From the NCBI RefSeq assembly GCF_005795905.1, contig NZ_VAWE01000001.1:6995001-7059000 (forward strand): 64,000 bases of DNA, written 5' to 3'. Source of the stretch: Streptomyces marianii. GTDB taxonomy: Bacteria; Actinomycetota; Actinomycetes; Streptomycetales; Streptomycetaceae. Below the pieces are notes generated by a model. It was not told the DNA's origin. It ran no database searches and saw only the letters and a list, made by a program, of their open reading frames with translations. Below are positions 1 to 64,000 of this stretch, piece after piece (within the stretch, counting starts at the first letter, position 1; each line of letters begins with the position of its first letter). The translations under genes were made by a program, and so were the position numbers.

Positions 1-1035
1 CCGGGCGGCATCGATCTGACCCTCCTCGAGCCGCTCGGCGTCGTGGGCGTCATCGCTCCCTGGAACTTCCCCATGCCGATCGCCGCGTGGGGCGCCGCAC
101 CCGCGCTCGCCGCCGGTAACGCCGTCGTCCTCAAACCCGCCGAGACGACCCCGCTGACCGCGCTGCGCCTCGCCGAACTCGCCCTGGAGGCGGGCCTTCC
201 CGAGCACCTCTTCCAGGTGCTGCCCGGTTACGGCGCCGTCGCGGGCGACGCGCTGGTGCGCCACCCCGGCGTGGCCAAGATCGTGTTCACCGGCTCCACC
301 CGGGTCGGCAAGCAGATCATGGCGCTCTGCGCCGAGCGCGTGAAGCGGGTGACCCTCGAACTCGGCGGCAAGAGCCCCAACATCGTCTTCGCCGACGCCG
401 ACGTCGAGGCGGCGGCCGCCGCGGCACCGATGGCCTTCCTCGACAACAGCGGCCAGGACTGCTGCGCGCGCACCCGCATCCTCGTACAGCGTCCGGTGTA
501 CGACGCCTTCCTCGACCGCCTCGCCCCCGCGCTGAAGTCGGTCGTCGTCGGCGACCCCGCGGACGAGGCCACGCAGATGGGACCGCTCATCTCGCGGGCC
601 CAGCTCGACCGCGTACGGGCCTATGTCACCGACGACCTCGCGACGGTCCGGGGCAGCGCCCCCGACGGCCCCGGCTTCTGGTTCCCGCCGACGCTCGTCA
701 CCGGAGTCGCCCCCGAGGCGCCCGTCGCCACCGAGGAGGTCTTCGGCCCCGTCGCCGTCGTGCTGCCCTTCGACGACGAGGACGACGCCGTACGCCTCGC
801 CAACGCCACCGAGTACGGGCTCTCCGGGTCCATCTGGACCCGCGACGTCGGCCGGGCGCTGCGGGTCTCCGGCGCGGTCGCCGCGGGCAACCTGTCCGTC
901 AACTCCCATTCCAGCGTCCGCTACTGGACCCCGTTCGGCGGATACGGGCAGTCCGGCCTCGGCCGCGAGCTCGGTCCCGACGCCCTCACCGCTTTCACCG
1001 AGACCAAGAACGTCTTCATCAGCACGGAGGCCTGA
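1..1035 (+). CDS. aldehyde dehydrogenase, 5'-truncated by window edge
   Basis: NAD(P)-dependent aldehyde dehydrogenase that oxidises an aldehyde to the acid. The frame is open from base 1, so about 344 C-terminal residues are present and the first 130-150 of a normal ALDH are outside the window. Visible family marks are PWNFP in the cofactor domain, the general-base motif LELGGKSP, the catalytic cysteine in SGQDCC (GQxC), and the late EEVFGPV motif. The stop is 6 bp before the SDR gene, so the two are probably one transcript and may act on successive alcohol/aldehyde steps. The substrate cannot be told from this fragment. Confidence 0.93.
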   Translation, partial: PGGIDLTLLEPLGVVGVIAPWNFPMPIAAWGAAPALAAGNAVVLKPAETTPLTALRLAELALEAGLPEHLFQVLPGYGAVAGDALVRHPGVAKIVFTGSTRVGKQIMALCAERVKRVTLELGGKSPNIVFADADVEAAAAAAPMAFLDNSGQDCCARTRILVQRPVYDAFLDRLAPALKSVVVGDPADEATQMGPLISRAQLDRVRAYVTDDLATVRGSAPDGPGFWFPPTLVTGVAPEAPVATEEVFGPVAVVLPFDDEDDAVRLANATEYGLSGSIWTRDVGRALRVSGAVAAGNLSVNSHSSVRYWTPFGGYGQSGLGRELGPDALTAFTETKNVFISTEA

Positions 1036-1041
1036 GATCCC

Positions 1042-1836
1042 ATGACCACTGCCCACAGCGACATCCCCGTCTGCCGCCGGCTCGTCGGCCGCACCGCCGT
1101 CATCACCGGCGCCGGCAGCGGCATCGGCCTCGCCGCCGCGCGCCGTCTCGCCTCCGAAGGAGCCCACGTCGTCTGCGGCGACATCGACGAGACCGCGGGC
1201 AAGACCGCCGCCGAGGAGGTCGGCGGCACCTTCGTGAAGGTGGACGTGACCGACGCCGAACAGGTCGAGGCACTGTTCCGGACCGCCTTCGACACCTACG
1301 GCAGCGTCGACATCGCCTTCAACAACGCCGGCATCTCACCGCCCGACGACGACTCCATCCTGGAGACGGGCCTCGACGCCTGGAAGCGGGTGCAGGAGGT
1401 CAACCTCACCTCCGTCTACCTGTGCTGCAAGGCCGCCATCCCCTACATGCAGCGCCAGGGCCGGGGCTCCATCATCAACACCGCCTCGTTCGTGGCCCGG
1501 ATGGGCGCGGCGACCTCCCAGATCTCGTACACCGCGAGCAAGGGCGGGGTCCTCGCCATGTCCCGCGAGCTGGGCGTGCAGTTCGCCCGCGAGGGCATCA
1601 GGGTCAACGCCCTGTGCCCGGGACCGGTCAACACCCCGCTGCTGCAGGAGCTGTTCGCCAAGGACCCCGAGCGGGCGGCGCGCCGGCTGGTGCACATCCC
1701 CGTCGGCCGGTTCGCCGACGCCGAGGAGATCGCCGCGGCCGTGGCGTTCCTCGCCAGCGACGACTCGTCCTTCGTCAACGCCACCGACTTCCTCGTCGAC
1801 GGCGGCATCTCGGGCGCGTACGTCACCCCTGTGTAG
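1042..1836 (+). CDS. SDR family NAD(P)-dependent oxidoreductase
   Basis: Classical short-chain dehydrogenase/reductase of 264 residues, normal for the family. It has the Rossmann motif TGAGSGIG (residues 23-29), NNAG at 93-96, catalytic Ser148, and Tyr162/Lys166 of YTASK. The late PG motif (CPGPVNTP) and the C-terminal DGG segment are also present. It starts 6 bp after the aldehyde dehydrogenase stop, so co-transcription and a shared pathway are likely; this is inference. The substrate is unknown. Annotation pipelines often call such proteins 3-oxoacyl-ACP reductases, but nothing here supports a fatty-acid role. Confidence 0.93.
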   Translation: MTTAHSDIPVCRRLVGRTAVITGAGSGIGLAAARRLASEGAHVVCGDIDETAGKTAAEEVGGTFVKVDVTDAEQVEALFRTAFDTYGSVDIAFNNAGISPPDDDSILETGLDAWKRVQEVNLTSVYLCCKAAIPYMQRQGRGSIINTASFVARMGAATSQISYTASKGGVLAMSRELGVQFAREGIRVNALCPGPVNTPLLQELFAKDPERAARRLVHIPVGRFADAEEIAAAVAFLASDDSSFVNATDFLVDGGISGAYVTPV

Positions 1837-1867
1837 GCCGGTGCCCGGCCCCTCATAGGGTGGCCGG

Positions 1868-2830
1868 ATGAGCATGCCGCCCCCTCCCCCTACGCCTGGC
1901 GGCCTGGGGGGACCCCCAGGCTGGTACCCGGACCCGGGCACGCCGTCCCACGAACGCTGGTGGGACGGCCGTGCCTGGACCGGGCACATCCGCACCGCCG
2001 GTGCCCCGCAGCCGCCGGCCGCCGGGCCGGCCGTCACCGCGCCCGTGCCGCTCGCCGGCGGGTCCGGGCACGGCGGGGGCGTCGGCAAGGGGGCGGTCGT
2101 CGCGCTCGTCACCGCCGGCGCGGTCCTCGTGGCCGCCATCGCCACCGGTGTCGTCGTCCTCGGCGAGGACGACGAACGGACGGCCCCGCGGTCCGCGGGG
2201 GCCGCCGTCTCGGCGCAGCCCACCGCGACGGGGAACGGCCCGGAGCCGGGTCCGTCGGCCGCCGACGACTCGGACGTCCTCGTCGACCAGCTCAACGGCA
2301 TCTCCCTGCCGCTGCTCGACGGCTGGGAGAAGTCGACCTCCGGCGTCGATCCGGTGCCGACCATGGTGACCGCCGACTCCTACAAGTGCCCCGGTGACTC
2401 CGCGGAGTCCTGCCGCCACGGCACGGTGTCCTCCCGCACGGCCACGGTCACCAACGTGAAGTCGCCCGAGAGACTGGCCGGCCAGGACGTCGGCGTCGCC
2501 GCGGACTGGGCGTACGACAACGACCGCGTCGGCAACCGCATCCACGGTGGCATCAAGGGCCACGAACTGGTGAAGTCCGCCCCCGTCACGGTCGCCGGGC
2601 GCACCGGTCACGTGGTGCGCTGGCGGGTGACGACGGGAGCCGGTCCGGGCGGCTACGTCCAGTCCCTCGTCTTCCCCTCCGCCGTCGGCTCCGAATCGCT
2701 GGTCATCGTCCGCTTCGCCTTCGACGCGGGTCCCGACGCCCCGCCGCTCGCCGACATGGACAGGATCATCAGGGGCATCCGGCCGCTGACGGACGCCAGT
2801 GGGGGAGCCGGCTCCACGGTCGAGCCGTGA
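1868..2830 (+). CDS. DUF2510 domain membrane protein
   Basis: A 320-residue protein of unknown function. The N-terminus carries a DUF2510 module (PGWYPDPG followed by RWWDGRAWT, residues about 17-40), a short aromatic-rich motif common in actinobacterial membrane proteins. A Pro/Ala linker leads to one membrane span near residues 78-98. About 200 residues follow, predicted outside the cell, with cysteines near residues 176 and 184 that could form a disulfide. There is no lipobox or enzyme motif. The first codons contain a GC palindrome (1903-1920) that adds Pro/Gly residues. Role unknown; it may act at the cell surface. Confidence 0.8.
   Translation: MSMPPPPPTPGGLGGPPGWYPDPGTPSHERWWDGRAWTGHIRTAGAPQPPAAGPAVTAPVPLAGGSGHGGGVGKGAVVALVTAGAVLVAAIATGVVVLGEDDERTAPRSAGAAVSAQPTATGNGPEPGPSAADDSDVLVDQLNGISLPLLDGWEKSTSGVDPVPTMVTADSYKCPGDSAESCRHGTVSSRTATVTNVKSPERLAGQDVGVAADWAYDNDRVGNRIHGGIKGHELVKSAPVTVAGRTGHVVRWRVTTGAGPGGYVQSLVFPSAVGSESLVIVRFAFDAGPDAPPLADMDRIIRGIRPLTDASGGAGSTVEP
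1903..1920. repeat. in-frame CCTGGGGG/CCCCCAGG palindrome
   Basis: Perfect 8-bp inverted repeat with a 2-bp centre inside the Pro/Gly-rich N-terminus of the DUF2510 gene. A similar CCCCCAGAC/GTCTGGGGG palindrome lies in the N-terminus of argR (41344-41364), so this is probably one of the small GC palindromes scattered in Streptomyces genomes. Confidence 0.6.
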
Positions 2831-2915
2831 ACGTGCCGGGCCGGGGCCCCGGGCCCGCCGGGCCGCGGCCGTCCGGGTCCTCGACGAGGCATCCGGGCCC
2901 TCCCCGCCCGACGGC

Positions 2916-4118
2916 TCAGAGGAACGTACGGCCCTCGCCCCGGTACGTCGGCACGGTGGCCGTCACCCGCTCGCCCTCGACCAGGTGCAGCGAGGCGAAG
3001 CGCTCGCAGAGCTCCCCGGCCTTCGCGTGCCGGAACCACACCTTGTCGCCGACGAGCAGATCGTCCGCAGGCGGGCCCAGCAGCGGCGTCTGCACCTCGC
3101 CCGCACCTTCCATCAGGTCGTAGCGGAGCCCTTCCGGCAGGTACGGCACCGGCAGCCGGTCGCGCCCGGCGGCGCCCGAGGCCGGGTAACCGCCGCCGAG
3201 CACCGTCACCACGCCGACGCCAGGGCGGCGCACGACGGGCTGCGCGAACCACGCCGCGGGACGCCCGCTGAACGACGTGTAGTCGTCGAAGAGCCTCGGC
3301 AGGTACAGGCCGGAGCCGGCGGCGATCTCCGTGACCGCGTCCTCCGCCGCGGTGTGCTGCACACTGCCGGTGCCGCCGCCGTTCACGAACTCCAGGTCCG
3401 GGGCCACCGCCCGCACCGCCCGCACCACGTCCGCCCGCCGCCGAGCCAGCTCGCGCCGGGCCGCGGACTGCATCAGCCTCACCACCCGCGAGCGCAGCGG
3501 ACTGCCCGCGACCGCGTCACCGACTCCAGCGACATGCCCCTCGTAAGCCATCAGCCCCACCAGCCGGAAGCCGGGGCGGGCGACGATCGCGCGGGCGAGC
3601 TCGGCCAGGTCCTCGGGGGTGCGCAGCGGCGAGCGGCGCGCACCGAATCGGATCCGGCCTCCCAGCAGACGGAGAGAGGTGTCCAGTTCCAGACAGACCC
3701 GGACCTCCTCGGTGCCGCCGTCCCGGGCGCGGTCGATCAGGTCCAGCTGCGCGGGGTCGTCGACCATGACCGTCACGACGCCGACGAGCTTGGCGTCACC
3801 GGCCAGTTCGGCGAAACCGGCGCGGTCGGCGGACGGGTAGGCGAGGAGCACATCGCCGAAACCCGCCCGGGCCAGCCAGATCGACTCCTCCAGCGTGTAG
3901 GACATGATCCCTGAGAAGCCGTCCTTCGCCAGCACCCGCTCGAGCAGCGCCCGGCACCGCACGGACTTGCTGGCCACCCGGACCGGTTTCCCGCCCGCGC
4001 GCCTGACCAGATCCGCCGCGTTGGCGTCGAACGCCTCCAGGTCCACGATGGCGAGGGGCGCGTCGAGGTGTGCGGTGGCCCGGTCGTACCGGGTCCTGAG
4101 AGCGGCACGGGGAGTCAT
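2916..4118 (-). CDS. PLP-dependent amino acid deaminase/aldolase, alanine racemase-like fold
   Basis: 400-residue fold-type III PLP enzyme. The N-terminal alanine-racemase barrel has the Schiff-base lysine in RVASKSVRC (Lys51), and a C-terminal beta domain resembles D-threonine aldolase / D-serine dehydratase-like proteins. LVGLMAYEGH and NGGGTGS look like the phosphate-binding loops. Expected chemistry is racemisation, retro-aldol cleavage or deamination of an amino acid; the substrate is not decided by sequence. It stands alone on the minus strand, convergent with the DUF2510 gene, with its start about 185 bp from the divergent 4303 gene. Start: ATG opening with MTPRAALRTRY. Confidence 0.85.
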   Translation of the reverse strand: MTPRAALRTRYDRATAHLDAPLAIVDLEAFDANAADLVRRAGGKPVRVASKSVRCRALLERVLAKDGFSGIMSYTLEESIWLARAGFGDVLLAYPSADRAGFAELAGDAKLVGVVTVMVDDPAQLDLIDRARDGGTEEVRVCLELDTSLRLLGGRIRFGARRSPLRTPEDLAELARAIVARPGFRLVGLMAYEGHVAGVGDAVAGSPLRSRVVRLMQSAARRELARRRADVVRAVRAVAPDLEFVNGGGTGSVQHTAAEDAVTEIAAGSGLYLPRLFDDYTSFSGRPAAWFAQPVVRRPGVGVVTVLGGGYPASGAAGRDRLPVPYLPEGLRYDLMEGAGEVQTPLLGPPADDLLVGDKVWFRHAKAGELCERFASLHLVEGERVTATVPTYRGEGRTFL

Positions 4119-4302
4119 GCGCAGAGCTTGTCAGACCGGTCTACCCGAGGGTAGGGGGACGTTCTGCGCAGATCCCCCCGGGGTCGCGATCCTGTTCCCT
4201 TCCGACGTGCGCCAGCCCGTAGAGTGAGGGGGCGCGGCGACGAACGGGCCTGCCCCGAAAGGCGATCCGGCGGCGGTACGAACACCAGGAAACGGGGGGC
4301 GG

Positions 4303-6180
4303 ATGAGCACCGAGGCGCAGCGCCCGCGTGTCCCCTCCCGCCCGCCCCACGGCCCGCAGGTACCGGACCGCGAGCATGCCGAGACGACCACCCGTCTTCG
4401 TCCGCTCAAGGACTCCGCCCCGGACCCCCGAGTCGGCTCCGTCCCGCCGGCACCCCGCCCGCGCACCGCACCAGCTGACGCCCCTTCAGCCCCCGCGCCC
4501 CGATCCCGCACGGCCGCCACCACGGGCCACGCCGTTTCGATGTCCTCGGCCGGCGCCGGGAACGACCCTGCCCGGGCTGCGACTGATCCGGGCCGCGCCG
4601 GGAACGCTCCCGCCCGGGCTGCGAGCGAGCCTGCCCGGGCCGAGAACGCTCCCGCCCGGGCTGCGAGCGAGCCTGCCCGGGCCGAGAACGCTCCCGCCCG
4701 CGCCGCGAACGATCCGGGCCCCGTCGCGAATGCTCCCGCCCGGGCTGCGAGCGAGCCTGCCCGGGCCGGGAACGACCCTGCCCGCGCCGCCAGCTACCCG
4801 GCGAGGTCCGGAACGGACCCGACCGGCCCGACCAGACCGACTCCCGGATCGGCGTCCCCCCGCTCGCCGCAGCCGTCGGCACCTCAGGCCACGGGCAGCG
4901 GTCCGAGTGCTCCGGCGCTCCGTGGGGCGGGCCCGGGTGTTTCCGCTGGCCGGCCCGCCCGGCCGCCCGCCCGCCCGTCTTCCGTCAGCCGCCCGGCCGC
5001 TCGCGCGCCCCGTGCCGTCGAGGAGATACCTCCGCGCCCCCTCACGCCGCCGAGCGCCGGTGGTGCGCCGGGGACGCCCTCCGTTCCCTCCGCGCCCGGA
5101 ACGCCTCCCGCGCCGGCAGGAGCCCCGGCGCCCGGAACGCCTCCCGCGCCGGCAGGAGCCCCGACACCCGTGACGCCCCCGGCACCCGTGAGGGCCACCG
5201 CCCCCGGAGGGCCGCCGGCAGTCACCGCTCCTTCCGTGCCCGCGCCGCCCGCCCCGTACCCCGCACCCGCCCCGGCTGCCGGCGGGGCGGCGAGGGCCGT
5301 AGGTGTCCCGGGTGCCCCGGGCAGCCCCTGGCCGTGGACGTCGCCCGGCGTTCCTCCGAGGCCCGGCGCGGGCCCTTTTCCCGAGACGCCCACCGAGATC
5401 ACGACCCGGCTGCGGCCCGTCCGGGACCGGCGCCCCGCCAGGACCGTGAGTGCCGTGGTCTGTCTCGTACTCGGGCTCGGGCTGATCGGCGGAGCGGTCA
5501 CCGGAAGCTGGCTGTTGGATGATTCGGCCGCGTCGCCCGCCTCGCAGCCCCTCTACACCGACGCCCGTAAGCTCTGGCACAGCGTCCCCGTCGACTCGCT
5601 CTTCCCGCCCACGATCAAGGGCGCCGGCGCGGGACCCGGTGGCGCCGACCGGGTGTGGACCCGGGTCGCGGTCGCGCCCGACGGCCCGTGCACCGGCGCG
5701 TTCGACCCGTTGCTGCTCAGGGCGCTCCAGCCGGTCGGCTGCCTGCGGGTCCTCCGCGCCACCTACACCGACGCCACCGCCTCCAGCGTCACCACCGTCG
5801 GCATGGTCGTCACCGAGGCGGACCGGGACGGCATGGCGGCCCTGCGCAAGCGGTTCTCCGAGGAGGGACTGGACGAGCGCACCGATCTGCTGCCCCGCGC
5901 ATACGCGGTCCCCGGCACCCCCGCCGCGGGCTTCGGCGACCGCCAGCGGGCCAGCTGGACCGTCAGCGTGCTCACCGACGCGCCCGTCGTCGTCTTCGCC
6001 GTCTCCGGGTTCGCCGACGGCCGCCCCGTCGCCGACCCCATGCCCGCCGCCGAGGCCACGGTCCCCGGCGACGCGTCCGCCCCCGCCCAGGCCGGCCTCG
6101 GCCACGAGGCCAAGGGAATCGCGGACCGCATCGAGCGCGCCCTGCGCGAGTCCGCCACCCCACCGGAGCGCCCCGAATGA
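4303..6180 (+). CDS. Ala/Pro-repeat single-pass membrane protein coupled to mycosin
   Basis: 625-residue protein of unknown function. Residues 1-375 are low-complexity Pro/Ala/Arg sequence with two tandem-repeat blocks: a 14-residue unit around residues 102-135 and a 12-residue unit around residues 264-287. One membrane span follows at about 383-402 (VVCLVLGLGLIGGA). The last 220 residues, predicted extracytoplasmic, form a conserved-looking domain with two cysteines. The stop overlaps the start of the S8 protease (ATGA), so the two are translationally coupled. This suggests a partner of a type VII secretion-type mycosin, though no ESX structural genes are in the window. The repeat region probably spans or binds cell wall; this is inference. 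Confidence 0.8.
   Translation: MSTEAQRPRVPSRPPHGPQVPDREHAETTTRLRPLKDSAPDPRVGSVPPAPRPRTAPADAPSAPAPRSRTAATTGHAVSMSSAGAGNDPARAATDPGRAGNAPARAASEPARAENAPARAASEPARAENAPARAANDPGPVANAPARAASEPARAGNDPARAASYPARSGTDPTGPTRPTPGSASPRSPQPSAPQATGSGPSAPALRGAGPGVSAGRPARPPARPSSVSRPAARAPRAVEEIPPRPLTPPSAGGAPGTPSVPSAPGTPPAPAGAPAPGTPPAPAGAPTPVTPPAPVRATAPGGPPAVTAPSVPAPPAPYPAPAPAAGGAARAVGVPGAPGSPWPWTSPGVPPRPGAGPFPETPTEITTRLRPVRDRRPARTVSAVVCLVLGLGLIGGAVTGSWLLDDSAASPASQPLYTDARKLWHSVPVDSLFPPTIKGAGAGPGGADRVWTRVAVAPDGPCTGAFDPLLLRALQPVGCLRVLRATYTDATASSVTTVGMVVTEADRDGMAALRKRFSEEGLDERTDLLPRAYAVPGTPAAGFGDRQRASWTVSVLTDAPVVVFAVSGFADGRPVADPMPAAEATVPGDASAPAQAGLGHEAKGIADRIERALRESATPPERPE
4606..4700. repeat. 42-bp tandem coding repeat
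   Basis: Two exact 42-bp units (4606-4647 and 4648-4689) plus a partial third, encoding a 14-residue Ala/Pro/Arg/Glu unit in the 4303 gene. A further degenerate copy begins near 4732. The unit length is a multiple of three, so copy-number change keeps the frame. Confidence 0.85.
5092..5163. repeat. 36-bp tandem coding repeat
   Basis: Two identical 36-bp units (starting at 5092 and 5128) encoding the 12-residue unit APGTPPAPAGAP in the extended region of the 4303 gene. Confidence 0.85.
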
Positions 6181-7367
6181 CGGCAGCACGCCTCCGCACC
6201 CGCGCCACGCCCCGACGGCTCCTGGGGGCGGTGGCCACGGCCGTCGCGTTCTCCCTCGTCGCCGCCGCGCCCGCGCAGGCCGACGGGATCCGGGTCCGGC
6301 AGTGGGCCCTGGACGCCCTGCACACCGAGGACGCGTGGCGTACGACCAAGGGCGCGGGCATCACCGTCGCGGTGCTCGACACCGGAGTCGACGACAGCCA
6401 TCCGGATCTGGAGGGCAGCGTCCTTCCCACGAAGGACCTCATCGGGTTCGGGGCGAAGCGGGGCGACCGCGCCTGGGCCCGGCACGGCACGGCGATGGCC
6501 GGGATCATCGCCGGGCACGGCCACGGTCCGGGCCGTGAGGACGGAGTGCTCGGAATCGCCCCCGAGGCCAGGATCCTGCCCGTGCGGGTGATCCTGGAAG
6601 GTTCCGACCCCGCCCGCAGCAAGGCGCGGAGCACCCGTGGCACGGCCCTCGCCCGGGGAATCCGCTGGGCCGCCGACAACGGCGCCGACGTCATCAACCT
6701 CTCCCTCGGCGACGACAGCGAGTCCGCCCACCCCGACGCCGGTGAGGACGCCGCCGTGCAGTACGCCCTCGCCAAGGGCGCGGTCGTCGTCGCCTCGGCG
6801 GGCAACGGGGGCGAGAAGGGCGACCACATCTCGTACCCGGCCGCCTACCCCGGTGTCATCGCCGTCGCCGCCGTCGACCGCTACGGCACCCACGCCTCCT
6901 TCTCCACCCGGCGCTGGTACGCCACGGTCAGCGCCCCCGGCGTCGACGTCGTCATCGCCGATCCCGACCGCAAGTACTACGAGGGCTGGGGCACCAGCGC
7001 GGCGTCCGCCTTCGTCTCCGGCGCGGTCGCGCTCGTCCGCGCCGCGCACCCCGGCCTCACCCCCGCCCAGATCAAGCGTCTCCTCGCCGACACCGCCCGA
7101 GGCGGTCCGAAGAACGGGCGCGACGACTCCAAGGGGTACGGCATCGTCGACCCGGCGGCCGCGATCGTGAACGGCGGCAGGCCGCCGACCGGCGGCGTCG
7201 ACCCGGAGACCGCGTCCGTCCAGGGCCACCGCAAGCAGTACTTCGGCACGGGACCGGACGACTCCCCGGCCCAGCCGGGCGGCGGCTGGCTGGCCCCCGT
7301 CACCGGCGGCCTCGGCGCGCTGCTGCTGGCCGCGGCGGTCGTACTGTGGCGCGGCCGCCGGGCCTGA
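6177..7367 (+). CDS. mycosin-type S8 subtilisin serine protease
   Basis: 396-residue secreted, membrane-anchored subtilase. The N-terminal signal peptide ends near APAQA (residues 31-35). The catalytic triad is Asp68 (VLDTGVD), His103 (RHGTAMAG) and Ser274 (GTSAASAF), with oxyanion Asn210 (SAGNGG). A C-terminal membrane helix lies near 372-390 and ends WRGRRA. This layout (signal, protease, C-terminal TM) is that of type VII secretion mycosins. The start ATG overlaps the upstream stop (ATGA at 6177-6180), which fixes it against the much longer open frame upstream. Likely partner: the repeat membrane protein just upstream. Confidence 0.92.
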   Translation: MTAARLRTRATPRRLLGAVATAVAFSLVAAAPAQADGIRVRQWALDALHTEDAWRTTKGAGITVAVLDTGVDDSHPDLEGSVLPTKDLIGFGAKRGDRAWARHGTAMAGIIAGHGHGPGREDGVLGIAPEARILPVRVILEGSDPARSKARSTRGTALARGIRWAADNGADVINLSLGDDSESAHPDAGEDAAVQYALAKGAVVVASAGNGGEKGDHISYPAAYPGVIAVAAVDRYGTHASFSTRRWYATVSAPGVDVVIADPDRKYYEGWGTSAASAFVSGAVALVRAAHPGLTPAQIKRLLADTARGGPKNGRDDSKGYGIVDPAAAIVNGGRPPTGGVDPETASVQGHRKQYFGTGPDDSPAQPGGGWLAPVTGGLGALLLAAAVVLWRGRRA

Positions 7368-7423
7368 ACCCTGCCGGGGCCCGGTGCGGCTCCCCGCCGT
7401 CCGGGGCACCACCGCCGACGAAC

Positions 7424-7429
7424 TAGGCT
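7424..7429 (+). promoter_or_regulatory. -10-like TAGGCT giving a probable leaderless transcript
   Basis: TAGGCT ends 6 bp before the GTG start at 7436, so transcription would begin at or next to the start codon. A similar TATCGT lies 7 bp before the ATG at 8197 for the next gene. No convincing -35 was seen. Confidence 0.4.
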
Positions 7430-7435
7430 CGTCGC

Positions 7436-8173
7436 GTGGCGCTCAAGAACATTCCCGACCCCGGCTTCTCCGACGACGACGGCACCGCCGACCCGGCCCT
7501 GGAGGCGGCGCTCGCCGCGTGGGCCCGGGACCGGACGGCCGAGGGACCCGTGCTGGAGGCGCTCAAGGGTGCCCGGCTCCTCGTCCCGGTCGTCGCCGTG
7601 CTCGGGGAGGTCGAGGAGGACGAGTCGGGACTGCGCCGTGAGAAGACCAGCGACATGGCCGTCCCCACGCTGACGGCGGGAAACCGCCGCGCCCTGCCCG
7701 CGTTCACGTCGACCGCCTCGCTCGCCCTGTGGGACCCGCAGGCCAGGCCCGTCGCCGTGCCCCTGCACCAGGCCCTCCAGGCGGCCGCCCACGAGAAGGC
7801 CGACACCGTGGTCCTGGATCTCGCCGGTCCGGTGCCGTACGAGCTGACCGGGCGTACGCTGCTGGCCCTCGCCGAGGGGCGCACCAGCACCGACCCGCTG
7901 GCCGACCCGGCCGTGGCCCGGGCGGTACGGGCCGTGGTGGCCGCCGAGCCCGCGGTGCTGCGCGCCCATCTCGGCCCCGGCAGCGCCGACGGCACGCTCG
8001 CGCTCGTCCTCGACGAAGGGGCCGGCGCGTCCCCCGCCGAGGCCGCACAGCGCGTCGCCCTTGCCCTGGCCGAGGATGAGACGCTCAGGGCCCGGCTGGT
8101 GCGCGGACTCGACCTCGCGCTGCTGCCCGCGTCGGCGGTGCCGCCGGGAGAGCCCCTGTACATGCGGGCCTGA
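7436..8173 (+). CDS. SseB family protein
   Basis: 245-residue soluble protein of the SseB family (enhanced serine sensitivity-type fold). Supporting features are the conserved block LLVPVVAVLG, the DMAVPTLT segment and the 'PAFTSTASL' strand seen in actinobacterial members. No catalytic motif is visible and the biochemical role of these proteins is not settled. The GTG start has no clear Shine-Dalgarno and lies 6 bp after a -10-like TAGGCT, consistent with a leaderless mRNA. It precedes the DUF1844 gene by 23 bp, and both lie upstream of the translation block. Confidence 0.8.
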   Translation: MALKNIPDPGFSDDDGTADPALEAALAAWARDRTAEGPVLEALKGARLLVPVVAVLGEVEEDESGLRREKTSDMAVPTLTAGNRRALPAFTSTASLALWDPQARPVAVPLHQALQAAAHEKADTVVLDLAGPVPYELTGRTLLALAEGRTSTDPLADPAVARAVRAVVAAEPAVLRAHLGPGSADGTLALVLDEGAGASPAEAAQRVALALAEDETLRARLVRGLDLALLPASAVPPGEPLYMRA

Positions 8174-8196
8174 GGGCACCGCATATCGTGTGCTCC

Positions 8197-8577
8197 ATGA
8201 GTGACGCGACCCCCACCCCCGAGCAGCCCGCGGGCGAGCAGGCTCCCGACTTCGCCGCCATGACCCGCGACATCGCGGAGGTCCCCGCGGTCGAGGTGAT
8301 CGTCACGGTCGCGGTGAACCTGATGAGCGCCGCCGCGGTGAAGCTGGGACTCACCGAGGACGGCGACGAGCACAAGGACCTGGACGAGGCCCGGAAGCTG
8401 GTCCACGCGCTGGCCGGTCTCCTCGACGCGGGCGTCACGGAGATCAGCTCCTTCCACGCGGCACCGCTGCGGGACGGGCTGAAGTCCCTCCAGCTGGCGT
8501 TCCGCGAGGCCTCGGTCGTCCCGGACGAGCCGGGCCAGGGCCCGGGCGAGAAGTACACCGGACCGGTCTACGGCTAG
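8197..8577 (+). CDS. DUF1844 domain-containing protein
   Basis: 126-residue small soluble protein. The central region (VEVIVTVAVNLMSAAAVKLG, then a D/E-rich helix and a LVHALAGLLDAG helix) matches DUF1844, a helical family usually found beside infC in actinobacteria. ATG at 8197 is preferred over an in-frame GTG at 8188 because codons agree with MSDATP-type N-termini and a -10-like TATCGT lies 7 bp upstream. Function unknown. The position next to infC-rpmI-rplT suggests a link to translation, by inference only. Confidence 0.82.
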   Translation: MSDATPTPEQPAGEQAPDFAAMTRDIAEVPAVEVIVTVAVNLMSAAAVKLGLTEDGDEHKDLDEARKLVHALAGLLDAGVTEISSFHAAPLRDGLKSLQLAFREASVVPDEPGQGPGEKYTGPVYG

Positions 8578-8862
8578 CCGGCCCGTCGGCCGGGCGGTAC
8601 GTCCGCCTCCTTCGTCCGCCCGCGTTTCGCGCGGCCTGCCCGTCCTCCGGTTCGCCCCTTCGGACCGGAGCTGCTAACCTTGTGTAACGACCGGTCGGAC
8701 ACGCATGTGCCCGACCCACAAGTGGAGGCTCCGATCTCCCACCTGGCCGCTCTCAGGGGCGGCGGGTCACCGGTCAGACGGCGCCCATCGTTCCGTACGG
8801 ACGATGGAGCCGTCCGAAGTAGCGCCCCGCGGTTGACGCGTCGGTGCTCCGGTATCCGAGGA

Positions 8863-8892
8863 GCCCCGCCTGTGTCCCGTCGGGGCATTTTT
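8863..8892 (+). terminator. intrinsic-terminator-like hairpin in the infC leader (possible attenuator)
   Basis: GCCCCG (8863-8868) pairs with CGGGGC (8881-8886) around a 12-nt loop and is followed at once by ATTTTT, unusual in this GC-rich DNA. It lies about 90 bp upstream of the infC start and points into infC, so it fits a transcription attenuator. Autogenous control by L20 is known for infC operons elsewhere; here it is inference. Confidence 0.6.
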
Positions 8893-8967
8893 GTTGCACC
8901 GGCGCGGTTGGTCCGTACAGAAACAGACGTTGCGCGGCTGTCCGCCAGACCGCCGCGTGGTGCTACC

Positions 8968-8974
8968 GAGGAGG
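8968..8974 (+). promoter_or_regulatory. Shine-Dalgarno GAGGAGG for the infC AUC start
   Basis: A strong GAGGAGG ends 4 nt before ATC at 8979. No ATG, GTG or TTG follows it at a usable distance, so this site argues for the non-canonical start. Confidence 0.6.
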
Positions 8975-8978
8975 ATCC

Positions 8979-9602
8979 ATCAGCGCCGAGCCCCGCATCA
9001 ACGACCGGATTCGCGTTCCCGAGGTGCGACTTGTCGGTCCCAGCGGCGAGCAGGTCGGGATTGTTCCGCTTGCCAAGGCCCTGGAGCTTGCGCAGGAGTA
9101 CGACCTCGACCTCGTCGAGGTGGCGGCGAACGCCCGTCCGCCGGTCTGCAAGCTCATGGACTACGGGAAGTTCAAGTACGAGTCGGCCATGAAGGCCCGT
9201 GAGGCGCGCAAGAACCAGGCGCACACGGTCATCAAGGAGATGAAGCTCCGGCCGAAGATCGACCCGCACGACTACGACACCAAGAAGGGTCACGTCGTCC
9301 GGTTCCTCAAGCAGGGCGACAAGGTCAAGATCACGATCATGTTCCGTGGTCGCGAGCAGTCCCGGCCGGAGCTCGGCTACCGGCTGCTGCAGCGGCTGGC
9401 GGAGGACGTCCAGGACCTCGGTTTCGTGGAGTCGAACCCGAAGCAGGACGGCCGCAACATGATCATGGTTCTCGGTCCGCACAAGAAGAAGACCGAGGCG
9501 ATGGCCGAGGCCCGTGAGGCGCAGGCCGCCCGCAAGGCGGAGCGCCAGGGGGACCGGTCCGCGCAGGCCGCGGCCACCCCCGAAGAGCCCGCCGAGGCCT
9601 GA
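8979..9602 (+). CDS. infC: translation initiation factor IF-3 (AUC start)
   Basis: IF-3 binds the 30S subunit, prevents premature 50S joining and checks the start codon. The 207-residue product has the IF-3 N domain ([19 protein letters not shown]), linker lysines and C domain ([21 protein letters not shown]), plus a C-terminal Ala/Glu tail. Placing the start at ATC 8979 gives an N-terminus beginning SAEPRIND after the initiator, the normal IF-3 boundary, with GAGGAGG just upstream. IF-3 genes commonly use rare AUU/AUC starts, which lets IF-3 repress its own translation. An upstream in-frame GTG at 8844 would add 45 atypical residues through the leader hairpin. It heads the infC-rpmI-rplT operon. 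Confidence 0.93.
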
Positions 9603-9703
9603 TTCCGGGGCCCGTCCCGGACATCAACCGATACATCTGACGCTTTCGCCTGCCGGTTTGCGGCCGGTGACGGAAGCGCCACTGACGAGGAGAGAACGGC
9701 GCG

Positions 9704-9898
9704 ATGCCGAAGAACAAGACGCACAGCGGTGCCAAGAAGCGCTTCAAGATCACCGGCTCCGGCAAGGTGCTCCGCGAGCGTGCCGGCAAGCGCCACCTGC
9801 TCGAGCACAAGTCGTCCAAGCTGACGCGTCGCCTCACCGGCAACGCCGAGATGGCCCCGGGTGACGCCGCCAAGATCAAGAAGATGCTGGGCATCTGA
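9704..9898 (+). CDS. rpmI: 50S ribosomal protein L35
   Basis: 64-residue basic protein beginning [15 protein letters not shown], the standard L35 start, with the usual length and Lys/Arg-rich middle ([12 protein letters not shown]). It is part of the large ribosomal subunit and sits in the conserved infC-rpmI-rplT order. A good ribosome site (GAGGAGAG) precedes the ATG. The 100-bp gap after infC contains complementary segments near 9640-9690 that could fold over the rpmI start region. Confidence 0.97.
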
Positions 9899-10003
9899 TT
9901 GACCTCGCGCCCTCGGTGACCGGGGGCTTCCGGGCAAGACCGGGACCAATTCGTTTCCGGGCCGTGTGAGGACAACCGCGGCCCCGCTACAAGGAGTCAA
10001 AAA

Positions 10004-10390
10004 GTGGCACGCGTCAAGCGGGCAGTCAACGCCCACAAGAAGCGCCGGGCGATCCTCGAGCAGGCCAGCGGCTACCGCGGTCAGCGTTCCCGGCTGTACC
10101 GCAAGGCGAAGGAGCAGGTCACCCACTCCCTCGTCTACAACTACAACGACCGCAAGAAGCGCAAGGGCGACTTCCGCCAGCTGTGGATCCAGCGCATCAA
10201 CGCCGCTGCCCGCGCGAACGGCATCACCTACAACCGCTTCATCCAGGGTCTGAAGGCCGCCAACGTCGAGGTGGACCGCAAGATCCTGGCGGAGCTCGCG
10301 GTCAACGACGCCAACGCGTTCGCCGCGCTCGTCGAGGTCGCCCAGAAGGCGCTCCCGAGCGACGTCAACGCCCCGAAGGCCGCGGCCTGA
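10004..10390 (+). CDS. rplT: 50S ribosomal protein L20
   Basis: 128-residue L20, an early large-subunit assembly protein binding 23S rRNA. It begins with GTG at 10004 ([14 protein letters not shown]) and contains the conserved [15 protein letters not shown] and [11 protein letters not shown] blocks. It is the third gene of the infC operon and is followed by an 11-bp terminator hairpin. In other bacteria L20 represses this operon; the leader hairpin at 8863-8892 is a candidate control site here. Confidence 0.97.
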
Positions 10391-10416
10391 CGGTCGCGTC
10401 CCACCGGACGACAGCC

Positions 10417-10447
10417 CGGACCCGCAGGCCGACGGTCTGCGGGTCCG
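10417..10447 (+). terminator. terminator hairpin after rplT
   Basis: CGGACCCGCAG (10417-10427) and CTGCGGGTCCG (10437-10447) form an 11-bp perfect stem with a 9-nt loop, 27 bp after the rplT stop. There is no T-tract, as is usual in Streptomyces. Confidence 0.75.
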
Positions 10448-10562
10448 AGTGTGTTCCGGACCGGCGCGTGCGGGGCCGTACCACCGCACCGCACGTTACG
10501 CACCGCACCGAACGCGCCGCCGCCCGCGTACCGCGGAACGCCACAAGGAAGTGAGAGCCCCC

Positions 10563-11453
<891 letters not shown>

Positions 11454-11666
11454 TCCAGTCCGCCCGTCCGGCGGTACCGGCCGTGCCGCGCCGCGAGTGC
11501 GCCCGGCCGGCGACGCCCGGCAGTCCGGGCGGACGGCGCCGCTTTCCGGCCACGCTTCGGCCGACGTCGACCACCGGTGGACGCAGGGTGTCGCTCCGTC
11601 ACCACCGACTAGTAGGGTGACGGGCTCGGGGACCCACTGCACCGGTTCGAGAGGTGGGGTACGGGG

Positions 11667-12785
11667 ATGACTGTCGGCACCAGCGGGCCGTCCGAGGCGT
11701 TCCTGGCGTTGGCACGCGCCGGGGACGGCGCGGGTCCTGGCATCGGCCCGGACGACCTCCCCGACGGCCTCGTCGTCGCCGACGAGAACGGCCGGATCGT
11801 CTGCTTCAACGCCGCCGCCGCGCGCATCACCGCCGTGCCCGCCGCCCGCGCCCTCGGCCGGCCGCTGGAGCACGTGCTGCCCCTGGAGGACCTCAAGGGG
11901 CGCCGCTGGTGGCCGCTCACCGATCCCTACGGCGGCCTCGCCACCCGGGTCGGCCAGCCCGAGCGCAATCTGCTGCTGCCGGGCGGCCGCGAGGTCCTGG
12001 TCTCGGCCCGCTACGTACGCGAGGCGCCCACGGGCCCCGTGCTCCGCGTCGTCGTCAGCCTCCGCGGCACCGAGGCGCGCCGCCGCACCGAGCGCAGCCA
12101 CGCCGAGCTGATCGCCACCGTCGCCCATGAACTGCGCTCCCCGCTGACCTCGGTCAAGGGGTTCACCGCCACCCTGCTCGCCAAGTGGGAGCGCTTCACC
12201 GACGACCAGAAGCGGCTGATGCTGGAGACCGTCGACGCCGATGCCAACCGCGTGACCCGGCTGATCGCGGAGCTCCTCGACATCTCGCGCATCGACTCCG
12301 GCCGGCTGGAGGTGCGGCGCCAGCCCGTCGACGTCGCCGCCGCCGTCGGCCGCCACGTCCAGGCGTACACCGCGGGCGGCCAGTCCCCGGACCGCTTCTT
12401 CGTCCGCGTCCACCACGACCTGCCCGAGCTGTGGGCGGATCCCGACAAGATCGACCAGGTTCTCGGCAACCTCCTTGAAAATGCGGTGCGCCACGGGGAC
12501 GGAACGGTCACCATCGAGGTGGCACCCGCGTTCGGCAGCAGCGATGAGAAGGGAACGGCCGTCACCGTGAGCGACGAAGGCCCCGGCATCCCCGAGGAGT
12601 CGATGGGCCGTGTCTTCACCCGCTTCTGGCGGGGGAGCAAGCGCGGTGGCACCGGTCTCGGCCTGTACATCGTGAAGGGCATCGTCGAGGCGCACGGTGG
12701 GACGATCACCGTGGGCCGCGGCCCGGGCGGCGGCGCGGAGTTCCGATTTACGTTGCCCGTGGGCACGCCCGCCTATCTCACCTGA
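11667..12785 (+). CDS. soluble PAS sensor histidine kinase
   Basis: 372-residue histidine kinase with no membrane segment, so the sensor is cytoplasmic. A PAS domain (about residues 30-135) leads to the HisKA dimerisation helix with phospho-accepting His154 (VAHELRSPLTS). The ATPase domain follows: N box LGNLLENAVRHG, G1 DEGPGIPEE, F box FTRFWRG, G2 GTGLGLYIVKG. No response regulator is adjacent, so it is an orphan kinase in this window. A -10-like TAGGGT lies at 11613-11618. It sits between the methyltransferase and pheST. Confidence 0.92.
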   Translation: MTVGTSGPSEAFLALARAGDGAGPGIGPDDLPDGLVVADENGRIVCFNAAAARITAVPAARALGRPLEHVLPLEDLKGRRWWPLTDPYGGLATRVGQPERNLLLPGGREVLVSARYVREAPTGPVLRVVVSLRGTEARRRTERSHAELIATVAHELRSPLTSVKGFTATLLAKWERFTDDQKRLMLETVDADANRVTRLIAELLDISRIDSGRLEVRRQPVDVAAAVGRHVQAYTAGGQSPDRFFVRVHHDLPELWADPDKIDQVLGNLLENAVRHGDGTVTIEVAPAFGSSDEKGTAVTVSDEGPGIPEESMGRVFTRFWRGSKRGGTGLGLYIVKGIVEAHGGTITVGRGPGGGAEFRFTLPVGTPAYLT

Positions 12786-12911
12786 TAGGCGCCCCGGCGG
12801 CCCACGGGCTCATTCGCGTACCGTCACCCCGCTAAACTCGTCCTTTGGCACCTTTGCGTCCTCGGTCGTCGAGCGGGGGCCCCAGCCACCCCATCGGAAG
12901 CACGGGAAGAG

Positions 12912-14054
12912 ATGTCGGCACCCAACAAGTCGTACGACCCTGTCGAGGTCGAGGCACTGAAACCGGAAGAGATCGAGCGCATGCGGGACGAGGCGCTCGA
13001 CGCCTTCGCCGCCGCGGGCGACCTCGACGCGCTCCACGAGGCGAAGATCGCGCACACCGGCCCCACCTCGCCGCTCGCGCTCGCCAACCGTGAGATCGGC
13101 GCCCTGCCGCCGCACGCCAAGGCCGAGGCCGGCAAGCGTGTGGGCCAGGCCCGCGGTGCCGTCAACAAGTCCCTGGCCGCGCGCCAGGCCGAACTGGAGG
13201 CCGAGCGCGACGCCCGGGTGCTGGTCGAGGAGGCGGTGGACGTCACGCTGCCCCACGACCGCACCCCGTCCGGCGCCCGCCACCCGCTGACCACGCTGTC
13301 GGAGCGCATCGAGGACGTCTTCGTGGCCATGGGCTACGAGGTCGCCGAGGGCCCCGAGGTCGAGACCGAGTGGCTGAACTTCGACGCGCTGAACATCGCG
13401 GCCGACCACCCCGCCCGCGGTGAGCACGACACCTTCTTCGTGAGGGGCGCCGAGGGCACCGGCGGCGAGGGGGACGAGTCCGCCTCCGGCGTGGTGCTGC
13501 GCACGCACACGTCGCCCGTACAGGTCCGCTCGATGCTGGACCGCGAGCCGCCGCTGTACGTGATCTGCCCCGGCCGCGTGTACCGCACCGACGACCTGGA
13601 CGCCACCCACACCCCGGTGTTCCACCAGGTCGAGCTGCTCGCCGTGGACGAGGGCCTCACCATGGCCGACCTCAAGGGCACCCTGGACCACATGGTCCGC
13701 GCGCTCTTCGGCGGCGAGGGAATGAAGACCCGGCTCCGGCCGAACTTCTTCCCCTTCACCGAGCCGTCCGCCGAGATGGACATGGTCTGCTACGTCTGCC
13801 GGGGCGAGTCCGTCGGCAACCCGGACCGGCCCTGCCGCACCTGCTCCAGCGAGGGCTGGATCGAGCTCGGCGGCTGCGGAATGGTCAACCCGAAGGTGCT
13901 GACCGCCTGCGGCGTCGACCCCGAGAAGTACAGCGGATTCGCCTTCGGGTTCGGCATCGAGCGGATGCTGATGTTCCGCCACAACGTCGAAGACATGCGA
14001 GACATGGTCGAGGGTGACGTCCGGTTCACCCGGCCCTTCGGGATGGAGATCTGA
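12912..14054 (+). CDS. pheS: phenylalanyl-tRNA synthetase alpha subunit
   Basis: 380-residue catalytic subunit that activates phenylalanine and charges tRNA-Phe as an alpha2-beta2 enzyme. It has an N-terminal coiled-coil tRNA-binding helix pair (residues about 10-100) and class II motifs: HPL at the start of the core, [10 protein letters not shown] (motif 2 region), [11 protein letters not shown] and, for motif 3, [18 protein letters not shown] short acidic/Gly insertion ([11 protein letters not shown]) sits between motifs 1 and 2. Its last base is the first base of the pheT start codon, so translation is coupled. Confidence 0.97.
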
Positions 14055-16588
14055 TGCGGATCCCGCTTTCATGGCTGCGGGAGTACGTCGACCTGCCGGC
14101 GACGGAGACCGGCCGTGACGTACAGGCCAAACTCATCTCGGCCGGCCTCGAGGTCGAGACCGTCGAGCAGCTCGGCGCCGGGCTCACCGGCCCGCTGGTC
14201 GTCGGCCGGGTGCTGACCGTCGAGGAACTGACCGAGTTCAAGAAGCCCATCCGCTTCTGCACGGTCGACGTGGGCCGGTCCAACCAGACCGGCGAGCCCC
14301 AGGAGATCATCTGCGGCGCCCGCAACTTCGCCGTCGGCGACAAGGTCGTCGTGGCGCTGCCCGGCGCCGTCCTGCCCGGCGACTTCCGCATCGCCGAGCG
14401 CAAGACGTACGGCCGGATGTCCCGCGGCATGATCTGCTCCGGCGACGAGCTCGGCCTGGGTGACTGGGGGGCGGGGACGCACGGCATCATCGTGCTCCCG
14501 CCCGAGATCGAGGTCGGCACCGACGCCACCGAGCTGCTGGAGCTGTACGACGAGGTCCTGGACATCGCCGTCACCCCCGACCGCGGCTACGCCCTGTCGA
14601 TGCGCGGTGTCGCCCGCGAGACCGCCACCGCCTACGGGCTGCCGCTGCGCGACCCGGCCCTGCTCGACGTGCCCGCGCCGAACTCCTACGGCTACCAGGT
14701 GCGGATCGCCGACCCGATCGGCTGCGACCGCTTCACCGCGCGCACCGTCGTCGGGCTCGACCCCGAGGCCCGCTCGCCGATCTGGATGCAGCGCCGACTG
14801 CAGAAGGCCGGGATGCGGCCGATCTCGCTGGCCGTCGACATCACCAACTACGTGATGCTGGAGCTCGGCCAGCCCCTGCACGCCTACGACCGCAACCGGC
14901 TCGACGGCCCGATCGGGGTCCGCCGCGCCGAGGCCGGCGAGAAGTTCACCACCCTCGACGGGGTCAAGCGCGTCCTGGACGCCCAGGACCTGGTCATCAC
15001 CGACAGCCGCGGGCCGATCGGCCTCGCGGGCGTGATGGGCGGGGCGAACACGGAGATCGCCGACTCCGAGACCGACCCGGAGACGGGCGAGGTGCGCGGC
15101 ACCACCGAGGTCGTCGTCGAGGCCGCCCACTTCGACCCGGTCGCCATCGCCCGCACGGCCCGCCGCCACAAGCTGTCCTCCGAGGCGTCCCGGCGCTTCG
15201 AGCGAGGAGTGGACCCGCAGGCCGCCGCCGCAGCCGCGCAGCGCACCGTCGACCTGCTCGTCCTGCTGGCCGGCGGCACCGCCGAGGCCGGGGTCACCGA
15301 GATCGTCGCCCCGTCCGCGCCGCGCACCATCACGATGCGGGCCGACCACCCGGACCGGGTCGCTGGTGTCGCCTACGGCCGCGAGACCGTGGTCCGCCGG
15401 CTGCAGGAAGTCGGCTGCGACGTGTACGGCCAGGACGAGCTCCTGGTGACCGTCCCGTCGTGGCGTCCCGACCTGCACGAGCCGAACGACCTCGCCGAGG
15501 AGGTCATCCGGCTGGAGGGGTACGAGAACCTCCCGTCCACGCTGCCCACCCCGCCCTCCGGCCGCGGGCTCACCGCCCGCCAGCGGCTGCACCGCCGCGT
15601 CGGCCGCGCACTGTCCGGCGCCGGCTACGTCGAGGCGCTGAACTACCCGTTCGTCGGCGAGGCGGTCCTGGACCAGTTCGGTCTGGCGGCCGACGACCCC
15701 CGGCGCACGGTGGTCACGCTGGCCAACCCGATCTCCGACGAGGAGCCGGCGCTGCGCACCACCCTGCTGCCCGGACTGCTCTCCGCGCTGCGCCGCAACG
15801 TCGGCCGGGGTTCGCACGACCTGGCGCTCTTCGAGACCGGGCTGGTCTTCCGGCCCACCGGTGAGGAGACGGTCCCGGGCGTGCTGCCGGTCGACCGCCG
15901 CCCGACCGACGAGGAGATCGCGGTGCTGAACGCGGCGCTGCCGCACCAGCCGCGCCGGGTCGCCACCGTCCTGGCGGGCGCGCGCGAACAGGCCGGATGG
16001 TGGGGCGAGGGCCGTCCCGCGGACTGGGCGGACGCGATCGAGTCCGCCCGGGCGGTCGCGCGTGAGGCCGGTGCCGGGCTCACCGTCCGCGCCGACCAGC
16101 ACATGCCGTGGCACCCGGGCCGCTGCGCCGCGCTGTACGCCTCGGTGGACGGCGAGGAGACGCTCGTCGGTCACGCGGGCGAACTGCACCCGCGCGTCAT
16201 CAAGGCGCTCGGACTGCCGGAGCGCACCTGCGCGATGGAGCTGGAGCTGGACCTGCTGGAGCGGGCCGGAGAGGGCGCCCTCCAGGCACCGCGGATCTCC
16301 ACCTTCCCGGTGGCCACGCAGGACGTCGCACTGGTCGTCGCCGCGGAGGTGCCCGCGGCCGACGTCGAGAAGGCGCTGCACGAGGGTGCGGGCGAACTGC
16401 TCGAGTCCATCCGCCTGTTCGACGTCTTCGAGGGCGAGCAGATCGGCGAGGGCAGGAAGTCGCTGGCGTACGCGCTGCGGTTCCGCGCCCCCGACCGGAC
16501 GCTGACCGTCGAGGAGGCGTCGGCCGCCCGCGACGCCGCCGTCTCGCTCGCCGGCGAGCGCACCGGAGCGGTGCTGCGCGGCGCCTGA
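14054..16588 (+). CDS. pheT: phenylalanyl-tRNA synthetase beta subunit
   Basis: 844-residue beta subunit with the standard architecture: tRNA-binding EMAP-like domain (residues about 40-155), B3/4 editing domain, B5 (DNA-binding-like) domain, a catalytic-like domain, and a C-terminal FDX-ACB anticodon-binding domain ([17 protein letters not shown] onward). The ATG at 14054 overlaps the pheS stop by one base. Length is normal. A very strong hairpin follows 16 bp after the stop. Confidence 0.97.
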
Positions 16589-16604
16589 GCGTCCACCGCC
16601 GACA

Positions 16605-16649
16605 GCGCGAGGGGCGCGTCCGGACCAGGTCCGGACGCGCCCCTCGCGC
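16605..16649. terminator. 22-bp perfect hairpin terminator after pheT
   Basis: Positions 16605-16626 are exactly complementary to 16628-16649, a 22-bp GC-rich stem with a minimal loop and no T-tract. It is placed to end the pheST transcript. Confidence 0.85.
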
Positions 16650-17130
16650 ATGCACACCACCGTCCCGCTCCCTCGAGCCCACTCGACAGGTGAGTGTCGC
16701 GGCGGGGGATCGCCGCGGTGATGCGCGGGCCCGTCCGGCCGCCGGACCGCTCGGCCCCCGCCCGTGCCGTCCGTCTCGCCCCGTGGGCCGCTCCCCGCCG
16801 TCGCGCCACCCGGACGGCGGGCCGTGCGGTGCCCCGGGCACGCCGCCGCGGCACGAAGAGCGGACACGGGTGCCGGCGCAGTCCGTCACCGGAGCTGCGC
16901 CGTTCCCGCCCTGATCCCTCCAATCACCGACGGGGAAAGGGCTGTTCGCGGCCGGCGCCGTCCGTCCTGCCGCGGAGTGTCGGGCAGATCAGCAGGACGG
17001 ACGGCGCGGATGCGGGCCGCCGCACTGTACGAGGGGGAGCCGGCGGCCCGGCCGCCTCCTTGAGAGGAAGAACAGTCAACCGGCGCAGGCGGGACGGCGG
17101 CAGAGCGCGCACGGCACGGATATATGCACT
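16650..17130. other. intergenic region without a supported gene
   Basis: About 480 bp between the pheT terminator and the promoter zone of the HTH-TPR gene. Long open frames here are GC-driven and lack start-site and domain support. The only clear structure is the 16-bp inverted repeat at 16955-17007. Confidence 0.6.
16955..17007. repeat. 16-bp perfect inverted repeat with 21-nt loop
   Basis: GCGCCGTCCGTCCTGC (16955-16970) matches the reverse complement at 16992-17007 exactly. It is far from both flanking genes. It could be a terminator on either strand or the stem of a small RNA; neither is shown. Confidence 0.6.
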
Positions 17131-17150
17131 TGTTTCACACCCCGTGCGAA
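17131..17150. promoter_or_regulatory. candidate operator, copy 1 (TTCACAC-CCC-GTGCGAA)
   Basis: Imperfect palindrome about 46 bp upstream of the HTH-TPR start at 17196. The 16-bp core 17135-17150 matches 15 of 16 bases at 19599-19614. GCACGG followed closely by TATATG lies just upstream, mirrored by GCACGG and CATATG upstream of copy 2. Probably bound by the adjacent regulator (inference). Confidence 0.55.
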
Positions 17151-17195
17151 GCCCGCTCCACTACTCTGGGCCACACCGAGCCAACGGAGGGGCCC

Positions 17196-18536
17196 ATGCA
17201 GCCCAACACCCTGCTCGACGCGCTGCTCGACGAGGCGGGCATCTCGCACGCGGGTCTGGCTGCCCGTGTGAACCAGGCGGGCCGGGCGAGAGGCCTCTCG
17301 CTTCGCTACGAACACACGGCCGTGGCACGCTGGTTGAAGGGTCAGCGCCCGCGGGGCCGGGTGCCGGACCTGATCTGCGAGGTGCTCGCCGTACGGCTGC
17401 GCCGCCCCGTCACCCTCGACGACATCGGACTCGGCGTACCGGGGGAGACCGCGGTCCAGCACGGGTCCCCGCTCTCCGGCTTCGTGGAGCGTGCCACGGC
17501 GCTGTGGCGCTCCGACGAGCAACAGCGTCCCCATGTCATCGGCGCGCCTGCGGTCACCGGCACACCGGCCGTGATGCCCGTGTGGGAGTGGGAGAACCCG
17601 CCGGAGGACGCGGACGTGTCACGCGACGGCCGCACCCGGGTCAGCATGGCGGACATCACGATGCTCCGCGCGGCCCGGGCCCACTACGAGCTGATGTACC
17701 GCAAGGCCGGGGGAATCGCCACCCGCTCCCGGATCGTCGGCTTCCTCGACAGCGAGGCGGCCCCGCTGCTGCGTGGCGCCTACAGCGACGCCCTCGGCCG
17801 CCAGTTGCACCGGGCGACCGGTGGTCTGGTGGCCGTCGCGGGCATCTGCGCCTACGACTCGGACGCCCACGGGCTCGCACAGCGCTACTTCCACCAGGCG
17901 CTGCGGCTGGCGAAGGCGAGCGGCGACCGGGGACTCGGCGCGTACGTGATCGCGTTGCTCGTCAACCAGTCCCTGTTCATGGGGGAGTACCGGCAGGCGG
18001 TCGCCTTCGCCGAGGCGGCGCTGCGGACGGCCGGCCGGCAGATAACCCCGGCGCTGGCCACCGACCTCTACGCGATGCAGGCGAAGGCGTACGCCCATCT
18101 CGGCGACGGGGGCGCGGCACTGGGCCGGATCCGGCGGGCCGAGGAGGAGGCGGAGCGGATCCTCCCGGGGCACGAGCCGGACGAGACGGACTACGTGCAG
18201 CCGGGACTGGTGAACGTCCAGGTCGCCGAGGCGCTGCAGTGCATGGGGGAACTGGGGGCGGCCAGGGAGCACGCCGACGCGGCGGCCGCCGTGCCGTCCC
18301 ACGACCGCGGCAGGGTGCACCGGCTGGCCGTGCTCAGCCAGATCGAGCTGAGGCAGGGGGAGGCCGAGCGGGCGGCGCGGACGGCCGTCGAGATGACCGA
18401 ACGGGCCGGGGGGATGGAGTCGCTGAGGCTCAGGGACCGCCTCCGGACGGTGCGGGCGCACCTGGCGGCGAACGGCTCCGCCCAGGCCGCCGAAGCGGCC
18501 GAAGTCATCGAAGGGGCCCTGCGCGTACCCATGTGA
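17196..18536 (+). CDS. XRE-like HTH regulator with TPR domain
   Basis: 446-residue cytoplasmic regulator. A helix-turn-helix lies within residues 1-60 (LLDEAGISHAGLAARVNQAG, then YEHTAVARWLKGQRPRG). A long alpha-helical tetratricopeptide-type region runs from about residue 150 to the end, of the type that senses peptides or partners. The layout resembles Streptomyces developmental/antibiotic regulators of the NsdA type, but a specific match cannot be claimed. ATG 17196 has GGAGGGG upstream. The palindrome at 17131-17150 and its copy at 19599-19614 upstream of the nearby small membrane protein suggest autoregulation and a local target. Confidence 0.82.
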   Translation: MQPNTLLDALLDEAGISHAGLAARVNQAGRARGLSLRYEHTAVARWLKGQRPRGRVPDLICEVLAVRLRRPVTLDDIGLGVPGETAVQHGSPLSGFVERATALWRSDEQQRPHVIGAPAVTGTPAVMPVWEWENPPEDADVSRDGRTRVSMADITMLRAARAHYELMYRKAGGIATRSRIVGFLDSEAAPLLRGAYSDALGRQLHRATGGLVAVAGICAYDSDAHGLAQRYFHQALRLAKASGDRGLGAYVIALLVNQSLFMGEYRQAVAFAEAALRTAGRQITPALATDLYAMQAKAYAHLGDGGAALGRIRRAEEEAERILPGHEPDETDYVQPGLVNVQVAEALQCMGELGAAREHADAAAAVPSHDRGRVHRLAVLSQIELRQGEAERAARTAVEMTERAGGMESLRLRDRLRTVRAHLAANGSAQAAEAAEVIEGALRVPM

Positions 18537-18622
18537 GCCCTCCTGCGCCTCCTGTGAGCGTTCCCCTAGGCCCAAGCTCCTGCTGCGATATTGCCATCTA
18601 CTTGTCGGAAGGTGGCATAACC

Positions 18623-19153
18623 GTGCAGTGGACGAAGCTGAGCGAGCAAACCGTCTATGAGAACCGCTGGTTCAGGGTCAATCTCGCGGACGTCGAGCTA
18701 CCGGACGGCCGGCATCTCGACCACTTCCTGATCCGGCTACGCCCGGTCGCCGTCGCGACCGCCGTCAACGAGGCCAACGAGGTCCTGATGCTCTGGCGGC
18801 ACCGGTTCATCACCGACAGCTGGGGCTGGGAGCTCGCCGCGGGCGTCGTGGAGGACGGCGAGGACATCGCCTTCGCCGCCGCCCGGGAGATGGAGGAGGA
18901 GACCGGCTGGCGCCCCGGACCGCTCCGGCACCTGATGACCGTGGAACCGTCCAACGGGCTGACCGACGCCCGGCACCATCTCTACTGGTCGGACGGAGCC
19001 ACCTACATCGGCCCTCCCGAGGACGACTTCGAGTCCTCGCGCCGTGAGTGGATACCGCTGAAGCTGGTCCCGGACATGGTCGCCCGCGGCGAGGTCCCGG
19101 CCGCCAACATGGCGGCGGGGCTGCTGCTGCTGCACCATCTGCGCCTGGGATGA
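18623..19153 (+). CDS. Nudix hydrolase
   Basis: 176-residue Nudix enzyme, probably of the ADP-ribose/NDP-sugar pyrophosphatase type. It has a perfect Nudix box, GX5EX7REUXEEXGU, starting at GVVEDGE and ending REMEEETGW (residues about 75-97). The preceding strand VATAVNEANEVLMLW and the WGWELAAG segment are typical of the subfamily. The start is GTG 18623, which has GGAAGG about 10 nt upstream; the open frame continues far upstream only through non-coding GC-rich DNA. Substrate not determined. It follows the HTH-TPR gene by 86 bp. Confidence 0.9.
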   Translation: MQWTKLSEQTVYENRWFRVNLADVELPDGRHLDHFLIRLRPVAVATAVNEANEVLMLWRHRFITDSWGWELAAGVVEDGEDIAFAAAREMEEETGWRPGPLRHLMTVEPSNGLTDARHHLYWSDGATYIGPPEDDFESSRREWIPLKLVPDMVARGEVPAANMAAGLLLLHHLRLG

Positions 19154-19224
19154 GCGGGGGCGGGTACCCGGTGGGCCCCGACGGCTCCGTACCCGTGCCG
19201 GGGCCCTGGCGGCGCTTCCACGCC

Positions 19225-19482
19225 CTAGCCGCCGGCCGCCTGCCAGACCGCGGCCGCCAGCGCGCCCAGTGCGGTGAGCGCGGCGACCGCGGGCAGGGGC
19301 CATCTGGTGTGCTCGAGCGTCACCACTCGCGCGGCCAGATCGTCGAGGTCCCGGTCGATCCGGTCGTGGCGCTGGGCCAGCAGGGCGAGGTGCCCGTCGA
19401 TACGGGCGAGGCCGACGTCGAGGGAGCGGCGCAGTTCGGCGTACTCCTCGACGGCGGCTAAGTGATCGGGGTCGGTGGTCAC
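19225..19482 (-). CDS. small membrane protein with coiled coil
   Basis: 85-residue protein starting at GTG. Residues 5-60 form a charged heptad-like helix (EEYAELRRSLDVGLARIDGH; further RHDRIDRDLDDLAARV) and residues 62-82 a single membrane helix (ALTALGALAAAVWQ). No enzyme motif. It is divergent from the operator at 19599-19614, which lies 117 bp upstream and matches the one before the HTH-TPR gene, so both genes may belong to one small regulon. Function unknown. Confidence 0.7.
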   Translation of the reverse strand: MTTDPDHLAAVEEYAELRRSLDVGLARIDGHLALLAQRHDRIDRDLDDLAARVVTLEHTRWPLPAVAALTALGALAAAVWQAAGG

Positions 19483-19598
19483 CTGTCTGCTCCTGTTCGG
19501 GATGGTCGTCCGGTGGTCCCTCGGCCGAACGATCCCGAGTCAACACTCCCCGGTGGGAGCCGGGGAGCGTGTGCGCACGGCATATGCGGACACGCCCC

Positions 19599-19614
19599 TC
19601 ACACCCCGTGTGAA
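19599..19614. promoter_or_regulatory. candidate operator, copy 2 (TCACAC-CCC-GTGTGA)
   Basis: Perfect 6-bp inverted repeat with CCC spacer at 19599-19613. It matches 15 of 16 bases of the site upstream of the HTH-TPR gene. It lies upstream of the minus-strand small membrane protein gene (start 19482). Confidence 0.55.
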
Positions 19615-19746
19615 ACACCTGTGCGAATCATGCGGCGCGTACCGCGCTGCACGGCGCGGCGACCGGACGCGACGAGGCGGATGCGACGCGGCTCCGGACG
19701 CACGGCCCGACCCGGGAGCGGAGGCGGCTCGGGCGTACGGCCCGGC

Positions 19747-20619
19747 TCACGAGTAGGTGTAGAAACCCGAGCCCGTCTTCCGGCCGAGGCGCCCCGCGTC
19801 CACCATCCGCTGAAGCAGGGGCGGAGCGGCGTACAGCGGCTCCTTGAACTCGGTGTACATGGAGTCGGCCACCGAGGCGACCGTGTCCAGCCCGATCAGG
19901 TCCGACAGCTTCAGCGGCCCCATCGGGTGGGCGCAGCCGAGCTCCATGCCGTTGTCGATGTCCTCCCGGCTGGCGATCCCCGACTCGAACATCCGGATCG
20001 CCGAGAGCAGGTACGGGATGAGCAGGGCGTTCACCACGAAGCCCGAGCGGTCCTGGGCGCGGATGGCGTGCTTGGCCAGCACCTGCTCCACCACGGCCTC
20101 GGAGCGCTTGATCGTCTCCTCCGACGTGGTCAGTGCCGGGATCAGCTCGACGAGCTTCTGCACCGGTGCCGGGTTGAAGAAGTGGATGCCGATGACCTGG
20201 TCGGGGCGGGAGGTCGCGACGGCCAGCTTCACCAGCGGGATCGACGAGGTGTTGGAGGCCAGGATGGCGTCCCGGCTGGTCACCACCTGGTCCAGAACCT
20301 GGAAGATCTCGGTCTTGACCTGCTCGTTCTCCACGACCGCCTCGATGACGAGGTCGCGGTCGGCGAACTCCCCCAGGTCGGTGGTGAAGGTCAGCCGCTC
20401 CAGCGTCGCGCGGTGCTCCTCCTCGCTGATCTTGCCGCGCTCGGCAGCCTTCGCGAGGGAGTTGTACAGTCGCGTCCGGCCGATCTCCAGGGCTTCGCCG
20501 GTGGTCTCGGCGACCTTGACCTCGAGTCCGCTGCGGGCGCACACCTCGGCGATGCCGGCGCCCATCTGGCCACAGCCCACCACTCCGACGCGGGATACGC
20601 CGGCCACAGTGTCGGTCAC
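19747..20619 (-). CDS. 3-hydroxyacyl-CoA (3-hydroxybutyryl-CoA) dehydrogenase
   Basis: 290-residue NAD-dependent enzyme that interconverts 3-hydroxyacyl-CoA and 3-oxoacyl-CoA in beta-oxidation or butyrate/PHB metabolism. It has the Rossmann motif GCGQMGAGIAEV, a DLVIEAVVEN strand, and the catalytic His-Glu pair in IGIHFFNPAP with the helical C-terminal domain (GPLKLSDLIGLD). The length is that of stand-alone enzymes. Start GTG at 20619 follows GAAAGG; the open frame reaches further up without support. It stands alone, head to head with the GH10-like gene. Confidence 0.93.
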   Translation of the reverse strand: MTDTVAGVSRVGVVGCGQMGAGIAEVCARSGLEVKVAETTGEALEIGRTRLYNSLAKAAERGKISEEEHRATLERLTFTTDLGEFADRDLVIEAVVENEQVKTEIFQVLDQVVTSRDAILASNTSSIPLVKLAVATSRPDQVIGIHFFNPAPVQKLVELIPALTTSEETIKRSEAVVEQVLAKHAIRAQDRSGFVVNALLIPYLLSAIRMFESGIASREDIDNGMELGCAHPMGPLKLSDLIGLDTVASVADSMYTEFKEPLYAAPPLLQRMVDAGRLGRKTGSGFYTYS

Positions 20620-20786
20620 ATCGTGCCTTTCGCTGATCTCGGTGCGGCGGGCCCCGTATGGTTCCGGCGCCCGCCTCGACGCCACGACGTTACTCCGCCG
20701 GTGCGTGTGGACGGGTGCCCGGGGCGGGCATGCTGTGCGCGGACGCCCGCGAACGCGCGGCGCACGGCGGTGCGGAGGCTCGGTAC

Positions 20787-22037
20787 ATGACCCGGCATAT
20801 GAGGCAGATCACTCGGCGGGGATTCGTCACGGCGGCCGGCGCACTCGCCGCGCTGGGCATGGCGGCGGACGCGGCCGCGGTGCCCTCCCGGGCCCGCCGG
20901 CGGGGCTGCCCCCAGGAGTTCCGGGGGATGTGGGTGGCCACGGTCGCCAACCGCGACTGGCCCTCCCGGCCCGGACTGACCGCGGCCCGGCAGCGTTCGG
21001 AGCTGCTGGGCCTGCTCGACCGCGCGGTGGCCTGCCGACTGAACACCGTGATCCTCCAGGTGCGGCCGACCGCCGACGCGCTGTGGCCCTCCCCGTACGA
21101 GCCGTGGTCCGCGTATCTGACCGGTGTGCAGGGACGGAACCCGGGGTGGGACCCGCTGGGCACCGCCGTCACCGAGGCCCATGCGCGCGGACTGGAGCTG
21201 CACGCCTGGTTCAACCCCTACCGGGTCGCCGGCCACACCGACCTCGGCCGTCTCGCGGCGAACCATCCGGCCCGCCGGCACCCCGAATGGGTGCTTCCGT
21301 ACGGTGGAAAGCTCTACTACAACCCCGGTCTCCCGGAGGTCAGGGCCTTCGTGCAGGACGCGATGCTGCACGCGGTCGGGCGCTATCCCGTCGACGCGGT
21401 CCACTGGGACGACTACTTCTACCCCTATCCGGTCGCGGGCCAGGTCTTCGACGACGACGACGCGTACCGGCGGTACGGCGGGGGGTACGTGGACAAGGCC
21501 GCGTGGCGCCGCAGCAATATCGATCTGCTGGTGCGGGAGACGGCCGCACGCATCAGGCGCATCGACCCCGGGATCCGTTTCGGCGTCAGCCCGTTCGGGG
21601 TCTGGCGCAACTCCTCCACCGACCCGCTCGGCTCCGCCACGCGGGCGGGCGTGGAGACGTACGACGACCTCCACGCCGACACCCGGAAGTGGGTCCGCCA
21701 GGGCTGGATCGACTATGTGATCCCGCAGCTGTACTGGAACATCGGTTTCGCGGCCGCCGACTACGCGAAGCTGGTGCCCTGGTGGGCCGAGGTGGCCCGG
21801 GGCACCGGCGTGGACCTGTTCGTCGGAGAGGCGCTCTACAAGGCCGGCGATCCCGCTCAGCCCGCCGCCTGGCAGGACCCGGCCGAACTCTCCCGGCACC
21901 TCAGCCTCGCCTGCCGCCACCCGGAGGTGCGCGGCCACTGCTTCTTCGCGGCGAAGGAGGTCGTCGCGGACCGGATCGGCGCCATGGCCAGGGTGGTGAC
22001 CGACCACTATCCGACCCGGGTCCGGCCGCCGCGCTGA
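20787..22037 (+). CDS. Tat-exported GH10-like (DUF187-type) glycoside hydrolase family protein
   Basis: 416-residue secreted protein. The N-terminus has a twin-arginine signal (TRRGFVTAAG, then a hydrophobic stretch ending near DAAA). The mature part matches the family-10-like glycosyl hydrolase barrel of the DUF187/YngK group: EFRGMWVATVANRDWPS, NTVILQVRPTADALWPS, WFNPYRVA, the acidic strand VHWDDYFYPYP, and GVSPFGVWRN. Members act on cell-wall or polysaccharide glycans, but the bond cut is not known. ATG 20787 has GGAGG 8 nt upstream; an in-frame ATG at 20799 is possible. It is convergent with the DUF1918 gene. Confidence 0.88.
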   Translation: MTRHMRQITRRGFVTAAGALAALGMAADAAAVPSRARRRGCPQEFRGMWVATVANRDWPSRPGLTAARQRSELLGLLDRAVACRLNTVILQVRPTADALWPSPYEPWSAYLTGVQGRNPGWDPLGTAVTEAHARGLELHAWFNPYRVAGHTDLGRLAANHPARRHPEWVLPYGGKLYYNPGLPEVRAFVQDAMLHAVGRYPVDAVHWDDYFYPYPVAGQVFDDDDAYRRYGGGYVDKAAWRRSNIDLLVRETAARIRRIDPGIRFGVSPFGVWRNSSTDPLGSATRAGVETYDDLHADTRKWVRQGWIDYVIPQLYWNIGFAAADYAKLVPWWAEVARGTGVDLFVGEALYKAGDPAQPAAWQDPAELSRHLSLACRHPEVRGHCFFAAKEVVADRIGAMARVVTDHYPTRVRPPR

Positions 22038-22058
22038 ACCCCGGGCCCGGGACTCGGA

Positions 22059-22253
22059 TCAGGACTGCTGGCGGTGGCGTACGACGCAGTCGGGGCCGGG
22101 TGACATCAGGCACTCGTGACCGTCGTCCTCGAACCGGACGCGGTAGGGCGGGGTGCCCTTGTCCCCGAGTACCTCGACGACTTCGGCCGTCCGGTCGTGC
22201 TGACCGACGACACGGCCGTGCACGAGCAGCTTGTCTCCCACACTCGCTTCCAT
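22059..22253 (-). CDS. DUF1918 domain small protein
   Basis: 64-residue protein matching DUF1918: VGDKLLVHGRVVG, then a central EVVEVLG strand and YRVRFEDDGHE. It looks like a small SH3-like beta barrel. The start has a strong AAGGAGG about 9 nt upstream. Common in actinobacteria with unknown function. It is separated by only about 20 bp from the convergent GH10-like gene. Confidence 0.85.
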   Translation of the reverse strand: MEASVGDKLLVHGRVVGQHDRTAEVVEVLGDKGTPPYRVRFEDDGHECLMSPGPDCVVRHRQQS

Positions 22254-22318
22254 CCTGCCTGACCTCCTTGACGGGGGTTGACGGTATTCAGAGTCTACGT
22301 CCCGATGTATGACTTGTG

Positions 22319-23278
22319 TCACCCTCGGATGCTCGTCCGCTGGGTGACCGCGATGCAGACGAGAACGGCGACGGCGGCGACCGGAGCGGTGGGGGAGAGG
22401 GGCTCCGCGAGCAGCAGCACGGACCAGACGAGGGTGAGCAGCGGCTGGGCGAGTTGCAGCTGACTGGCCCTGGCGATGCCGATCGCCGCCATACCGCGGT
22501 ACCAGACCCAGAGCCCGAAGAAGGTCGATCCCGCGGCCACCCAGAGCAGCCCGGCGAGCCCCTGCACGCTCGGCCGTACCGGTTCGGCCATCAGGGCGAA
22601 CGCCGACCCCACGAGGCCGAGCGGCAGGCACATCACCAGGGCCCAGCCGACCACCTGCCAGCCCGGCATCAGCCGGGCGAGCCGGCCGCCCTCCGTGTAG
22701 CCCGCGGCACAGACCAGCAGTGCCCCGAACAGATACAGGTCCCCGGTCGAGACGGTGCCGCCGCTCTGGGTCAGGGTGAACCCCAGCACCACGGCCGCAC
22801 CGGCGAGGGCAGCCGCCCAGAACGTCCGGGACGGCCTGCGGCCCGTGCGCACGGCGGCGAAGGCGGCGGTCGTCAGCGGCAGCAGACCGACGACCACCGC
22901 GGCGTGCGACGTGGTCGACGTCCGCAGCGCGAGGGTCGTGAGGAGCGGGAAGCCGACGACCACTCCGCCGGCGACCACCAGGAGGGAACCCCGGTGGCGC
23001 CGCTCGGGCAGCGGAGCCCGGAGCGCGAGCAGAAAGCTTCCCGCGACGACGGCGGCGAGGACGCTCCGTACGCCGACCAGCGACCAGGGCCCGAAGGACT
23101 CCAGTCCCCAGACCGTGGACGGGAACGTGAGGGAGAAGGCGACGACGCCGAGCGACGCGAGCAGGGTGCCGCGCCGGGAGCCGTGCCGGGCCGCCGCTGC
23201 CGAGGTGCACGGCCCCTGCGGCGGCGGATCGGTGACCGCTACCGCGTCGCCCGCAGTAGCGCTATTCTGTACTCTCAT
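22319..23278 (-). CDS. EamA/DMT-family transporter
   Basis: 319-residue inner-membrane transporter with about ten predicted helices in two EamA repeats, typical of drug/metabolite exporters. The N-terminal 35 residues are polar. The start is ATG on the minus strand at 23278; it overlaps by two bases the ATG of the divergent MocR gene at 23277. TACGCT at 23289-23284 (read on the minus strand) lies 5 bp before the start, so a leaderless mRNA is likely. MocR-type regulators often control such a neighbouring exporter; the substrate is unknown. Confidence 0.88.
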   Translation of the reverse strand: MRVQNSATAGDAVAVTDPPPQGPCTSAAAARHGSRRGTLLASLGVVAFSLTFPSTVWGLESFGPWSLVGVRSVLAAVVAGSFLLALRAPLPERRHRGSLLVVAGGVVVGFPLLTTLALRTSTTSHAAVVVGLLPLTTAAFAAVRTGRRPSRTFWAAALAGAAVVLGFTLTQSGGTVSTGDLYLFGALLVCAAGYTEGGRLARLMPGWQVVGWALVMCLPLGLVGSAFALMAEPVRPSVQGLAGLLWVAAGSTFFGLWVWYRGMAAIGIARASQLQLAQPLLTLVWSVLLLAEPLSPTAPVAAVAVLVCIAVTQRTSIRG

Positions 23279-23289
23279 GCAAGAGCGTA
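23263..23289. promoter_or_regulatory. overlapping divergent -10 elements around shared start codons
   Basis: TATTCT (23263-23268) is 8 bp before the plus-strand ATG at 23277. TACGCT on the minus strand (23289-23284) is 5 bp before the minus-strand ATG at 23278. Each promoter lies inside the other gene's coding sequence, so there is no intergenic DNA at all. Confidence 0.5.
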
Positions 23290-24722
23290 GCAGTGTCGCC
23301 GATCTGGTGAGATCCCTGAAAGGGGACCTCAACCGCTACTCACCCGGTGAGAAGCTGCCATCGAGTCGGGCACTGGTCGAACGGCACCGTGTCTCACCCG
23401 TCACGGTCTCCCGCGCCCTGGCCCGGCTCGCCGCCGAGGGGCTCGTCGTCACCCGCCCGGGAGCCGGGGCCTTCCGGGCGCAGCCGAGGACGGATCCCGC
23501 CACCGTCGACACCTCCTGGCAGGAGGTCGCGCTCAGCGCGGACGCCGCCGAGGCCGTCCCCCGTGCCGTGGACGCCGCCGGCGTGCTCGTCACACTCGCC
23601 GCGCCCCCGCCCGGCGTCATCGAGTTCAACGGCGGCTATCTGCACCCCTCTCTCCAGCCCGAGCGGGCGATGGCCGCCGCGCTCGCCCGTGCCGGCCGGC
23701 GCCCCGGCGCCTGGGGCCGTCCCCCGACCGACGGGCTGCCCGAACTCCGCGACTGGTTCGCCCGCGGCATCGGCCCGGGCTTCACCGCCGCCGAGGTGCT
23801 GGTGACCGCCGGTGGCCAGTCCGCGCTCACCACCGCCCTGCGCGCCCTCGCCCCGCCCGGCACGCCGGTACTCGTGGAGTCGCCCACCTACCCGGGGATG
23901 CTGGCCATCGCCCGGGCCGCGGGGCTGCGGCCCGTGCCGGTGCCCGCCGAACCCGCCCACGGCGTCCGCCCCGACCTCCTCGCCGAGGCCTTTCGCGCGA
24001 CCGGCGCCCGGATCTTCGTCACCCAGCCGCTCTTCCAGAATCCGACCGGGGCCGTGCTCGCCCCCGACCGCCGCGGTGAGGTGCTGGGGATCGCCCGCGC
24101 CGCCGGGGCTTTCGTCGTCGAGGACGACTTTGCCCGGCGCCTGGTCCACGCCGACGCCGGCCCGCTCCCGGCCACGCTCGCCGCAGACGACCCCGCCGGA
24201 GTCGTCGTCCACGTCTGCTCCCTCACCAAGGCGACCTCCCCGAGTCTGCGCGTCGGCGCCCTCGCCGCGCGCGGACCCGTCCTGGAGCGCTTGCGGGCCA
24301 TCCACGTGGTCGACAACTTCTTCGTCCCCCGGCCCCTTCAGGAGACCGCGCTCGAACTCGTCGGTGCCCCTGCCTGGAACCGCCACCTCCGCTCGGTCGC
24401 CGCCGAGTTGAAGACCCGCCGCGACACCATGACGGCAGCCCTGCGCCTGAGGCTGCCCGAACTCGCCCTGCCGCACGTCCCGGCCGGCGGCCACCACCTC
24501 TGGCTGCGCCTGCCCGACGGAACCGACGAGACCGCTCTCGTCGCCGCGGCACTCCGCGCCGGCGTCGCCGTGGCACCGGGCCGCCCGTACTTCAGCGCCG
24601 AACCGCCGGCCGGGCACATCCGGCTGAGCTTCGCCGGTGTCGCCGGGGCGGCCGAGATCACCGAGGGGATACGGCGGCTGCGCACCGCATGCGACGAGAC
24701 CCTGGATCGCGGGACGGGCTGA
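23277..24722 (+). CDS. MocR-family (GntR-HTH plus aminotransferase) regulator
   Basis: 481-residue transcription regulator. The N-terminal GntR winged helix (residues 1-75, LPSSRALVERHRVSPVTVSR and GLVVTRPGAGAF) is fused to a class I aminotransferase-like PLP domain. The likely PLP lysine is in CSLTKATSPSLRVG, with the NPTG-type motif QPLFQNPTGAVL and a D-type motif FVVEDDFAR. Such proteins sense PLP or amino-acid ligands. It shares its start-codon bases with the divergent EamA transporter gene, which is its likely target. Confidence 0.93.
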   Translation: MQERSSVADLVRSLKGDLNRYSPGEKLPSSRALVERHRVSPVTVSRALARLAAEGLVVTRPGAGAFRAQPRTDPATVDTSWQEVALSADAAEAVPRAVDAAGVLVTLAAPPPGVIEFNGGYLHPSLQPERAMAAALARAGRRPGAWGRPPTDGLPELRDWFARGIGPGFTAAEVLVTAGGQSALTTALRALAPPGTPVLVESPTYPGMLAIARAAGLRPVPVPAEPAHGVRPDLLAEAFRATGARIFVTQPLFQNPTGAVLAPDRRGEVLGIARAAGAFVVEDDFARRLVHADAGPLPATLAADDPAGVVVHVCSLTKATSPSLRVGALAARGPVLERLRAIHVVDNFFVPRPLQETALELVGAPAWNRHLRSVAAELKTRRDTMTAALRLRLPELALPHVPAGGHHLWLRLPDGTDETALVAAALRAGVAVAPGRPYFSAEPPAGHIRLSFAGVAGAAEITEGIRRLRTACDETLDRGTG

Positions 24723-24781
24723 CGGGACGGGCCGGGCGGGCCCCGGACCGGCGGGGCGCGCGGCCGGTCGGTGAGGGTCGG

Positions 24782-25333
24782 GTGCGGGCGGCGTACGGAC
24801 CGGGTGCGGGCCCGGCCTGCGGTACGCACCGCCGGGCCCCGGGCGTCCGCGGCCCCGCCGCTGACAGCCGCCCCCGATGCTGCGAAGGTGCGGGGACGAG
24901 CGACACGACCGTCATCTCCGGCGAGTACGAGATCTCTTCCGACCCGGCCCGCCTCGACCCCGCCCGGATCCACCACTGGCTCTCGACCGACGCCTACCGG
25001 GCACTCGGCCGCAGCCGGAAGCAGCAGGACCGGGCCATTGCCGGCTCGCTCAACTTCGGGGTCTACGACCGGGCTTCCGGCGAGCTCGTCGCGTACGCGC
25101 GCGTGGTGACCGACCACGCCACCTTCGCATATCTGTGCGATGTCCACGTCGACAGGGCCGTGCGCGGCAAGGGGCTCGGCACCGGCCTGGCCGAGGCGGT
25201 GCGCGACCGTCTCGCCCCGCTCGGACTGCGGCGCGTCGTCCTCGCCACGGACGACGCGCACGGAGTCTACGAGAGGGTCGGCTTCGCCCCGCTCGCCGAC
25301 CCGGAGAAGTGGATGGCGCTCAAGCCGCTGTGA
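24782..25333 (+). CDS. GNAT N-acetyltransferase, start uncertain
   Basis: GCN5-type acetyltransferase that moves an acetyl group from acetyl-CoA to an unknown amine. The conserved part runs from about 24911: YEISSDPARLD, then VDRAVRGKGLGTGLAEAV (acetyl-CoA loop R/Q-x-x-G-x-G/A) and the C-terminal YERVGFAPL. No ATG, GTG or TTG lies in frame close to the domain start. The nearest is GTG 24782, which adds about 43 Gly/Pro/Arg-rich residues that look non-coding. The true start may be a rare codon near 24900 or may have been lost. The fold assignment is firm; the 5' end is not. Confidence 0.72.
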   Translation: MRAAYGPGAGPACGTHRRAPGVRGPAADSRPRCCEGAGTSDTTVISGEYEISSDPARLDPARIHHWLSTDAYRALGRSRKQQDRAIAGSLNFGVYDRASGELVAYARVVTDHATFAYLCDVHVDRAVRGKGLGTGLAEAVRDRLAPLGLRRVVLATDDAHGVYERVGFAPLADPEKWMALKPL

Positions 25334-25394
25334 CCGCCGTCAACGGTCAGTAACCCCTCTTGACCTGGGGAGCGTCCGGTACCACGATCCCGCC

Positions 25395-25970
25395 ATGAGT
25401 GTTCGGGTCACCCTTGTCACCGCCGCGCGTTGCGCGTCACGGCTGGCCGAGCGCTTCGACGACGACCGGCCCCTGGACCAGGCCGGCTGGTACGAGGTGC
25501 AGCTCGCCGCACCCGCGCTCGTTCCGCTGGGCGGGGCGGAACTGCGCTACTGCTCGCCGACCGCCCGCAGCCGGGCCACCGCCGACGCCCTCGGCTACGC
25601 CACGCTGGCGCAGCCCGCGCTGAGCGACTGCGACATGGGCCGGTGGCGCGGTCATACGCTTGCCGAGGTGGCGGCGGTGGAGCCGGGCGCGGTGGACGAG
25701 TGGCTCGCCGATCCGCGCTCGGCGCCGCACGGCGGCGAGCCCCTGCTGGGCTTCATCGCCCGGATAGGGGGCTGGCTCGACACCAGGCCCGCCGACGACG
25801 GGAGCTCGGTGCTGGCCGTCGCCGAGCCCGCCGTGGTCCGCGCGGCACTCGTGTACGCGCTGAAGGCGCCACCCGGGACGTACTGGAACGTGGACGTACG
25901 GCCGCTGTCCACGGTGGTGCTGACCGGCCGACCGGGCCGCTGGAACCTGCGGCTGGACACCGGCGGGTGA
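25395..25970 (+). CDS. degenerate histidine-phosphatase-fold protein
   Basis: 191-residue protein with the branch-2-like phosphoglycerate mutase layout. At the position of the nucleophilic RHG it reads TAARCAS, and the usual second His region reads VAEPAVVRA. SPTARSRATADALG, CDMGRWRG and PHGGEPLLGF keep the family frame. Both catalytic histidines therefore appear absent, so phosphatase activity is doubtful and a binding or regulatory role is possible. The start ATG at 25395 lies 61 bp after the GNAT gene. Confidence 0.75.
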   Translation: MSVRVTLVTAARCASRLAERFDDDRPLDQAGWYEVQLAAPALVPLGGAELRYCSPTARSRATADALGYATLAQPALSDCDMGRWRGHTLAEVAAVEPGAVDEWLADPRSAPHGGEPLLGFIARIGGWLDTRPADDGSSVLAVAEPAVVRAALVYALKAPPGTYWNVDVRPLSTVVLTGRPGRWNLRLDTGG

Positions 25971-26000
25971 CGCCGCGACGGTCCGCTGCCGCTGCCCGAC

Positions 26001-26219
26001 GTGATGCCGGCCAGGCGAAAGATGTCCGTGGGCGAACTCGCCGAGCGCGTGGGCATCACCCCGCCAACCCGGCGGTGCTCAAGAACGGCCGCGCCGAACC
26101 CCGCGCTGCCGCCGCCGTCCCTGGCCGACCTGCTCGACGATGACGACTGGCTCGTGGTGCGGGCGGCGGCCGCGATCCCTTCGCTGCCCCTCACCGTGAT
26201 GACCCGGCTCGTGCAGTGA
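26001..26219 (+). pseudogene. frameshifted XRE regulator remnant joined to an LRV-type fragment
   Basis: The first codons read MPARRKMSVGELAERVGITP, an excellent XRE helix-turn-helix start. The frame is then lost: the expected ANxAVLKNGRA continuation is found in another frame (ANPAVLKNGRA, about 26063-26095). The original frame runs on into LADLLDDDDWLVVRAAAAIP, which looks like a leucine-rich-variant repeat, and stops at 26219. So this seems to be a deletion/frameshift fusion of two broken genes. Expression as a 72-residue protein is possible but it would not be a working regulator. Confidence 0.65.
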
Positions 26220-26384
26220 TTCCGAGACCCGGCCCGCCCGCCCGCAGAGGGGAACGGGCCGACGAGTCCGGCCCGTCCGGGGACGCGCCCGGCGGTGCCC
26301 TCGACCGCCGCTCCGGCCGGGGTGCCGGTTCCGCCGCGGGGAACGCCTTGCCGGCGGCGACGGAGCCCGGCGGGGGGTTCGGGG

Positions 26385-27620
<1,236 letters not shown>

Positions 27621-28029
27621 GACGAGTCCTTGGAAGTCCCTGACGGGTCGGTGCCGGGCGGGCCCGTCGGCATACCGCGCCGGGAGAAACGAGGGAGGGG
27701 CGGTCGGTGGCCCCGCCGGCCCGAGGGCGGCCTGCGGGGCGCCGCATGACGACCCTGCCGTTTCCGGCACCTGGCCGGGCGACTGCCGCCCGTCCGCGAC
27801 AGGCGGGGGCAGGCCGATCCGCCGTCCGTCGTCCCCCGCGCCGAGCGGTCGTGGACGAGGGGAGCGAGGACGACCCGTCCGCCGCCTCCATCACCACCAG
27901 GATGATGGCCCGCGGCCGACTGTGCGAACGGGAGCGCGACGGAGCCCGTCCGCAGGTGGGACCGGATCACCTCCGGCCCCACCCGCCAACGGTCCGTCGG
28001 TGCGACGCCGGGTGCGGACCCGCGTGGAC
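27621..28029. other. intergenic region, no gene supported
   Basis: About 410 bp between the SGNH stop and the P450 start. Open frames here are GC shadows. It should hold the P450 promoter, but no convincing -10/-35 pair was seen. Confidence 0.5.
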
Positions 28030-29550
28030 TCAGGCGAAGCGCTGCCGCGCCGAGCCGTCGCACGGGCGCAGGCGCAGATCGCCCCTGGCGGAGGCCAGTG
28101 TCAGGCACAGGTGCTGCGCCTGCCTCGGGCTGATGGTCTCGCCCCTCAGGACGAACCGCTGGTTGGGCCCGCCGTGGCAGTTCCACAGGTGCGGCGAGGC
28201 CCCCGCCGAGTAGTCGCTGCGGGGCACGTCCAGGCATCGGTCGTGTGTGAGCGCGCTGTGCAGGGAGCCCCGTTCCCCGTCGTACCACCACTCCTGGTTG
28301 CGGCCGCCGTGGCAGTCCCAGCCACCCACGTCCGAACCGTTCGCGGTCTTCGAGCGGCCCACGTCGACGCAGCTGCCGGTCGCCCGGTTGCGCAGCGGAC
28401 GGAACATGTCGTCCCACGCGCCCTCGTAGAGCACGGGCTGTGAGGTGCTGGCCGGGTCGGCACAGCTCGCCTCGCGCCAGTCGACGGCGTACAGCTGGGT
28501 CAGGCAGGCCGCGAACGCGGCATGTCCGCGCCTGTTCGGGTGGAAGGACTGCCGGACGGAATTGGCGTTCGGGGGGAAGGGGTTGAGCAGGTCGATGTGG
28601 AGTCCCCGCGCCCACGCACTGTCCATGCACACCTCATGCCCGTGGAAGAGGCGCGAGTTGTCGAGGTAGACCGCGCCGGCCCCCCGCGCCGCTTCGCGCA
28701 TCCCGCGCTCGAACGCGGGGACGGCCTGGTCGCGGCCCCAGGCGGCGTCGGAGTCGTGACCGGTGCAGCCGCCGAGCAGCTTGCCCTTGAAGCCGGGGTT
28801 GTCGTACACGTCCGGGCCCACGGGGCTCGGGTAGCCCATGACGACGAGTTTGTAGGCGGTGTCCGCGTACCCGGCGTCGCGCATCACGGTCCGCAGGTCC
28901 CGTGCCGCTTTCTCGACCTTGGGCCGCAGTCCGTCGACCCGTGCCTGCCAGCCGGGGGCGTAGGTGGGCGCGCAGGTTCCCTTGAACAGGAACCAGTGCT
29001 TGACGCAGTCGGTCATGACGGACCCGAAGCGCAGGTCGTCGTTGGCTCCGACGACCAGCAGCACCATGGTGACGGTGGTGTTCCGTGCCTTGATGGCGAG
29101 GTGGTCGCTCTGCACGAGCTCGTCGTCGTGCTGCCTGCTGCCGCCTATCACGATGTGGCCGGTCCGGGCTCCGGAGCAGGCGAGGTTGTACGTGGTGTCG
29201 GTGGCGATACCGGTGCGGTGGATCGCCGCGTCGGGTGAGCGATGGCACCAGTTGTCGGGCCCGTTGGTGCCCCGCTCGTATATGCCGATGCCTTCCCCGG
29301 AGATCTCGCTGTCGCCGAGCGAGACGATGGAGGTCCTGCGCTCGTCGAACGGGCGCTCGGCGGGGTTGCCGTAGAGCGCTGCGGCTTCCGCCGCCCGGAT
29401 GCGCTCCAGTTCCGCAGGCAGCGGTGCCGAGACGGCCGGCCGGGTGCCGGTCCCGGCTGCCGACGCCGTGGCGGTCAGGCCGCCGAGTACGACGGCCGAG
29501 GCGACGACGGCAACGAGCGTACGTCGGAGCTTGCGTCTTCCGCGGTGCAT
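28030..29550 (-). CDS. secreted SGNH hydrolase with ricin-type lectin domain
   Basis: 506-residue exported protein. Signal peptide: RRKLRR, hydrophobic core, cleavage near ATASA (residues about 26-31). The SGNH esterase/lipase domain has block I VSLGDSEISG (nucleophilic Ser in GDSE rather than GDSL), an oxyanion block around the VVGANDD segment, and a C-terminal FHPNRRGHAAF catalytic His block. From about residue 365 a ricin-B-like beta-trefoil carbohydrate-binding domain follows, with repeated QxW-type turns (NQEWWYDG, NQRFVLRG, ARQRFA). Cysteines suggest disulfides. Likely an extracellular esterase for a glycan or lipid. An AGGAGG site precedes the ATG. Confidence 0.9.
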   Translation of the reverse strand: MHRGRRKLRRTLVAVVASAVVLGGLTATASAAGTGTRPAVSAPLPAELERIRAAEAAALYGNPAERPFDERRTSIVSLGDSEISGEGIGIYERGTNGPDNWCHRSPDAAIHRTGIATDTTYNLACSGARTGHIVIGGSRQHDDELVQSDHLAIKARNTTVTMVLLVVGANDDLRFGSVMTDCVKHWFLFKGTCAPTYAPGWQARVDGLRPKVEKAARDLRTVMRDAGYADTAYKLVVMGYPSPVGPDVYDNPGFKGKLLGGCTGHDSDAAWGRDQAVPAFERGMREAARGAGAVYLDNSRLFHGHEVCMDSAWARGLHIDLLNPFPPNANSVRQSFHPNRRGHAAFAACLTQLYAVDWREASCADPASTSQPVLYEGAWDDMFRPLRNRATGSCVDVGRSKTANGSDVGGWDCHGGRNQEWWYDGERGSLHSALTHDRCLDVPRSDYSAGASPHLWNCHGGPNQRFVLRGETISPRQAQHLCLTLASARGDLRLRPCDGSARQRFA

Positions 29551-29874
29551 GGACGTCCTCCTGTCCGTTGAACGGGTTACCGCCGGTTTCTACGGGTGGG
29601 TAAGGCCGGTGGGAACGCCGAGAACGAGACAAAAGAGGCCGGTTCGCGTCGTACGCCGTGGCCGCGGTCCACCTGTACGGTCCGACTGCGCCGTCGGGCT
29701 GGACAGTTCACGAGCCGTTGGGTAAGTGGTGTGCGCACGAGCCGACGGCACCTCGGGACGACCCTGCGGCCGCCGCTCGTCGGCGAGCGCCGGGGCGTCG
29801 CCGCACGGGGGACGACCGTGCCGGCGCACGCAGATCCCCGGGGGCCGCCGTCCGGTCCTCGCCCAAGGAGTGAG
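29551..29874. other. divergent intergenic region
   Basis: About 320 bp between the divergent SGNH and MBL genes. It should carry both promoters; none is clear by eye. A small frame at 29658-29873 was considered and rejected. Confidence 0.5.
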
Positions 29875-31185
29875 ATGACTTTCACCGTCACCGAGTACGC
29901 CGACCGCGTCTGGAACGGCGAGATCGACGACAGCATCGTGAGCACCCCGAAGAGCGGCGCCGGAGTGATCGACGTCGTCGACGGCGTCGGATGGCGCCCG
30001 GGGTTCGGCAACGTCTTCGCGTTCCGCGCGGCCGGCGAGCTGCTCCTGTTCGACACGGGCAATCCGTATGACGCCTCGGGCCTCCACCAGGACCTGCGCC
30101 GGTGGAGCAAGATGCCGGTCACCACCGCGGTCTTCTCGCACGGCCATGTCGACCATGTGGGTGGGACCGGCCCGTTCGACGCCGAGGAAGGCCCGGCGCT
30201 CACCGTCGTCGCGCACGAGATGACCGGGGCGCGCTTCGACCGGTACCTCCTCACCAACGGCTACAACGCGGTGATCAACCAACGGCAGTTCCAGCTTCCG
30301 GGCCTGACCTGGCCCACCGAGTACCGCCGCCCGGACGTCACGTACCGGGACGGCATGACCCTCACGACCGGCGAGCTGACCTGCGAGCTGTTCCACGTCC
30401 GCGGCGAGACCGACGACGCGACCGTGGCCTGGTTCCCCCGGTGGCGCATCCTGTGCCCCGGCGACATGTTCATCTGGCTCGCCCCGAACTGCGGCAACCC
30501 CCAGAAAGTGCAGCGCTATCCGCGGGAGTGGGCCCTCGCGCTGCGTCGCATGGCCGCCCTGGACGCGGAGATCATGCTTCCCTCGCACGGCGCGCCGGTC
30601 TTCGGCGCCGATCGCGTCCGCCAGGCGCTGGAGGAGACGGCGGAATGGCTGGAGAGCCTGGTGGAGCAGACCCTGGCGGGCCTCAACGCGGGTGCGCGGC
30701 TGGACGACCTCCTGCACACGGTCAGCCCTCCGGCCCATCTGTCCGGCAGGCCGTACCTGCGGGCCGCGTACGACGAACCCGAGTTCGTGGTGCGCAACCT
30801 GTGGCGCCAGTACGGCGGTTGGTACGACGGCAACCCGGCCCGGCTGAAGCCCGCTTCCGACGCCCGGCTGGCCACCGAGCTCGCCGGGCTCGCCGGCGGG
30901 GCCGGGGTGCTGGCCGACGCCGCGCGGCGCCACGCCGACGCCGGCGAGTTCCGGCTGGCCGGGCACCTCGCGGAGCTGGCCGTGCTCGCCGAGCCCGACA
31001 GGGCGTCCCTGCACCGTGTGCGGGCGGAGGTCTACGAGGCACGGGCGGAGGAGGAGGCGTCCTTGATGGCCAGGGGCGTCTTCCGCTGGGCCGCTTCGGA
31101 GTCGCGGCGCAAGTGCGAGGAGGACACCCGAGGGCCGGCCGCGTGCGGGGGAACGGAGTCGCACGGGGCCTCTGCGTCGGAGTAG
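29875..31185 (+). CDS. MBL-fold alkyl-sulfatase-like hydrolase
   Basis: 436-residue metallo-beta-lactamase-fold protein. The metal motif is HGHVDH (His89, His91, Asp93, His94), with a later GETDD and SHGAPVFG metal-site regions. C-terminal to this is the alkyl-sulfatase dimerisation segment (FVVRNLWRQYGGWYDGNPA). The SCP2-like third domain of full alkyl sulfatases is absent. Expected reaction: hydrolysis of a sulfate or related ester. AAGGAG precedes the ATG. Its last 154 bp overlap antisense with the convergent MFS gene. A full-length relative is at 50811-52628. Confidence 0.88.
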   Translation: MTFTVTEYADRVWNGEIDDSIVSTPKSGAGVIDVVDGVGWRPGFGNVFAFRAAGELLLFDTGNPYDASGLHQDLRRWSKMPVTTAVFSHGHVDHVGGTGPFDAEEGPALTVVAHEMTGARFDRYLLTNGYNAVINQRQFQLPGLTWPTEYRRPDVTYRDGMTLTTGELTCELFHVRGETDDATVAWFPRWRILCPGDMFIWLAPNCGNPQKVQRYPREWALALRRMAALDAEIMLPSHGAPVFGADRVRQALEETAEWLESLVEQTLAGLNAGARLDDLLHTVSPPAHLSGRPYLRAAYDEPEFVVRNLWRQYGGWYDGNPARLKPASDARLATELAGLAGGAGVLADAARRHADAGEFRLAGHLAELAVLAEPDRASLHRVRAEVYEARAEEEASLMARGVFRWAASESRRKCEEDTRGPAACGGTESHGASASE

Positions 31186-32468
31186 CCGCCGCGCCTTTGC
31201 CCGGGCCCGCCGCTCGACGGCCCGGGGACCGGGCGAGGGGTGCGGGCGAGCGGGAGGGACAGCGCCGCACCCGCCAGTCCGGTCGCCAGCGTGCCGGCGG
31301 CCAGGGCCTGCTCCCCGCGCTGGAGCCCCCACGCCGCCAGCAGGGGGGAGAGCGTCCCCGCGGCGGCGAGGACGGTGCCCCAGACCCCCTGGTAGCGGCC
31401 GCGCCGGTCCGGGGGAGCCAGCTGCCGGAGGATGTGGGACGTGGCGACGAACCACGCGATCTCGCCGGGGGCGCACGCCGCCGCGGCCACGGCGAAGCCG
31501 GACGTCGTACGGGCGAGTGCCGCCGCCGCCATGGGGACGGCGACGGCCACCGACGCGACCGCCACCATGCCCGGCATCGAGCGCCCGCCGGCGGCCCATC
31601 GGCTCAGCCAGGGTGTCATGGCGGGGGTGAGCGCGATGACGGCGGCGGAGTTGACCAGTGCCGTGAGGCCGTAGGCCTCGGGGGAGAGACCCCGGGCGGC
31701 CATCATCATCGGCACGGCCGCGGCCATGCCGACCAGGGCCGTCATCGTGGCCAGGCCGGAGGCGAGCAGGAGCGCCAGACGCCCGGTGAGCCGGACGCCG
31801 CCGCTTCGGCTCGTTCTCGCGCGGCTTGCGCGGCCCCGGCGGTCGGCCGGCAGCCTGCGCAGCGCGCCCACGGCGAAAGCCGCGCACGCCGTCGCGTTGA
31901 CCCAGTAGAGGGCGTCGACGCCCCACCGGGCGGCCAGCAGGCCGCCGAGGCCGCCGGCGACGAGGGCGCCGCCGTTGACCACCAGTCCGTACCGCAGCGC
32001 GTTGACCTTCGCACGCCGTCCGGGATCCGGTACGAGTTCGTCGATCGCGGCGCCGACCACCACGCGCGGTGCGTCGAAGACGAGGCCCAGCGCCAGGGCA
32101 CCGGCGATCAGCAGGGCCGGCGACGACGTGGCCGTCAGCAGGGGCAGCACCGCGGCGGAGACCAGTGCCGCTGCCACCAGGGTCGTCCGCCGGCCGACGC
32201 GGTCGAGCAGTCGGCCGCACGCGGCCTGTCCGCTCATCCAGCCCGCACCGAAGGCGGCGAGCACGACGCCGGCGGTGTCCGGCCCGTGCCCCTTCCCGGC
32301 GAGCAGGTAGCTCAGGAACGGGTAGGCGAAACCGGCCGCACGCAGGAGCAGCATCCCGGCAAGGAGCAGCCGGAGCTCCTGGGGGCACCAGGCGCGCAAT
32401 CCGGCGGCCCGCCGGCCGGCCCCGGCCGCGAGGGCACGGACACGCACCCGGCGTGTGCCCTTCGTCAT
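31032..32468 (-). CDS. MFS transporter (probable exporter)
   Basis: 478-residue major facilitator with about 12 helices; the loop GRLLDRVGRRTT is the family motif A after helix 2. The cytoplasmic N-terminus is Arg-rich. A polar tail of about 60 residues follows the last helix and is encoded over the antisense end of the MBL gene. The start overlaps the JmjC stop (ATGA), so it is translationally coupled to it. In the operon small peptide - JmjC - MFS it is the natural candidate to export the finished product. Confidence 0.88.
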   Translation of the reverse strand: MTKGTRRVRVRALAAGAGRRAAGLRAWCPQELRLLLAGMLLLRAAGFAYPFLSYLLAGKGHGPDTAGVVLAAFGAGWMSGQAACGRLLDRVGRRTTLVAAALVSAAVLPLLTATSSPALLIAGALALGLVFDAPRVVVGAAIDELVPDPGRRAKVNALRYGLVVNGGALVAGGLGGLLAARWGVDALYWVNATACAAFAVGALRRLPADRRGRASRARTSRSGGVRLTGRLALLLASGLATMTALVGMAAAVPMMMAARGLSPEAYGLTALVNSAAVIALTPAMTPWLSRWAAGGRSMPGMVAVASVAVAVPMAAAALARTTSGFAVAAAACAPGEIAWFVATSHILRQLAPPDRRGRYQGVWGTVLAAAGTLSPLLAAWGLQRGEQALAAGTLATGLAGAALSLPLARTPRPVPGPSSGGPGQRRGGYSDAEAPCDSVPPHAAGPRVSSSHLRRDSEAAQRKTPLAIKDASSSARAS

Positions 32469-33673
32469 GGTTCGAGGGCGACCGCTCCCAGCCGCGCGAG
32501 GGTCTTCACGGCCTTGACGGAGTCCTCCGGTGCGGCGTTCGGCACGAACCGCCCGGCCGGCACCACCGCGCCCGCGGCGCAGGACCGCAGGGCGTCGGCC
32601 ACGGATCGCGGCACGGCCACCGTCTTCCCGTCGAACCGCACGCCGACGCGGTCCCCGGCGGCGCTCTGCGTGAACGAGAAGTCGGCGTGGGCCGCCCGCA
32701 CGGGAGTGGACGCGTCCGTCTCGTCCACGGCCGCGGCGGAGGCGAAGCGGTGCCCGGCCGCGATTCCCTCGGCGTCGCGACCCTCGGCCGTGAGACGTGC
32801 GACCTCCGCGCGCGGGTCGATCGCCCGCAGGCGCTCCACCAGGAGCTCGATCCGGTCCTTGAGGGCCGCCGCCTGCTCTTCCGTCGTCTCCTCGGTCAGA
32901 TGGGGGAAGCCGCGGTGCTCCGGGTCGGCCGGCATCGCCTCGGCCACCGTGGAGCGCAGCAGTTCGGGCCAGGTGCGCGGTGTCACGGTCACGGTCAGGT
33001 GGAGCGAGACCGAGTCCTCGGCGGCGGCCACATGGGGGGTGCCGCTGGGCAGGTACATCACGTCGCCGGGCCGCAGGGTCACATCGAGCAGGGGCTCGCC
33101 CAGATGCTCGGCCCGGTACTCCTCACCCACCTTGTAGGGGCGGCCGTCGGGCCTGAGGACCTCGGCCGTGGGCCAGACCCTCCACCGCTTGCTCCCGTGC
33201 AGGTGGATGACGAAGGTGTCGTTGGGGTCGTGGTGGATGACGAACCCCTGCTGCCCTGCCGGGGTGAGGAAGGCGAGGGAGTCGCTCCGGGTCGCGAACC
33301 TCTGCGCCAGCATCGCGTTCAGCGCGCGGAGGTTGGGCCGGAAGTGGTTCATGGAGTGCCACACGACGCTGGCTCCCGTGCGGAAGTGCTCGTACACGCG
33401 CTCCGGCACGACGCGGTCGGGGATGTACTTCCGCTGTACGCGCAGCGGTTGCGTGTAGGTGCCCTCATGGATCAGATCACCGCGTTTGACCAGTCTCAGG
33501 TACTGGGTGCGCAGGGCCTCCTGATGGAGGCAGTCGTCCAGGTCCGCCACCGAGAGGAGTTCCTCCGGCGGGCCGGTGAGTGCCTCCCTCCGCAGGAGGG
33601 GGGACCTGCCGAAGTGCTCGGCGAAGAACCTCTCCTCGTCGCCGACGAGAGAGGCGAACGTGGGTACGTACAT
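32465..33673 (-). CDS. JmjC/cupin Fe(II)-2-oxoglutarate oxygenase
   Basis: 402-residue oxygenase resembling bacterial ribosomal-oxygenase (YcfD/ROXA-like) JmjC proteins. The metal triad is His147-x-Asp149 (IHHDPND) and distal His214 (PSGTPHVA), in a beta-barrel running from about residue 95 to 230. A dimerisation helix bundle and a C-terminal winged-helix-like domain (about 330-402) follow. Family members hydroxylate residues in proteins or peptides. It lies 105 bp downstream of a 29-codon peptide gene and is coupled to the MFS exporter, so a RiPP-maturing role is proposed. AGGAG precedes the ATG. Confidence 0.88.
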   Translation of the reverse strand: MYVPTFASLVGDEERFFAEHFGRSPLLRREALTGPPEELLSVADLDDCLHQEALRTQYLRLVKRGDLIHEGTYTQPLRVQRKYIPDRVVPERVYEHFRTGASVVWHSMNHFRPNLRALNAMLAQRFATRSDSLAFLTPAGQQGFVIHHDPNDTFVIHLHGSKRWRVWPTAEVLRPDGRPYKVGEEYRAEHLGEPLLDVTLRPGDVMYLPSGTPHVAAAEDSVSLHLTVTVTPRTWPELLRSTVAEAMPADPEHRGFPHLTEETTEEQAAALKDRIELLVERLRAIDPRAEVARLTAEGRDAEGIAAGHRFASAAAVDETDASTPVRAAHADFSFTQSAAGDRVGVRFDGKTVAVPRSVADALRSCAAGAVVPAGRFVPNAAPEDSVKAVKTLARLGAVALEP

Positions 33674-33740
33674 GGGTGGCTCCTGTCCACAGGGGGCTCC
33701 GCCGGGAAGTCCGGGCTTCCGGCAAGGGGTGCCGACGGCC

Positions 33741-33771
33741 GGGGGTGGCCCGGGGCGTACGGGCCACCCCC
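33741..33771 (-). terminator. attenuator-like hairpin between peptide gene and JmjC gene
   Basis: GGGGGTGGCCC (33741-33751) pairs perfectly with GGGCCACCCCC (33761-33771), an 11-bp stem with a 9-nt loop, starting 7 bp after the peptide stop. Leaky terminators in this position are common after RiPP precursor genes, giving more precursor mRNA than enzyme mRNA. Confidence 0.65.
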
Positions 33772-33778
33772 GTCGCCG

Positions 33779-33868
33779 CTACGGGACGTACTGGGTGATG
33801 AGATCGTCCGTTTCGGACTCGATCAGCTCGATTTCGATGTCCGTGTTCATGTCCGTGTTCATCTCCAT
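33779..33868 (-). CDS. 29-residue acidic peptide, candidate RiPP precursor
   Basis: Short gene encoding 29 residues; reads MEMNTDMNTD then IEIELIESET then DDLITQYVP. Codon use has strong GC third positions, and a GGAGG lies 8 nt before the ATG. The N-terminal part is acidic and leader-like, with a tandem MNTD repeat; the C-terminal LITQYVP would be the core. It contains no Cys, so it is not a lanthipeptide or thiopeptide. It is directly upstream of, and on the same strand as, the JmjC oxygenase and MFS genes, with a hairpin in between. The peptide role is inference; no known family was recognised. Confidence 0.6.
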   Translation of the reverse strand: MEMNTDMNTDIEIELIESETDDLITQYVP

Positions 33869-34172
33869 GTCGCACACCTCCTTCGGGGGGAACTGGACCG
33901 GCGCGGCGTCAGGACCGCGCCGGCCATGGCTCCACCCTGGCGGGTCCGGGCGCCCCGGGGCCTCGTGCGATCGGCGGACCGGCCGGTGGAACGTCCGGTC
34001 CGCCTGTGGGGGGACGGCACGGTGCCGCGCGCGCCTCGGAACCCCTCGTCGAACGCCGCGGTCGGCCTCGAAGGGACCTCGGCGACCGATGTCCGGCCCG
34101 CTCGGCGCGCACGACGCACCCCGGGCACATTGCGCACTGACGGATCATCAGTTCCCTGAGTCGGCGGCCCCA
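33869..34172. other. intergenic region upstream of peptide operon
   Basis: About 300 bp with no supported gene, between the divergent peptide operon and the tetR promoter. It should contain the peptide operon promoter, which was not recognised. Confidence 0.5.
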
Positions 34173-34202
34173 TTGAATACTGAGTTGAACTCAACTTAGG
34201 CT
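34173..34202 (+). promoter_or_regulatory. tetR promoter with embedded palindromic operator
   Basis: TTGAAT (34173-34178), 18 bp, then TAGGCT (34197-34202), 6 bp before the GTG at 34209, so the mRNA is probably leaderless. Between the hexamers lies the perfect palindrome AGTTGA-AC-TCAACT (34183-34196), well placed for autorepression by the TetR protein and perhaps for control of the divergent peptide operon. Confidence 0.7.
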
Positions 34203-34208
34203 GAGGGC

Positions 34209-34808
34209 GTGACCACGCCCACACGCCCCCGCGGTGCCGCCTCGCGCGCCCTGCTGCTGCGTGCCGCGGCCGAGGAACTGGCCGGGAACGGGACGCTGGA
34301 GGTCGCTGCCGTCGCCCGCCGTGCCGGAGTCAGCGTCGGCCTGCCCTATCGCTACTTCGGCACCCGGAGCGGGCTTCTCATCGCCGTCGTCGAGTCCTTC
34401 TACGAACGGCTCGCGGAAGCCTGCATGCTGCGCGGGTACGACGATCCGACCTGGGTCGAACGGGAGTCGCGGCGGGTTCGCGACTTGGTCGGGTTCCTCT
34501 ACGCCGAACCACTCGCCCCGTTGGTCCTCGGCGGGCACGCCGGCGACGGCGAGGTGGCCGCCTTCCAGACGCGCCGGCGCTCCGTCCTCGTCGAACTGGC
34601 GGCGCGCAACATCGCCCGTGCCCAGCGCACGGGGGAGCTCCCGCCCCGAAGCGACCCCGAGCTGCTGGCCGCCGCCACCCTTGCGGGAGCCGCCGCCATG
34701 GTCTCGGTGGCCCTCACCCGCACCCCGCGCCCACCCGCCGAGGAGGTGACCGCCCAGGTGTGGGCCTTCCTCCGCGGCGCGGTGAACCCGTCCGGCCCCG
34801 CCGCCTGA
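34209..34808 (+). CDS. TetR-family regulator
   Basis: 199-residue one-component regulator with an N-terminal TetR HTH (LEVAAVARRAGVSVGLPYRYF, residues about 30-51) and a helical ligand/dimer domain. GTG start at 34209, with no clear Shine-Dalgarno and a promoter ending 6 bp upstream. A palindrome sits inside its own promoter. It lies between the divergent peptide/JmjC/MFS operon and the PhyH oxygenase, which begins 13 bp after its stop, so it probably controls this cluster in response to a small molecule. Confidence 0.9.
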   Translation: MTTPTRPRGAASRALLLRAAAEELAGNGTLEVAAVARRAGVSVGLPYRYFGTRSGLLIAVVESFYERLAEACMLRGYDDPTWVERESRRVRDLVGFLYAEPLAPLVLGGHAGDGEVAAFQTRRRSVLVELAARNIARAQRTGELPPRSDPELLAAATLAGAAAMVSVALTRTPRPPAEEVTAQVWAFLRGAVNPSGPAA

Positions 34809-34821
34809 GAGGACCCACGCC

Positions 34822-35730
34822 GTGCCCCCGACCCATGATGCCCTCCGTCGTGCAGGCGGCGATCGCGTCTCGACGCCGGAAGGCCTCGCCGCAGACCTGG
34901 CTGCCGGGTACCCGCGCGCCCCCGGCGCGGGCGCACGGGTCGACCGTGCCACCGTCGAGGGCGACCTCGCCGCCGTCGCGCGCGACGGTTACGTGCTCCT
35001 CCCCGAGCTGCTCACCCCCCGGGAGTGCGCCGAGATCAGGCAAGCCGTGACGCCGCTGCTCGACAGGACCGGCCGCAACGCCTTCGAGGGCCACCGGACA
35101 CAGCGCGTCTACAGTCTGCTCAACAAGACCCGCTGCTGCGACCGGCTCGTCGAGCACCCCAGGGTCCTGGCCCTGCTGGACCGGCTGTTCGAACCCGGCT
35201 ACCTGCTGTCCCAGCTCCAGGTCATCAACATCACCCCGGGCGAGCACGCCCAACTGCTGCACACCGACGACGCGTTATACCGTTCACCGCGCCCGCGACC
35301 GCCTCTCGGAGCGGCCACGATATGGGCCGTCGACCCGTTCACCCACGACAACGGGGGCACCGTCGTCCTGCCGGGCAGCCACCTCTGGGGCGACGACCGC
35401 CGCCCCGGCGGCCGTGACCCCCGCATGACGGCCGTGATGCCCCCCGGCTCCTGCCTGTTCTTCGTCGGCACCCTGTGGCACGGCGGCGGCGCCAACCGCT
35501 CGGGGGGCGACCGCCTCTCCCTGACCGCCCAGTACTGCCAGCCCTGGCTGCGGCCGCAGGAAGCCTTCACCCTCTCCGTCACGCGCGAGACCGCCAGGAC
35601 GGTGTCCGAGGACATCCGGCGCATGATCGGCTACAGCGTCCACCCCCCGTTCATCGGCATGGTCGACGGCATGCACCCTCGACGCCTGCTGGAGGCGCGG
35701 CCCTCCGCCTCGCGGCCGGCGGGCGGGTGA
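34822..35730 (+). CDS. PhyH-family Fe(II)-2-oxoglutarate dioxygenase with TTA codon
   Basis: 302-residue non-heme iron oxygenase. Metal ligands are His147, Asp149 (LLHTDD) and distal His220 (LWHGGGANRS), with Arg226 as the likely 2-oxoglutarate anchor. The core GYVLLPELLTPRECAEIR opening is typical of phytanoyl-CoA dioxygenase-like enzymes, which hydroxylate small molecules or carrier-bound substrates. Leu152 is encoded by TTA (35275-35277), so translation should need the bldA tRNA, a mark of late-stage or secondary-metabolic genes. It is probably co-transcribed with tetR and ends at a strong terminator. Confidence 0.9.
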   Translation: MPPTHDALRRAGGDRVSTPEGLAADLAAGYPRAPGAGARVDRATVEGDLAAVARDGYVLLPELLTPRECAEIRQAVTPLLDRTGRNAFEGHRTQRVYSLLNKTRCCDRLVEHPRVLALLDRLFEPGYLLSQLQVINITPGEHAQLLHTDDALYRSPRPRPPLGAATIWAVDPFTHDNGGTVVLPGSHLWGDDRRPGGRDPRMTAVMPPGSCLFFVGTLWHGGGANRSGGDRLSLTAQYCQPWLRPQEAFTLSVTRETARTVSEDIRRMIGYSVHPPFIGMVDGMHPRRLLEARPSASRPAGG

Positions 35731-35732
35731 CC

Positions 35733-35784
35733 GGCCGTGCTCGCGGAGCCCGGGCACCGGCGCCCGGGCTCCGCGAGCACGGCC
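35733..35784. terminator. 23-bp perfect hairpin terminator
   Basis: 35733-35755 is exactly complementary to 35762-35784, a 23-bp stem with a 6-nt loop starting 2 bp after the PhyH stop. Part of the arm (TCGCGGAGCCCGGG) recurs as a direct copy near 35822. Confidence 0.85.
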
Positions 35785-35836
35785 GCCCGCATCCTGTGGA
35801 CTCCGGGGTGCGGCCCCCGGTCTCGCGGAGCCCGGG

Positions 35837-36499
35837 GTGGGTGCGGTGATCGCCGAGATCGTGGCCCCCGCGCTGGGGATCGCCCTGTCGCCCTTCCCGC
35901 TGGTGCCCGCGATCCTCCTGCTGCTCAGCGCGCGGGCGCGGCAGAACAGCAGTGCCTTCGTCGTCGGCTGGACGGTCGGGGTCGCCGGTGCGGCCGTCCT
36001 GTTCACCCTGCTGACCTCCGTCGTCGAGATCGCCGGGGAGCCGCCCGCCTGGGTCTCCTGGGGGCGGATCGGCCTGGGCGGCCTGCTGGTCCTCCTGGGC
36101 GCGGGCCTGTGGAGGCGGCGGAGGCGAAGGGGAGCGAAGGCGGATCCGGCGTGGATACGGGCGCTGGAGACCGCCACCTGGCCGAGGGCCCTGCGGCTGG
36201 GCCTGCTGCTCTCGGCCGCCAACCCGAAGATCCTGGCCCTGATCGCGGCCGGTGGCGTCGCGATCGGTTCGGCCCGGCCGACGGCTGCGGGCAGGGCGGG
36301 CTCCCTCGCCCTGTTCACGCTCATCGCCTCCGCAGGCGTCGCCCTTCCGCCGTTGCTGCGCCTGCTCGCCGGGGAGCGGATCCTGCCACCGCTGGGGCGG
36401 GCCATGGACTGGCTGAAGGTCCACAGCGCCGCCGTCGTCGCCATCGTGATCGGCTTGATCGGGATCATGCTGGTGGCGAAGGGCGCCGGTGGGCTGTGA
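35837..36499 (+). CDS. GAP-family (Sap-like) membrane protein
   Basis: 220-residue integral membrane protein with six predicted helices (for example ALGIALSPFPLVPAILLLLS and GRIGLGGLLVLLGAGLW). The motif LSAANPKILALIAAGG is typical of GAP/LysE-like proteins (the mycobacterial Sap group moves lipids or peptidoglycolipids). An Arg-rich loop lies near residues 92-98. Start GTG at 35837 or 35846. It follows a terminator, so it has its own promoter. Cargo unknown; a link to the cluster upstream is possible only by position. Confidence 0.8.
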   Translation: MGAVIAEIVAPALGIALSPFPLVPAILLLLSARARQNSSAFVVGWTVGVAGAAVLFTLLTSVVEIAGEPPAWVSWGRIGLGGLLVLLGAGLWRRRRRRGAKADPAWIRALETATWPRALRLGLLLSAANPKILALIAAGGVAIGSARPTAAGRAGSLALFTLIASAGVALPPLLRLLAGERILPPLGRAMDWLKVHSAAVVAIVIGLIGIMLVAKGAGGL

Positions 36500-39029
<2,530 letters not shown>

Positions 39030-39196
39030 ACGAGCCCTTCCGCTCTCCCGGAGGGGATTCCGCGGAGGCCGGAGCGCGGAGGCGGGCCCGGGCCCGGCCC
39101 CGGGCGCGTTCGAGCCCGAGCCCGAGCCCGGAAGCGAGTCCCGGGCGAGCGAGCAGTGAAGTGAGTTCTGAGCGAGACCCGAGAAAGCCGGAGCCG
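39030..39196 (+). repeat. argJ-argB spacer with GAGCCC repeats
   Basis: 167-bp non-coding spacer inside the arg operon. It is very GC-rich with three tandem GAGCCC units (39112-39129). It could fold strongly in mRNA; no function is evident. Confidence 0.5.
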
Positions 39197-40102
39197 ATGA
39201 GCACCCGCAAGCACACCGCACTTCCCAAGGCGCAGACGCTGATCGAGGCGCTGCCCTGGCTCACCCGCCACCACGGCAAGACGGTCGTCATCAAGTTCGG
39301 CGGCAACGCCATGGTCGACGACGAGCTGAAGGCCGCCTTCGCCCAGGACGTGGTGTTCCTGCGGCACGCCGGACTCAAGCCCGTCGTCGTGCACGGCGGT
39401 GGGCCGCAGATCAGTGCCCAGCTGGACAGGCACGGCCTGGTCAGCGAGTTCAAGGCCGGACTGCGCGTCACCACGCCCGAGGCCATGGACGTCGTCCGCA
39501 TGGTGCTCGCCGGACAGGTCCAGCGCGAACTGGTGGGGCTGCTCAACCAGCACGGCCCCCTCGCCGTCGGCCTCACCGGCGAGGACGCCCACACCATCAC
39601 CGCCACCCAGCACCGGCCCACCATCGACGGCGAACTCGTCGACATCGGCCGGGTCGGAGAGATCACCGAGATCGACACCGGCGCGATCAGGGCCCTCCTG
39701 GACGACGGCCGGATCCCCGTCGTCTCCTCCATCGCCCGCTCCGCCGACGACGGCCACGTCTACAACGTCAACGCGGACACCGCCGCGGCCGCGCTGGCCG
39801 CCGCGCTCGGCGCGGAGACGCTGATGGTCCTCACCGACGTGGAGGGCCTCTACGAGGACTGGCCCCGCAGCGACGAGGTGATCAGCCGGCTCACCGCCAC
39901 CGAGCTGGAGAAGCTCCTGCCCGAGCTCTCCAGCGGCATGGTCCCCAAGATGCAGGGCTGCCTCCACGCCGTGCGCAACGGCGTGAACACCGCGCGCGTC
40001 ATCGACGGCCGGGTGCAGCACTCCATCCTGCTGGAGATCTTCACCGACGAGGGCATCGGCACGATGGTCGTGCCCGACGGGACCGAAGGGGGACCGGCAT
40101 GA
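39197..40102 (+). CDS. argB: acetylglutamate kinase
   Basis: 301-residue amino-acid kinase that phosphorylates N-acetylglutamate, usually the arginine-inhibited step. Motifs: [13 protein letters not shown] (phosphate loop), VVHGGGPQI (substrate), [13 protein letters not shown] and GGMVPKM-type [11 protein letters not shown]. The N-terminal helix ([17 protein letters not shown]) is the extension found in arginine-sensitive hexameric enzymes. ATG 39197 follows a weak GGAG site. The stop overlaps the argD start (ATGA). Confidence 0.97.
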
Positions 40103-41301
40103 GCGACGCATCCGCCAACCAGCGGCTCTCACAGCGCTGGCAGGGCTCGATGATGGACAACTACGGCACCCCGGCGCTCTCACTGGTGAGCGGTGAGGGA
40201 GCCAGGGTCCGGGACGCGGACGGCACCGAGTACCTGGACTTCGTCGGCGGCATCGCCGTCAACGCGCTCGGCCACGCCCATCCGGCCGTCGTCGAGGCCG
40301 TCACCCGCCAGATCGGCACGCTCGGCCATGTGTCGAACCTGTACGTCGCCGAGCCGCCCGTCGTGCTCGCCGAGCGGCTGCTCCGGCTGTCCGGACGCCC
40401 CGGCCGCGTCTTCTTCTGCAACTCGGGCGCCGAGGCCAACGAGGCCGCCTTCAAGATCGGCCGGCTGACGGGCCGTCCGCACATGGTCGCCACCCAGGGC
40501 GGCTTCCACGGCCGGACGATGGGCGCGCTCGCGCTCACCGGCCAGCCGGCGAAGCAGCGGCCCTTCCTGCCGCTCCCGGGAGACGTCACCCACGTGCCGT
40601 ACGGGGACGCCGACGCGCTGCGGGCCGCCGTCACCGAGGACACCGCCCTGGTGGTCGTCGAGCCGGTGCAGGGCGAGAACGGCGTGGTCGTACCGCCGCC
40701 CGGCTATCTGCGGGCCGCGCGGGAGATCACCCGCGCCACCGGGACACTGCTCGTGCTCGACGAGGTGCAGACGGGCATCGGCCGGACCGGCCACTGGTTC
40801 GAGTACCAGGCGCACGAGGGCGTCGACCCGGACGTCGTCACCCTCGCCAAGGGACTCGGCGGCGGCCTGCCGCTCGGGGCCGCCATCGCCTTCGGCCCGG
40901 CCGCGGAGCTGCTCCGGCCCGGGCAGCACGGCACCACGTTCGGCGGCAACCCGGTCGCCTGCGCCGCCGGGCTCGCCGTCCTCACCGCCCTCGACGGCAC
41001 GCTCGACGAGGTCAAGCGGACCGGGGAGAGGCTGAGGGACGGGGTCGAGTCGCTGGGGCACCCACTGGTCTCCCACGTCCGCGGGGCGGGCCTGCTGCTG
41101 GGTATCGTGCTCACCGAGCCTCTCGCCGCCCAGGTGCAGCAGGTGGCTCAGGGTGCCGGAGTCCTGGTCAACGCGCCCGCCCCCGACGTCGTACGGATCA
41201 TGCCGCCACTGATCATCGGCGACGCGGAGGTGGACGCCTTCCTCAGGGTGCTCCCGGGCATCCTCGACGAGACACGCGGGGACGGACGAGCCGGAGAATG
41301 A
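40099..41301 (+). CDS. argD: acetylornithine transaminase
   Basis: 400-residue class III PLP aminotransferase that makes N-acetylornithine from the semialdehyde. It has [14 protein letters not shown], the PLP region [13 protein letters not shown], and the Schiff-base lysine in [14 protein letters not shown]. The start overlaps argB (ATGA) and the gene is followed by argR after 7 bp, so the whole operon is one unit. Confidence 0.97.
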
Positions 41302-41308
41302 GACGACG

Positions 41309-41872
41309 ATGACCGATGCGCAGGGCACCGAGAACTGGGCGTCCCCCCAGACGGAGTCTGGGGGAGGGCCGTCCGTGCCGCAGACCCGCACGGCCCGCCA
41401 CCGCCGGATCGTGGACATCCTCAACCGGCAGCCGGTGCGCTCCCAGAGCCAGCTGGCCAAGCTGCTCGCCGACGACGGGCTGAGTGTCACCCAGGCGACC
41501 CTCAGCCGCGACCTCGACGAGCTCGGGGCGGTGAAGATCCGGAACACCGGTGGAGAGCTCATCTACGCGGTGCCGAGCGAGGGCGGATTCCGCATCCCGC
41601 AGGCCCCGTTGGGGGAGTCCGCCAAGGAGGAGCGGATGCGCCGCCTCTCCGGTGAGCTGCTGATCTCCGCGGAGGCCTCGGCGAACCTGGTGGTCCTGCG
41701 TACGCCCCCGGGCGCGGCCCAGTTCCTCGCGTCGGCCATCGACCAGGCCGAACTCCACGCGATCCTCGGCACGATCGCGGGCGACGACACGCTGCTGCTC
41801 ATCTCCCGCGATCCGGCGGGCGGCCAGGCCCTCGCGGACCATCTGCTGCGACTGGCACAGAGGGAACGCTGA
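41309..41872 (+). CDS. argR: arginine repressor
   Basis: 187-residue ArgR. The N-terminal winged helix ([20 protein letters not shown], then [15 protein letters not shown]) binds ARG boxes. The C-terminal domain ([21 protein letters not shown] and GTIAGDDT) forms the arginine-binding hexamer. The first 25 residues are longer than usual: a GC palindrome at 41344-41364 adds residues reading about SPQTESGGG. Autoregulation through the argC promoter is expected. Confidence 0.96.
41344..41364. repeat. in-frame CCCCCAGAC/GTCTGGGGG palindrome in argR
   Basis: Perfect 9-bp inverted repeat with GGA loop in the argR N-terminus. It keeps the reading frame. Similar in type to the palindrome at 1903-1920. 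Confidence 0.65.
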
Positions 41873-41983
41873 CCGGCCCGGCCGGCCGCGGCCGCGCACC
41901 CGGCGCGACCGCAGCCGGCCGCACCGGCGACGGCCCGCGAAAGGCCGCGCCGCCCGACTGCCCGCTTCCCGGGCCGACGGCCC

Positions 41984-42778
41984 TCAGGCCGCCCGGCCCT
42001 CCCCGTCACCGTGCCGTGCCAGATACCGGGCGAATCCGCTGGTCTGCCAGGTGGTGCCGTCCGCGGTGACGGCGAACCCCTCCGTGCCGGGGAGCTGTTC
42101 CAGCCAGGCGCGTGCTTCCGGGCCCATGGCGTACGCGGCCGTCGCCCGCGCGTCCGCCTGGGTCAGCCCCCGGCCGACGACGGTCATCGACGCCAGGCCG
42201 TCGTCCGGAGTGCCGCCGGTGCGCGGATCGACGATGTGGCAGCCGCGTTCGGCCGGACCCGAGGTGGCGACGGCGAGGCCGTCGTGTGCCTCGACGACCG
42301 CCGCGAGACCACCGGGGTGCAGCGGATCGGCGATGCCGATCCGCCACGGTCCGCCGTAAGACTGGACGTCGCCGCCGCCGTTGAGGCAGACCGCCGCCGC
42401 GCCGGAGGAGGCGATCATGTCCACCGCGCGCTGCACGGCCCATCCCTTCACCAGACCGGTGGGATCGAGCCCGCCCGCGTAGCGCGGGGTGAACCAGCCG
42501 TCGCTCAGGCGTTCCTCGGTCTCGCAGAGCCCGAAGACCTCGGCGACGTCCGGCCCGCAGCCGGCGAGGGTGAGCTCCCCTCTGGCGAGCCTGCTGATCC
42601 GGCTGTCCGGGCGGTAGGGGGAGAACACCTCGTCCACGTGGTGCAGTCCGGCCACGGCCGCGGCGAGCCCGGCGCGCACCCGCTCGCGGTCGGCATCGCC
42701 CTCCAGCCGTACGTCGAACGAGAACACCGTGCCCATCACGTGCTCGACATGGCGCATCCGCGCCCGTTCCCCGGTCAC
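41984..42778 (-). CDS. apbE: FAD:protein FMN transferase (ApbE)
   Basis: 264-residue flavin transferase that attaches FMN from FAD to a threonine of an FMN-binding domain outside the membrane. Motifs: HVMGTVFSFDV, VDEVFSPYRPDSRIS, the Mg site LDPTGLVKGWAVQ, and CLNGGGDVQSYG. Its GTG start overlaps the stop of the FMN-binding protein gene (GTGA), the likely acceptor. It lacks an obvious signal peptide or lipobox, as in several Streptomyces homologues. Confidence 0.93.
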   Translation of the reverse strand: MTGERARMRHVEHVMGTVFSFDVRLEGDADRERVRAGLAAAVAGLHHVDEVFSPYRPDSRISRLARGELTLAGCGPDVAEVFGLCETEERLSDGWFTPRYAGGLDPTGLVKGWAVQRAVDMIASSGAAAVCLNGGGDVQSYGGPWRIGIADPLHPGGLAAVVEAHDGLAVATSGPAERGCHIVDPRTGGTPDDGLASMTVVGRGLTQADARATAAYAMGPEARAWLEQLPGTEGFAVTADGTTWQTSGFARYLARHGDGEGRAA

Positions 42779-43662
42779 AGGCCCGCCTTGTCGAGGGCGC
42801 TCTGCAGGGAGCGGGTGTAGCCCTCGCTGGTGTAGGTGGCGCCGGAGACGGCGTCGATCTCGGCGCTCTGGGCGGCGACGGCCGCCTGGTTGAGCTTGGG
42901 TACCGCGTCGGCCGCGATCTTGCGGCTGTTGGCGTCGGAGTCGGGCGCCTTGACGGCCTCGGCGGCGGTGACCCGGCCGCCGCTGACGGTGAGGCGCACC
43001 TGGACGTCGCCGTACTGGGTGCCCGCCACGTCCCCCAGCACCGACTCCGTCTCGCCACCCGCGCCGGCGCCCTGCCCGGAGCCGGAACCCGCACCTTCGC
43101 CGGAGCCGGTGCCCGTCTCCCCGCCCGGGGCGTTCGCGCCGCTCCCGGCGCCGGGCGCCGCGTCCTGCTCCGCACCCTCCCCGCCGCCGGTTCCCGCCGC
43201 CCCCGCCTTGTCGAGGGCGCTCTGCAGGGAGCGGGTGTAGCCCTCGCTGGTGTAGGTGGCGCCGGAGACGGCGTCGATCTCGGCGCTCTGGGCGGCGACG
43301 GCCGCCTGGTTGAGCTTGGGTACCGCGTCGGCCGCGATCTTGCGGCTGTTGGCGTCGGTGCTCGGCACCTTGACGGCCCGGGCCCCGGTGATCCGGCCGT
43401 TGCTCAGCGTGAGTTCGACCTGCACCGGCCCGAACTGCGTGTCGGCCTCGTCCCCCAGCACGGTCTCGCCGCCCGCCGGGACGGCGCCGCTGCCGGCGGG
43501 TGCGGAGGCGGCGGGCGGTGTGCCCCCGGCCTGGGACGCGGCTCCCGCCACCGTGGTGCCCGGCTGCTTCAGCGTCAGGAGCAGTGCGACGGCCGACGTG
43601 GTGCCGGCGACCGCGATCATCATCCGGAGCAGTGGATGCTTCCTCTTCACGTACGGCCTCAC
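42775..43662 (-). CDS. exported protein with two tandem FMN-binding domains
   Basis: 295-residue protein. The N-terminal anchor/signal (KRKHPLLRMMIAVAGTTSAV) is followed by an Ala/Gly linker and two FMN_bind domains (about 68-154 and 208-294). Each has the flavinylation motif SGATYTS, with acceptor Thr136 and Thr276 exactly 140 residues apart. A Gly/Ser/Glu linker joins them. The two C-terminal halves are encoded by 157 bp of identical DNA. GTG start 43662 overlaps the upstream reductase stop; a GTG at 43650 is also possible. It probably carries electrons from the membrane reductase to an external acceptor. Confidence 0.9.
   Translation of the reverse strand: MRPYVKRKHPLLRMMIAVAGTTSAVALLLTLKQPGTTVAGAASQAGGTPPAASAPAGSGAVPAGGETVLGDEADTQFGPVQVELTLSNGRITGARAVKVPSTDANSRKIAADAVPKLNQAAVAAQSAEIDAVSGATYTSEGYTRSLQSALDKAGAAGTGGGEGAEQDAAPGAGSGANAPGGETGTGSGEGAGSGSGQGAGAGGETESVLGDVAGTQYGDVQVRLTVSGGRVTAAEAVKAPDSDANSRKIAADAVPKLNQAAVAAQSAEIDAVSGATYTSEGYTRSLQSALDKAGL
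42782..42938. repeat. 157-bp direct repeat, copy A
   Basis: Identical to 43202-43358 at every base; period 420 bp. It encodes the C-terminal half of FMN-binding domain 2. Confidence 0.95.
43202..43358. repeat. 157-bp direct repeat, copy B
   Basis: Identical to 42782-42938. It encodes the C-terminal half of FMN-binding domain 1. Sequence outside the repeat has diverged. Confidence 0.95.
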
Positions 43663-45026
43663 ATCTCGAACGACTCGTGATGGATGCGACGCGACGGCAC
43701 GCCCGCCGCTCGCAGTGCGTTGTAGGACTCCTCGGCGAGCCCGGGCGGGCCGCAGAGGTACACGTCGTGCTCGTCGATGTCGGGGAACACTTCCTTCAGC
43801 CGCTCGGTGGTGATCTCCGGACGTGCCCCGTCCGGCCCGTTCACGGCGTACAGCAACTTCGCCCGGCGGGTCTCGGCGATCTCCTGGAGCTCGGTCCACA
43901 GCGCCAGGTCCTCCGTCGAACCGGCACGGTAGAGCAGCGACAGGTCCCCCGGGCCGCCGGGCAGCGTCTCGAACAGCGCCCGCAGCGGGGTGATCCCGGC
44001 GCCTCCGGCGATCAGGAGCACCTTGTTCCGGCTGCGCCGGCCCGCGGTCATCGCCCCGTAGGGACCCTCGGCCCAGACCCTGGTCCCCGGCTCCAGCCGG
44101 CTGAGCGCCCTGCTGTGCTCCCCGGCGGCCTTGACGGTGATGCGCAGCAGATCGGGACGGGGCGGCGCGGAGAGGGAGTACGGGTTGGAGCTCCAGCGCA
44201 GGCCGTCGGCGAGGAACCGCCAGCGGAAGAACTGGCCCGCCTCGGCGCCGATCCGGTGCAGCCGCCGTCCCGTGATCAGGACGGACACCACGCCCGGGGC
44301 CTCGTCCACCACGGATTCGACCCGCAACCGGTGCGTGAGGTTGAGCCGCACCGGCGCCAGGATCCGGTACCAGAGGAGCAGTGCGCCGACCGTGCCGTAG
44401 AGCACGTACCAGATCGCGCGGGCGGTCGCGCTCGCCACGAACTCCGAGCCCGTGGCGAGCTGGTGCCAGAACGTCAGGTACACGGCGACGTAGGTCAGCA
44501 GATGCAGGTAGTACCAGGTCTCGTAGCGCATCCGGCGGCGCACGGCGCCCGCCGAGACGAAGCCGACCAGCAGCAGCAGCGCCGTACCGATCGTCGCCTC
44601 GATCATCTCGGGGAAGTCGACGACGACGGTGACGGTCTGCTCGACCAGGCCGGTGCGGGCCTGGACGGAGTACCCCCAGACGGTGAGGACGACATGAGCG
44701 ACGACCAGGCTGATCGCGTACCGGCCGCTCATCGCGTGCCAGCGCGTGGCCCGGTCGGAGCCCACCCGCCGCTCCAGCGCCGGGACGCGTGCCATCTGCA
44801 GCACCACGAGGGCGATCATGTAGCCGCCGAGCAGTCCCGTGATCCGGCCCGCGCCGATCAGCCACTCCGCGGTGTCCATGTGGACGACCGCGGTGTTGTC
44901 CCACCACAGCCACATGACGGCGGAGGCCCCGGCCCAGGCGGCGACCAGGAGCACCGTCGCCGGATTGCGGCGCGGCCGGATCGCCTGCATGGTCAGGCGT
45001 CTGGCGGCCCGACCGCTCTGAATCAT
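43659..45026 (-). CDS. ferric-reductase-like transmembrane flavoprotein
   Basis: 455-residue membrane oxidoreductase. The N-terminal half has about six helices of the ferric reductase/NOX type, with paired histidines likely to bind two hemes b (RWHAMSGRY, VAHVVL, YYLHLLTY, TFWHQLA). The C-terminal half is a ferredoxin-NADP reductase module: SNPYSLSAPP (flavin), LLIAGGAGITPLRAL (NADP) and VYLCGPPG. It would move electrons from NAD(P)H across the membrane. Stop and start overlap the FMN-binding gene (GTGA), forming a three-gene coupled operon with ApbE. Start ATG 45026 or GTG 45032. Confidence 0.9.
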   Translation of the reverse strand: MIQSGRAARRLTMQAIRPRRNPATVLLVAAWAGASAVMWLWWDNTAVVHMDTAEWLIGAGRITGLLGGYMIALVVLQMARVPALERRVGSDRATRWHAMSGRYAISLVVAHVVLTVWGYSVQARTGLVEQTVTVVVDFPEMIEATIGTALLLLVGFVSAGAVRRRMRYETWYYLHLLTYVAVYLTFWHQLATGSEFVASATARAIWYVLYGTVGALLLWYRILAPVRLNLTHRLRVESVVDEAPGVVSVLITGRRLHRIGAEAGQFFRWRFLADGLRWSSNPYSLSAPPRPDLLRITVKAAGEHSRALSRLEPGTRVWAEGPYGAMTAGRRSRNKVLLIAGGAGITPLRALFETLPGGPGDLSLLYRAGSTEDLALWTELQEIAETRRAKLLYAVNGPDGARPEITTERLKEVFPDIDEHDVYLCGPPGLAEESYNALRAAGVPSRRIHHESFEM

Positions 45027-45371
45027 CGTCACCGCTGCTCCTCGGTCATCCGTATCGCTCAGGTGGATACGGAGAGGAGGTACGGGGAGTTCAATCGCCG
45101 GGCGGACTGCTCGGCGCCACCGGGCGAGGCGTCCGCGAGGTCGCCGGCCCGCCACCCGGAAGGGGTTCTCCGTGGTCCCGTCCCCTCCTTTTCCCCACGT
45201 CCGCCCCCGGGCCCCGGCCTGCGTCCCGGCGCGGCGCCGGGGAGGTGCCGAGGAGCGCACGCGTCCGGCGTCCGGGCGCGGTCCGGTACTTCGTGGTATT
45301 CCCGAAACGCTGGGTAGTAGAGCAGAGTGGTTCTGCTTGCCGAGTAGTGTAGACGCGCCGCCCAGTAGGAG
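45027..45371. other. intergenic region upstream of the reductase operon
   Basis: About 345 bp without a supported gene. GTATC/GATAC half-sites (about 45051-45070) lie just upstream of the reductase start and may mark its control region. Confidence 0.45.
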
Positions 45372-45479
45372 CTGGCCGCTTTCGGTCTGCCCTACCATCC
45401 ATTGCTCGGCCGCTACCGGATCCCGAGCGAGAAGACCTTGCGCACCGTTCTGGGGCGGCTGGATCCCGGTGAGGTCAGC
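45372..45479 (+). pseudogene. ISAs1-like transposase fragment
   Basis: About 36 codons reading LAAFGLPYHPLLG, RYRIPSEKTLRTVLGRLDPG. This looks like the N-terminal 'PSExTxRRxLxRxDP' region of ISAs1/H-repeat transposases. It has no start and is cut by the next remnant. Confidence 0.55.
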
Positions 45480-45484
45480 GCAGC

Positions 45485-45776
45485 CGGCTACGACCACCTG
45501 CGGGATCTGCTCGGTGAAGGACCGGCGGGGGCAGCCGGGCTCCCGGCACCACCAGCGGCGCTTGTGCCAGCGGAACTCCAGTCCGCTCTCGCCGTACGGC
45601 AGATCGCGGGGCCGGGTCGTCGCGGAGCCCTTCACCCGGGTGGCGAACACCCCGCACTCGGGGCAGGCCCGTGCCTGCTCATCGGCAGTGATCAGGTGCA
45701 CCCGGCGGGTGTCGTCCTCCAGCCGCTCCACCCGCGCTACGGCCAGGTCGAGCAGCAACGTCGTATCGTTGTCCAA
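45485..45776 (-). pseudogene. ISL3-family transposase 5' fragment
   Basis: About 97 codons from ATG 45776: zinc-finger type ACPECGVFATRVKGS, RPRDLPYGE, and the second cysteine pair WWCREPGCPRRSFTEQIP. This is the N-terminal zinc-binding region of ISL3 transposases. Coding homology stops abruptly where the ISAs1-like fragment begins, so it is a truncated relic. Confidence 0.75.
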
Positions 45777-46131
45777 GTCCGTGGTTTCTGGGTGATCGTT
45801 CTGCGTCGAGAACAGAAATGATCACTCATGGCCACGGGCATCCTGCTGCCGGGGCAACCTCCACCATCCGCGGTCCTCAAGCAACGTGACAGCCAGTCAG
45901 TCCACTTGGGTCGACACACCGCTCAAGTTCGAAGACCCATCAAACCGGATGGCCCGGGCAAAGGCCGGGGCTCTGGATCCCGCACCGCTCGGTAGCGGCC
46001 TTTCATCAGTTCGCGCGCCTTGCGCCGTTTCGCTATATCCTTAATTCATAATTCCGTAGCGCTCGGTCTCCGTCTGCGCCCTCTGGAAGGCGGGAGACTC
46101 CCGAGTAGGGGCAAGGCCTTAGGAGTCGCAT
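45777..46131. other. region between IS relic and BVMO gene
   Basis: About 355 bp with no supported gene. The last 110 bp include an AT-rich stretch (TATATCC and CATAAT, 46034-46052) likely to be the promoter of the catabolic genes, unlike the GC-rich surroundings. Confidence 0.5.
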
Positions 46132-47643
46132 ATGTCTTCCCTCCCCGTCGTGGATAGCCTCGACATTCTCGTCATCGGTGCTGGCATCTCTGGCATCGGC
46201 GCTGGCCACTACCTCGTCACCGAGCAGCCCGCGAAGAGTTTCGCGATTCTGGAAGCCCGGGGGGCATGTGGCGGGACATGGGATTTTTTTCGTTACCCAG
46301 GCATACGTTCCGACTCCGATCTGTATACGTTCGGATACGAGTTCAGGCCTTGGCGAGGCCAGGAGTCGATTGCTTCCGCGCCGCGGATCTTGGCCTACCT
46401 CCGAGAGACCGTCAAGGAGAACGGCCTAGAGAACCGCATCCGCTACCACCACAGGGTATTGCGCGCCGACTGGTCCGGTGAGGATGCCCGCTGGCTGGTG
46501 CAGGTTGAGCGTACAGATACGGGCGAGCGCCTCGTCTTCAGCGCCCAGTGGATCTTCGATGCGGGCGGCTACTATCGGTACGACGAGGGTTTTGTGCCGA
46601 ATTTCAAGGGGCGGGAGAGGTTCCACGGTCAAATTGTTCATCCACAGTGCTGGCCAGATGACATCGACTTCACTGGCAAGCGGGTGGTGGTGATCGGAAG
46701 CGGCGCTACCGCAGTCACTCTTGTACCAGTCATGGCTCGAACAGCTGCGCACGTCACCATGCTGCAACGCACACCAACGTACATCCTTCCACTTCCTGAA
46801 CGCGACTGGGTCGCTCATCTGCTGATGAGACTGTTCGGTGAGGAACGCGGCTACGCTCTGACGCGGAGAAAAAATATAGCTCTGCAGAGCGGACTGTATC
46901 GGTGGTGTCGGCGTTTCCCCAAGGCCGCACGGCGCCTGATCCGGAGGATCAACGCAAAGCAGCTCCCTCCGGGGTTTCCGGTGGATGAGCACTTTAACCC
47001 GCCGTATGACCCTTGGGAGCAGCGCCTGTGCATCGTTCCGGATGGCGATCTGTTTCGTGCAATTCGCGATGGATCCGCCTCCGTCGTCACTAATTGTATT
47101 TCCAGAATCACGGAGCGTGGGATTCTATTGGACTCCGGTCAGGAGCTGGAGGCGGACGTCATCGTCACCGCAACAGGGTTCAATCTGCAACCTTTGGGTG
47201 GTGTGCAGTTGAGTGTGGAAGGCCGGCAAATTCAGCTCGCCGAAACCGTCGTCTACCGCGGCATGATGCTCAGCGGGGTACCCAACTTCGCCTTCGCGGT
47301 TGGCTATCAGAGTAGTTCGTGGACACTGAAGGTCGGCCTGTTGTGCGAGTACTTCTGTAGGCTCGTTTCCTACATGGACGCCAACGGATACGACACCGTA
47401 TGGCCAGTCGTAGATCCGGACATGCCCAACCAGCCGATGATGCAATTGACTGCCGGCTATGTCCAACGATCCGTCGACCACATGCCCCGGCAAGGCCCTG
47501 CGACCCCGTGGAAAATGTCGAAGGACTATAAGACCGACTGGAAGCTCCTACGCAAGGGCCCCATCACCGACTCAGCCCTTCATTTTTCTTCTCCCGCTGC
47601 CCGCGCATCGAGATCAGGCTGCACCGAGGTGCCGGCACCATGA
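46132..47643 (+). CDS. Baeyer-Villiger-type flavin monooxygenase
   Basis: 503-residue class B flavoprotein monooxygenase that inserts oxygen next to a carbonyl, turning a ketone into an ester or lactone. FAD motif GAGISG (16-21), GGTWDFFRYPGIRSDSDLY block, the BVMO fingerprint FxGxxxHxxxWP exactly matched by FHGQIVHPQCWP (164-175), NADP motif GSGATA (189-194). Codon third positions hold far more A/T than in neighbouring genes, a sign of transfer. The stop overlaps the esterase start (ATGA). An alcohol dehydrogenase follows, completing an alcohol-ketone-ester-acid route. Confidence 0.92.
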   Translation: MSSLPVVDSLDILVIGAGISGIGAGHYLVTEQPAKSFAILEARGACGGTWDFFRYPGIRSDSDLYTFGYEFRPWRGQESIASAPRILAYLRETVKENGLENRIRYHHRVLRADWSGEDARWLVQVERTDTGERLVFSAQWIFDAGGYYRYDEGFVPNFKGRERFHGQIVHPQCWPDDIDFTGKRVVVIGSGATAVTLVPVMARTAAHVTMLQRTPTYILPLPERDWVAHLLMRLFGEERGYALTRRKNIALQSGLYRWCRRFPKAARRLIRRINAKQLPPGFPVDEHFNPPYDPWEQRLCIVPDGDLFRAIRDGSASVVTNCISRITERGILLDSGQELEADVIVTATGFNLQPLGGVQLSVEGRQIQLAETVVYRGMMLSGVPNFAFAVGYQSSSWTLKVGLLCEYFCRLVSYMDANGYDTVWPVVDPDMPNQPMMQLTAGYVQRSVDHMPRQGPATPWKMSKDYKTDWKLLRKGPITDSALHFSSPAARASRSGCTEVPAP

Positions 47644-48536
47644 GCACCGACCAATATGCCTGCCTCCCCAACGGGATGCACGTCTGTTATCGCGCGCGCG
47701 GTAATCCCAGCGATGAAGCCCTGCTTTTGATCTCCGGACTCGCGGAAGATCTAACCTGCTGGCCCCCGGTATTCCTCGATGGCCTCGTAGAGCGCGGTTT
47801 CTACGTCATCCACTACGACAACCGAGACGTGGGCCGCTCCACCACCATGCGCACCCCGCCACCGAGCACACTCAGGCAGTTGCTAGGCCGCGCCCGATCG
47901 GATGCCTACACCCTCACCGACATGGCCGCGGACGGCGCCGGTCTGCTGGACCATCTCGAAATCGATCGCGCGCACGTAGTCGGACGATCCATGGGCGGCA
48001 TGATCGCCCAGACCTTCGCTGCCACCCACCGCGTGAGAATACGGACCCTGACCTCAATCTATGCGACCACCGGCCAACCATCTGCCGGGCAGCCCACCTG
48101 GTCTACAAGAATACGTGTCATCGCCAGTCGCCCCCCGCGCACCTGGCAGGAAGCCGTCCAGCGTCACCTGACCATCACCTCCCGCATCGCCGGCTCCGCC
48201 TACCCACTCGACGATTCCTGGGAGAAGCAGTACGCCAAAGGCGCCTGGGACCGCTCGTGCGGCGCGGGCCAAGCAGGGGTCGCCCGTCAGATCCAGGCGA
48301 TCCAGGCATCAGGTGACCGCACGGGACAACTGCGCACCATCACAGCACCCACCCTCGTCATTCACGGCGACAAAGACCCGATGGTGAATATCACCGGAGG
48401 CTACGCTACAGCCCACGCCATCCAGGGGGCCCGCCTAGTGGTCATTCCCGGTATGGGGCATCATTTCGCCCCCGGCCTCCTAGGCCGACTGTTGAACCTC
48501 ATCACCCAGCACGGTCGCGAGGGAGTCCCTATGTGA
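47640..48536 (+). CDS. alpha/beta hydrolase (esterase)
   Basis: 298-residue hydrolase. Nucleophile Ser117 in GRSMGG, acid Asp246 (HGDKDPM), His274 (GMGHHFAP); the HYDNRDVGRS loop is typical of the esterase subgroup that includes aclacinomycin methylesterase-like proteins. The start overlaps the BVMO stop (ATGA), so the two are made together. It is the expected enzyme to cleave the ester formed by the BVMO. Codon use is again less GC-biased than the chromosome. Confidence 0.9.
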   Translation: MSTDQYACLPNGMHVCYRARGNPSDEALLLISGLAEDLTCWPPVFLDGLVERGFYVIHYDNRDVGRSTTMRTPPPSTLRQLLGRARSDAYTLTDMAADGAGLLDHLEIDRAHVVGRSMGGMIAQTFAATHRVRIRTLTSIYATTGQPSAGQPTWSTRIRVIASRPPRTWQEAVQRHLTITSRIAGSAYPLDDSWEKQYAKGAWDRSCGAGQAGVARQIQAIQASGDRTGQLRTITAPTLVIHGDKDPMVNITGGYATAHAIQGARLVVIPGMGHHFAPGLLGRLLNLITQHGREGVPM

Positions 48537-48652
48537 AGAACCCTACGGGACGGGAATGCGATTTGAGGGTTGCAGTAGTGCGCTAACTCTATTTTAGAGC
48601 AGTATCCGATCTGGCTATTTGGTCCACCCTTTCAGAAGGCAGGGAAGCCACA

Positions 48653-49717
48653 ATGGACACTATGCTCGCCGGACGCCTGAACCTGGCAACGGGCAGTTTC
48701 GCTGTTACGGGCGTACCCGTCCCCGAGCCAGGGCCAGGAGAGTTGCTCATCGAAGTAAAGGCAGCAGGCGTCTGCCTGTCTGATGTGCACCTCATCGACA
48801 GAACCCTTCGTCCTGTATTCAACCCAAACAACGAGGTCACGCTGGGACACGAAGTCGCCGGCATCGTATTCCGGCTCGGCTCCAACCTTAAACGCCCATG
48901 GAAGCCCGGTGCGCGTGTGGTCCTCCTGGGAGGCGAACCATGTGGCACCTGTGACGCCTGCTGGCGGCATGCTCCGTGCCTTGTCCCCCGGACCAGAGGC
49001 GCCGACTTCGACGGAGGCTGGGCTCAGTACGCCGTGGCACGGGAAGAGTGCGTTTATGCGATCCCCGACCACCTGCCATTCGAACAAGCGGCCATCATCC
49101 CCGACGCCGTTTCGACGCCGTACGCGGCCGTCGTGGCCACCGCGGGGGTGCGTCCCGCTCAAGCCGTCGGTATCTGGGGAGCAGGAGGTCTCGGCGTACA
49201 CGCCATCAGCGTGGCCCGCCTGGTGGGCGCTGAGCCGATCATCGCTATAGACCCCCTTACGGACGCTCTCGAACGAACCCTCTCCTACGGAGCCGATGTA
49301 GCGCTGCAACCCGAAGATCCGAACTTTCACGAGAAACTCATGGAAGCCACTCGCGGACAGGGTCTCGACGTAGCTTTCGACTTCGCCGGCGTACCTACAG
49401 CACGTGAGCAAGCGGCGACCAGCCTGGCGAGAAACGGAGTTCTAGTCCTTGTCGGTATCGCGGCACAACCTTTCGCCATAGCAGATGATGCTGTGTTCAA
49501 CTACTCGGGAAACGAAGTGCGCGGTCACTACGGGTCGACTCCCGCCCACCTCGAAGAGCTGATCCGTCTCACTTCCGCGGGTCGGCTTGACCTGACTGCT
49601 TCGGTGAGTGAACGGCTGCCTCTGAGCCAGGCATCCGAGGCCGTTGCTCATCTTGCTCACAAGAGCGGAAGCCCCGTCCGTATCGTGCTCACTCCCGCCC
49701 ACAGAGCCGGGGCTTGA
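48653..49717 (+). CDS. zinc-dependent alcohol dehydrogenase (MDR family)
   Basis: 354-residue medium-chain dehydrogenase. Catalytic zinc ligands Cys41, Asp44 region and His66-Glu67 (GHEVAG). A structural-zinc loop has Cys98, 101, 104 and 110, with the last spacing two residues shorter than usual. The cofactor site is GAGGLGVHA. It would oxidise a secondary or primary alcohol to the carbonyl compound used by the BVMO. It starts 116 bp after the esterase, with a weak CTCTA/TAGAG hairpin in the gap, so it may have its own promoter. Confidence 0.9.
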   Translation: MDTMLAGRLNLATGSFAVTGVPVPEPGPGELLIEVKAAGVCLSDVHLIDRTLRPVFNPNNEVTLGHEVAGIVFRLGSNLKRPWKPGARVVLLGGEPCGTCDACWRHAPCLVPRTRGADFDGGWAQYAVAREECVYAIPDHLPFEQAAIIPDAVSTPYAAVVATAGVRPAQAVGIWGAGGLGVHAISVARLVGAEPIIAIDPLTDALERTLSYGADVALQPEDPNFHEKLMEATRGQGLDVAFDFAGVPTAREQAATSLARNGVLVLVGIAAQPFAIADDAVFNYSGNEVRGHYGSTPAHLEELIRLTSAGRLDLTASVSERLPLSQASEAVAHLAHKSGSPVRIVLTPAHRAGA

Positions 49718-50053
49718 TCCAGCCCGGGAAGGGGCCGTGTATTGGACACTCCCAACCCGTCCCGTCCGAACACCCACCGGCGGGGAGCCGTCGTCCTCCT
49801 TCGCCGAGGTCGTGAAACGCCGCCTTCGTCGGCATTTTCAATGCCGGGCAACAGACTGAACCGCCGACTTGTATGAGGCAGCGGGATAGTCCGGAGCCCC
49901 CATTCAGGCCGGGGCGGTTCATGACAGAGTCGAGTTGAGGGACTTCCTTGGGCTGTGCGCGAGCGCCTGAAGCGAACCGAGCTTGGCGTCGGGCAGGCAC
50001 CCCGGTTGCTCAGGGGCCAGTCGAGATGGCCTTCCCGGAAGGTGGGGGGCACC
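49718..50053. other. non-coding region, possible IS relic
   Basis: About 335 bp without a supported gene. GGGGCGGTTCATGA around 49910-49924 recalls, from memory only, the ends of actinobacterial IS3-type elements. No transposase coding is seen. Confidence 0.35.
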
Positions 50054-50788
50054 TCACCCCGAGGTGCCGTCGATCGTCCCCCGTCCGGACAGGTCGGCGT
50101 GCACGATAGTGGCTGCTGCGGCCGTCAGCACGACGGCGGCGATCGCATGAGCGGTGGAGTACGACCAGGTCAGCGTTACGGCAGCACCTCCTGCGGCCCC
50201 CAGCATGTAGGCGAGGAAGACCAGGGAGAGCAGCCGCACACCACGACGGGCGGCGCGTCCGCGGTCCTGGACAGCACGGGTGATCAAGGCGACCAGGGTG
50301 CTGGTCAGGGTCGTCGTGGACACCCCTTGCAGAGCGACCCGCGCCGCGTAGAGGCTCTGTACTCCCATGGCGGCCGCGATCAGCAGCACGGGCACCTGAT
50401 GGGGAGCGGCGGTGGCTGCGGCGGCCACGAGCAGGGCCGCTTCCACGACGAGCAGGAACCAGCGGCTGGCCGTTAGCGCCCGCCAGGCCCTGCCGAGCCC
50501 CCGAAGGCTCTGGTGGCCGAGCACGGCCGCCAGAAGGACTCCGGCGCAGAATCCGCAGATCGAGGCCAGCGGGCCGCTTGTCTCGCCCACTGCCCGCCCC
50601 AGGTCTGGGTGGTGCAGAGAGCGTTCGGTGAGGCGGGCGGCGAGGAACACGGCATTGCCGGTCTGGTTCGCGACGAAGACCCGGCTGGGCCCCGTGTACG
50701 CGGCGGCGTCCACCCAGCCTGCGACGGCGGTAAGCAGCACCATCAGGCCCTTCAGTGGCCCGACGAGACCGGGACGCTTCCCGAGCAT
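50054..50788 (-). CDS. DUF1275 (YoaK-like) membrane protein
   Basis: 244-residue integral membrane protein with about six helices. Conserved DUF1275 features: GWVDAAAYTGPSRVFVANQTGNAVFLA near the N-terminus and MGVQSLYAARVALQGVSTTTLTSTL in the middle. Function unknown in the family; transport has been suggested. The start (ATG 50788) lies 23 bp after the sulfatase stop, so the two are probably co-transcribed and the protein might move the sulfatase substrate or product; this is inference. Confidence 0.83.
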   Translation of the reverse strand: MLGKRPGLVGPLKGLMVLLTAVAGWVDAAAYTGPSRVFVANQTGNAVFLAARLTERSLHHPDLGRAVGETSGPLASICGFCAGVLLAAVLGHQSLRGLGRAWRALTASRWFLLVVEAALLVAAAATAAPHQVPVLLIAAAMGVQSLYAARVALQGVSTTTLTSTLVALITRAVQDRGRAARRGVRLLSLVFLAYMLGAAGGAAVTLTWSYSTAHAIAAVVLTAAAATIVHADLSGRGTIDGTSG

Positions 50789-50810
50789 GGTGAGAGCGTC
50801 GCCTTGGGGG

Positions 50811-52628
50811 TCAGGGGGTGACGATGTCGAAGTGGGGGTCCGGGGTGTCCAGGAGCCCCAGGAGGCGCCGGAGTGCACCGGGATCGCCCTGGGTGGAAAT
50901 GTCTTCCTGGGCACCGTTGGCGAGTGCGAGGAGTTGGAGTCTGGTCAGGGTGAGGGTGGCGTGTGCGTCGCCGGCGGGCGGATGGCCGGGCGGTGTGCTG
51001 CGGTGGGTGAGGGCGCCGTGGGAGAGCGTCAGGCGCCATGTCTGCTGCTCATCCGTCACCCGCAGGTCCAGCACCAGGTGTTCGTCCCAGGCTCGGGGGC
51101 CGTCGACCCGGACAGCCATGGTGTCGAGAATCTGGTCGACGGTCAGGGCTGTAGCCATCCGGGAGTGGAGGGGGACGGGGGCGGGGCGGCAGATCAGTTC
51201 CAGGGCGCCGGTGAGGTAGATGTTGCGCCAGGTGGCGTTCTCGGCGCCCTGGCCGAGCCGTTCGTAGACGGAGGCAAGGGCTTCCCGCGCTTCGACGCAG
51301 TCCGGCTCGGCGAAGACCGCGTGGTTGAGAAGCGTGGCGGCGAAGCGCAGGTCGCCCTGGGCCGCGTACTCCCGGGCGCGAGCGGTCACCGCGGCGGAAC
51401 CGCCGTAGTCGGCGACGTAGCGGCGGGCCAGATCGACGGGCGGGTGCTCCCACAGATGTGCGGGGTTGCCGTCGTACCAGCCCATGTAGCGCTGGTAGAT
51501 CGCTTTGACGTTGTGGCTCACCGACCCGTAGTAGCCGCGTACGGACCGGATGGCCTCGAGTGACGGTGGCAGCCTGACCTGCTCGGCGATCTCGGTACCG
51601 GTCAGCCCTTTGTTGGTCAGACGTAGCGTCTGGTCGTGTAGATAGGCATACAGGTCCCGTTGGGCCGTGAGGAACTCGGCGATGGCATCGGTCTCCCAGG
51701 TGGGCCAGTGATGGGAGGCGAAGGCGACGTCCGCCTCCGGGGCGAACAGGTGCAGTGCCTCGTCGAGGTAGCGGGCCCAGAGGCGCGCGTCGCGGATCTC
51801 GGCGCCGCGCAGGGTGAGCACGTTGTGCATGGTGTGGGTGGCGTTCTCGGCCATGCACAGCGCGCGCCGCTCCGGCAGGAGGAAGTTCATCTCCGCCGGG
51901 GCCTCGGTGTCCGGCGTGAGCTGGAACACGAGCCTGACGCCGTCGATGACCTCTTCCTGCCCGGTTCGGGTGACGTCACGGGTGGGAGGAATGAAGGTGA
52001 TGGTGCCCTTGGAGACGGCCATACCCAGACCACAGCCGACCTGACCCGTGGGTGACTCGTCCAGCAGAATGCCGTACATGTAGGAGGCGCGACGGGACAT
52101 CGCGGGGCCGGCGTAGACGTTCTCACTGACCAGGTGCTCGGCGAATCCGCTCGGGGCGATCACCGGTACGTCACCGGCGCCGTCGGGTAGTACACCGCCC
52201 GCTCCGCCGCAGTGATCGGTGTGGCTGTGGGTGTAGATCACCGCGGTGACGGGGCGCTCGCCTCGATGAGCGCGATACAGGGCGAGTGCGGCCGCGGCCG
52301 TCTCGGCGGAGATGAGCGGGTCGACGACGATCACACCGTCGGTGCCCTCGATGAGAGTCATGTTCGCCAGGTCGAGATTGCGGACCTGATACACGCCCTC
52401 GGTAACCTCGTAAAGGCCCTGTTTGGCGCAGAGCTGGCTCTGACGCCACAGACCGGGATGCACGGTGTCCGGGCAGTCGGGGGTGTCGAGGAAGGCGTAT
52501 GCGTCGGAGTCCCAGACCACCTGCCCGTCCGCATGGGTGATCCGCGCAGGGGACAGCGCGGCCACGAAGCCGCGGTCGGCCGCGGTGTCGTCAGGGGGCC
52601 ATGGATCGTGGCCGGAGCGTCTCGTCAT
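50811..52628 (-). CDS. alkyl sulfatase (MBL-fold, full length)
   Basis: 605-residue SdsA/BDS1-like alkyl sulfatase that hydrolyses an alkyl sulfate to alcohol plus sulfate using two zinc ions. The MBL domain has HSHTDH (His134-His139) and ENATHTMHNVL; the dimerisation domain includes YQRYMGWYDGNPAHLW; the SCP2-like C-terminal domain (about 480-605) binds the alkyl chain. No clear signal peptide is seen, unlike secreted Pseudomonas forms. Codon use is GC-rich. On the same island as the ADH-BVMO-esterase genes, it could supply their alcohol. Confidence 0.92.
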   Translation of the reverse strand: MTRRSGHDPWPPDDTAADRGFVAALSPARITHADGQVVWDSDAYAFLDTPDCPDTVHPGLWRQSQLCAKQGLYEVTEGVYQVRNLDLANMTLIEGTDGVIVVDPLISAETAAAALALYRAHRGERPVTAVIYTHSHTDHCGGAGGVLPDGAGDVPVIAPSGFAEHLVSENVYAGPAMSRRASYMYGILLDESPTGQVGCGLGMAVSKGTITFIPPTRDVTRTGQEEVIDGVRLVFQLTPDTEAPAEMNFLLPERRALCMAENATHTMHNVLTLRGAEIRDARLWARYLDEALHLFAPEADVAFASHHWPTWETDAIAEFLTAQRDLYAYLHDQTLRLTNKGLTGTEIAEQVRLPPSLEAIRSVRGYYGSVSHNVKAIYQRYMGWYDGNPAHLWEHPPVDLARRYVADYGGSAAVTARAREYAAQGDLRFAATLLNHAVFAEPDCVEAREALASVYERLGQGAENATWRNIYLTGALELICRPAPVPLHSRMATALTVDQILDTMAVRVDGPRAWDEHLVLDLRVTDEQQTWRLTLSHGALTHRSTPPGHPPAGDAHATLTLTRLQLLALANGAQEDISTQGDPGALRRLLGLLDTPDPHFDIVTP

Positions 52629-52975
52629 GCCCGCATGCTAGGGATGTGGCCCGGCCGCAGGACGTTGGCACGAGAGGGGTGGATATGGGTTCACCCGTCT
52701 CACCCGCAGTCAGCACACTCCTCGCCGGGTCCTGCGGGTCGGTGAGCCAGTGGACGACGTCGGCGTCGGTCATCCAGATCGCCTGCGTTTCGTGGGCGTC
52801 GCCGTGCTGGACGACGTGGACGCGGCCCTGCGGGGACCGGCGCTGCTTGGGAGCGGGGCCGACTATCGGGGCCAGGCGCCGCCTGCGCCGGATCACCCGG
52901 CAAGCCAACGCGCTCGGCCTGACCGTCCGCTTCGAACCCATCGAAGCGGCGTGACACCGGCCGCCCGGACTCAGT
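52629..52975. other. degenerate region with transposase-like scraps
   Basis: About 345 bp with no intact gene. Fragments such as RRLRRITRQANALGL near 52887-52930 recall C-terminal ends of transposases but are too short to assign. Confidence 0.35.
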
Positions 52976-53348
52976 CAGGCTGCGAACGGCAGATACGGCC
53001 GCAGCCTGACGCTCTTGTCCCGAGAGCAACAGCAGGTCCTCGAACAGCGACACATCGAGCAGCGGACCGAGGACTGGAAGGCCCGCTACGACGTCCGGGC
53101 AGGCGTCGAGGGCACCATCTCCCAAGCCGTCCGCCGCACCGGCCTGCCCAAGACCCACCTCGGCAACGTTCTGGCCGTCACCGCGATCAACCTCATCCGA
53201 CTCGATGCCTGGCTGACCGGAACACCACTCGGCGAGACCCGCATCTCACACCTCACCCGACTCGAACTCGCCGCCTAACGACAAGGCCATGCCCGGTTTG
53301 CAGGTTTCCCAACGGAGTCCTGAACGCCGGGGCTTTCCGCAAGAGTCC
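52976..53348 (+). mobile_element. IS1182-family 3' remnant
   Basis: About 100 codons of transposase C-terminus ending at 53278: SLTLLSREQQQVLEQRH, RYDVRAGVEGTISQAVRRTG, HLGNVLAVTAINLIRLDAWL. This is the conserved end of IS1182 DDE transposases. The element end is probably TTCCGCAAGAGTCCC at 53334-53348, since the coding sequence of the broken oxidase gene resumes right after it. The 5' part is missing. Confidence 0.8.
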
Positions 53349-53483
<135 letters not shown>

Positions 53484-53508
<25 letters not shown>

Positions 53509-55016
53509 GCCCGGATTATGGCCCGGACGCGCCGTCGGCGCAGAGGTGCGCCGCCGCCGGCCGGACGTGCCCGGTCCGCGCCCGTCCCCGGAGCCGTCCC
53601 CGCTTCCCCGTCCGCCCCCTTCTCCCCGTCAGTCCGGGGCCGTTCGGTGAGTCCCGCCCGCCACCGCAGGCGCAGCAGCACGTACTCGCTGAACAGATGC
53701 GTGCAGCGGTTCAGCAGCGCGTCCAGTTCGGCGGGGTCGTGGTGTCCTCCCACCGGCGGTTCCCACTGCTGGATCGCGGGCGCCGCCAGCGCCCTGAGCG
53801 ACGGGTCCCGGTCGTCCAGGAGGGCGACCGCGGCGCGCAGTTCCGCGACCCCGCCCCGGGCGCGCAGCAGACGGAAGGCCGTCCGCCGGGTGTGGGCGGG
53901 GCTCCGGCGCGCGGTGAGCCGGGGCAGGAGCCAGTCCTCCGGGAGCCGGTCGGCCCAGGGGAGGAGCGCGGTCGCGGCCTCCCGGGCGACGGCGGGCGCG
54001 GGGTCGTCGAGCAGCGGCCGCAGCCGCTCCACGTCGGTCCTGCCGAGCAGACGGAGACCGGCGACGGCTCGGGCCCGTACGGACGGCACGGGATGGGCGG
54101 TCAGCGGCCACAGCAGTCGGGCGTCCCGGGGCTCGCCGCACTCGGCGAGTCCGAGCGGCGCCCAGGCCGGTATGCCGCGGTCGGCCGGGTCGGCGCACAG
54201 GGCGCGGTAGACGGGGAGCGGTTCGGCTCCACCCTGCCGCAGCACATAGCGGGCGCAGGCCCGTACCAGCCCCGAGCGGTCGGTGAGGTACGGACGGGCG
54301 TCGTCGTGGCGTCCGGCCCGGCGCAGCGCCGTCACCCCGGCGGACCGCGCATCGGGGTGCCGTGACCGCAGCAGCGGGACGAGCACGTCGTCGCCGGTGG
54401 GGCCGAGCGCGAGTGCGGCCTCGGCGCACAGGCGCCGCACCACGGCGTCGTCGTCGGCCCCGGCGGTGAGGGCCAGGCGCGCGGCGGGGAGGAGCCCGCG
54501 CTCCACGGCCAGGCCGTGGGCGAACCGGCGGGTGGCGCGATCCGGCGCGGCCAGCAGGGGTTCGAGGGCGCCGGGCCGGGCGGACCGCAGGAGAGCGGCC
54601 ACCGCCTCGCGCGCGAAGCCGCCGCGCTCGCGGCGCGCCCCGCGCAGGGCGAGCGCTGTCAGCGGCACCAGTGCTTCCGGCTCCGCCCCGGCCAGCAGCG
54701 CGGGAAGCAGCTCCCGGGCCCGCGCCCGGACCGGAGCGGCCCAGTCCGCGGTCCGGATCACAAGCAGCGGCAGCAGCTCCGGGCGACCGGCGACCCGCTC
54801 CAGAGCCGCTTCCCGGACCCTCCCGTCGCGGTGGCACAGCGCCAGTGCGGGCACGCGGGCGCGGTCCCGGGACCGGCTCTCGGGTGCGGTCGGCCGTACG
54901 AGGCGGGCCTCCGCGTCGAACTCCAGCCAGGCGTCCGGGTCCGTCGCCCCGAGCGCCTCGTGGAGCCCCATCCCCTGCATGAGCCGCTCGACGGCCGTGT
55001 CCCCCCTGGTCAGCAT
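53484..55016 (-). CDS. HEAT-repeat protein
   Basis: 510-residue soluble protein made of helical HEAT-type repeats (for example [61 protein letters not shown]), forming a superhelix for protein binding. No catalytic motif. The last 50 residues are Gly/Arg-rich. Start ATG 55016 ([17 protein letters not shown]) is divergent from argG, about 118 bp away. A much longer open frame upstream is the antisense of argG and argH. Role unknown. Confidence 0.78.
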
Positions 55017-55068
55017 GGGGGTGAGGGTATGCGGCGGGGTGACCGGCGGCCACCGGATTTCCTGCGCG

Positions 55069-55116
55069 TTGACAAAACATACGGAGGACTGCATAGTTAT
55101 ACCCATCACCGCATGC
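55069..55116 (+). promoter_or_regulatory. argG promoter with candidate ARG box
   Basis: TTGACA (55069-55074), 17 bp, CATAGT (55092-55097). TGCATAGTTATACC overlaps the -10 and GCATGC lies at 55111-55116, matching the AT-rich style of the argC boxes. Likely ArgR control. Confidence 0.65.
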
Positions 55117-55133
55117 ACCGTAAGGAGAAACCC

Positions 55134-56327
55134 GTGACCGAGCGCGTCGTACTCGCCTACTCGGGCGGTCTGGACACCTCCGTCGCCATCGGCTGGATCG
55201 CCGAGGAGACGGGCGCCGAGGTCATCGCCGTTGCCGTGGACGTCGGCCAGGGCGGCGAGGACCTGGACGTCATCCGCAAGCGCGCGCTCGCCTGCGGTGC
55301 CGTCGAGGCCGAGGTCGCGGACGCCAAGGACGAGTTCGCCGAGGAGTACTGCCTCCCGGCGATCAAGGCCAACGCCCTCTACATGGACCGCTATCCGCTG
55401 GTCTCCGCCCTCTCCCGGCCGACGATCGTCAAGCACCTCGTGGCCGCCGCGAAGAAGCACGGCGCCTCGATCGTGGCCCACGGCTGCACCGGCAAGGGCA
55501 ACGACCAGGTGCGGTTCGAGGCGGGTATCGCCTCCCTCGCGCCCGACCTGAAGTGCATCGCGCCGGTCCGTGACTACGCGATGACCCGGGACAAGGCCAT
55601 CGCGTTCTGCGAGGCGAAGCAGCTCCCGATCGCCACCACCAAGAAGTCGCCCTACTCGATCGACCAGAACGTCTTCGGGCGCGCCGTCGAGACCGGCTTC
55701 CTGGAGGACATCTGGAACGGGCCGATCGAGGACATCTACGAGTACACCTCCAACCCGGCCGAGGTCCGCGAGGCCGACGAGGTGATCATCTCCTTCAAGG
55801 AGGGCGTGCCGGTCGCCCTCGACGGCAAGCCCGTCACGGTCCTGCAGGCGATCCAGCAGCTCAACGAGCGGGCCGGCGCCCAGGGCATCGGCCGGATCGA
55901 CATGGTCGAGGACCGGCTCGTCGGCATCAAGTCCCGTGAGGTGTACGAGGCCCCGGGCGCGATCGCGCTGATCACCGCCCACCAGGAGCTGGAGAACGTC
56001 ACCGTCGAGCGCGAGCTGGCCCGGTACAAGCGGCAGGTCGAGCAGCGCTGGGGCGAGCTCGTCTACGACGGCCTGTGGTTCTCCCCCCTCAAGCGGGCCC
56101 TGGAGGGCTTCGTCGACGAGGCCAACCAGCACGTCACCGGCGACATCCGGATGACCCTGCACGGCGGCCGCGCCGTCGTCACCGGCCGGCGGTCGGAGCA
56201 GTCGCTGTACGACTTCAATCTCGCGACGTATGACACGGGCGACACGTTCGACCAGTCGAAGGCCCAGGGCTTCATCGACATCTTCGGTCTCTCGTCGAAG
56301 ATCGCCGCGAAGCGCGACCTCGCCTGA
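55134..56327 (+). CDS. argG: argininosuccinate synthase
   Basis: 397-residue ATP-dependent enzyme joining citrulline and aspartate. Motifs: [14 protein letters not shown] (ATP loop), [14 protein letters not shown] (aspartate/ATP), [13 protein letters not shown]. Normal length. GTG 55134 has AAGGAG 6 nt upstream; the frame continues upstream only through the promoter region. It is followed by argH after 135 bp and together they complete arginine synthesis from citrulline. Confidence 0.97.
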
Positions 56328-56360
56328 TTCCCTGGGGCCACCGCCTTCCGCGGGTGCACC

Positions 56361-56422
56361 GCCGCCTCCCCTCCCGTCCGTCGGGGCCCGGGCCCGCCGA
56401 GGGCCGGGAGCAGGGAGGCGGC
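56361..56422 (+). repeat. inverted repeat between argG and argH
   Basis: GCCGCCTCCC (56361-56370) pairs with GGGAGGCGGC (56413-56422) around a 42-nt GC-rich centre. It may reduce argH expression or stabilise the argG mRNA end. Confidence 0.5.
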
Positions 56423-56450
56423 CGCACATCCGAAGTCCGGCAATTCTTGA

Positions 56451-57890
<1,440 letters not shown>

Positions 57891-57980
57891 CCGTCACGGC
57901 GCCGCCTCGCCCCCGCCGGAGCCGCCACCCACGGTGCCCGGCGGCTCGCGGTGCTCCCCGCGATCAAGCACCACCACAGT

Positions 57981-58487
57981 TCACAGCGCCGCCGCCCAGT
58001 CCGCGAGCGTGTCGAAGTCCGGCCGGACCAGTCCGATCCGGTGGTCGACGTGCAGCAGCAGGGCGGCGGCGAGGTGGTTCCGGTCGACGTACTCACGGTC
58101 CAGATCCGTGATCTCGTCGTCGATCCAGGCGAACGGCCGCCCGGCCGCGTACTCCAGCACGTACTGCGTCTTCCAGAACGTCCCCCGCGGTGAGGCGCCG
58201 TGCATCACGGGCCAGTCGACGAACGGCAGCTCGGGCAGCCCCAGTTGCGGTCCCACCCAGACGTTGGCGTCGCCCTTCCACGTGGTCGCCCAGACCAGTT
58301 CGTACCGGTCCCCGAGCGCCAGCAGTTCCTCGCCGTGACCCGGGTTGAGCCAGACCCGCAGGGGCTTGTCGTGCGCCCAGCCGCCCGGCCGCATCCGGTG
58401 CGTCGTGTACCCGTCGGGGCGGTGCTGCGGCTTACCGCCGTACGGATTGAGCGGGCCGTCGATGTCGATCAGCAGGAGCGGCTTCAT
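57981..58487 (-). CDS. HAD-like hydrolase-fold protein
   Basis: 168-residue protein with HAD-type motifs: LLLIDIDGPLNPYG (Asp8-x-Asp10, motif I), VWATTW (motif II Thr) and WIDDEITDLD (motif IV). A lysine motif III is less clear. Probably a small phosphatase or nucleotidase; substrate unknown. Start ATG 58487; it is convergent with argH and divergent from the tetR gene whose operator lies 45 bp away. Confidence 0.72.
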   Translation of the reverse strand: MKPLLLIDIDGPLNPYGGKPQHRPDGYTTHRMRPGGWAHDKPLRVWLNPGHGEELLALGDRYELVWATTWKGDANVWVGPQLGLPELPFVDWPVMHGASPRGTFWKTQYVLEYAAGRPFAWIDDEITDLDREYVDRNHLAAALLLHVDHRIGLVRPDFDTLADWAAAL

Positions 58488-58531
58488 GGGCTCAGCATCC
58501 CTTTCCACCTCTGTATGAGGCATCGATTTAT

Positions 58532-58557
58532 CGAATGAGACATTGATGTCTCATTCG
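58532..58557. promoter_or_regulatory. 26-bp TetR operator palindrome
   Basis: CGAATGAGACAT (58532-58543), TG, ATGTCTCATTCG (58546-58557): perfect 12-bp arms. A further GTCTCAT half-site lies at 58568-58574 and a TATGAGGCAT at 58514-58523. Located just upstream of the tetR-MFS pair. Confidence 0.8.
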
Positions 58558-58572
58558 GTGTATGGTTGTCTC

Positions 58573-59124
58573 ATGGCCATGGATCGTGAACAGGTGCTGC
58601 GCGCCGCCGCCGCCCTCCTCGCCCGCAAGTCGACCGCGACGATGGACGAGGTCGCCCGCGCGGCGGGTGTCGGCCGCGCCACCCTGCACCGGCACTTCGC
58701 CGGGCGGGACGCGCTGGTGAAGGCGCTCGAAGCCTTCGGTATCGAGGAGTTCGAGGCGGCCGTCGACCGCGCCGCGCTCGAGGACGGTCCCGCCGGCGAC
58801 GCGCTGCGCCGGCTGATCGCCGAGATGGAGCCCGCGGCGGATCTCTTCGCGTTCCTGGTCACCGAGAACCAGCTGTTCGAGGGCGACCAGGTCGACGAGG
58901 GCTGGGCCCGGCTCGACGCCCGGGTCGGCGCCCTGTTCCGGCGGGGCCAGGAACAGGGCGAGTTCCGGATCGACCTCCCGCCCATCTGGCTCACCGAGGC
59001 CCTTTACGGCCTCATCAGCACCTGCGCCTGGGCCGCCATGGACGGCCGGGTCGCCAAGAACGACTTCCAGTACATGATCGCCGAGCTGCTGCTCGGCGGA
59101 GCACGACGGAGTGTGGAGAAATGA
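58573..59124 (+). CDS. TetR-family regulator of the adjacent MFS pump
   Basis: 183-residue repressor with HTH TMDEVARAAGVGRATLHRHF and a helical ligand domain. Start ATG 58573 (or 58579). It is preceded by a perfect 26-bp palindrome and coupled to the MFS gene (ATGA overlap), the usual pattern for a drug-sensing repressor controlling its own operon. Confidence 0.9.
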   Translation: MAMDREQVLRAAAALLARKSTATMDEVARAAGVGRATLHRHFAGRDALVKALEAFGIEEFEAAVDRAALEDGPAGDALRRLIAEMEPAADLFAFLVTENQLFEGDQVDEGWARLDARVGALFRRGQEQGEFRIDLPPIWLTEALYGLISTCAWAAMDGRVAKNDFQYMIAELLLGGARRSVEK

Positions 59125-60668
59125 CCAGCAGTACCGTCCAGCGCGTGAGCGGGGCGGACGAGACCCCGTACCGCCCCGGACGATGGCTGGCCCTGGCGGT
59201 GCTGGTCCTGGCCGTCCTGCTGGTGGCCGTGGACGCCACCGTGCTCGGCCTCGCGACGCCCTTCCTCAGCGAGGACCTCAAGCCCACCGGCACCCAGCTG
59301 CTGTGGATCGGTGACGTCTACTCGTTCGTCATCGCGGGCCTGCTCGTCTCCATGGGCAGCCTCGGTGACCGGATCGGCCGCAAGAAGCTGCTGCTGACCG
59401 GTGCCGTCGCCTTCGGTGCCGTGTCCGTGCTCAACGCCTACGCCACCACGCCCGAGACGATGATCCTCGCCCGGGCCCTGCTGGGCGTCGCCGGCGCCAC
59501 GCTGATGCCGGCCACACTGGCGCTGATCCGCAACATCTTCCACGACCCGCGCGAACGCAGCATCGCCATCGGCATCTGGGGCGCCATGGCCTCGGCCGGT
59601 GCCGCCGTCGGACCGGTCGTCGGCGGCTTCCTGCTGGAGCACTTCTGGTGGGGCTCCGTCTTCCTCATCAACCTGCCCGTGATGGCCGTCCTGGTCCTCG
59701 TCGGCATCAAGCTGTTGCCCGAGTCGAAGAACCCGGTCGCCGGCCCCTGGGACCTGATCAGCGTCGCCCTGTCGCTGATAGGCATGGTCGGCGTCGTCTA
59801 CGCGATCAAGGAGGCCGCGAGCCACGGAGTGGGCTGGGAGTCCGGCGCCTCCGCGCTCATCGGTGCCGCCGCGCTGTACGGATTCGTCCGCAGGCAGTTC
59901 ACCCTGCCGTCGCCACTGCTCGACATGCGGCTGTTCCGCCACCGCGGCTTCTCCGGTGCGGTGCTCGCCGACCTGCTGACCATCCTGGGCCTGTCGGGAC
60001 TGGTCTTCTTCCTCTCCCAGTTCCTCCAACTGGTCCAGGAGCGGCCGCCGCTGGAGGCCGGGCTGGCGGAACTGCCCGCCGCGATCGGCGCGGTGGCGAC
60101 CGGACTCGTCGCCGGCCGTTTCGCCCGGCGGTTCTCCGTCCGGTCCGTCGTGGCCGGGGGACTCGCCGCCGTGGGCGTCGCGCTCGCGGTGCTGACCGTC
60201 ATCGGCAGCTCCACGGGCTATCCGCTGCTCGGCGCGGCCCTGCTCGTCGTCGGTGTCGGCGCCGGCTTCTCGTTCACCGTCACGGCCGACGTCATCCTCT
60301 CCAGCGTGCCGAAGGAGCAGGCCGGCTCGGCATCGGCCGTGTCCGAGACGGCGTACGAACTCGGTGCGGCACTCGGCATCGCGCTGCTCGGTTCGATCGT
60401 GACCGGTGTGTACCGGGACTTCGCGACACCGGCCGGGGTTCCGGCGGACGTGGCGTCCGCCGCCCATGAGTCGCTGGGCGGGGCGGTGGAGGCCGCGGCC
60501 GTCCTGCCGGCCCACCAGCAGGCCGAACTGGTCGGCGCGGCACAGGAGGCGTTCGTCGAGGGGCTGCGGCTCGCGTCGGGCGCGGGCGCCGCCGTGCTGC
60601 TGGCCACTGCGGTGGCGGCCTGGTTCCTCATGCGCGGCCAGAAGCTGGCGGACGGCGTCGAGCACTGA
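59121..60668 (+). CDS. MFS transporter, DHA2 (14-TMS) drug efflux type
   Basis: 515-residue proton-coupled exporter with about 14 helices. Motif A SLGDRIGRKKLLLTG after helix 2, acidic VAVDATVLGLATPFL in helix 1 (motif D1-like) and the antiporter motif C region GAMASAGAAVGPVVGG. Similar proteins export antiseptics, dyes or antibiotics (EmrB/QacA type). The start overlaps the tetR stop. A 27-bp hairpin terminates the unit. Confidence 0.93.
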   Translation: MTSSTVQRVSGADETPYRPGRWLALAVLVLAVLLVAVDATVLGLATPFLSEDLKPTGTQLLWIGDVYSFVIAGLLVSMGSLGDRIGRKKLLLTGAVAFGAVSVLNAYATTPETMILARALLGVAGATLMPATLALIRNIFHDPRERSIAIGIWGAMASAGAAVGPVVGGFLLEHFWWGSVFLINLPVMAVLVLVGIKLLPESKNPVAGPWDLISVALSLIGMVGVVYAIKEAASHGVGWESGASALIGAAALYGFVRRQFTLPSPLLDMRLFRHRGFSGAVLADLLTILGLSGLVFFLSQFLQLVQERPPLEAGLAELPAAIGAVATGLVAGRFARRFSVRSVVAGGLAAVGVALAVLTVIGSSTGYPLLGAALLVVGVGAGFSFTVTADVILSSVPKEQAGSASAVSETAYELGAALGIALLGSIVTGVYRDFATPAGVPADVASAAHESLGGAVEAAAVLPAHQQAELVGAAQEAFVEGLRLASGAGAAVLLATAVAAWFLMRGQKLADGVEH

Positions 60669-60728
60669 CGCCCGGGTGCGCCGGCTCCTCCGGTGCCGGG
60701 GCCGCAACCCCGCGCACGGGAAGGGTCT

Positions 60729-60785
60729 CCCCGCACATGACGCCGCCCCCGCACGCGACGTGCGGGGGCGGCGTCATGTGCGGGG
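60729..60785. terminator. 27-bp perfect hairpin, bidirectional terminator
   Basis: 60729-60755 is exactly complementary to 60759-60785 with a CGA loop. It lies between the MFS gene and the convergent acyltransferase gene, so it can end both transcripts. Confidence 0.88.
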
Positions 60786-60923
60786 GCGGGCCGGGCCGGT
60801 GCCTGGAGGCGGTCACGCCGACCCGGTGCCGTCGACCCGCGTGCCGCTCCCGTGCGAGGTTCCGGCCGGGGTCCAGGACTCGGCCCCGTGGGGCGGCCGG
60901 ACGAAGCCGGCCGAACGGAAGGC

Positions 60924-61595
60924 TCAGGCGGCCTTCGCCTTCGTGGCGTACATGTCCACGTACTCCTGGCCGGACAGCCGCATCACCTCGGTCATCACCG
61001 AGTCGGTCACCGCCCTCAGCACGTAGCGGTCGCGGTCCATCCCCTCGTACCGCGAGAACTCCATCGGCTTGCCGAAGCGGACCGTCACCCGGCCCGGACG
61101 CGGCAGTCCGGCGCCGCCCGGCTGGAGCTTGTCCGTGCCGATCATGGCGAACGGGACGACGGGCGCGCCCGTCATCAGGGTGAGCCGTGCGATGCCCGTA
61201 CGGCCGCGGTACAGACGGCCGTCGGGGGAGCGGGTGCCCTCCGGGTAGATGCCGAAGACCTTGCACTCCTCCAGCACCCGCCGGCCCGTCATCAGCGCCG
61301 CCACACCGCCGTTCGCGCCGTCCCGGTCCACCGGGATCATGCCGACGCCGGTGAAGAACCAGGCCATCAGCCGGCCCTTGAGCCCCTTGCCGGTGACGTA
61401 CTCGTCCTTGCCGATGAAGTAGACCGGCCGATCGCACACGATCGGCAGCACCATCGAGTCGATGAAGGTGAGGTGGTTTCCGGCGAGGATGACGGGGCCG
61501 TCCCCGGGGATGTTCTCCGCGCCTTCCACACGCGGGCGGAACATCAGGCGCAGGATCGGTCCGAGCACTGCCTTGATGAGCGACAAGCGGGACAA
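60924..61595 (-). CDS. 1-acyl-sn-glycerol-3-phosphate acyltransferase-like (PlsC) protein
   Basis: 223-residue membrane-associated acyltransferase that makes phosphatidate from lysophosphatidate, or a relative. Catalytic HX4D is His41-Asp46 (NHLTFID), with the glycerol-phosphate motif YPEGTRS and VVPFAMIG. The start is TTG 61595 (MSRLSLIKAVLG), chosen because the N-terminus then matches the family; the frame upstream is not conserved-looking. It is divergent from the GDPD gene. Confidence 0.9.
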   Translation of the reverse strand: MSRLSLIKAVLGPILRLMFRPRVEGAENIPGDGPVILAGNHLTFIDSMVLPIVCDRPVYFIGKDEYVTGKGLKGRLMAWFFTGVGMIPVDRDGANGGVAALMTGRRVLEECKVFGIYPEGTRSPDGRLYRGRTGIARLTLMTGAPVVPFAMIGTDKLQPGGAGLPRPGRVTVRFGKPMEFSRYEGMDRDRYVLRAVTDSVMTEVMRLSGQEYVDMYATKAKAA

Positions 61596-61839
61596 CGGGT
61601 CCTCCGGTGTCAGGAGTGGGACGGCGGTACGGCCGGCGAAGTCTCTGCAGGTGAGGACGATACTCGCGGGTGGTGCCCGACCGCACATTGGGTTCACCGA
61701 GCAGATACACAGTGTTGACCTGGGTTTGGTCCGCGTTTGCCCTGGGTCTCCCGTACGTAACGCCCCCGGCCCTAGCCTGTCCGCCGTGCGTCCCCGCCGA
61801 TCGGGTGCGGGACATCACCAGTCAACGGAGGAGCGTTCT

Positions 61840-63018
61840 ATGACACACGGTGCGGAAACCACCCCCGGGCGGCGGACCCTCCTGGGGGCGGCGGTGCTCG
61901 GGTCGGCGGCGCTGGGGATGTCCGCCGCGCCGGGCGCGCACGCCGCGGAACGCGCCGCCGGGGACCGGCCGTCCCCGGCGGCGCGGCACGGCTCCGGCCA
62001 CCACGGGCTGCCGGTGCCCACCGTCATCGCCCACCGCGGGGCGAGCGGCTACCGGCCGGAGCACACCATCGGCTCCTACCGGCTGGCCCTGGACATGGGG
62101 GCGCACGTCATCGAGCAGGACCTCGTCCCCACGAAGGACGGCCACCTGGTCTGCCGCCACGAGAACGACATCACCGGCACCACCGACGTCGCCTCCCGTC
62201 CCGAGTTCGCCTCGCGCCGGACGACCAAGTCGGTGGACGGCGCCGGTATCACGGGCTGGTTCACCGAGGACTTCACGCTCGCCGAGCTGAAGACGCTGCG
62301 CGCCAAGGAGCGGATACCGGCGAGCCGCCAGGAGAACACCGTCTACGACGGGCGGTGGACGATCCCCACCTTCGAGGAGGTGCTGCGCTGGGCCGACGCG
62401 GAGGGCCGCCGCCGGGGCCGGCCGGTCTGGCTGCACGCCGAGACCAAGCACCCCACCTACTTCCGCGGTATCGGCCTCGGCCTGGAGGAGCGCCTGGCGA
62501 AGCTGCTGCGCCGCTACGGCCGGCACCGTGCGCACTCGCCCGTCTTCCTCCAGTCGTTCGAGCCGAGCAGCATCCAGCGGCTCGCGAAGCTGGTGGACTC
62601 GCCGCGTGTCGTCCTGCTCTCCGGTGCGAACACCCGCCCCTGGGACTTCGTCCAGGCCGGTGACCCGCGCACGGTCGCGGACCTGGTCACACCCCGGGGC
62701 CTGGAGTGGATCGCCTCGTTCGCGCAGGGCATCGGCCCCACCCTCGACCTCATCGTGCCGAGGGACGCGAGCGGCGGGCTGGGCACGCCCACCACGCTCG
62801 TCCGCGACGCCCACGCCCGGGGCCTGATCCTGCACCCGTACACGATGCGGAACGAGAACTCCTTCCTGCCCGCCGACTTCCGGCGCGGCACGGACCCGAA
62901 CGCCTACGGCGACGTGTTCGGCGCGTTCAAGGTGTACTTCGAGCAGGGCATCGACGGGATCTTCACCGACAACCCGGACACGGGACTGCTGGCCCGCGCC
63001 GACTTCGTCGGCGGCTGA
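61840..63018 (+). CDS. Tat-exported glycerophosphodiester phosphodiesterase
   Basis: 392-residue secreted enzyme that releases glycerol-3-phosphate from lipid head-group diesters. Twin-arginine signal (GRRTLLGAAVLGSAALG, cleavage near AHAAE). GDPD core: AHRGASGYRPEHT (His65, Arg66, Glu74), IEQDLVPTKDG, HENDITGTTD with general-acid His, and the C-terminal GIDGIFTDNPD. Start ATG 61840 after GGAGGAG. Followed by a 15-bp terminator hairpin. Likely phosphate scavenging. Confidence 0.93.
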   Translation: MTHGAETTPGRRTLLGAAVLGSAALGMSAAPGAHAAERAAGDRPSPAARHGSGHHGLPVPTVIAHRGASGYRPEHTIGSYRLALDMGAHVIEQDLVPTKDGHLVCRHENDITGTTDVASRPEFASRRTTKSVDGAGITGWFTEDFTLAELKTLRAKERIPASRQENTVYDGRWTIPTFEEVLRWADAEGRRRGRPVWLHAETKHPTYFRGIGLGLEERLAKLLRRYGRHRAHSPVFLQSFEPSSIQRLAKLVDSPRVVLLSGANTRPWDFVQAGDPRTVADLVTPRGLEWIASFAQGIGPTLDLIVPRDASGGLGTPTTLVRDAHARGLILHPYTMRNENSFLPADFRRGTDPNAYGDVFGAFKVYFEQGIDGIFTDNPDTGLLARADFVGG

Positions 63019-63037
63019 CGGTCCGTCGAACCGGGCA

Positions 63038-63071
63038 CCGGCCGGGCGACGGGCCTCCGTCGCCCGGCCGG
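63038..63071 (+). terminator. 15-bp hairpin terminator after GDPD gene
   Basis: CCGGCCGGGCGACGG (63038-63052) pairs exactly with 63057-63071 around a 4-nt loop, 19 bp after the stop. Confidence 0.8.
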
Positions 63072-63161
63072 CCCACGTCAGCAGCCGTACGGCCGTCATG
63101 CGGTCGGGTGAGACGGTGCCACGGCGGAAACCGCAGCTCGTGGCGGGGCGTCCCGCAGGGC

Positions 63162-63821
63162 ATGACACCGTGTGAAGAGGACGCCGCCCCACCCTCCGTC
63201 ACCGCCCGGGGCACGACGGCGACCAGGTCGGCCACCGTCGTCCGGACCGCCACCGCGCAGGGACCGGTCTCCGGCGGCACCGCCTCCGGCGCCGTGTGGT
63301 CGGGGGCCGCCGGAGCGCTGGTGCGCGATCTGCGACCGCTCGTCGCGGCGGAGGCGAGCGCCGAGGCGCACGGCGAGGCCCTGGACTCCGGGGACCTGGA
63401 ACAGTCCGTCTGGGTGCGGCTCCTGGAACGGCTCGATGCCGAAGGCCCACCGTCCGACGCCGCCGGCTGGATCGCGGGGGCGGTACGGGAGGAGGCGAGC
63501 CGTGCCCGGCACCACGCCCGGCGGGAACGCCCCTACCCGGCCGAGCCCGCCACCGGACCCGCCGCCTGCCCCGAACGGGCCGTGCTCGTCGCGGAACGGC
63601 GCCGCGCCCTGAGGGCCGCCGTCGCCCGCGCGCCGGGTCGCTGTCGCCGGCTGCTGACTGCGATGCTGGCGCCGGAGGACCCCACGTACCGCGAAATCGC
63701 AGGAGAGTTGGGAATCTCACAAGGAAGTCTGGGGCCGATGCGTTCCCGCTGCCTGGGATGTTTGCGCAGAATGCTCGCGACAGAGGTTGCGGCTCCTGAA
63801 CTCCGGGGAATGGAGCGGTAG
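63162..63821 (+). CDS. sigma-70 family (ECF-like) sigma factor
   Basis: 219-residue small sigma factor. The region-2-like helices are poorly marked (LEQSVWVRLLERLDAEG and AAGWIAGAVREEASRARHH resemble 2.2-2.4). Region 4 is clearer: CRRLLTAMLAPEDPTYREIAGELGIS with a GSLGPMRSRCLGCLRRML recognition helix. The first 50 residues are low-complexity Thr/Ala/Gly, so the start (ATG 63162) could be later. No anti-sigma gene is seen. Its promoter targets are unknown. Confidence 0.78.
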   Translation: MTPCEEDAAPPSVTARGTTATRSATVVRTATAQGPVSGGTASGAVWSGAAGALVRDLRPLVAAEASAEAHGEALDSGDLEQSVWVRLLERLDAEGPPSDAAGWIAGAVREEASRARHHARRERPYPAEPATGPAACPERAVLVAERRRALRAAVARAPGRCRRLLTAMLAPEDPTYREIAGELGISQGSLGPMRSRCLGCLRRMLATEVAAPELRGMER

Positions 63822-63857
63822 ACAACCGGGCGGCAGGTGAGCGGGAGGCATGCGCAC

Positions 63858-64000
63858 ATGGGCATGAGCGTGACCATCTCAGCGGCAACGGCGGAGGACG
63901 CCGAACAGATCCTCAAGCTGCAGTACCTGTGCTACCAGAGCGAGGCCGAGCTCTACGGCGACTACCGCATGGAACCGCTCATCCAGACCCTCGGCGAACT
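63858..64000 (+). CDS. GNAT N-acetyltransferase, 3'-truncated by window edge
   Basis: Only the first 47 codons are in the window: SVTISAATAEDAEQILKLQY and an acidic helix, the usual N-terminal strand-helix of GNAT acetyltransferases. Start ATG 63858 or 63864. The acetyl-CoA loop lies beyond the window, so family assignment is moderate. Confidence 0.6.
   Translation, partial: MGMSVTISAATAEDAEQILKLQYLCYQSEAELYGDYRMEPLIQTLGE

What the first reader, a model, noticed from the sequence alone, without database searches (positions are those of the whole stretch)
31032..35730. Candidate undescribed RiPP-type system: 29-residue peptide, JmjC oxygenase, MFS exporter, TetR and PhyH oxygenase
Seen: a 29-codon gene (33779-33868) with strong Shine-Dalgarno, GC-rich codons and an acidic leader-like N-terminus. 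It is followed by an 11-bp hairpin, then a JmjC oxygenase with intact His147/Asp149/His214, coupled by ATGA to an MFS exporter. Divergent are a TetR with its own operator and a second Fe(II)/2OG oxygenase (PhyH). Known: JmjC proteins hydroxylate peptide or protein side chains. Inferred: the C-terminal DLITQYVP is hydroxylated and exported. No cyclase, LanM, YcaO or protease of known RiPP classes is present.
Basis: partly seen in the sequence, partly recalled or inferred. Interest (0 to 1): 0.85.

Follow-up and report, generated by a model that had tools for sequence, protein, structure and literature searches.

The report
Small peptide modified by JmjC oxygenase
A Streptomyces chromosome carries a tiny gene for a 29-residue peptide that is conserved beside an iron oxygenase likely to grip the peptide's front end and oxidise its tail before export, which points to a little-explored family of ribosomally made natural products.

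Summary
The 29-codon gene is real and conserved. The closest orthologous locus (G290, JmjC 89% identical) keeps the last 17 residues, with four synonymous changes only. Leader-type peptides accompany JmjC genes in 22 of 27 near-group loci, the window included. A whole-genome profile search of 295 Streptomyces found them in 8, all 12 hits within 1.3 kb of JmjC. A hairpin follows the peptide in 26 of 29 contexts against 24 of 202 other gene ends. The JmjC C-terminal domain folds like the ribosomal-oxygenase winged helix and, next, like RiPP recognition elements. Three near-group JmjC copies without it sit in LanB/LanC or YcaO-TfuA clusters. Best reading: a RiPP precursor whose IEIELIE leader docks on the JmjC protein, whose core is oxidised, and whose product leaves by MFS. 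TetR and PhyH are missing from the G290 locus and are not established parts. JmjC hydroxylases in RiPPs are known (BipG) and RRE-JmjC fusions have been noted; a JmjC-centred family with this leader was not found in my nine searches. No modification has been shown.

The parts
33779..33868 (-). Precursor-like peptide gene, 29 aa; leader-like part with IEIELIE motif, core-like C-terminus DDLITQYVP
   Evidence: last 17 codons: 4 synonymous, 0 non-synonymous changes against G290; z 4.73, 1 of 2000 shuffles
33877..33883 (-). Shine-Dalgarno AAGGAGG, 8 nt before the ATG
   Evidence: sequence
33740..33772 (-). 13-bp perfect GC-rich hairpin after the peptide stop, likely a partial terminator or mRNA stabiliser that keeps precursor above enzyme
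   Evidence: a stem of 9 bp or more in 26 of 29 precursor contexts
32465..33673 (-). JmjC_2 (PF08007) Fe(II)/2-oxoglutarate oxygenase, His147/Asp149/His214 intact
32465..32704 (-). C-terminal winged-helix, RRE-like domain of the JmjC protein (about residues 324-402), proposed leader-binding site
   Evidence: predicted fold
31032..32468 (-). MFS transporter, overlaps JmjC stop by ATGA; proposed exporter
   Evidence: (78% aa identity over 412 residues in G290)
35837..36499 (+). SfLAP (PF11139) membrane protein, divergent; also beside the G290 locus (80% aa), not found in the S. solincola stretch L019; possible accessory
   Evidence: matches at 1e-30 in 3 of 61 genomes, own included
34209..34808 (+). 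TetR regulator; neighbour, not shown to belong
   Evidence: absent from the G290 block
34181..34193 (.). Palindrome TGAGTTGAACTCA, likely TetR auto-operator
34822..35730 (+). PhyH oxygenase; neighbour, not shown to belong

Best explanation
A minimal RiPP-type locus. The 29-residue peptide is a precursor. Its acidic, strand-like segment IEIELIE is bound by the winged-helix (RRE-like) C-terminal domain of the JmjC protein, which presents the C-terminal core (LITQYVP) to the Fe(II)/2-oxoglutarate centre. The core is oxidised, most likely by hydroxylation at or next to the L-x-T-x-Y stretch shared with most relatives (my first guess is the beta carbon of Tyr27, second Gln26). The hairpin keeps precursor levels above enzyme levels. 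The leader is removed by a protease not seen here and the product leaves through the overlapping MFS gene's protein, perhaps with the SfLAP protein. Shown here: conserved coding peptide, linkage, hairpin, intact metal site, RRE-like predicted fold, RiPP contexts of relatives. Inferred: leader binding, modified residue, proteolysis, export.
Against: An HMM built from nine DIEFIET-type precursors alone does not find the window peptide at E 100. Similarity of the window peptide to the L030, L021 and L035 peptides is marginal (39, 37, 27 of 2000). Over 16 DIEFIET core variants pairwise differences are 379 synonymous and 350 non-synonymous, the latter at 10 of 21 positions. No protease or cyclase was found among the neighbours scanned. 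The domain match is a predicted fold at pLDDT 75 and Foldseek gave no E below 0.001; its best match is the winged helix of ribosomal oxygenases, so the fold does not prove leader binding. The 61 outgroup JmjC loci have no such peptide although the seven outgroup proteins aligned reach the C-terminal end. MFS genes of the clusters are not one orthologous group. S. solincola has a 5'-incomplete JmjC and no peptide.
Confidence: 0.8

Rival explanations
1. One reading: TetR controls the peptide operon and PhyH is a second tailoring oxygenase on the same peptide.
For: PhyH lies two genes from the peptide, and a distant PhyH (26% identity) lies in the JmjC-bearing YcaO-TfuA cluster L032.
Against: TetR and PhyH missing from the G290 block and PhyH from that genome at 1e-5; PhyH in G022 has no such TetR beside it and G022 is not among the JmjC-positive genomes; the palindrome sits at the TetR start only.
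Confidence: 0.15
2. The small ORF is a regulatory leader (attenuator) for the JmjC gene and not a substrate.
For: It precedes a hairpin and then the enzyme gene.
Against: C-terminal residues are constrained at amino-acid level; related loci carry two or three copies; the peptide precedes a nitroreductase in L035; no run of one regulatory codon in the sequence.
Confidence: 0.06
3. The JmjC protein is a ribosomal-protein oxygenase like NO66, MINA or YcfD, and the peptide is unrelated.
For: Best PDB matches are NO66 and MINA.
Against: Patchy: 12 of 392 Streptomyces; 25 of 27 near-group loci are peptide-linked (22) or in LanB/LanC or YcaO-TfuA clusters (3); the own genome has two other, more distant matches.
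Confidence: 0.05
4. The peptide acts unmodified as a small bioactive or signalling peptide exported by MFS, with JmjC acting on something else.
For: A peptide of 29 aa with a transporter gene in the same run.
Against: Co-occurrence is with JmjC, not with one MFS family.
Confidence: 0.04

Closest known systems
BipG/BpmG and PbsQ of biphenomycin-type RiPPs (PMC12707348: section 9 and passages; PMC12257519: passages)
   Same: JmjC/cupin Fe(II)/2OG oxygenase that hydroxylates a ribosomal precursor peptide (gamma-Orn shown for BipG)
   Different: There it is one tailoring step beside MNIO, B12-rSAM, arginase and TldD peptidase; none of those was found among the neighbours scanned here, and the FRF-type core is absent
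RRE-fused JmjC (PF08007) proteins noted in PMC12710340 (section 6 read)
   Same: Same domain pair, JmjC plus bbb-aaa RRE-like domain; the paper says the closest bacterial homologues of fish and algal examples occur in RiPP-like contexts
   Different: That section names no precursor or leader motif for them; here a precursor family is shown. The paper's supplements were not seen
Ribosomal oxygenases NO66, MINA, YcfD
   Same: Fold, metal site and C-terminal winged helix
   Different: Substrate is inferred to be a clustered small peptide
alpha-KG-dependent Cys-Tyr crosslinking RiPP enzyme (Xia et al. 2025, 10.1021/jacs.5c07332; not held, known only from the introduction of PMC12636437)
   Same: 2OG enzyme acting on a RiPP core
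   Different: No Cys in this peptide; enzyme family of that paper not seen

Membership tests
RiPP biosynthetic locus | Short coding precursor gene under selection | tested here: met
RiPP biosynthetic locus | Modifying enzyme encoded near it, linkage conserved | tested here: met
   22 of 27 near-group loci
RiPP biosynthetic locus | Leader recognition domain (common, not universal) | tested here: inconclusive
   RRE-like predicted fold; binding not testable here
RiPP biosynthetic locus | Post-translational modification of the core | not testable with these tools
   needs mass spectrometry
RiPP biosynthetic locus | Leader-cleaving protease (often, not always, in the cluster) | tested here: inconclusive
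   no peptidase among 13 genes with Pfam matches between 20.7 and 41.9 kb; not every ORF of that stretch was scanned; unlinked proteases are common (recalled)
JmjC_2 (PF08007) oxygenases | Pfam match above cut-off and HxD...H metal triad | tested here: met
   80.7 bits against 22; H147/D149/H214 invariant in 25 of 25
Biphenomycin family | MNIO, B12-rSAM, arginase-like and TldD enzymes with FRF-type core | tested here: not met
   C-terminus is LITQYVP; no such enzyme among the 13 neighbours with matches
Known NCBIfam or Pfam precursor family | Match to a curated precursor model | tested here: not met
   0 families for the window peptide (Pfam, NCBIfam) and for 5 relatives in NCBIfam

The most novel reading that the evidence does not exclude
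RRE-fused JmjC oxygenases define their own RiPP class in actinobacteria, with a common I-E-x-I-E leader and changing cores (TQYVP, TSYYVNIQ, PLANIS, EQYVFVRIRLIK). Pairs of JmjC enzymes carry out chemistry beyond single hydroxylation, such as crosslinking or desaturation around Tyr-x-Asn. In the two-JmjC clusters the M13, S9 and M20 peptidases then cut a modified residue free as a small molecule.
Probability: 0.3. Interest if true: 0.88.

Novelty: new variant of a known kind. Interest (0 to 1): 0.72.

Why it matters
RiPP discovery depends on finding tiny, often unannotated precursors. Here the precursor, its likely recognition motif, a hairpin signature and the enzyme that appears to carry its own binding domain can all be named, so one co-expression experiment would test it. 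If true, JmjC enzymes, best known from chromatin and ribosome modification, are primary builders of a peptide family, and the same clade is shared as a tailoring part by lanthipeptide and YcaO-TfuA clusters.

Tried and rejected
Viral contigs hold no relative by tblastn (19 pattern matches, 0 confirmed). Pfam finds nothing in the isolated C-terminal domain of the window protein even at E 10. An HMM of nine DIEFIET-type peptides does not find the window peptide; I kept the homology claim only after the shuffle test. L028 and L032 were searched for a leader-type peptide and none was found; they turned out to be YcaO-TfuA clusters. MFS orthology across clusters was tested and dropped. Literature: one search returned 0 papers; the 'jumonji' hits in PMC11450843 are a species name; PMC10783134 mentions a Nif11/cupin cluster only (passage); the main text of PMC13381572 has no JmjC. 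'Not found in print' rests on searches of one open-licence library; most subscription papers and all supplements were not seen.

Full report
What is there. The window lies in a 9.0-Mb genome with Streptomyces relatives (genus inferred from named records). On the minus strand run a 29-codon gene (33779-33868), a 13-bp perfect hairpin (33740-33772), a JmjC_2 oxygenase (32465-33673) and an MFS transporter (31032-32468) that overlaps the JmjC stop by ATGA. On the plus strand follow TetR (34209-34808), PhyH (34822-35730), an SfLAP membrane protein (35837-36499) and then arginine-type genes.

Is the peptide real? In genome G290 (JmjC 89% identical) the orthologous peptide is MNLDTDLDMDMDIELIESETDDLITQYVP. 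Its last 17 codons differ from the window by 4 synonymous and 0 non-synonymous changes, the first 12 by 8 non-synonymous and 1 synonymous. That is the pattern of a coding gene whose C-terminal part, leader motif included, is constrained. A motif and Shine-Dalgarno scan of the whole window returns this ORF alone; the same scan of 61 outgroup JmjC loci (1,077,775 bases) returns one unrelated ORF. The motif was drawn up from the peptides themselves.

Is it linked to JmjC? The near-group JmjC proteins came from genome searches, named genome contigs and plasmid records. Of 27 loci examined, 22 have a leader-type peptide next to or near a JmjC gene: the window, G290, G172, G012, L020-L027, L029-L031, L033-L035 and the plasmid records L097-L100. 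G061, G209, G083, G117, G472 and G1043 were taken as the same genomes as L024, L027, L100, L099, L029 and L033 and counted once. In L035 a nitroreductase gene, in G290 an insertion element lies between; one of two copies in L031 is about 6 kb from the second JmjC gene. The five without are L019 (S. solincola, JmjC missing about its first 123 residues), L028, L032, L102 (G096) and L012 (G269, a long branch on the tree). Not examined: G801 and G710 (34% identity), the S. lavendulae plasmid hit H2 and the other plasmid hits. A profile of ten peptides run against 295 whole Streptomyces genomes matched 8 genomes with 12 hits, all within 1.3 kb of a JmjC gene; JmjC at 1e-40 is in 10 of 295 in a draw of the same size and handles. 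The profile was built from peptides near JmjC, so the informative part is that no match lies elsewhere.

What does the family look like? Most members read ME(N)...FDDIEFIETxxELLATSYYxNIQ, in one to three copies, with two JmjC genes per cluster. The window peptide aligns without gaps over IELIESETDDLITQY / IEFIETAEELLATSY. Its score beats all but 1 of 2000 composition-preserving shuffles; G290 beats all 2000. The peptides of L021 (2 of 2000), L035 (7) and L030 (55) are less certain. Against this, an HMM of nine DIEFIET-type peptides alone does not recover the window peptide, and over 16 core variants pairwise differences are 379 synonymous to 350 non-synonymous. The tree (47 rows; L008, L015, L023, L061, L104, L105, L109, L110 and one ORF of L012 dropped) places window, G290 and S. 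solincola in a clade of their own (100/100) apart from the two tandem JmjC clades.

Hairpin. Within 70 nt of the stop codon a perfect stem of at least 9 bp is found in 26 of 29 distinct precursor contexts and in 24 of 202 ends of other long genes in the same loci (Fisher 2e-17, too strong because several contexts are close relatives). The exceptions are G290, where the insertion element separates peptide and hairpin, L030, where the JmjC gene follows at once, and one copy in L031. The window spacer as a whole is not exceptional against its own GC-rich shuffles (z -1.6; G290 z -0.8); it is the recurrence that carries weight.

Contexts. L035 (Rathayibacter iranicus): peptide, nitroreductase, JmjC, MFS. 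L021 (Crossiella): peptide, JmjC, MFS, second JmjC. L034 (Arthrobacter): peptide, two JmjC, M13 peptidase. Plasmid clusters L097-L100: two JmjC with M13, S9 and M20-type peptidases, a LOG-like protein and an MFS gene, carbamoyltransferase in 2 of 4 (domains checked for L099); the peptide gene is not in their gene tables, which PLSDB's table leaves incomplete. L102: Cys-rich precursor-like ORF, LanB, LanC and a JmjC without the C-terminal domain. L028 and L032: YcaO, TfuA and a JmjC without the domain; L032 also methyltransferase, PhyH, SDR and P450. So all three near-group JmjC that lack the RRE-like domain sit in clusters of established RiPP enzymes, and 22 of the other 24 come with their own leader-type peptide. 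That fits the domain being the leader reader; three cases are few, and the outgroup proteins keep the domain without such a peptide.

What does not belong. The G290 block holds peptide, JmjC, MFS and SfLAP, but no TetR and no PhyH, and no PhyH elsewhere in that genome at 1e-5. PhyH orthologues at 1e-60 are in 2 of 150 Streptomyces (own and G022), the second without this TetR in the 3.9-kb stretch looked at. SfLAP relatives at 1e-30 are in 3 of 61 genomes; it lies beside the window and G290 loci but was not found in the S. solincola stretch.

Mechanism and status. I commit to a RiPP-type route: leader IEIELIE docks on the JmjC C-terminal domain, the Fe(II)/2OG centre oxidises the core near Thr-x-Tyr, an unlinked protease trims, MFS exports (confidence 0.8 for precursor and enzyme pairing, lower for the exact residue). 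Precedent for the chemistry is BipG. I rate it a new variant of a known kind: RiPP tailoring by JmjC is known; a JmjC-centred family with this leader was not found in nine searches of one open library.

Noticed in passing
L101 8532-9640 (G290): An insertion element (transposase-like by eye, not by a family search) sits directly after the peptide stop codon, with CTAG on both sides, separating an intact peptide from hairpin and JmjC gene.
   Followed up: partly
L102 9090-14850 (G096): Class I lanthipeptide-type cluster (Cys-rich precursor-like ORF, LanB, LanC) with a JmjC gene that lacks the C-terminal domain; JmjC as a lanthipeptide tailoring enzyme.
   Followed up: partly
L028 and L032, about 2.4-10.9 kb: YcaO-TfuA clusters of Streptomyces sp. 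S.PNR 29 and Actinomadura sp. 6K520 with a JmjC gene; L032 also methyltransferase, PhyH, SDR and P450. Thioamide-type RiPPs likely; precursor not identified.
   Followed up: partly
L097-L100 (plasmids of S. yangpuensis and three NBC strains): Linear plasmids carry the two-JmjC version with M13, S9 and M20-type peptidases and a LOG-like protein, two of four with a carbamoyltransferase; the precursors are missing from the gene tables.
   Followed up: partly
L035 8721-12441: Rathayibacter iranicus: peptide, nitroreductase, JmjC and MFS in a row; core PLANIS differs from the others.
   Followed up: no
L019 311-2077 (S. solincola; G996 taken as the same genome): JmjC relative (63%) that lacks about its first 123 residues in the assembly, with no peptide match in the genome; decay or assembly break.
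   Followed up: no
window 26385-27770 and 29596-31185: A cytochrome P450 and an alkyl-sulfatase-type metallo-beta-lactamase-fold protein lie near the locus. The latter has no match in the G290 block; the P450 was not compared.
   Followed up: no
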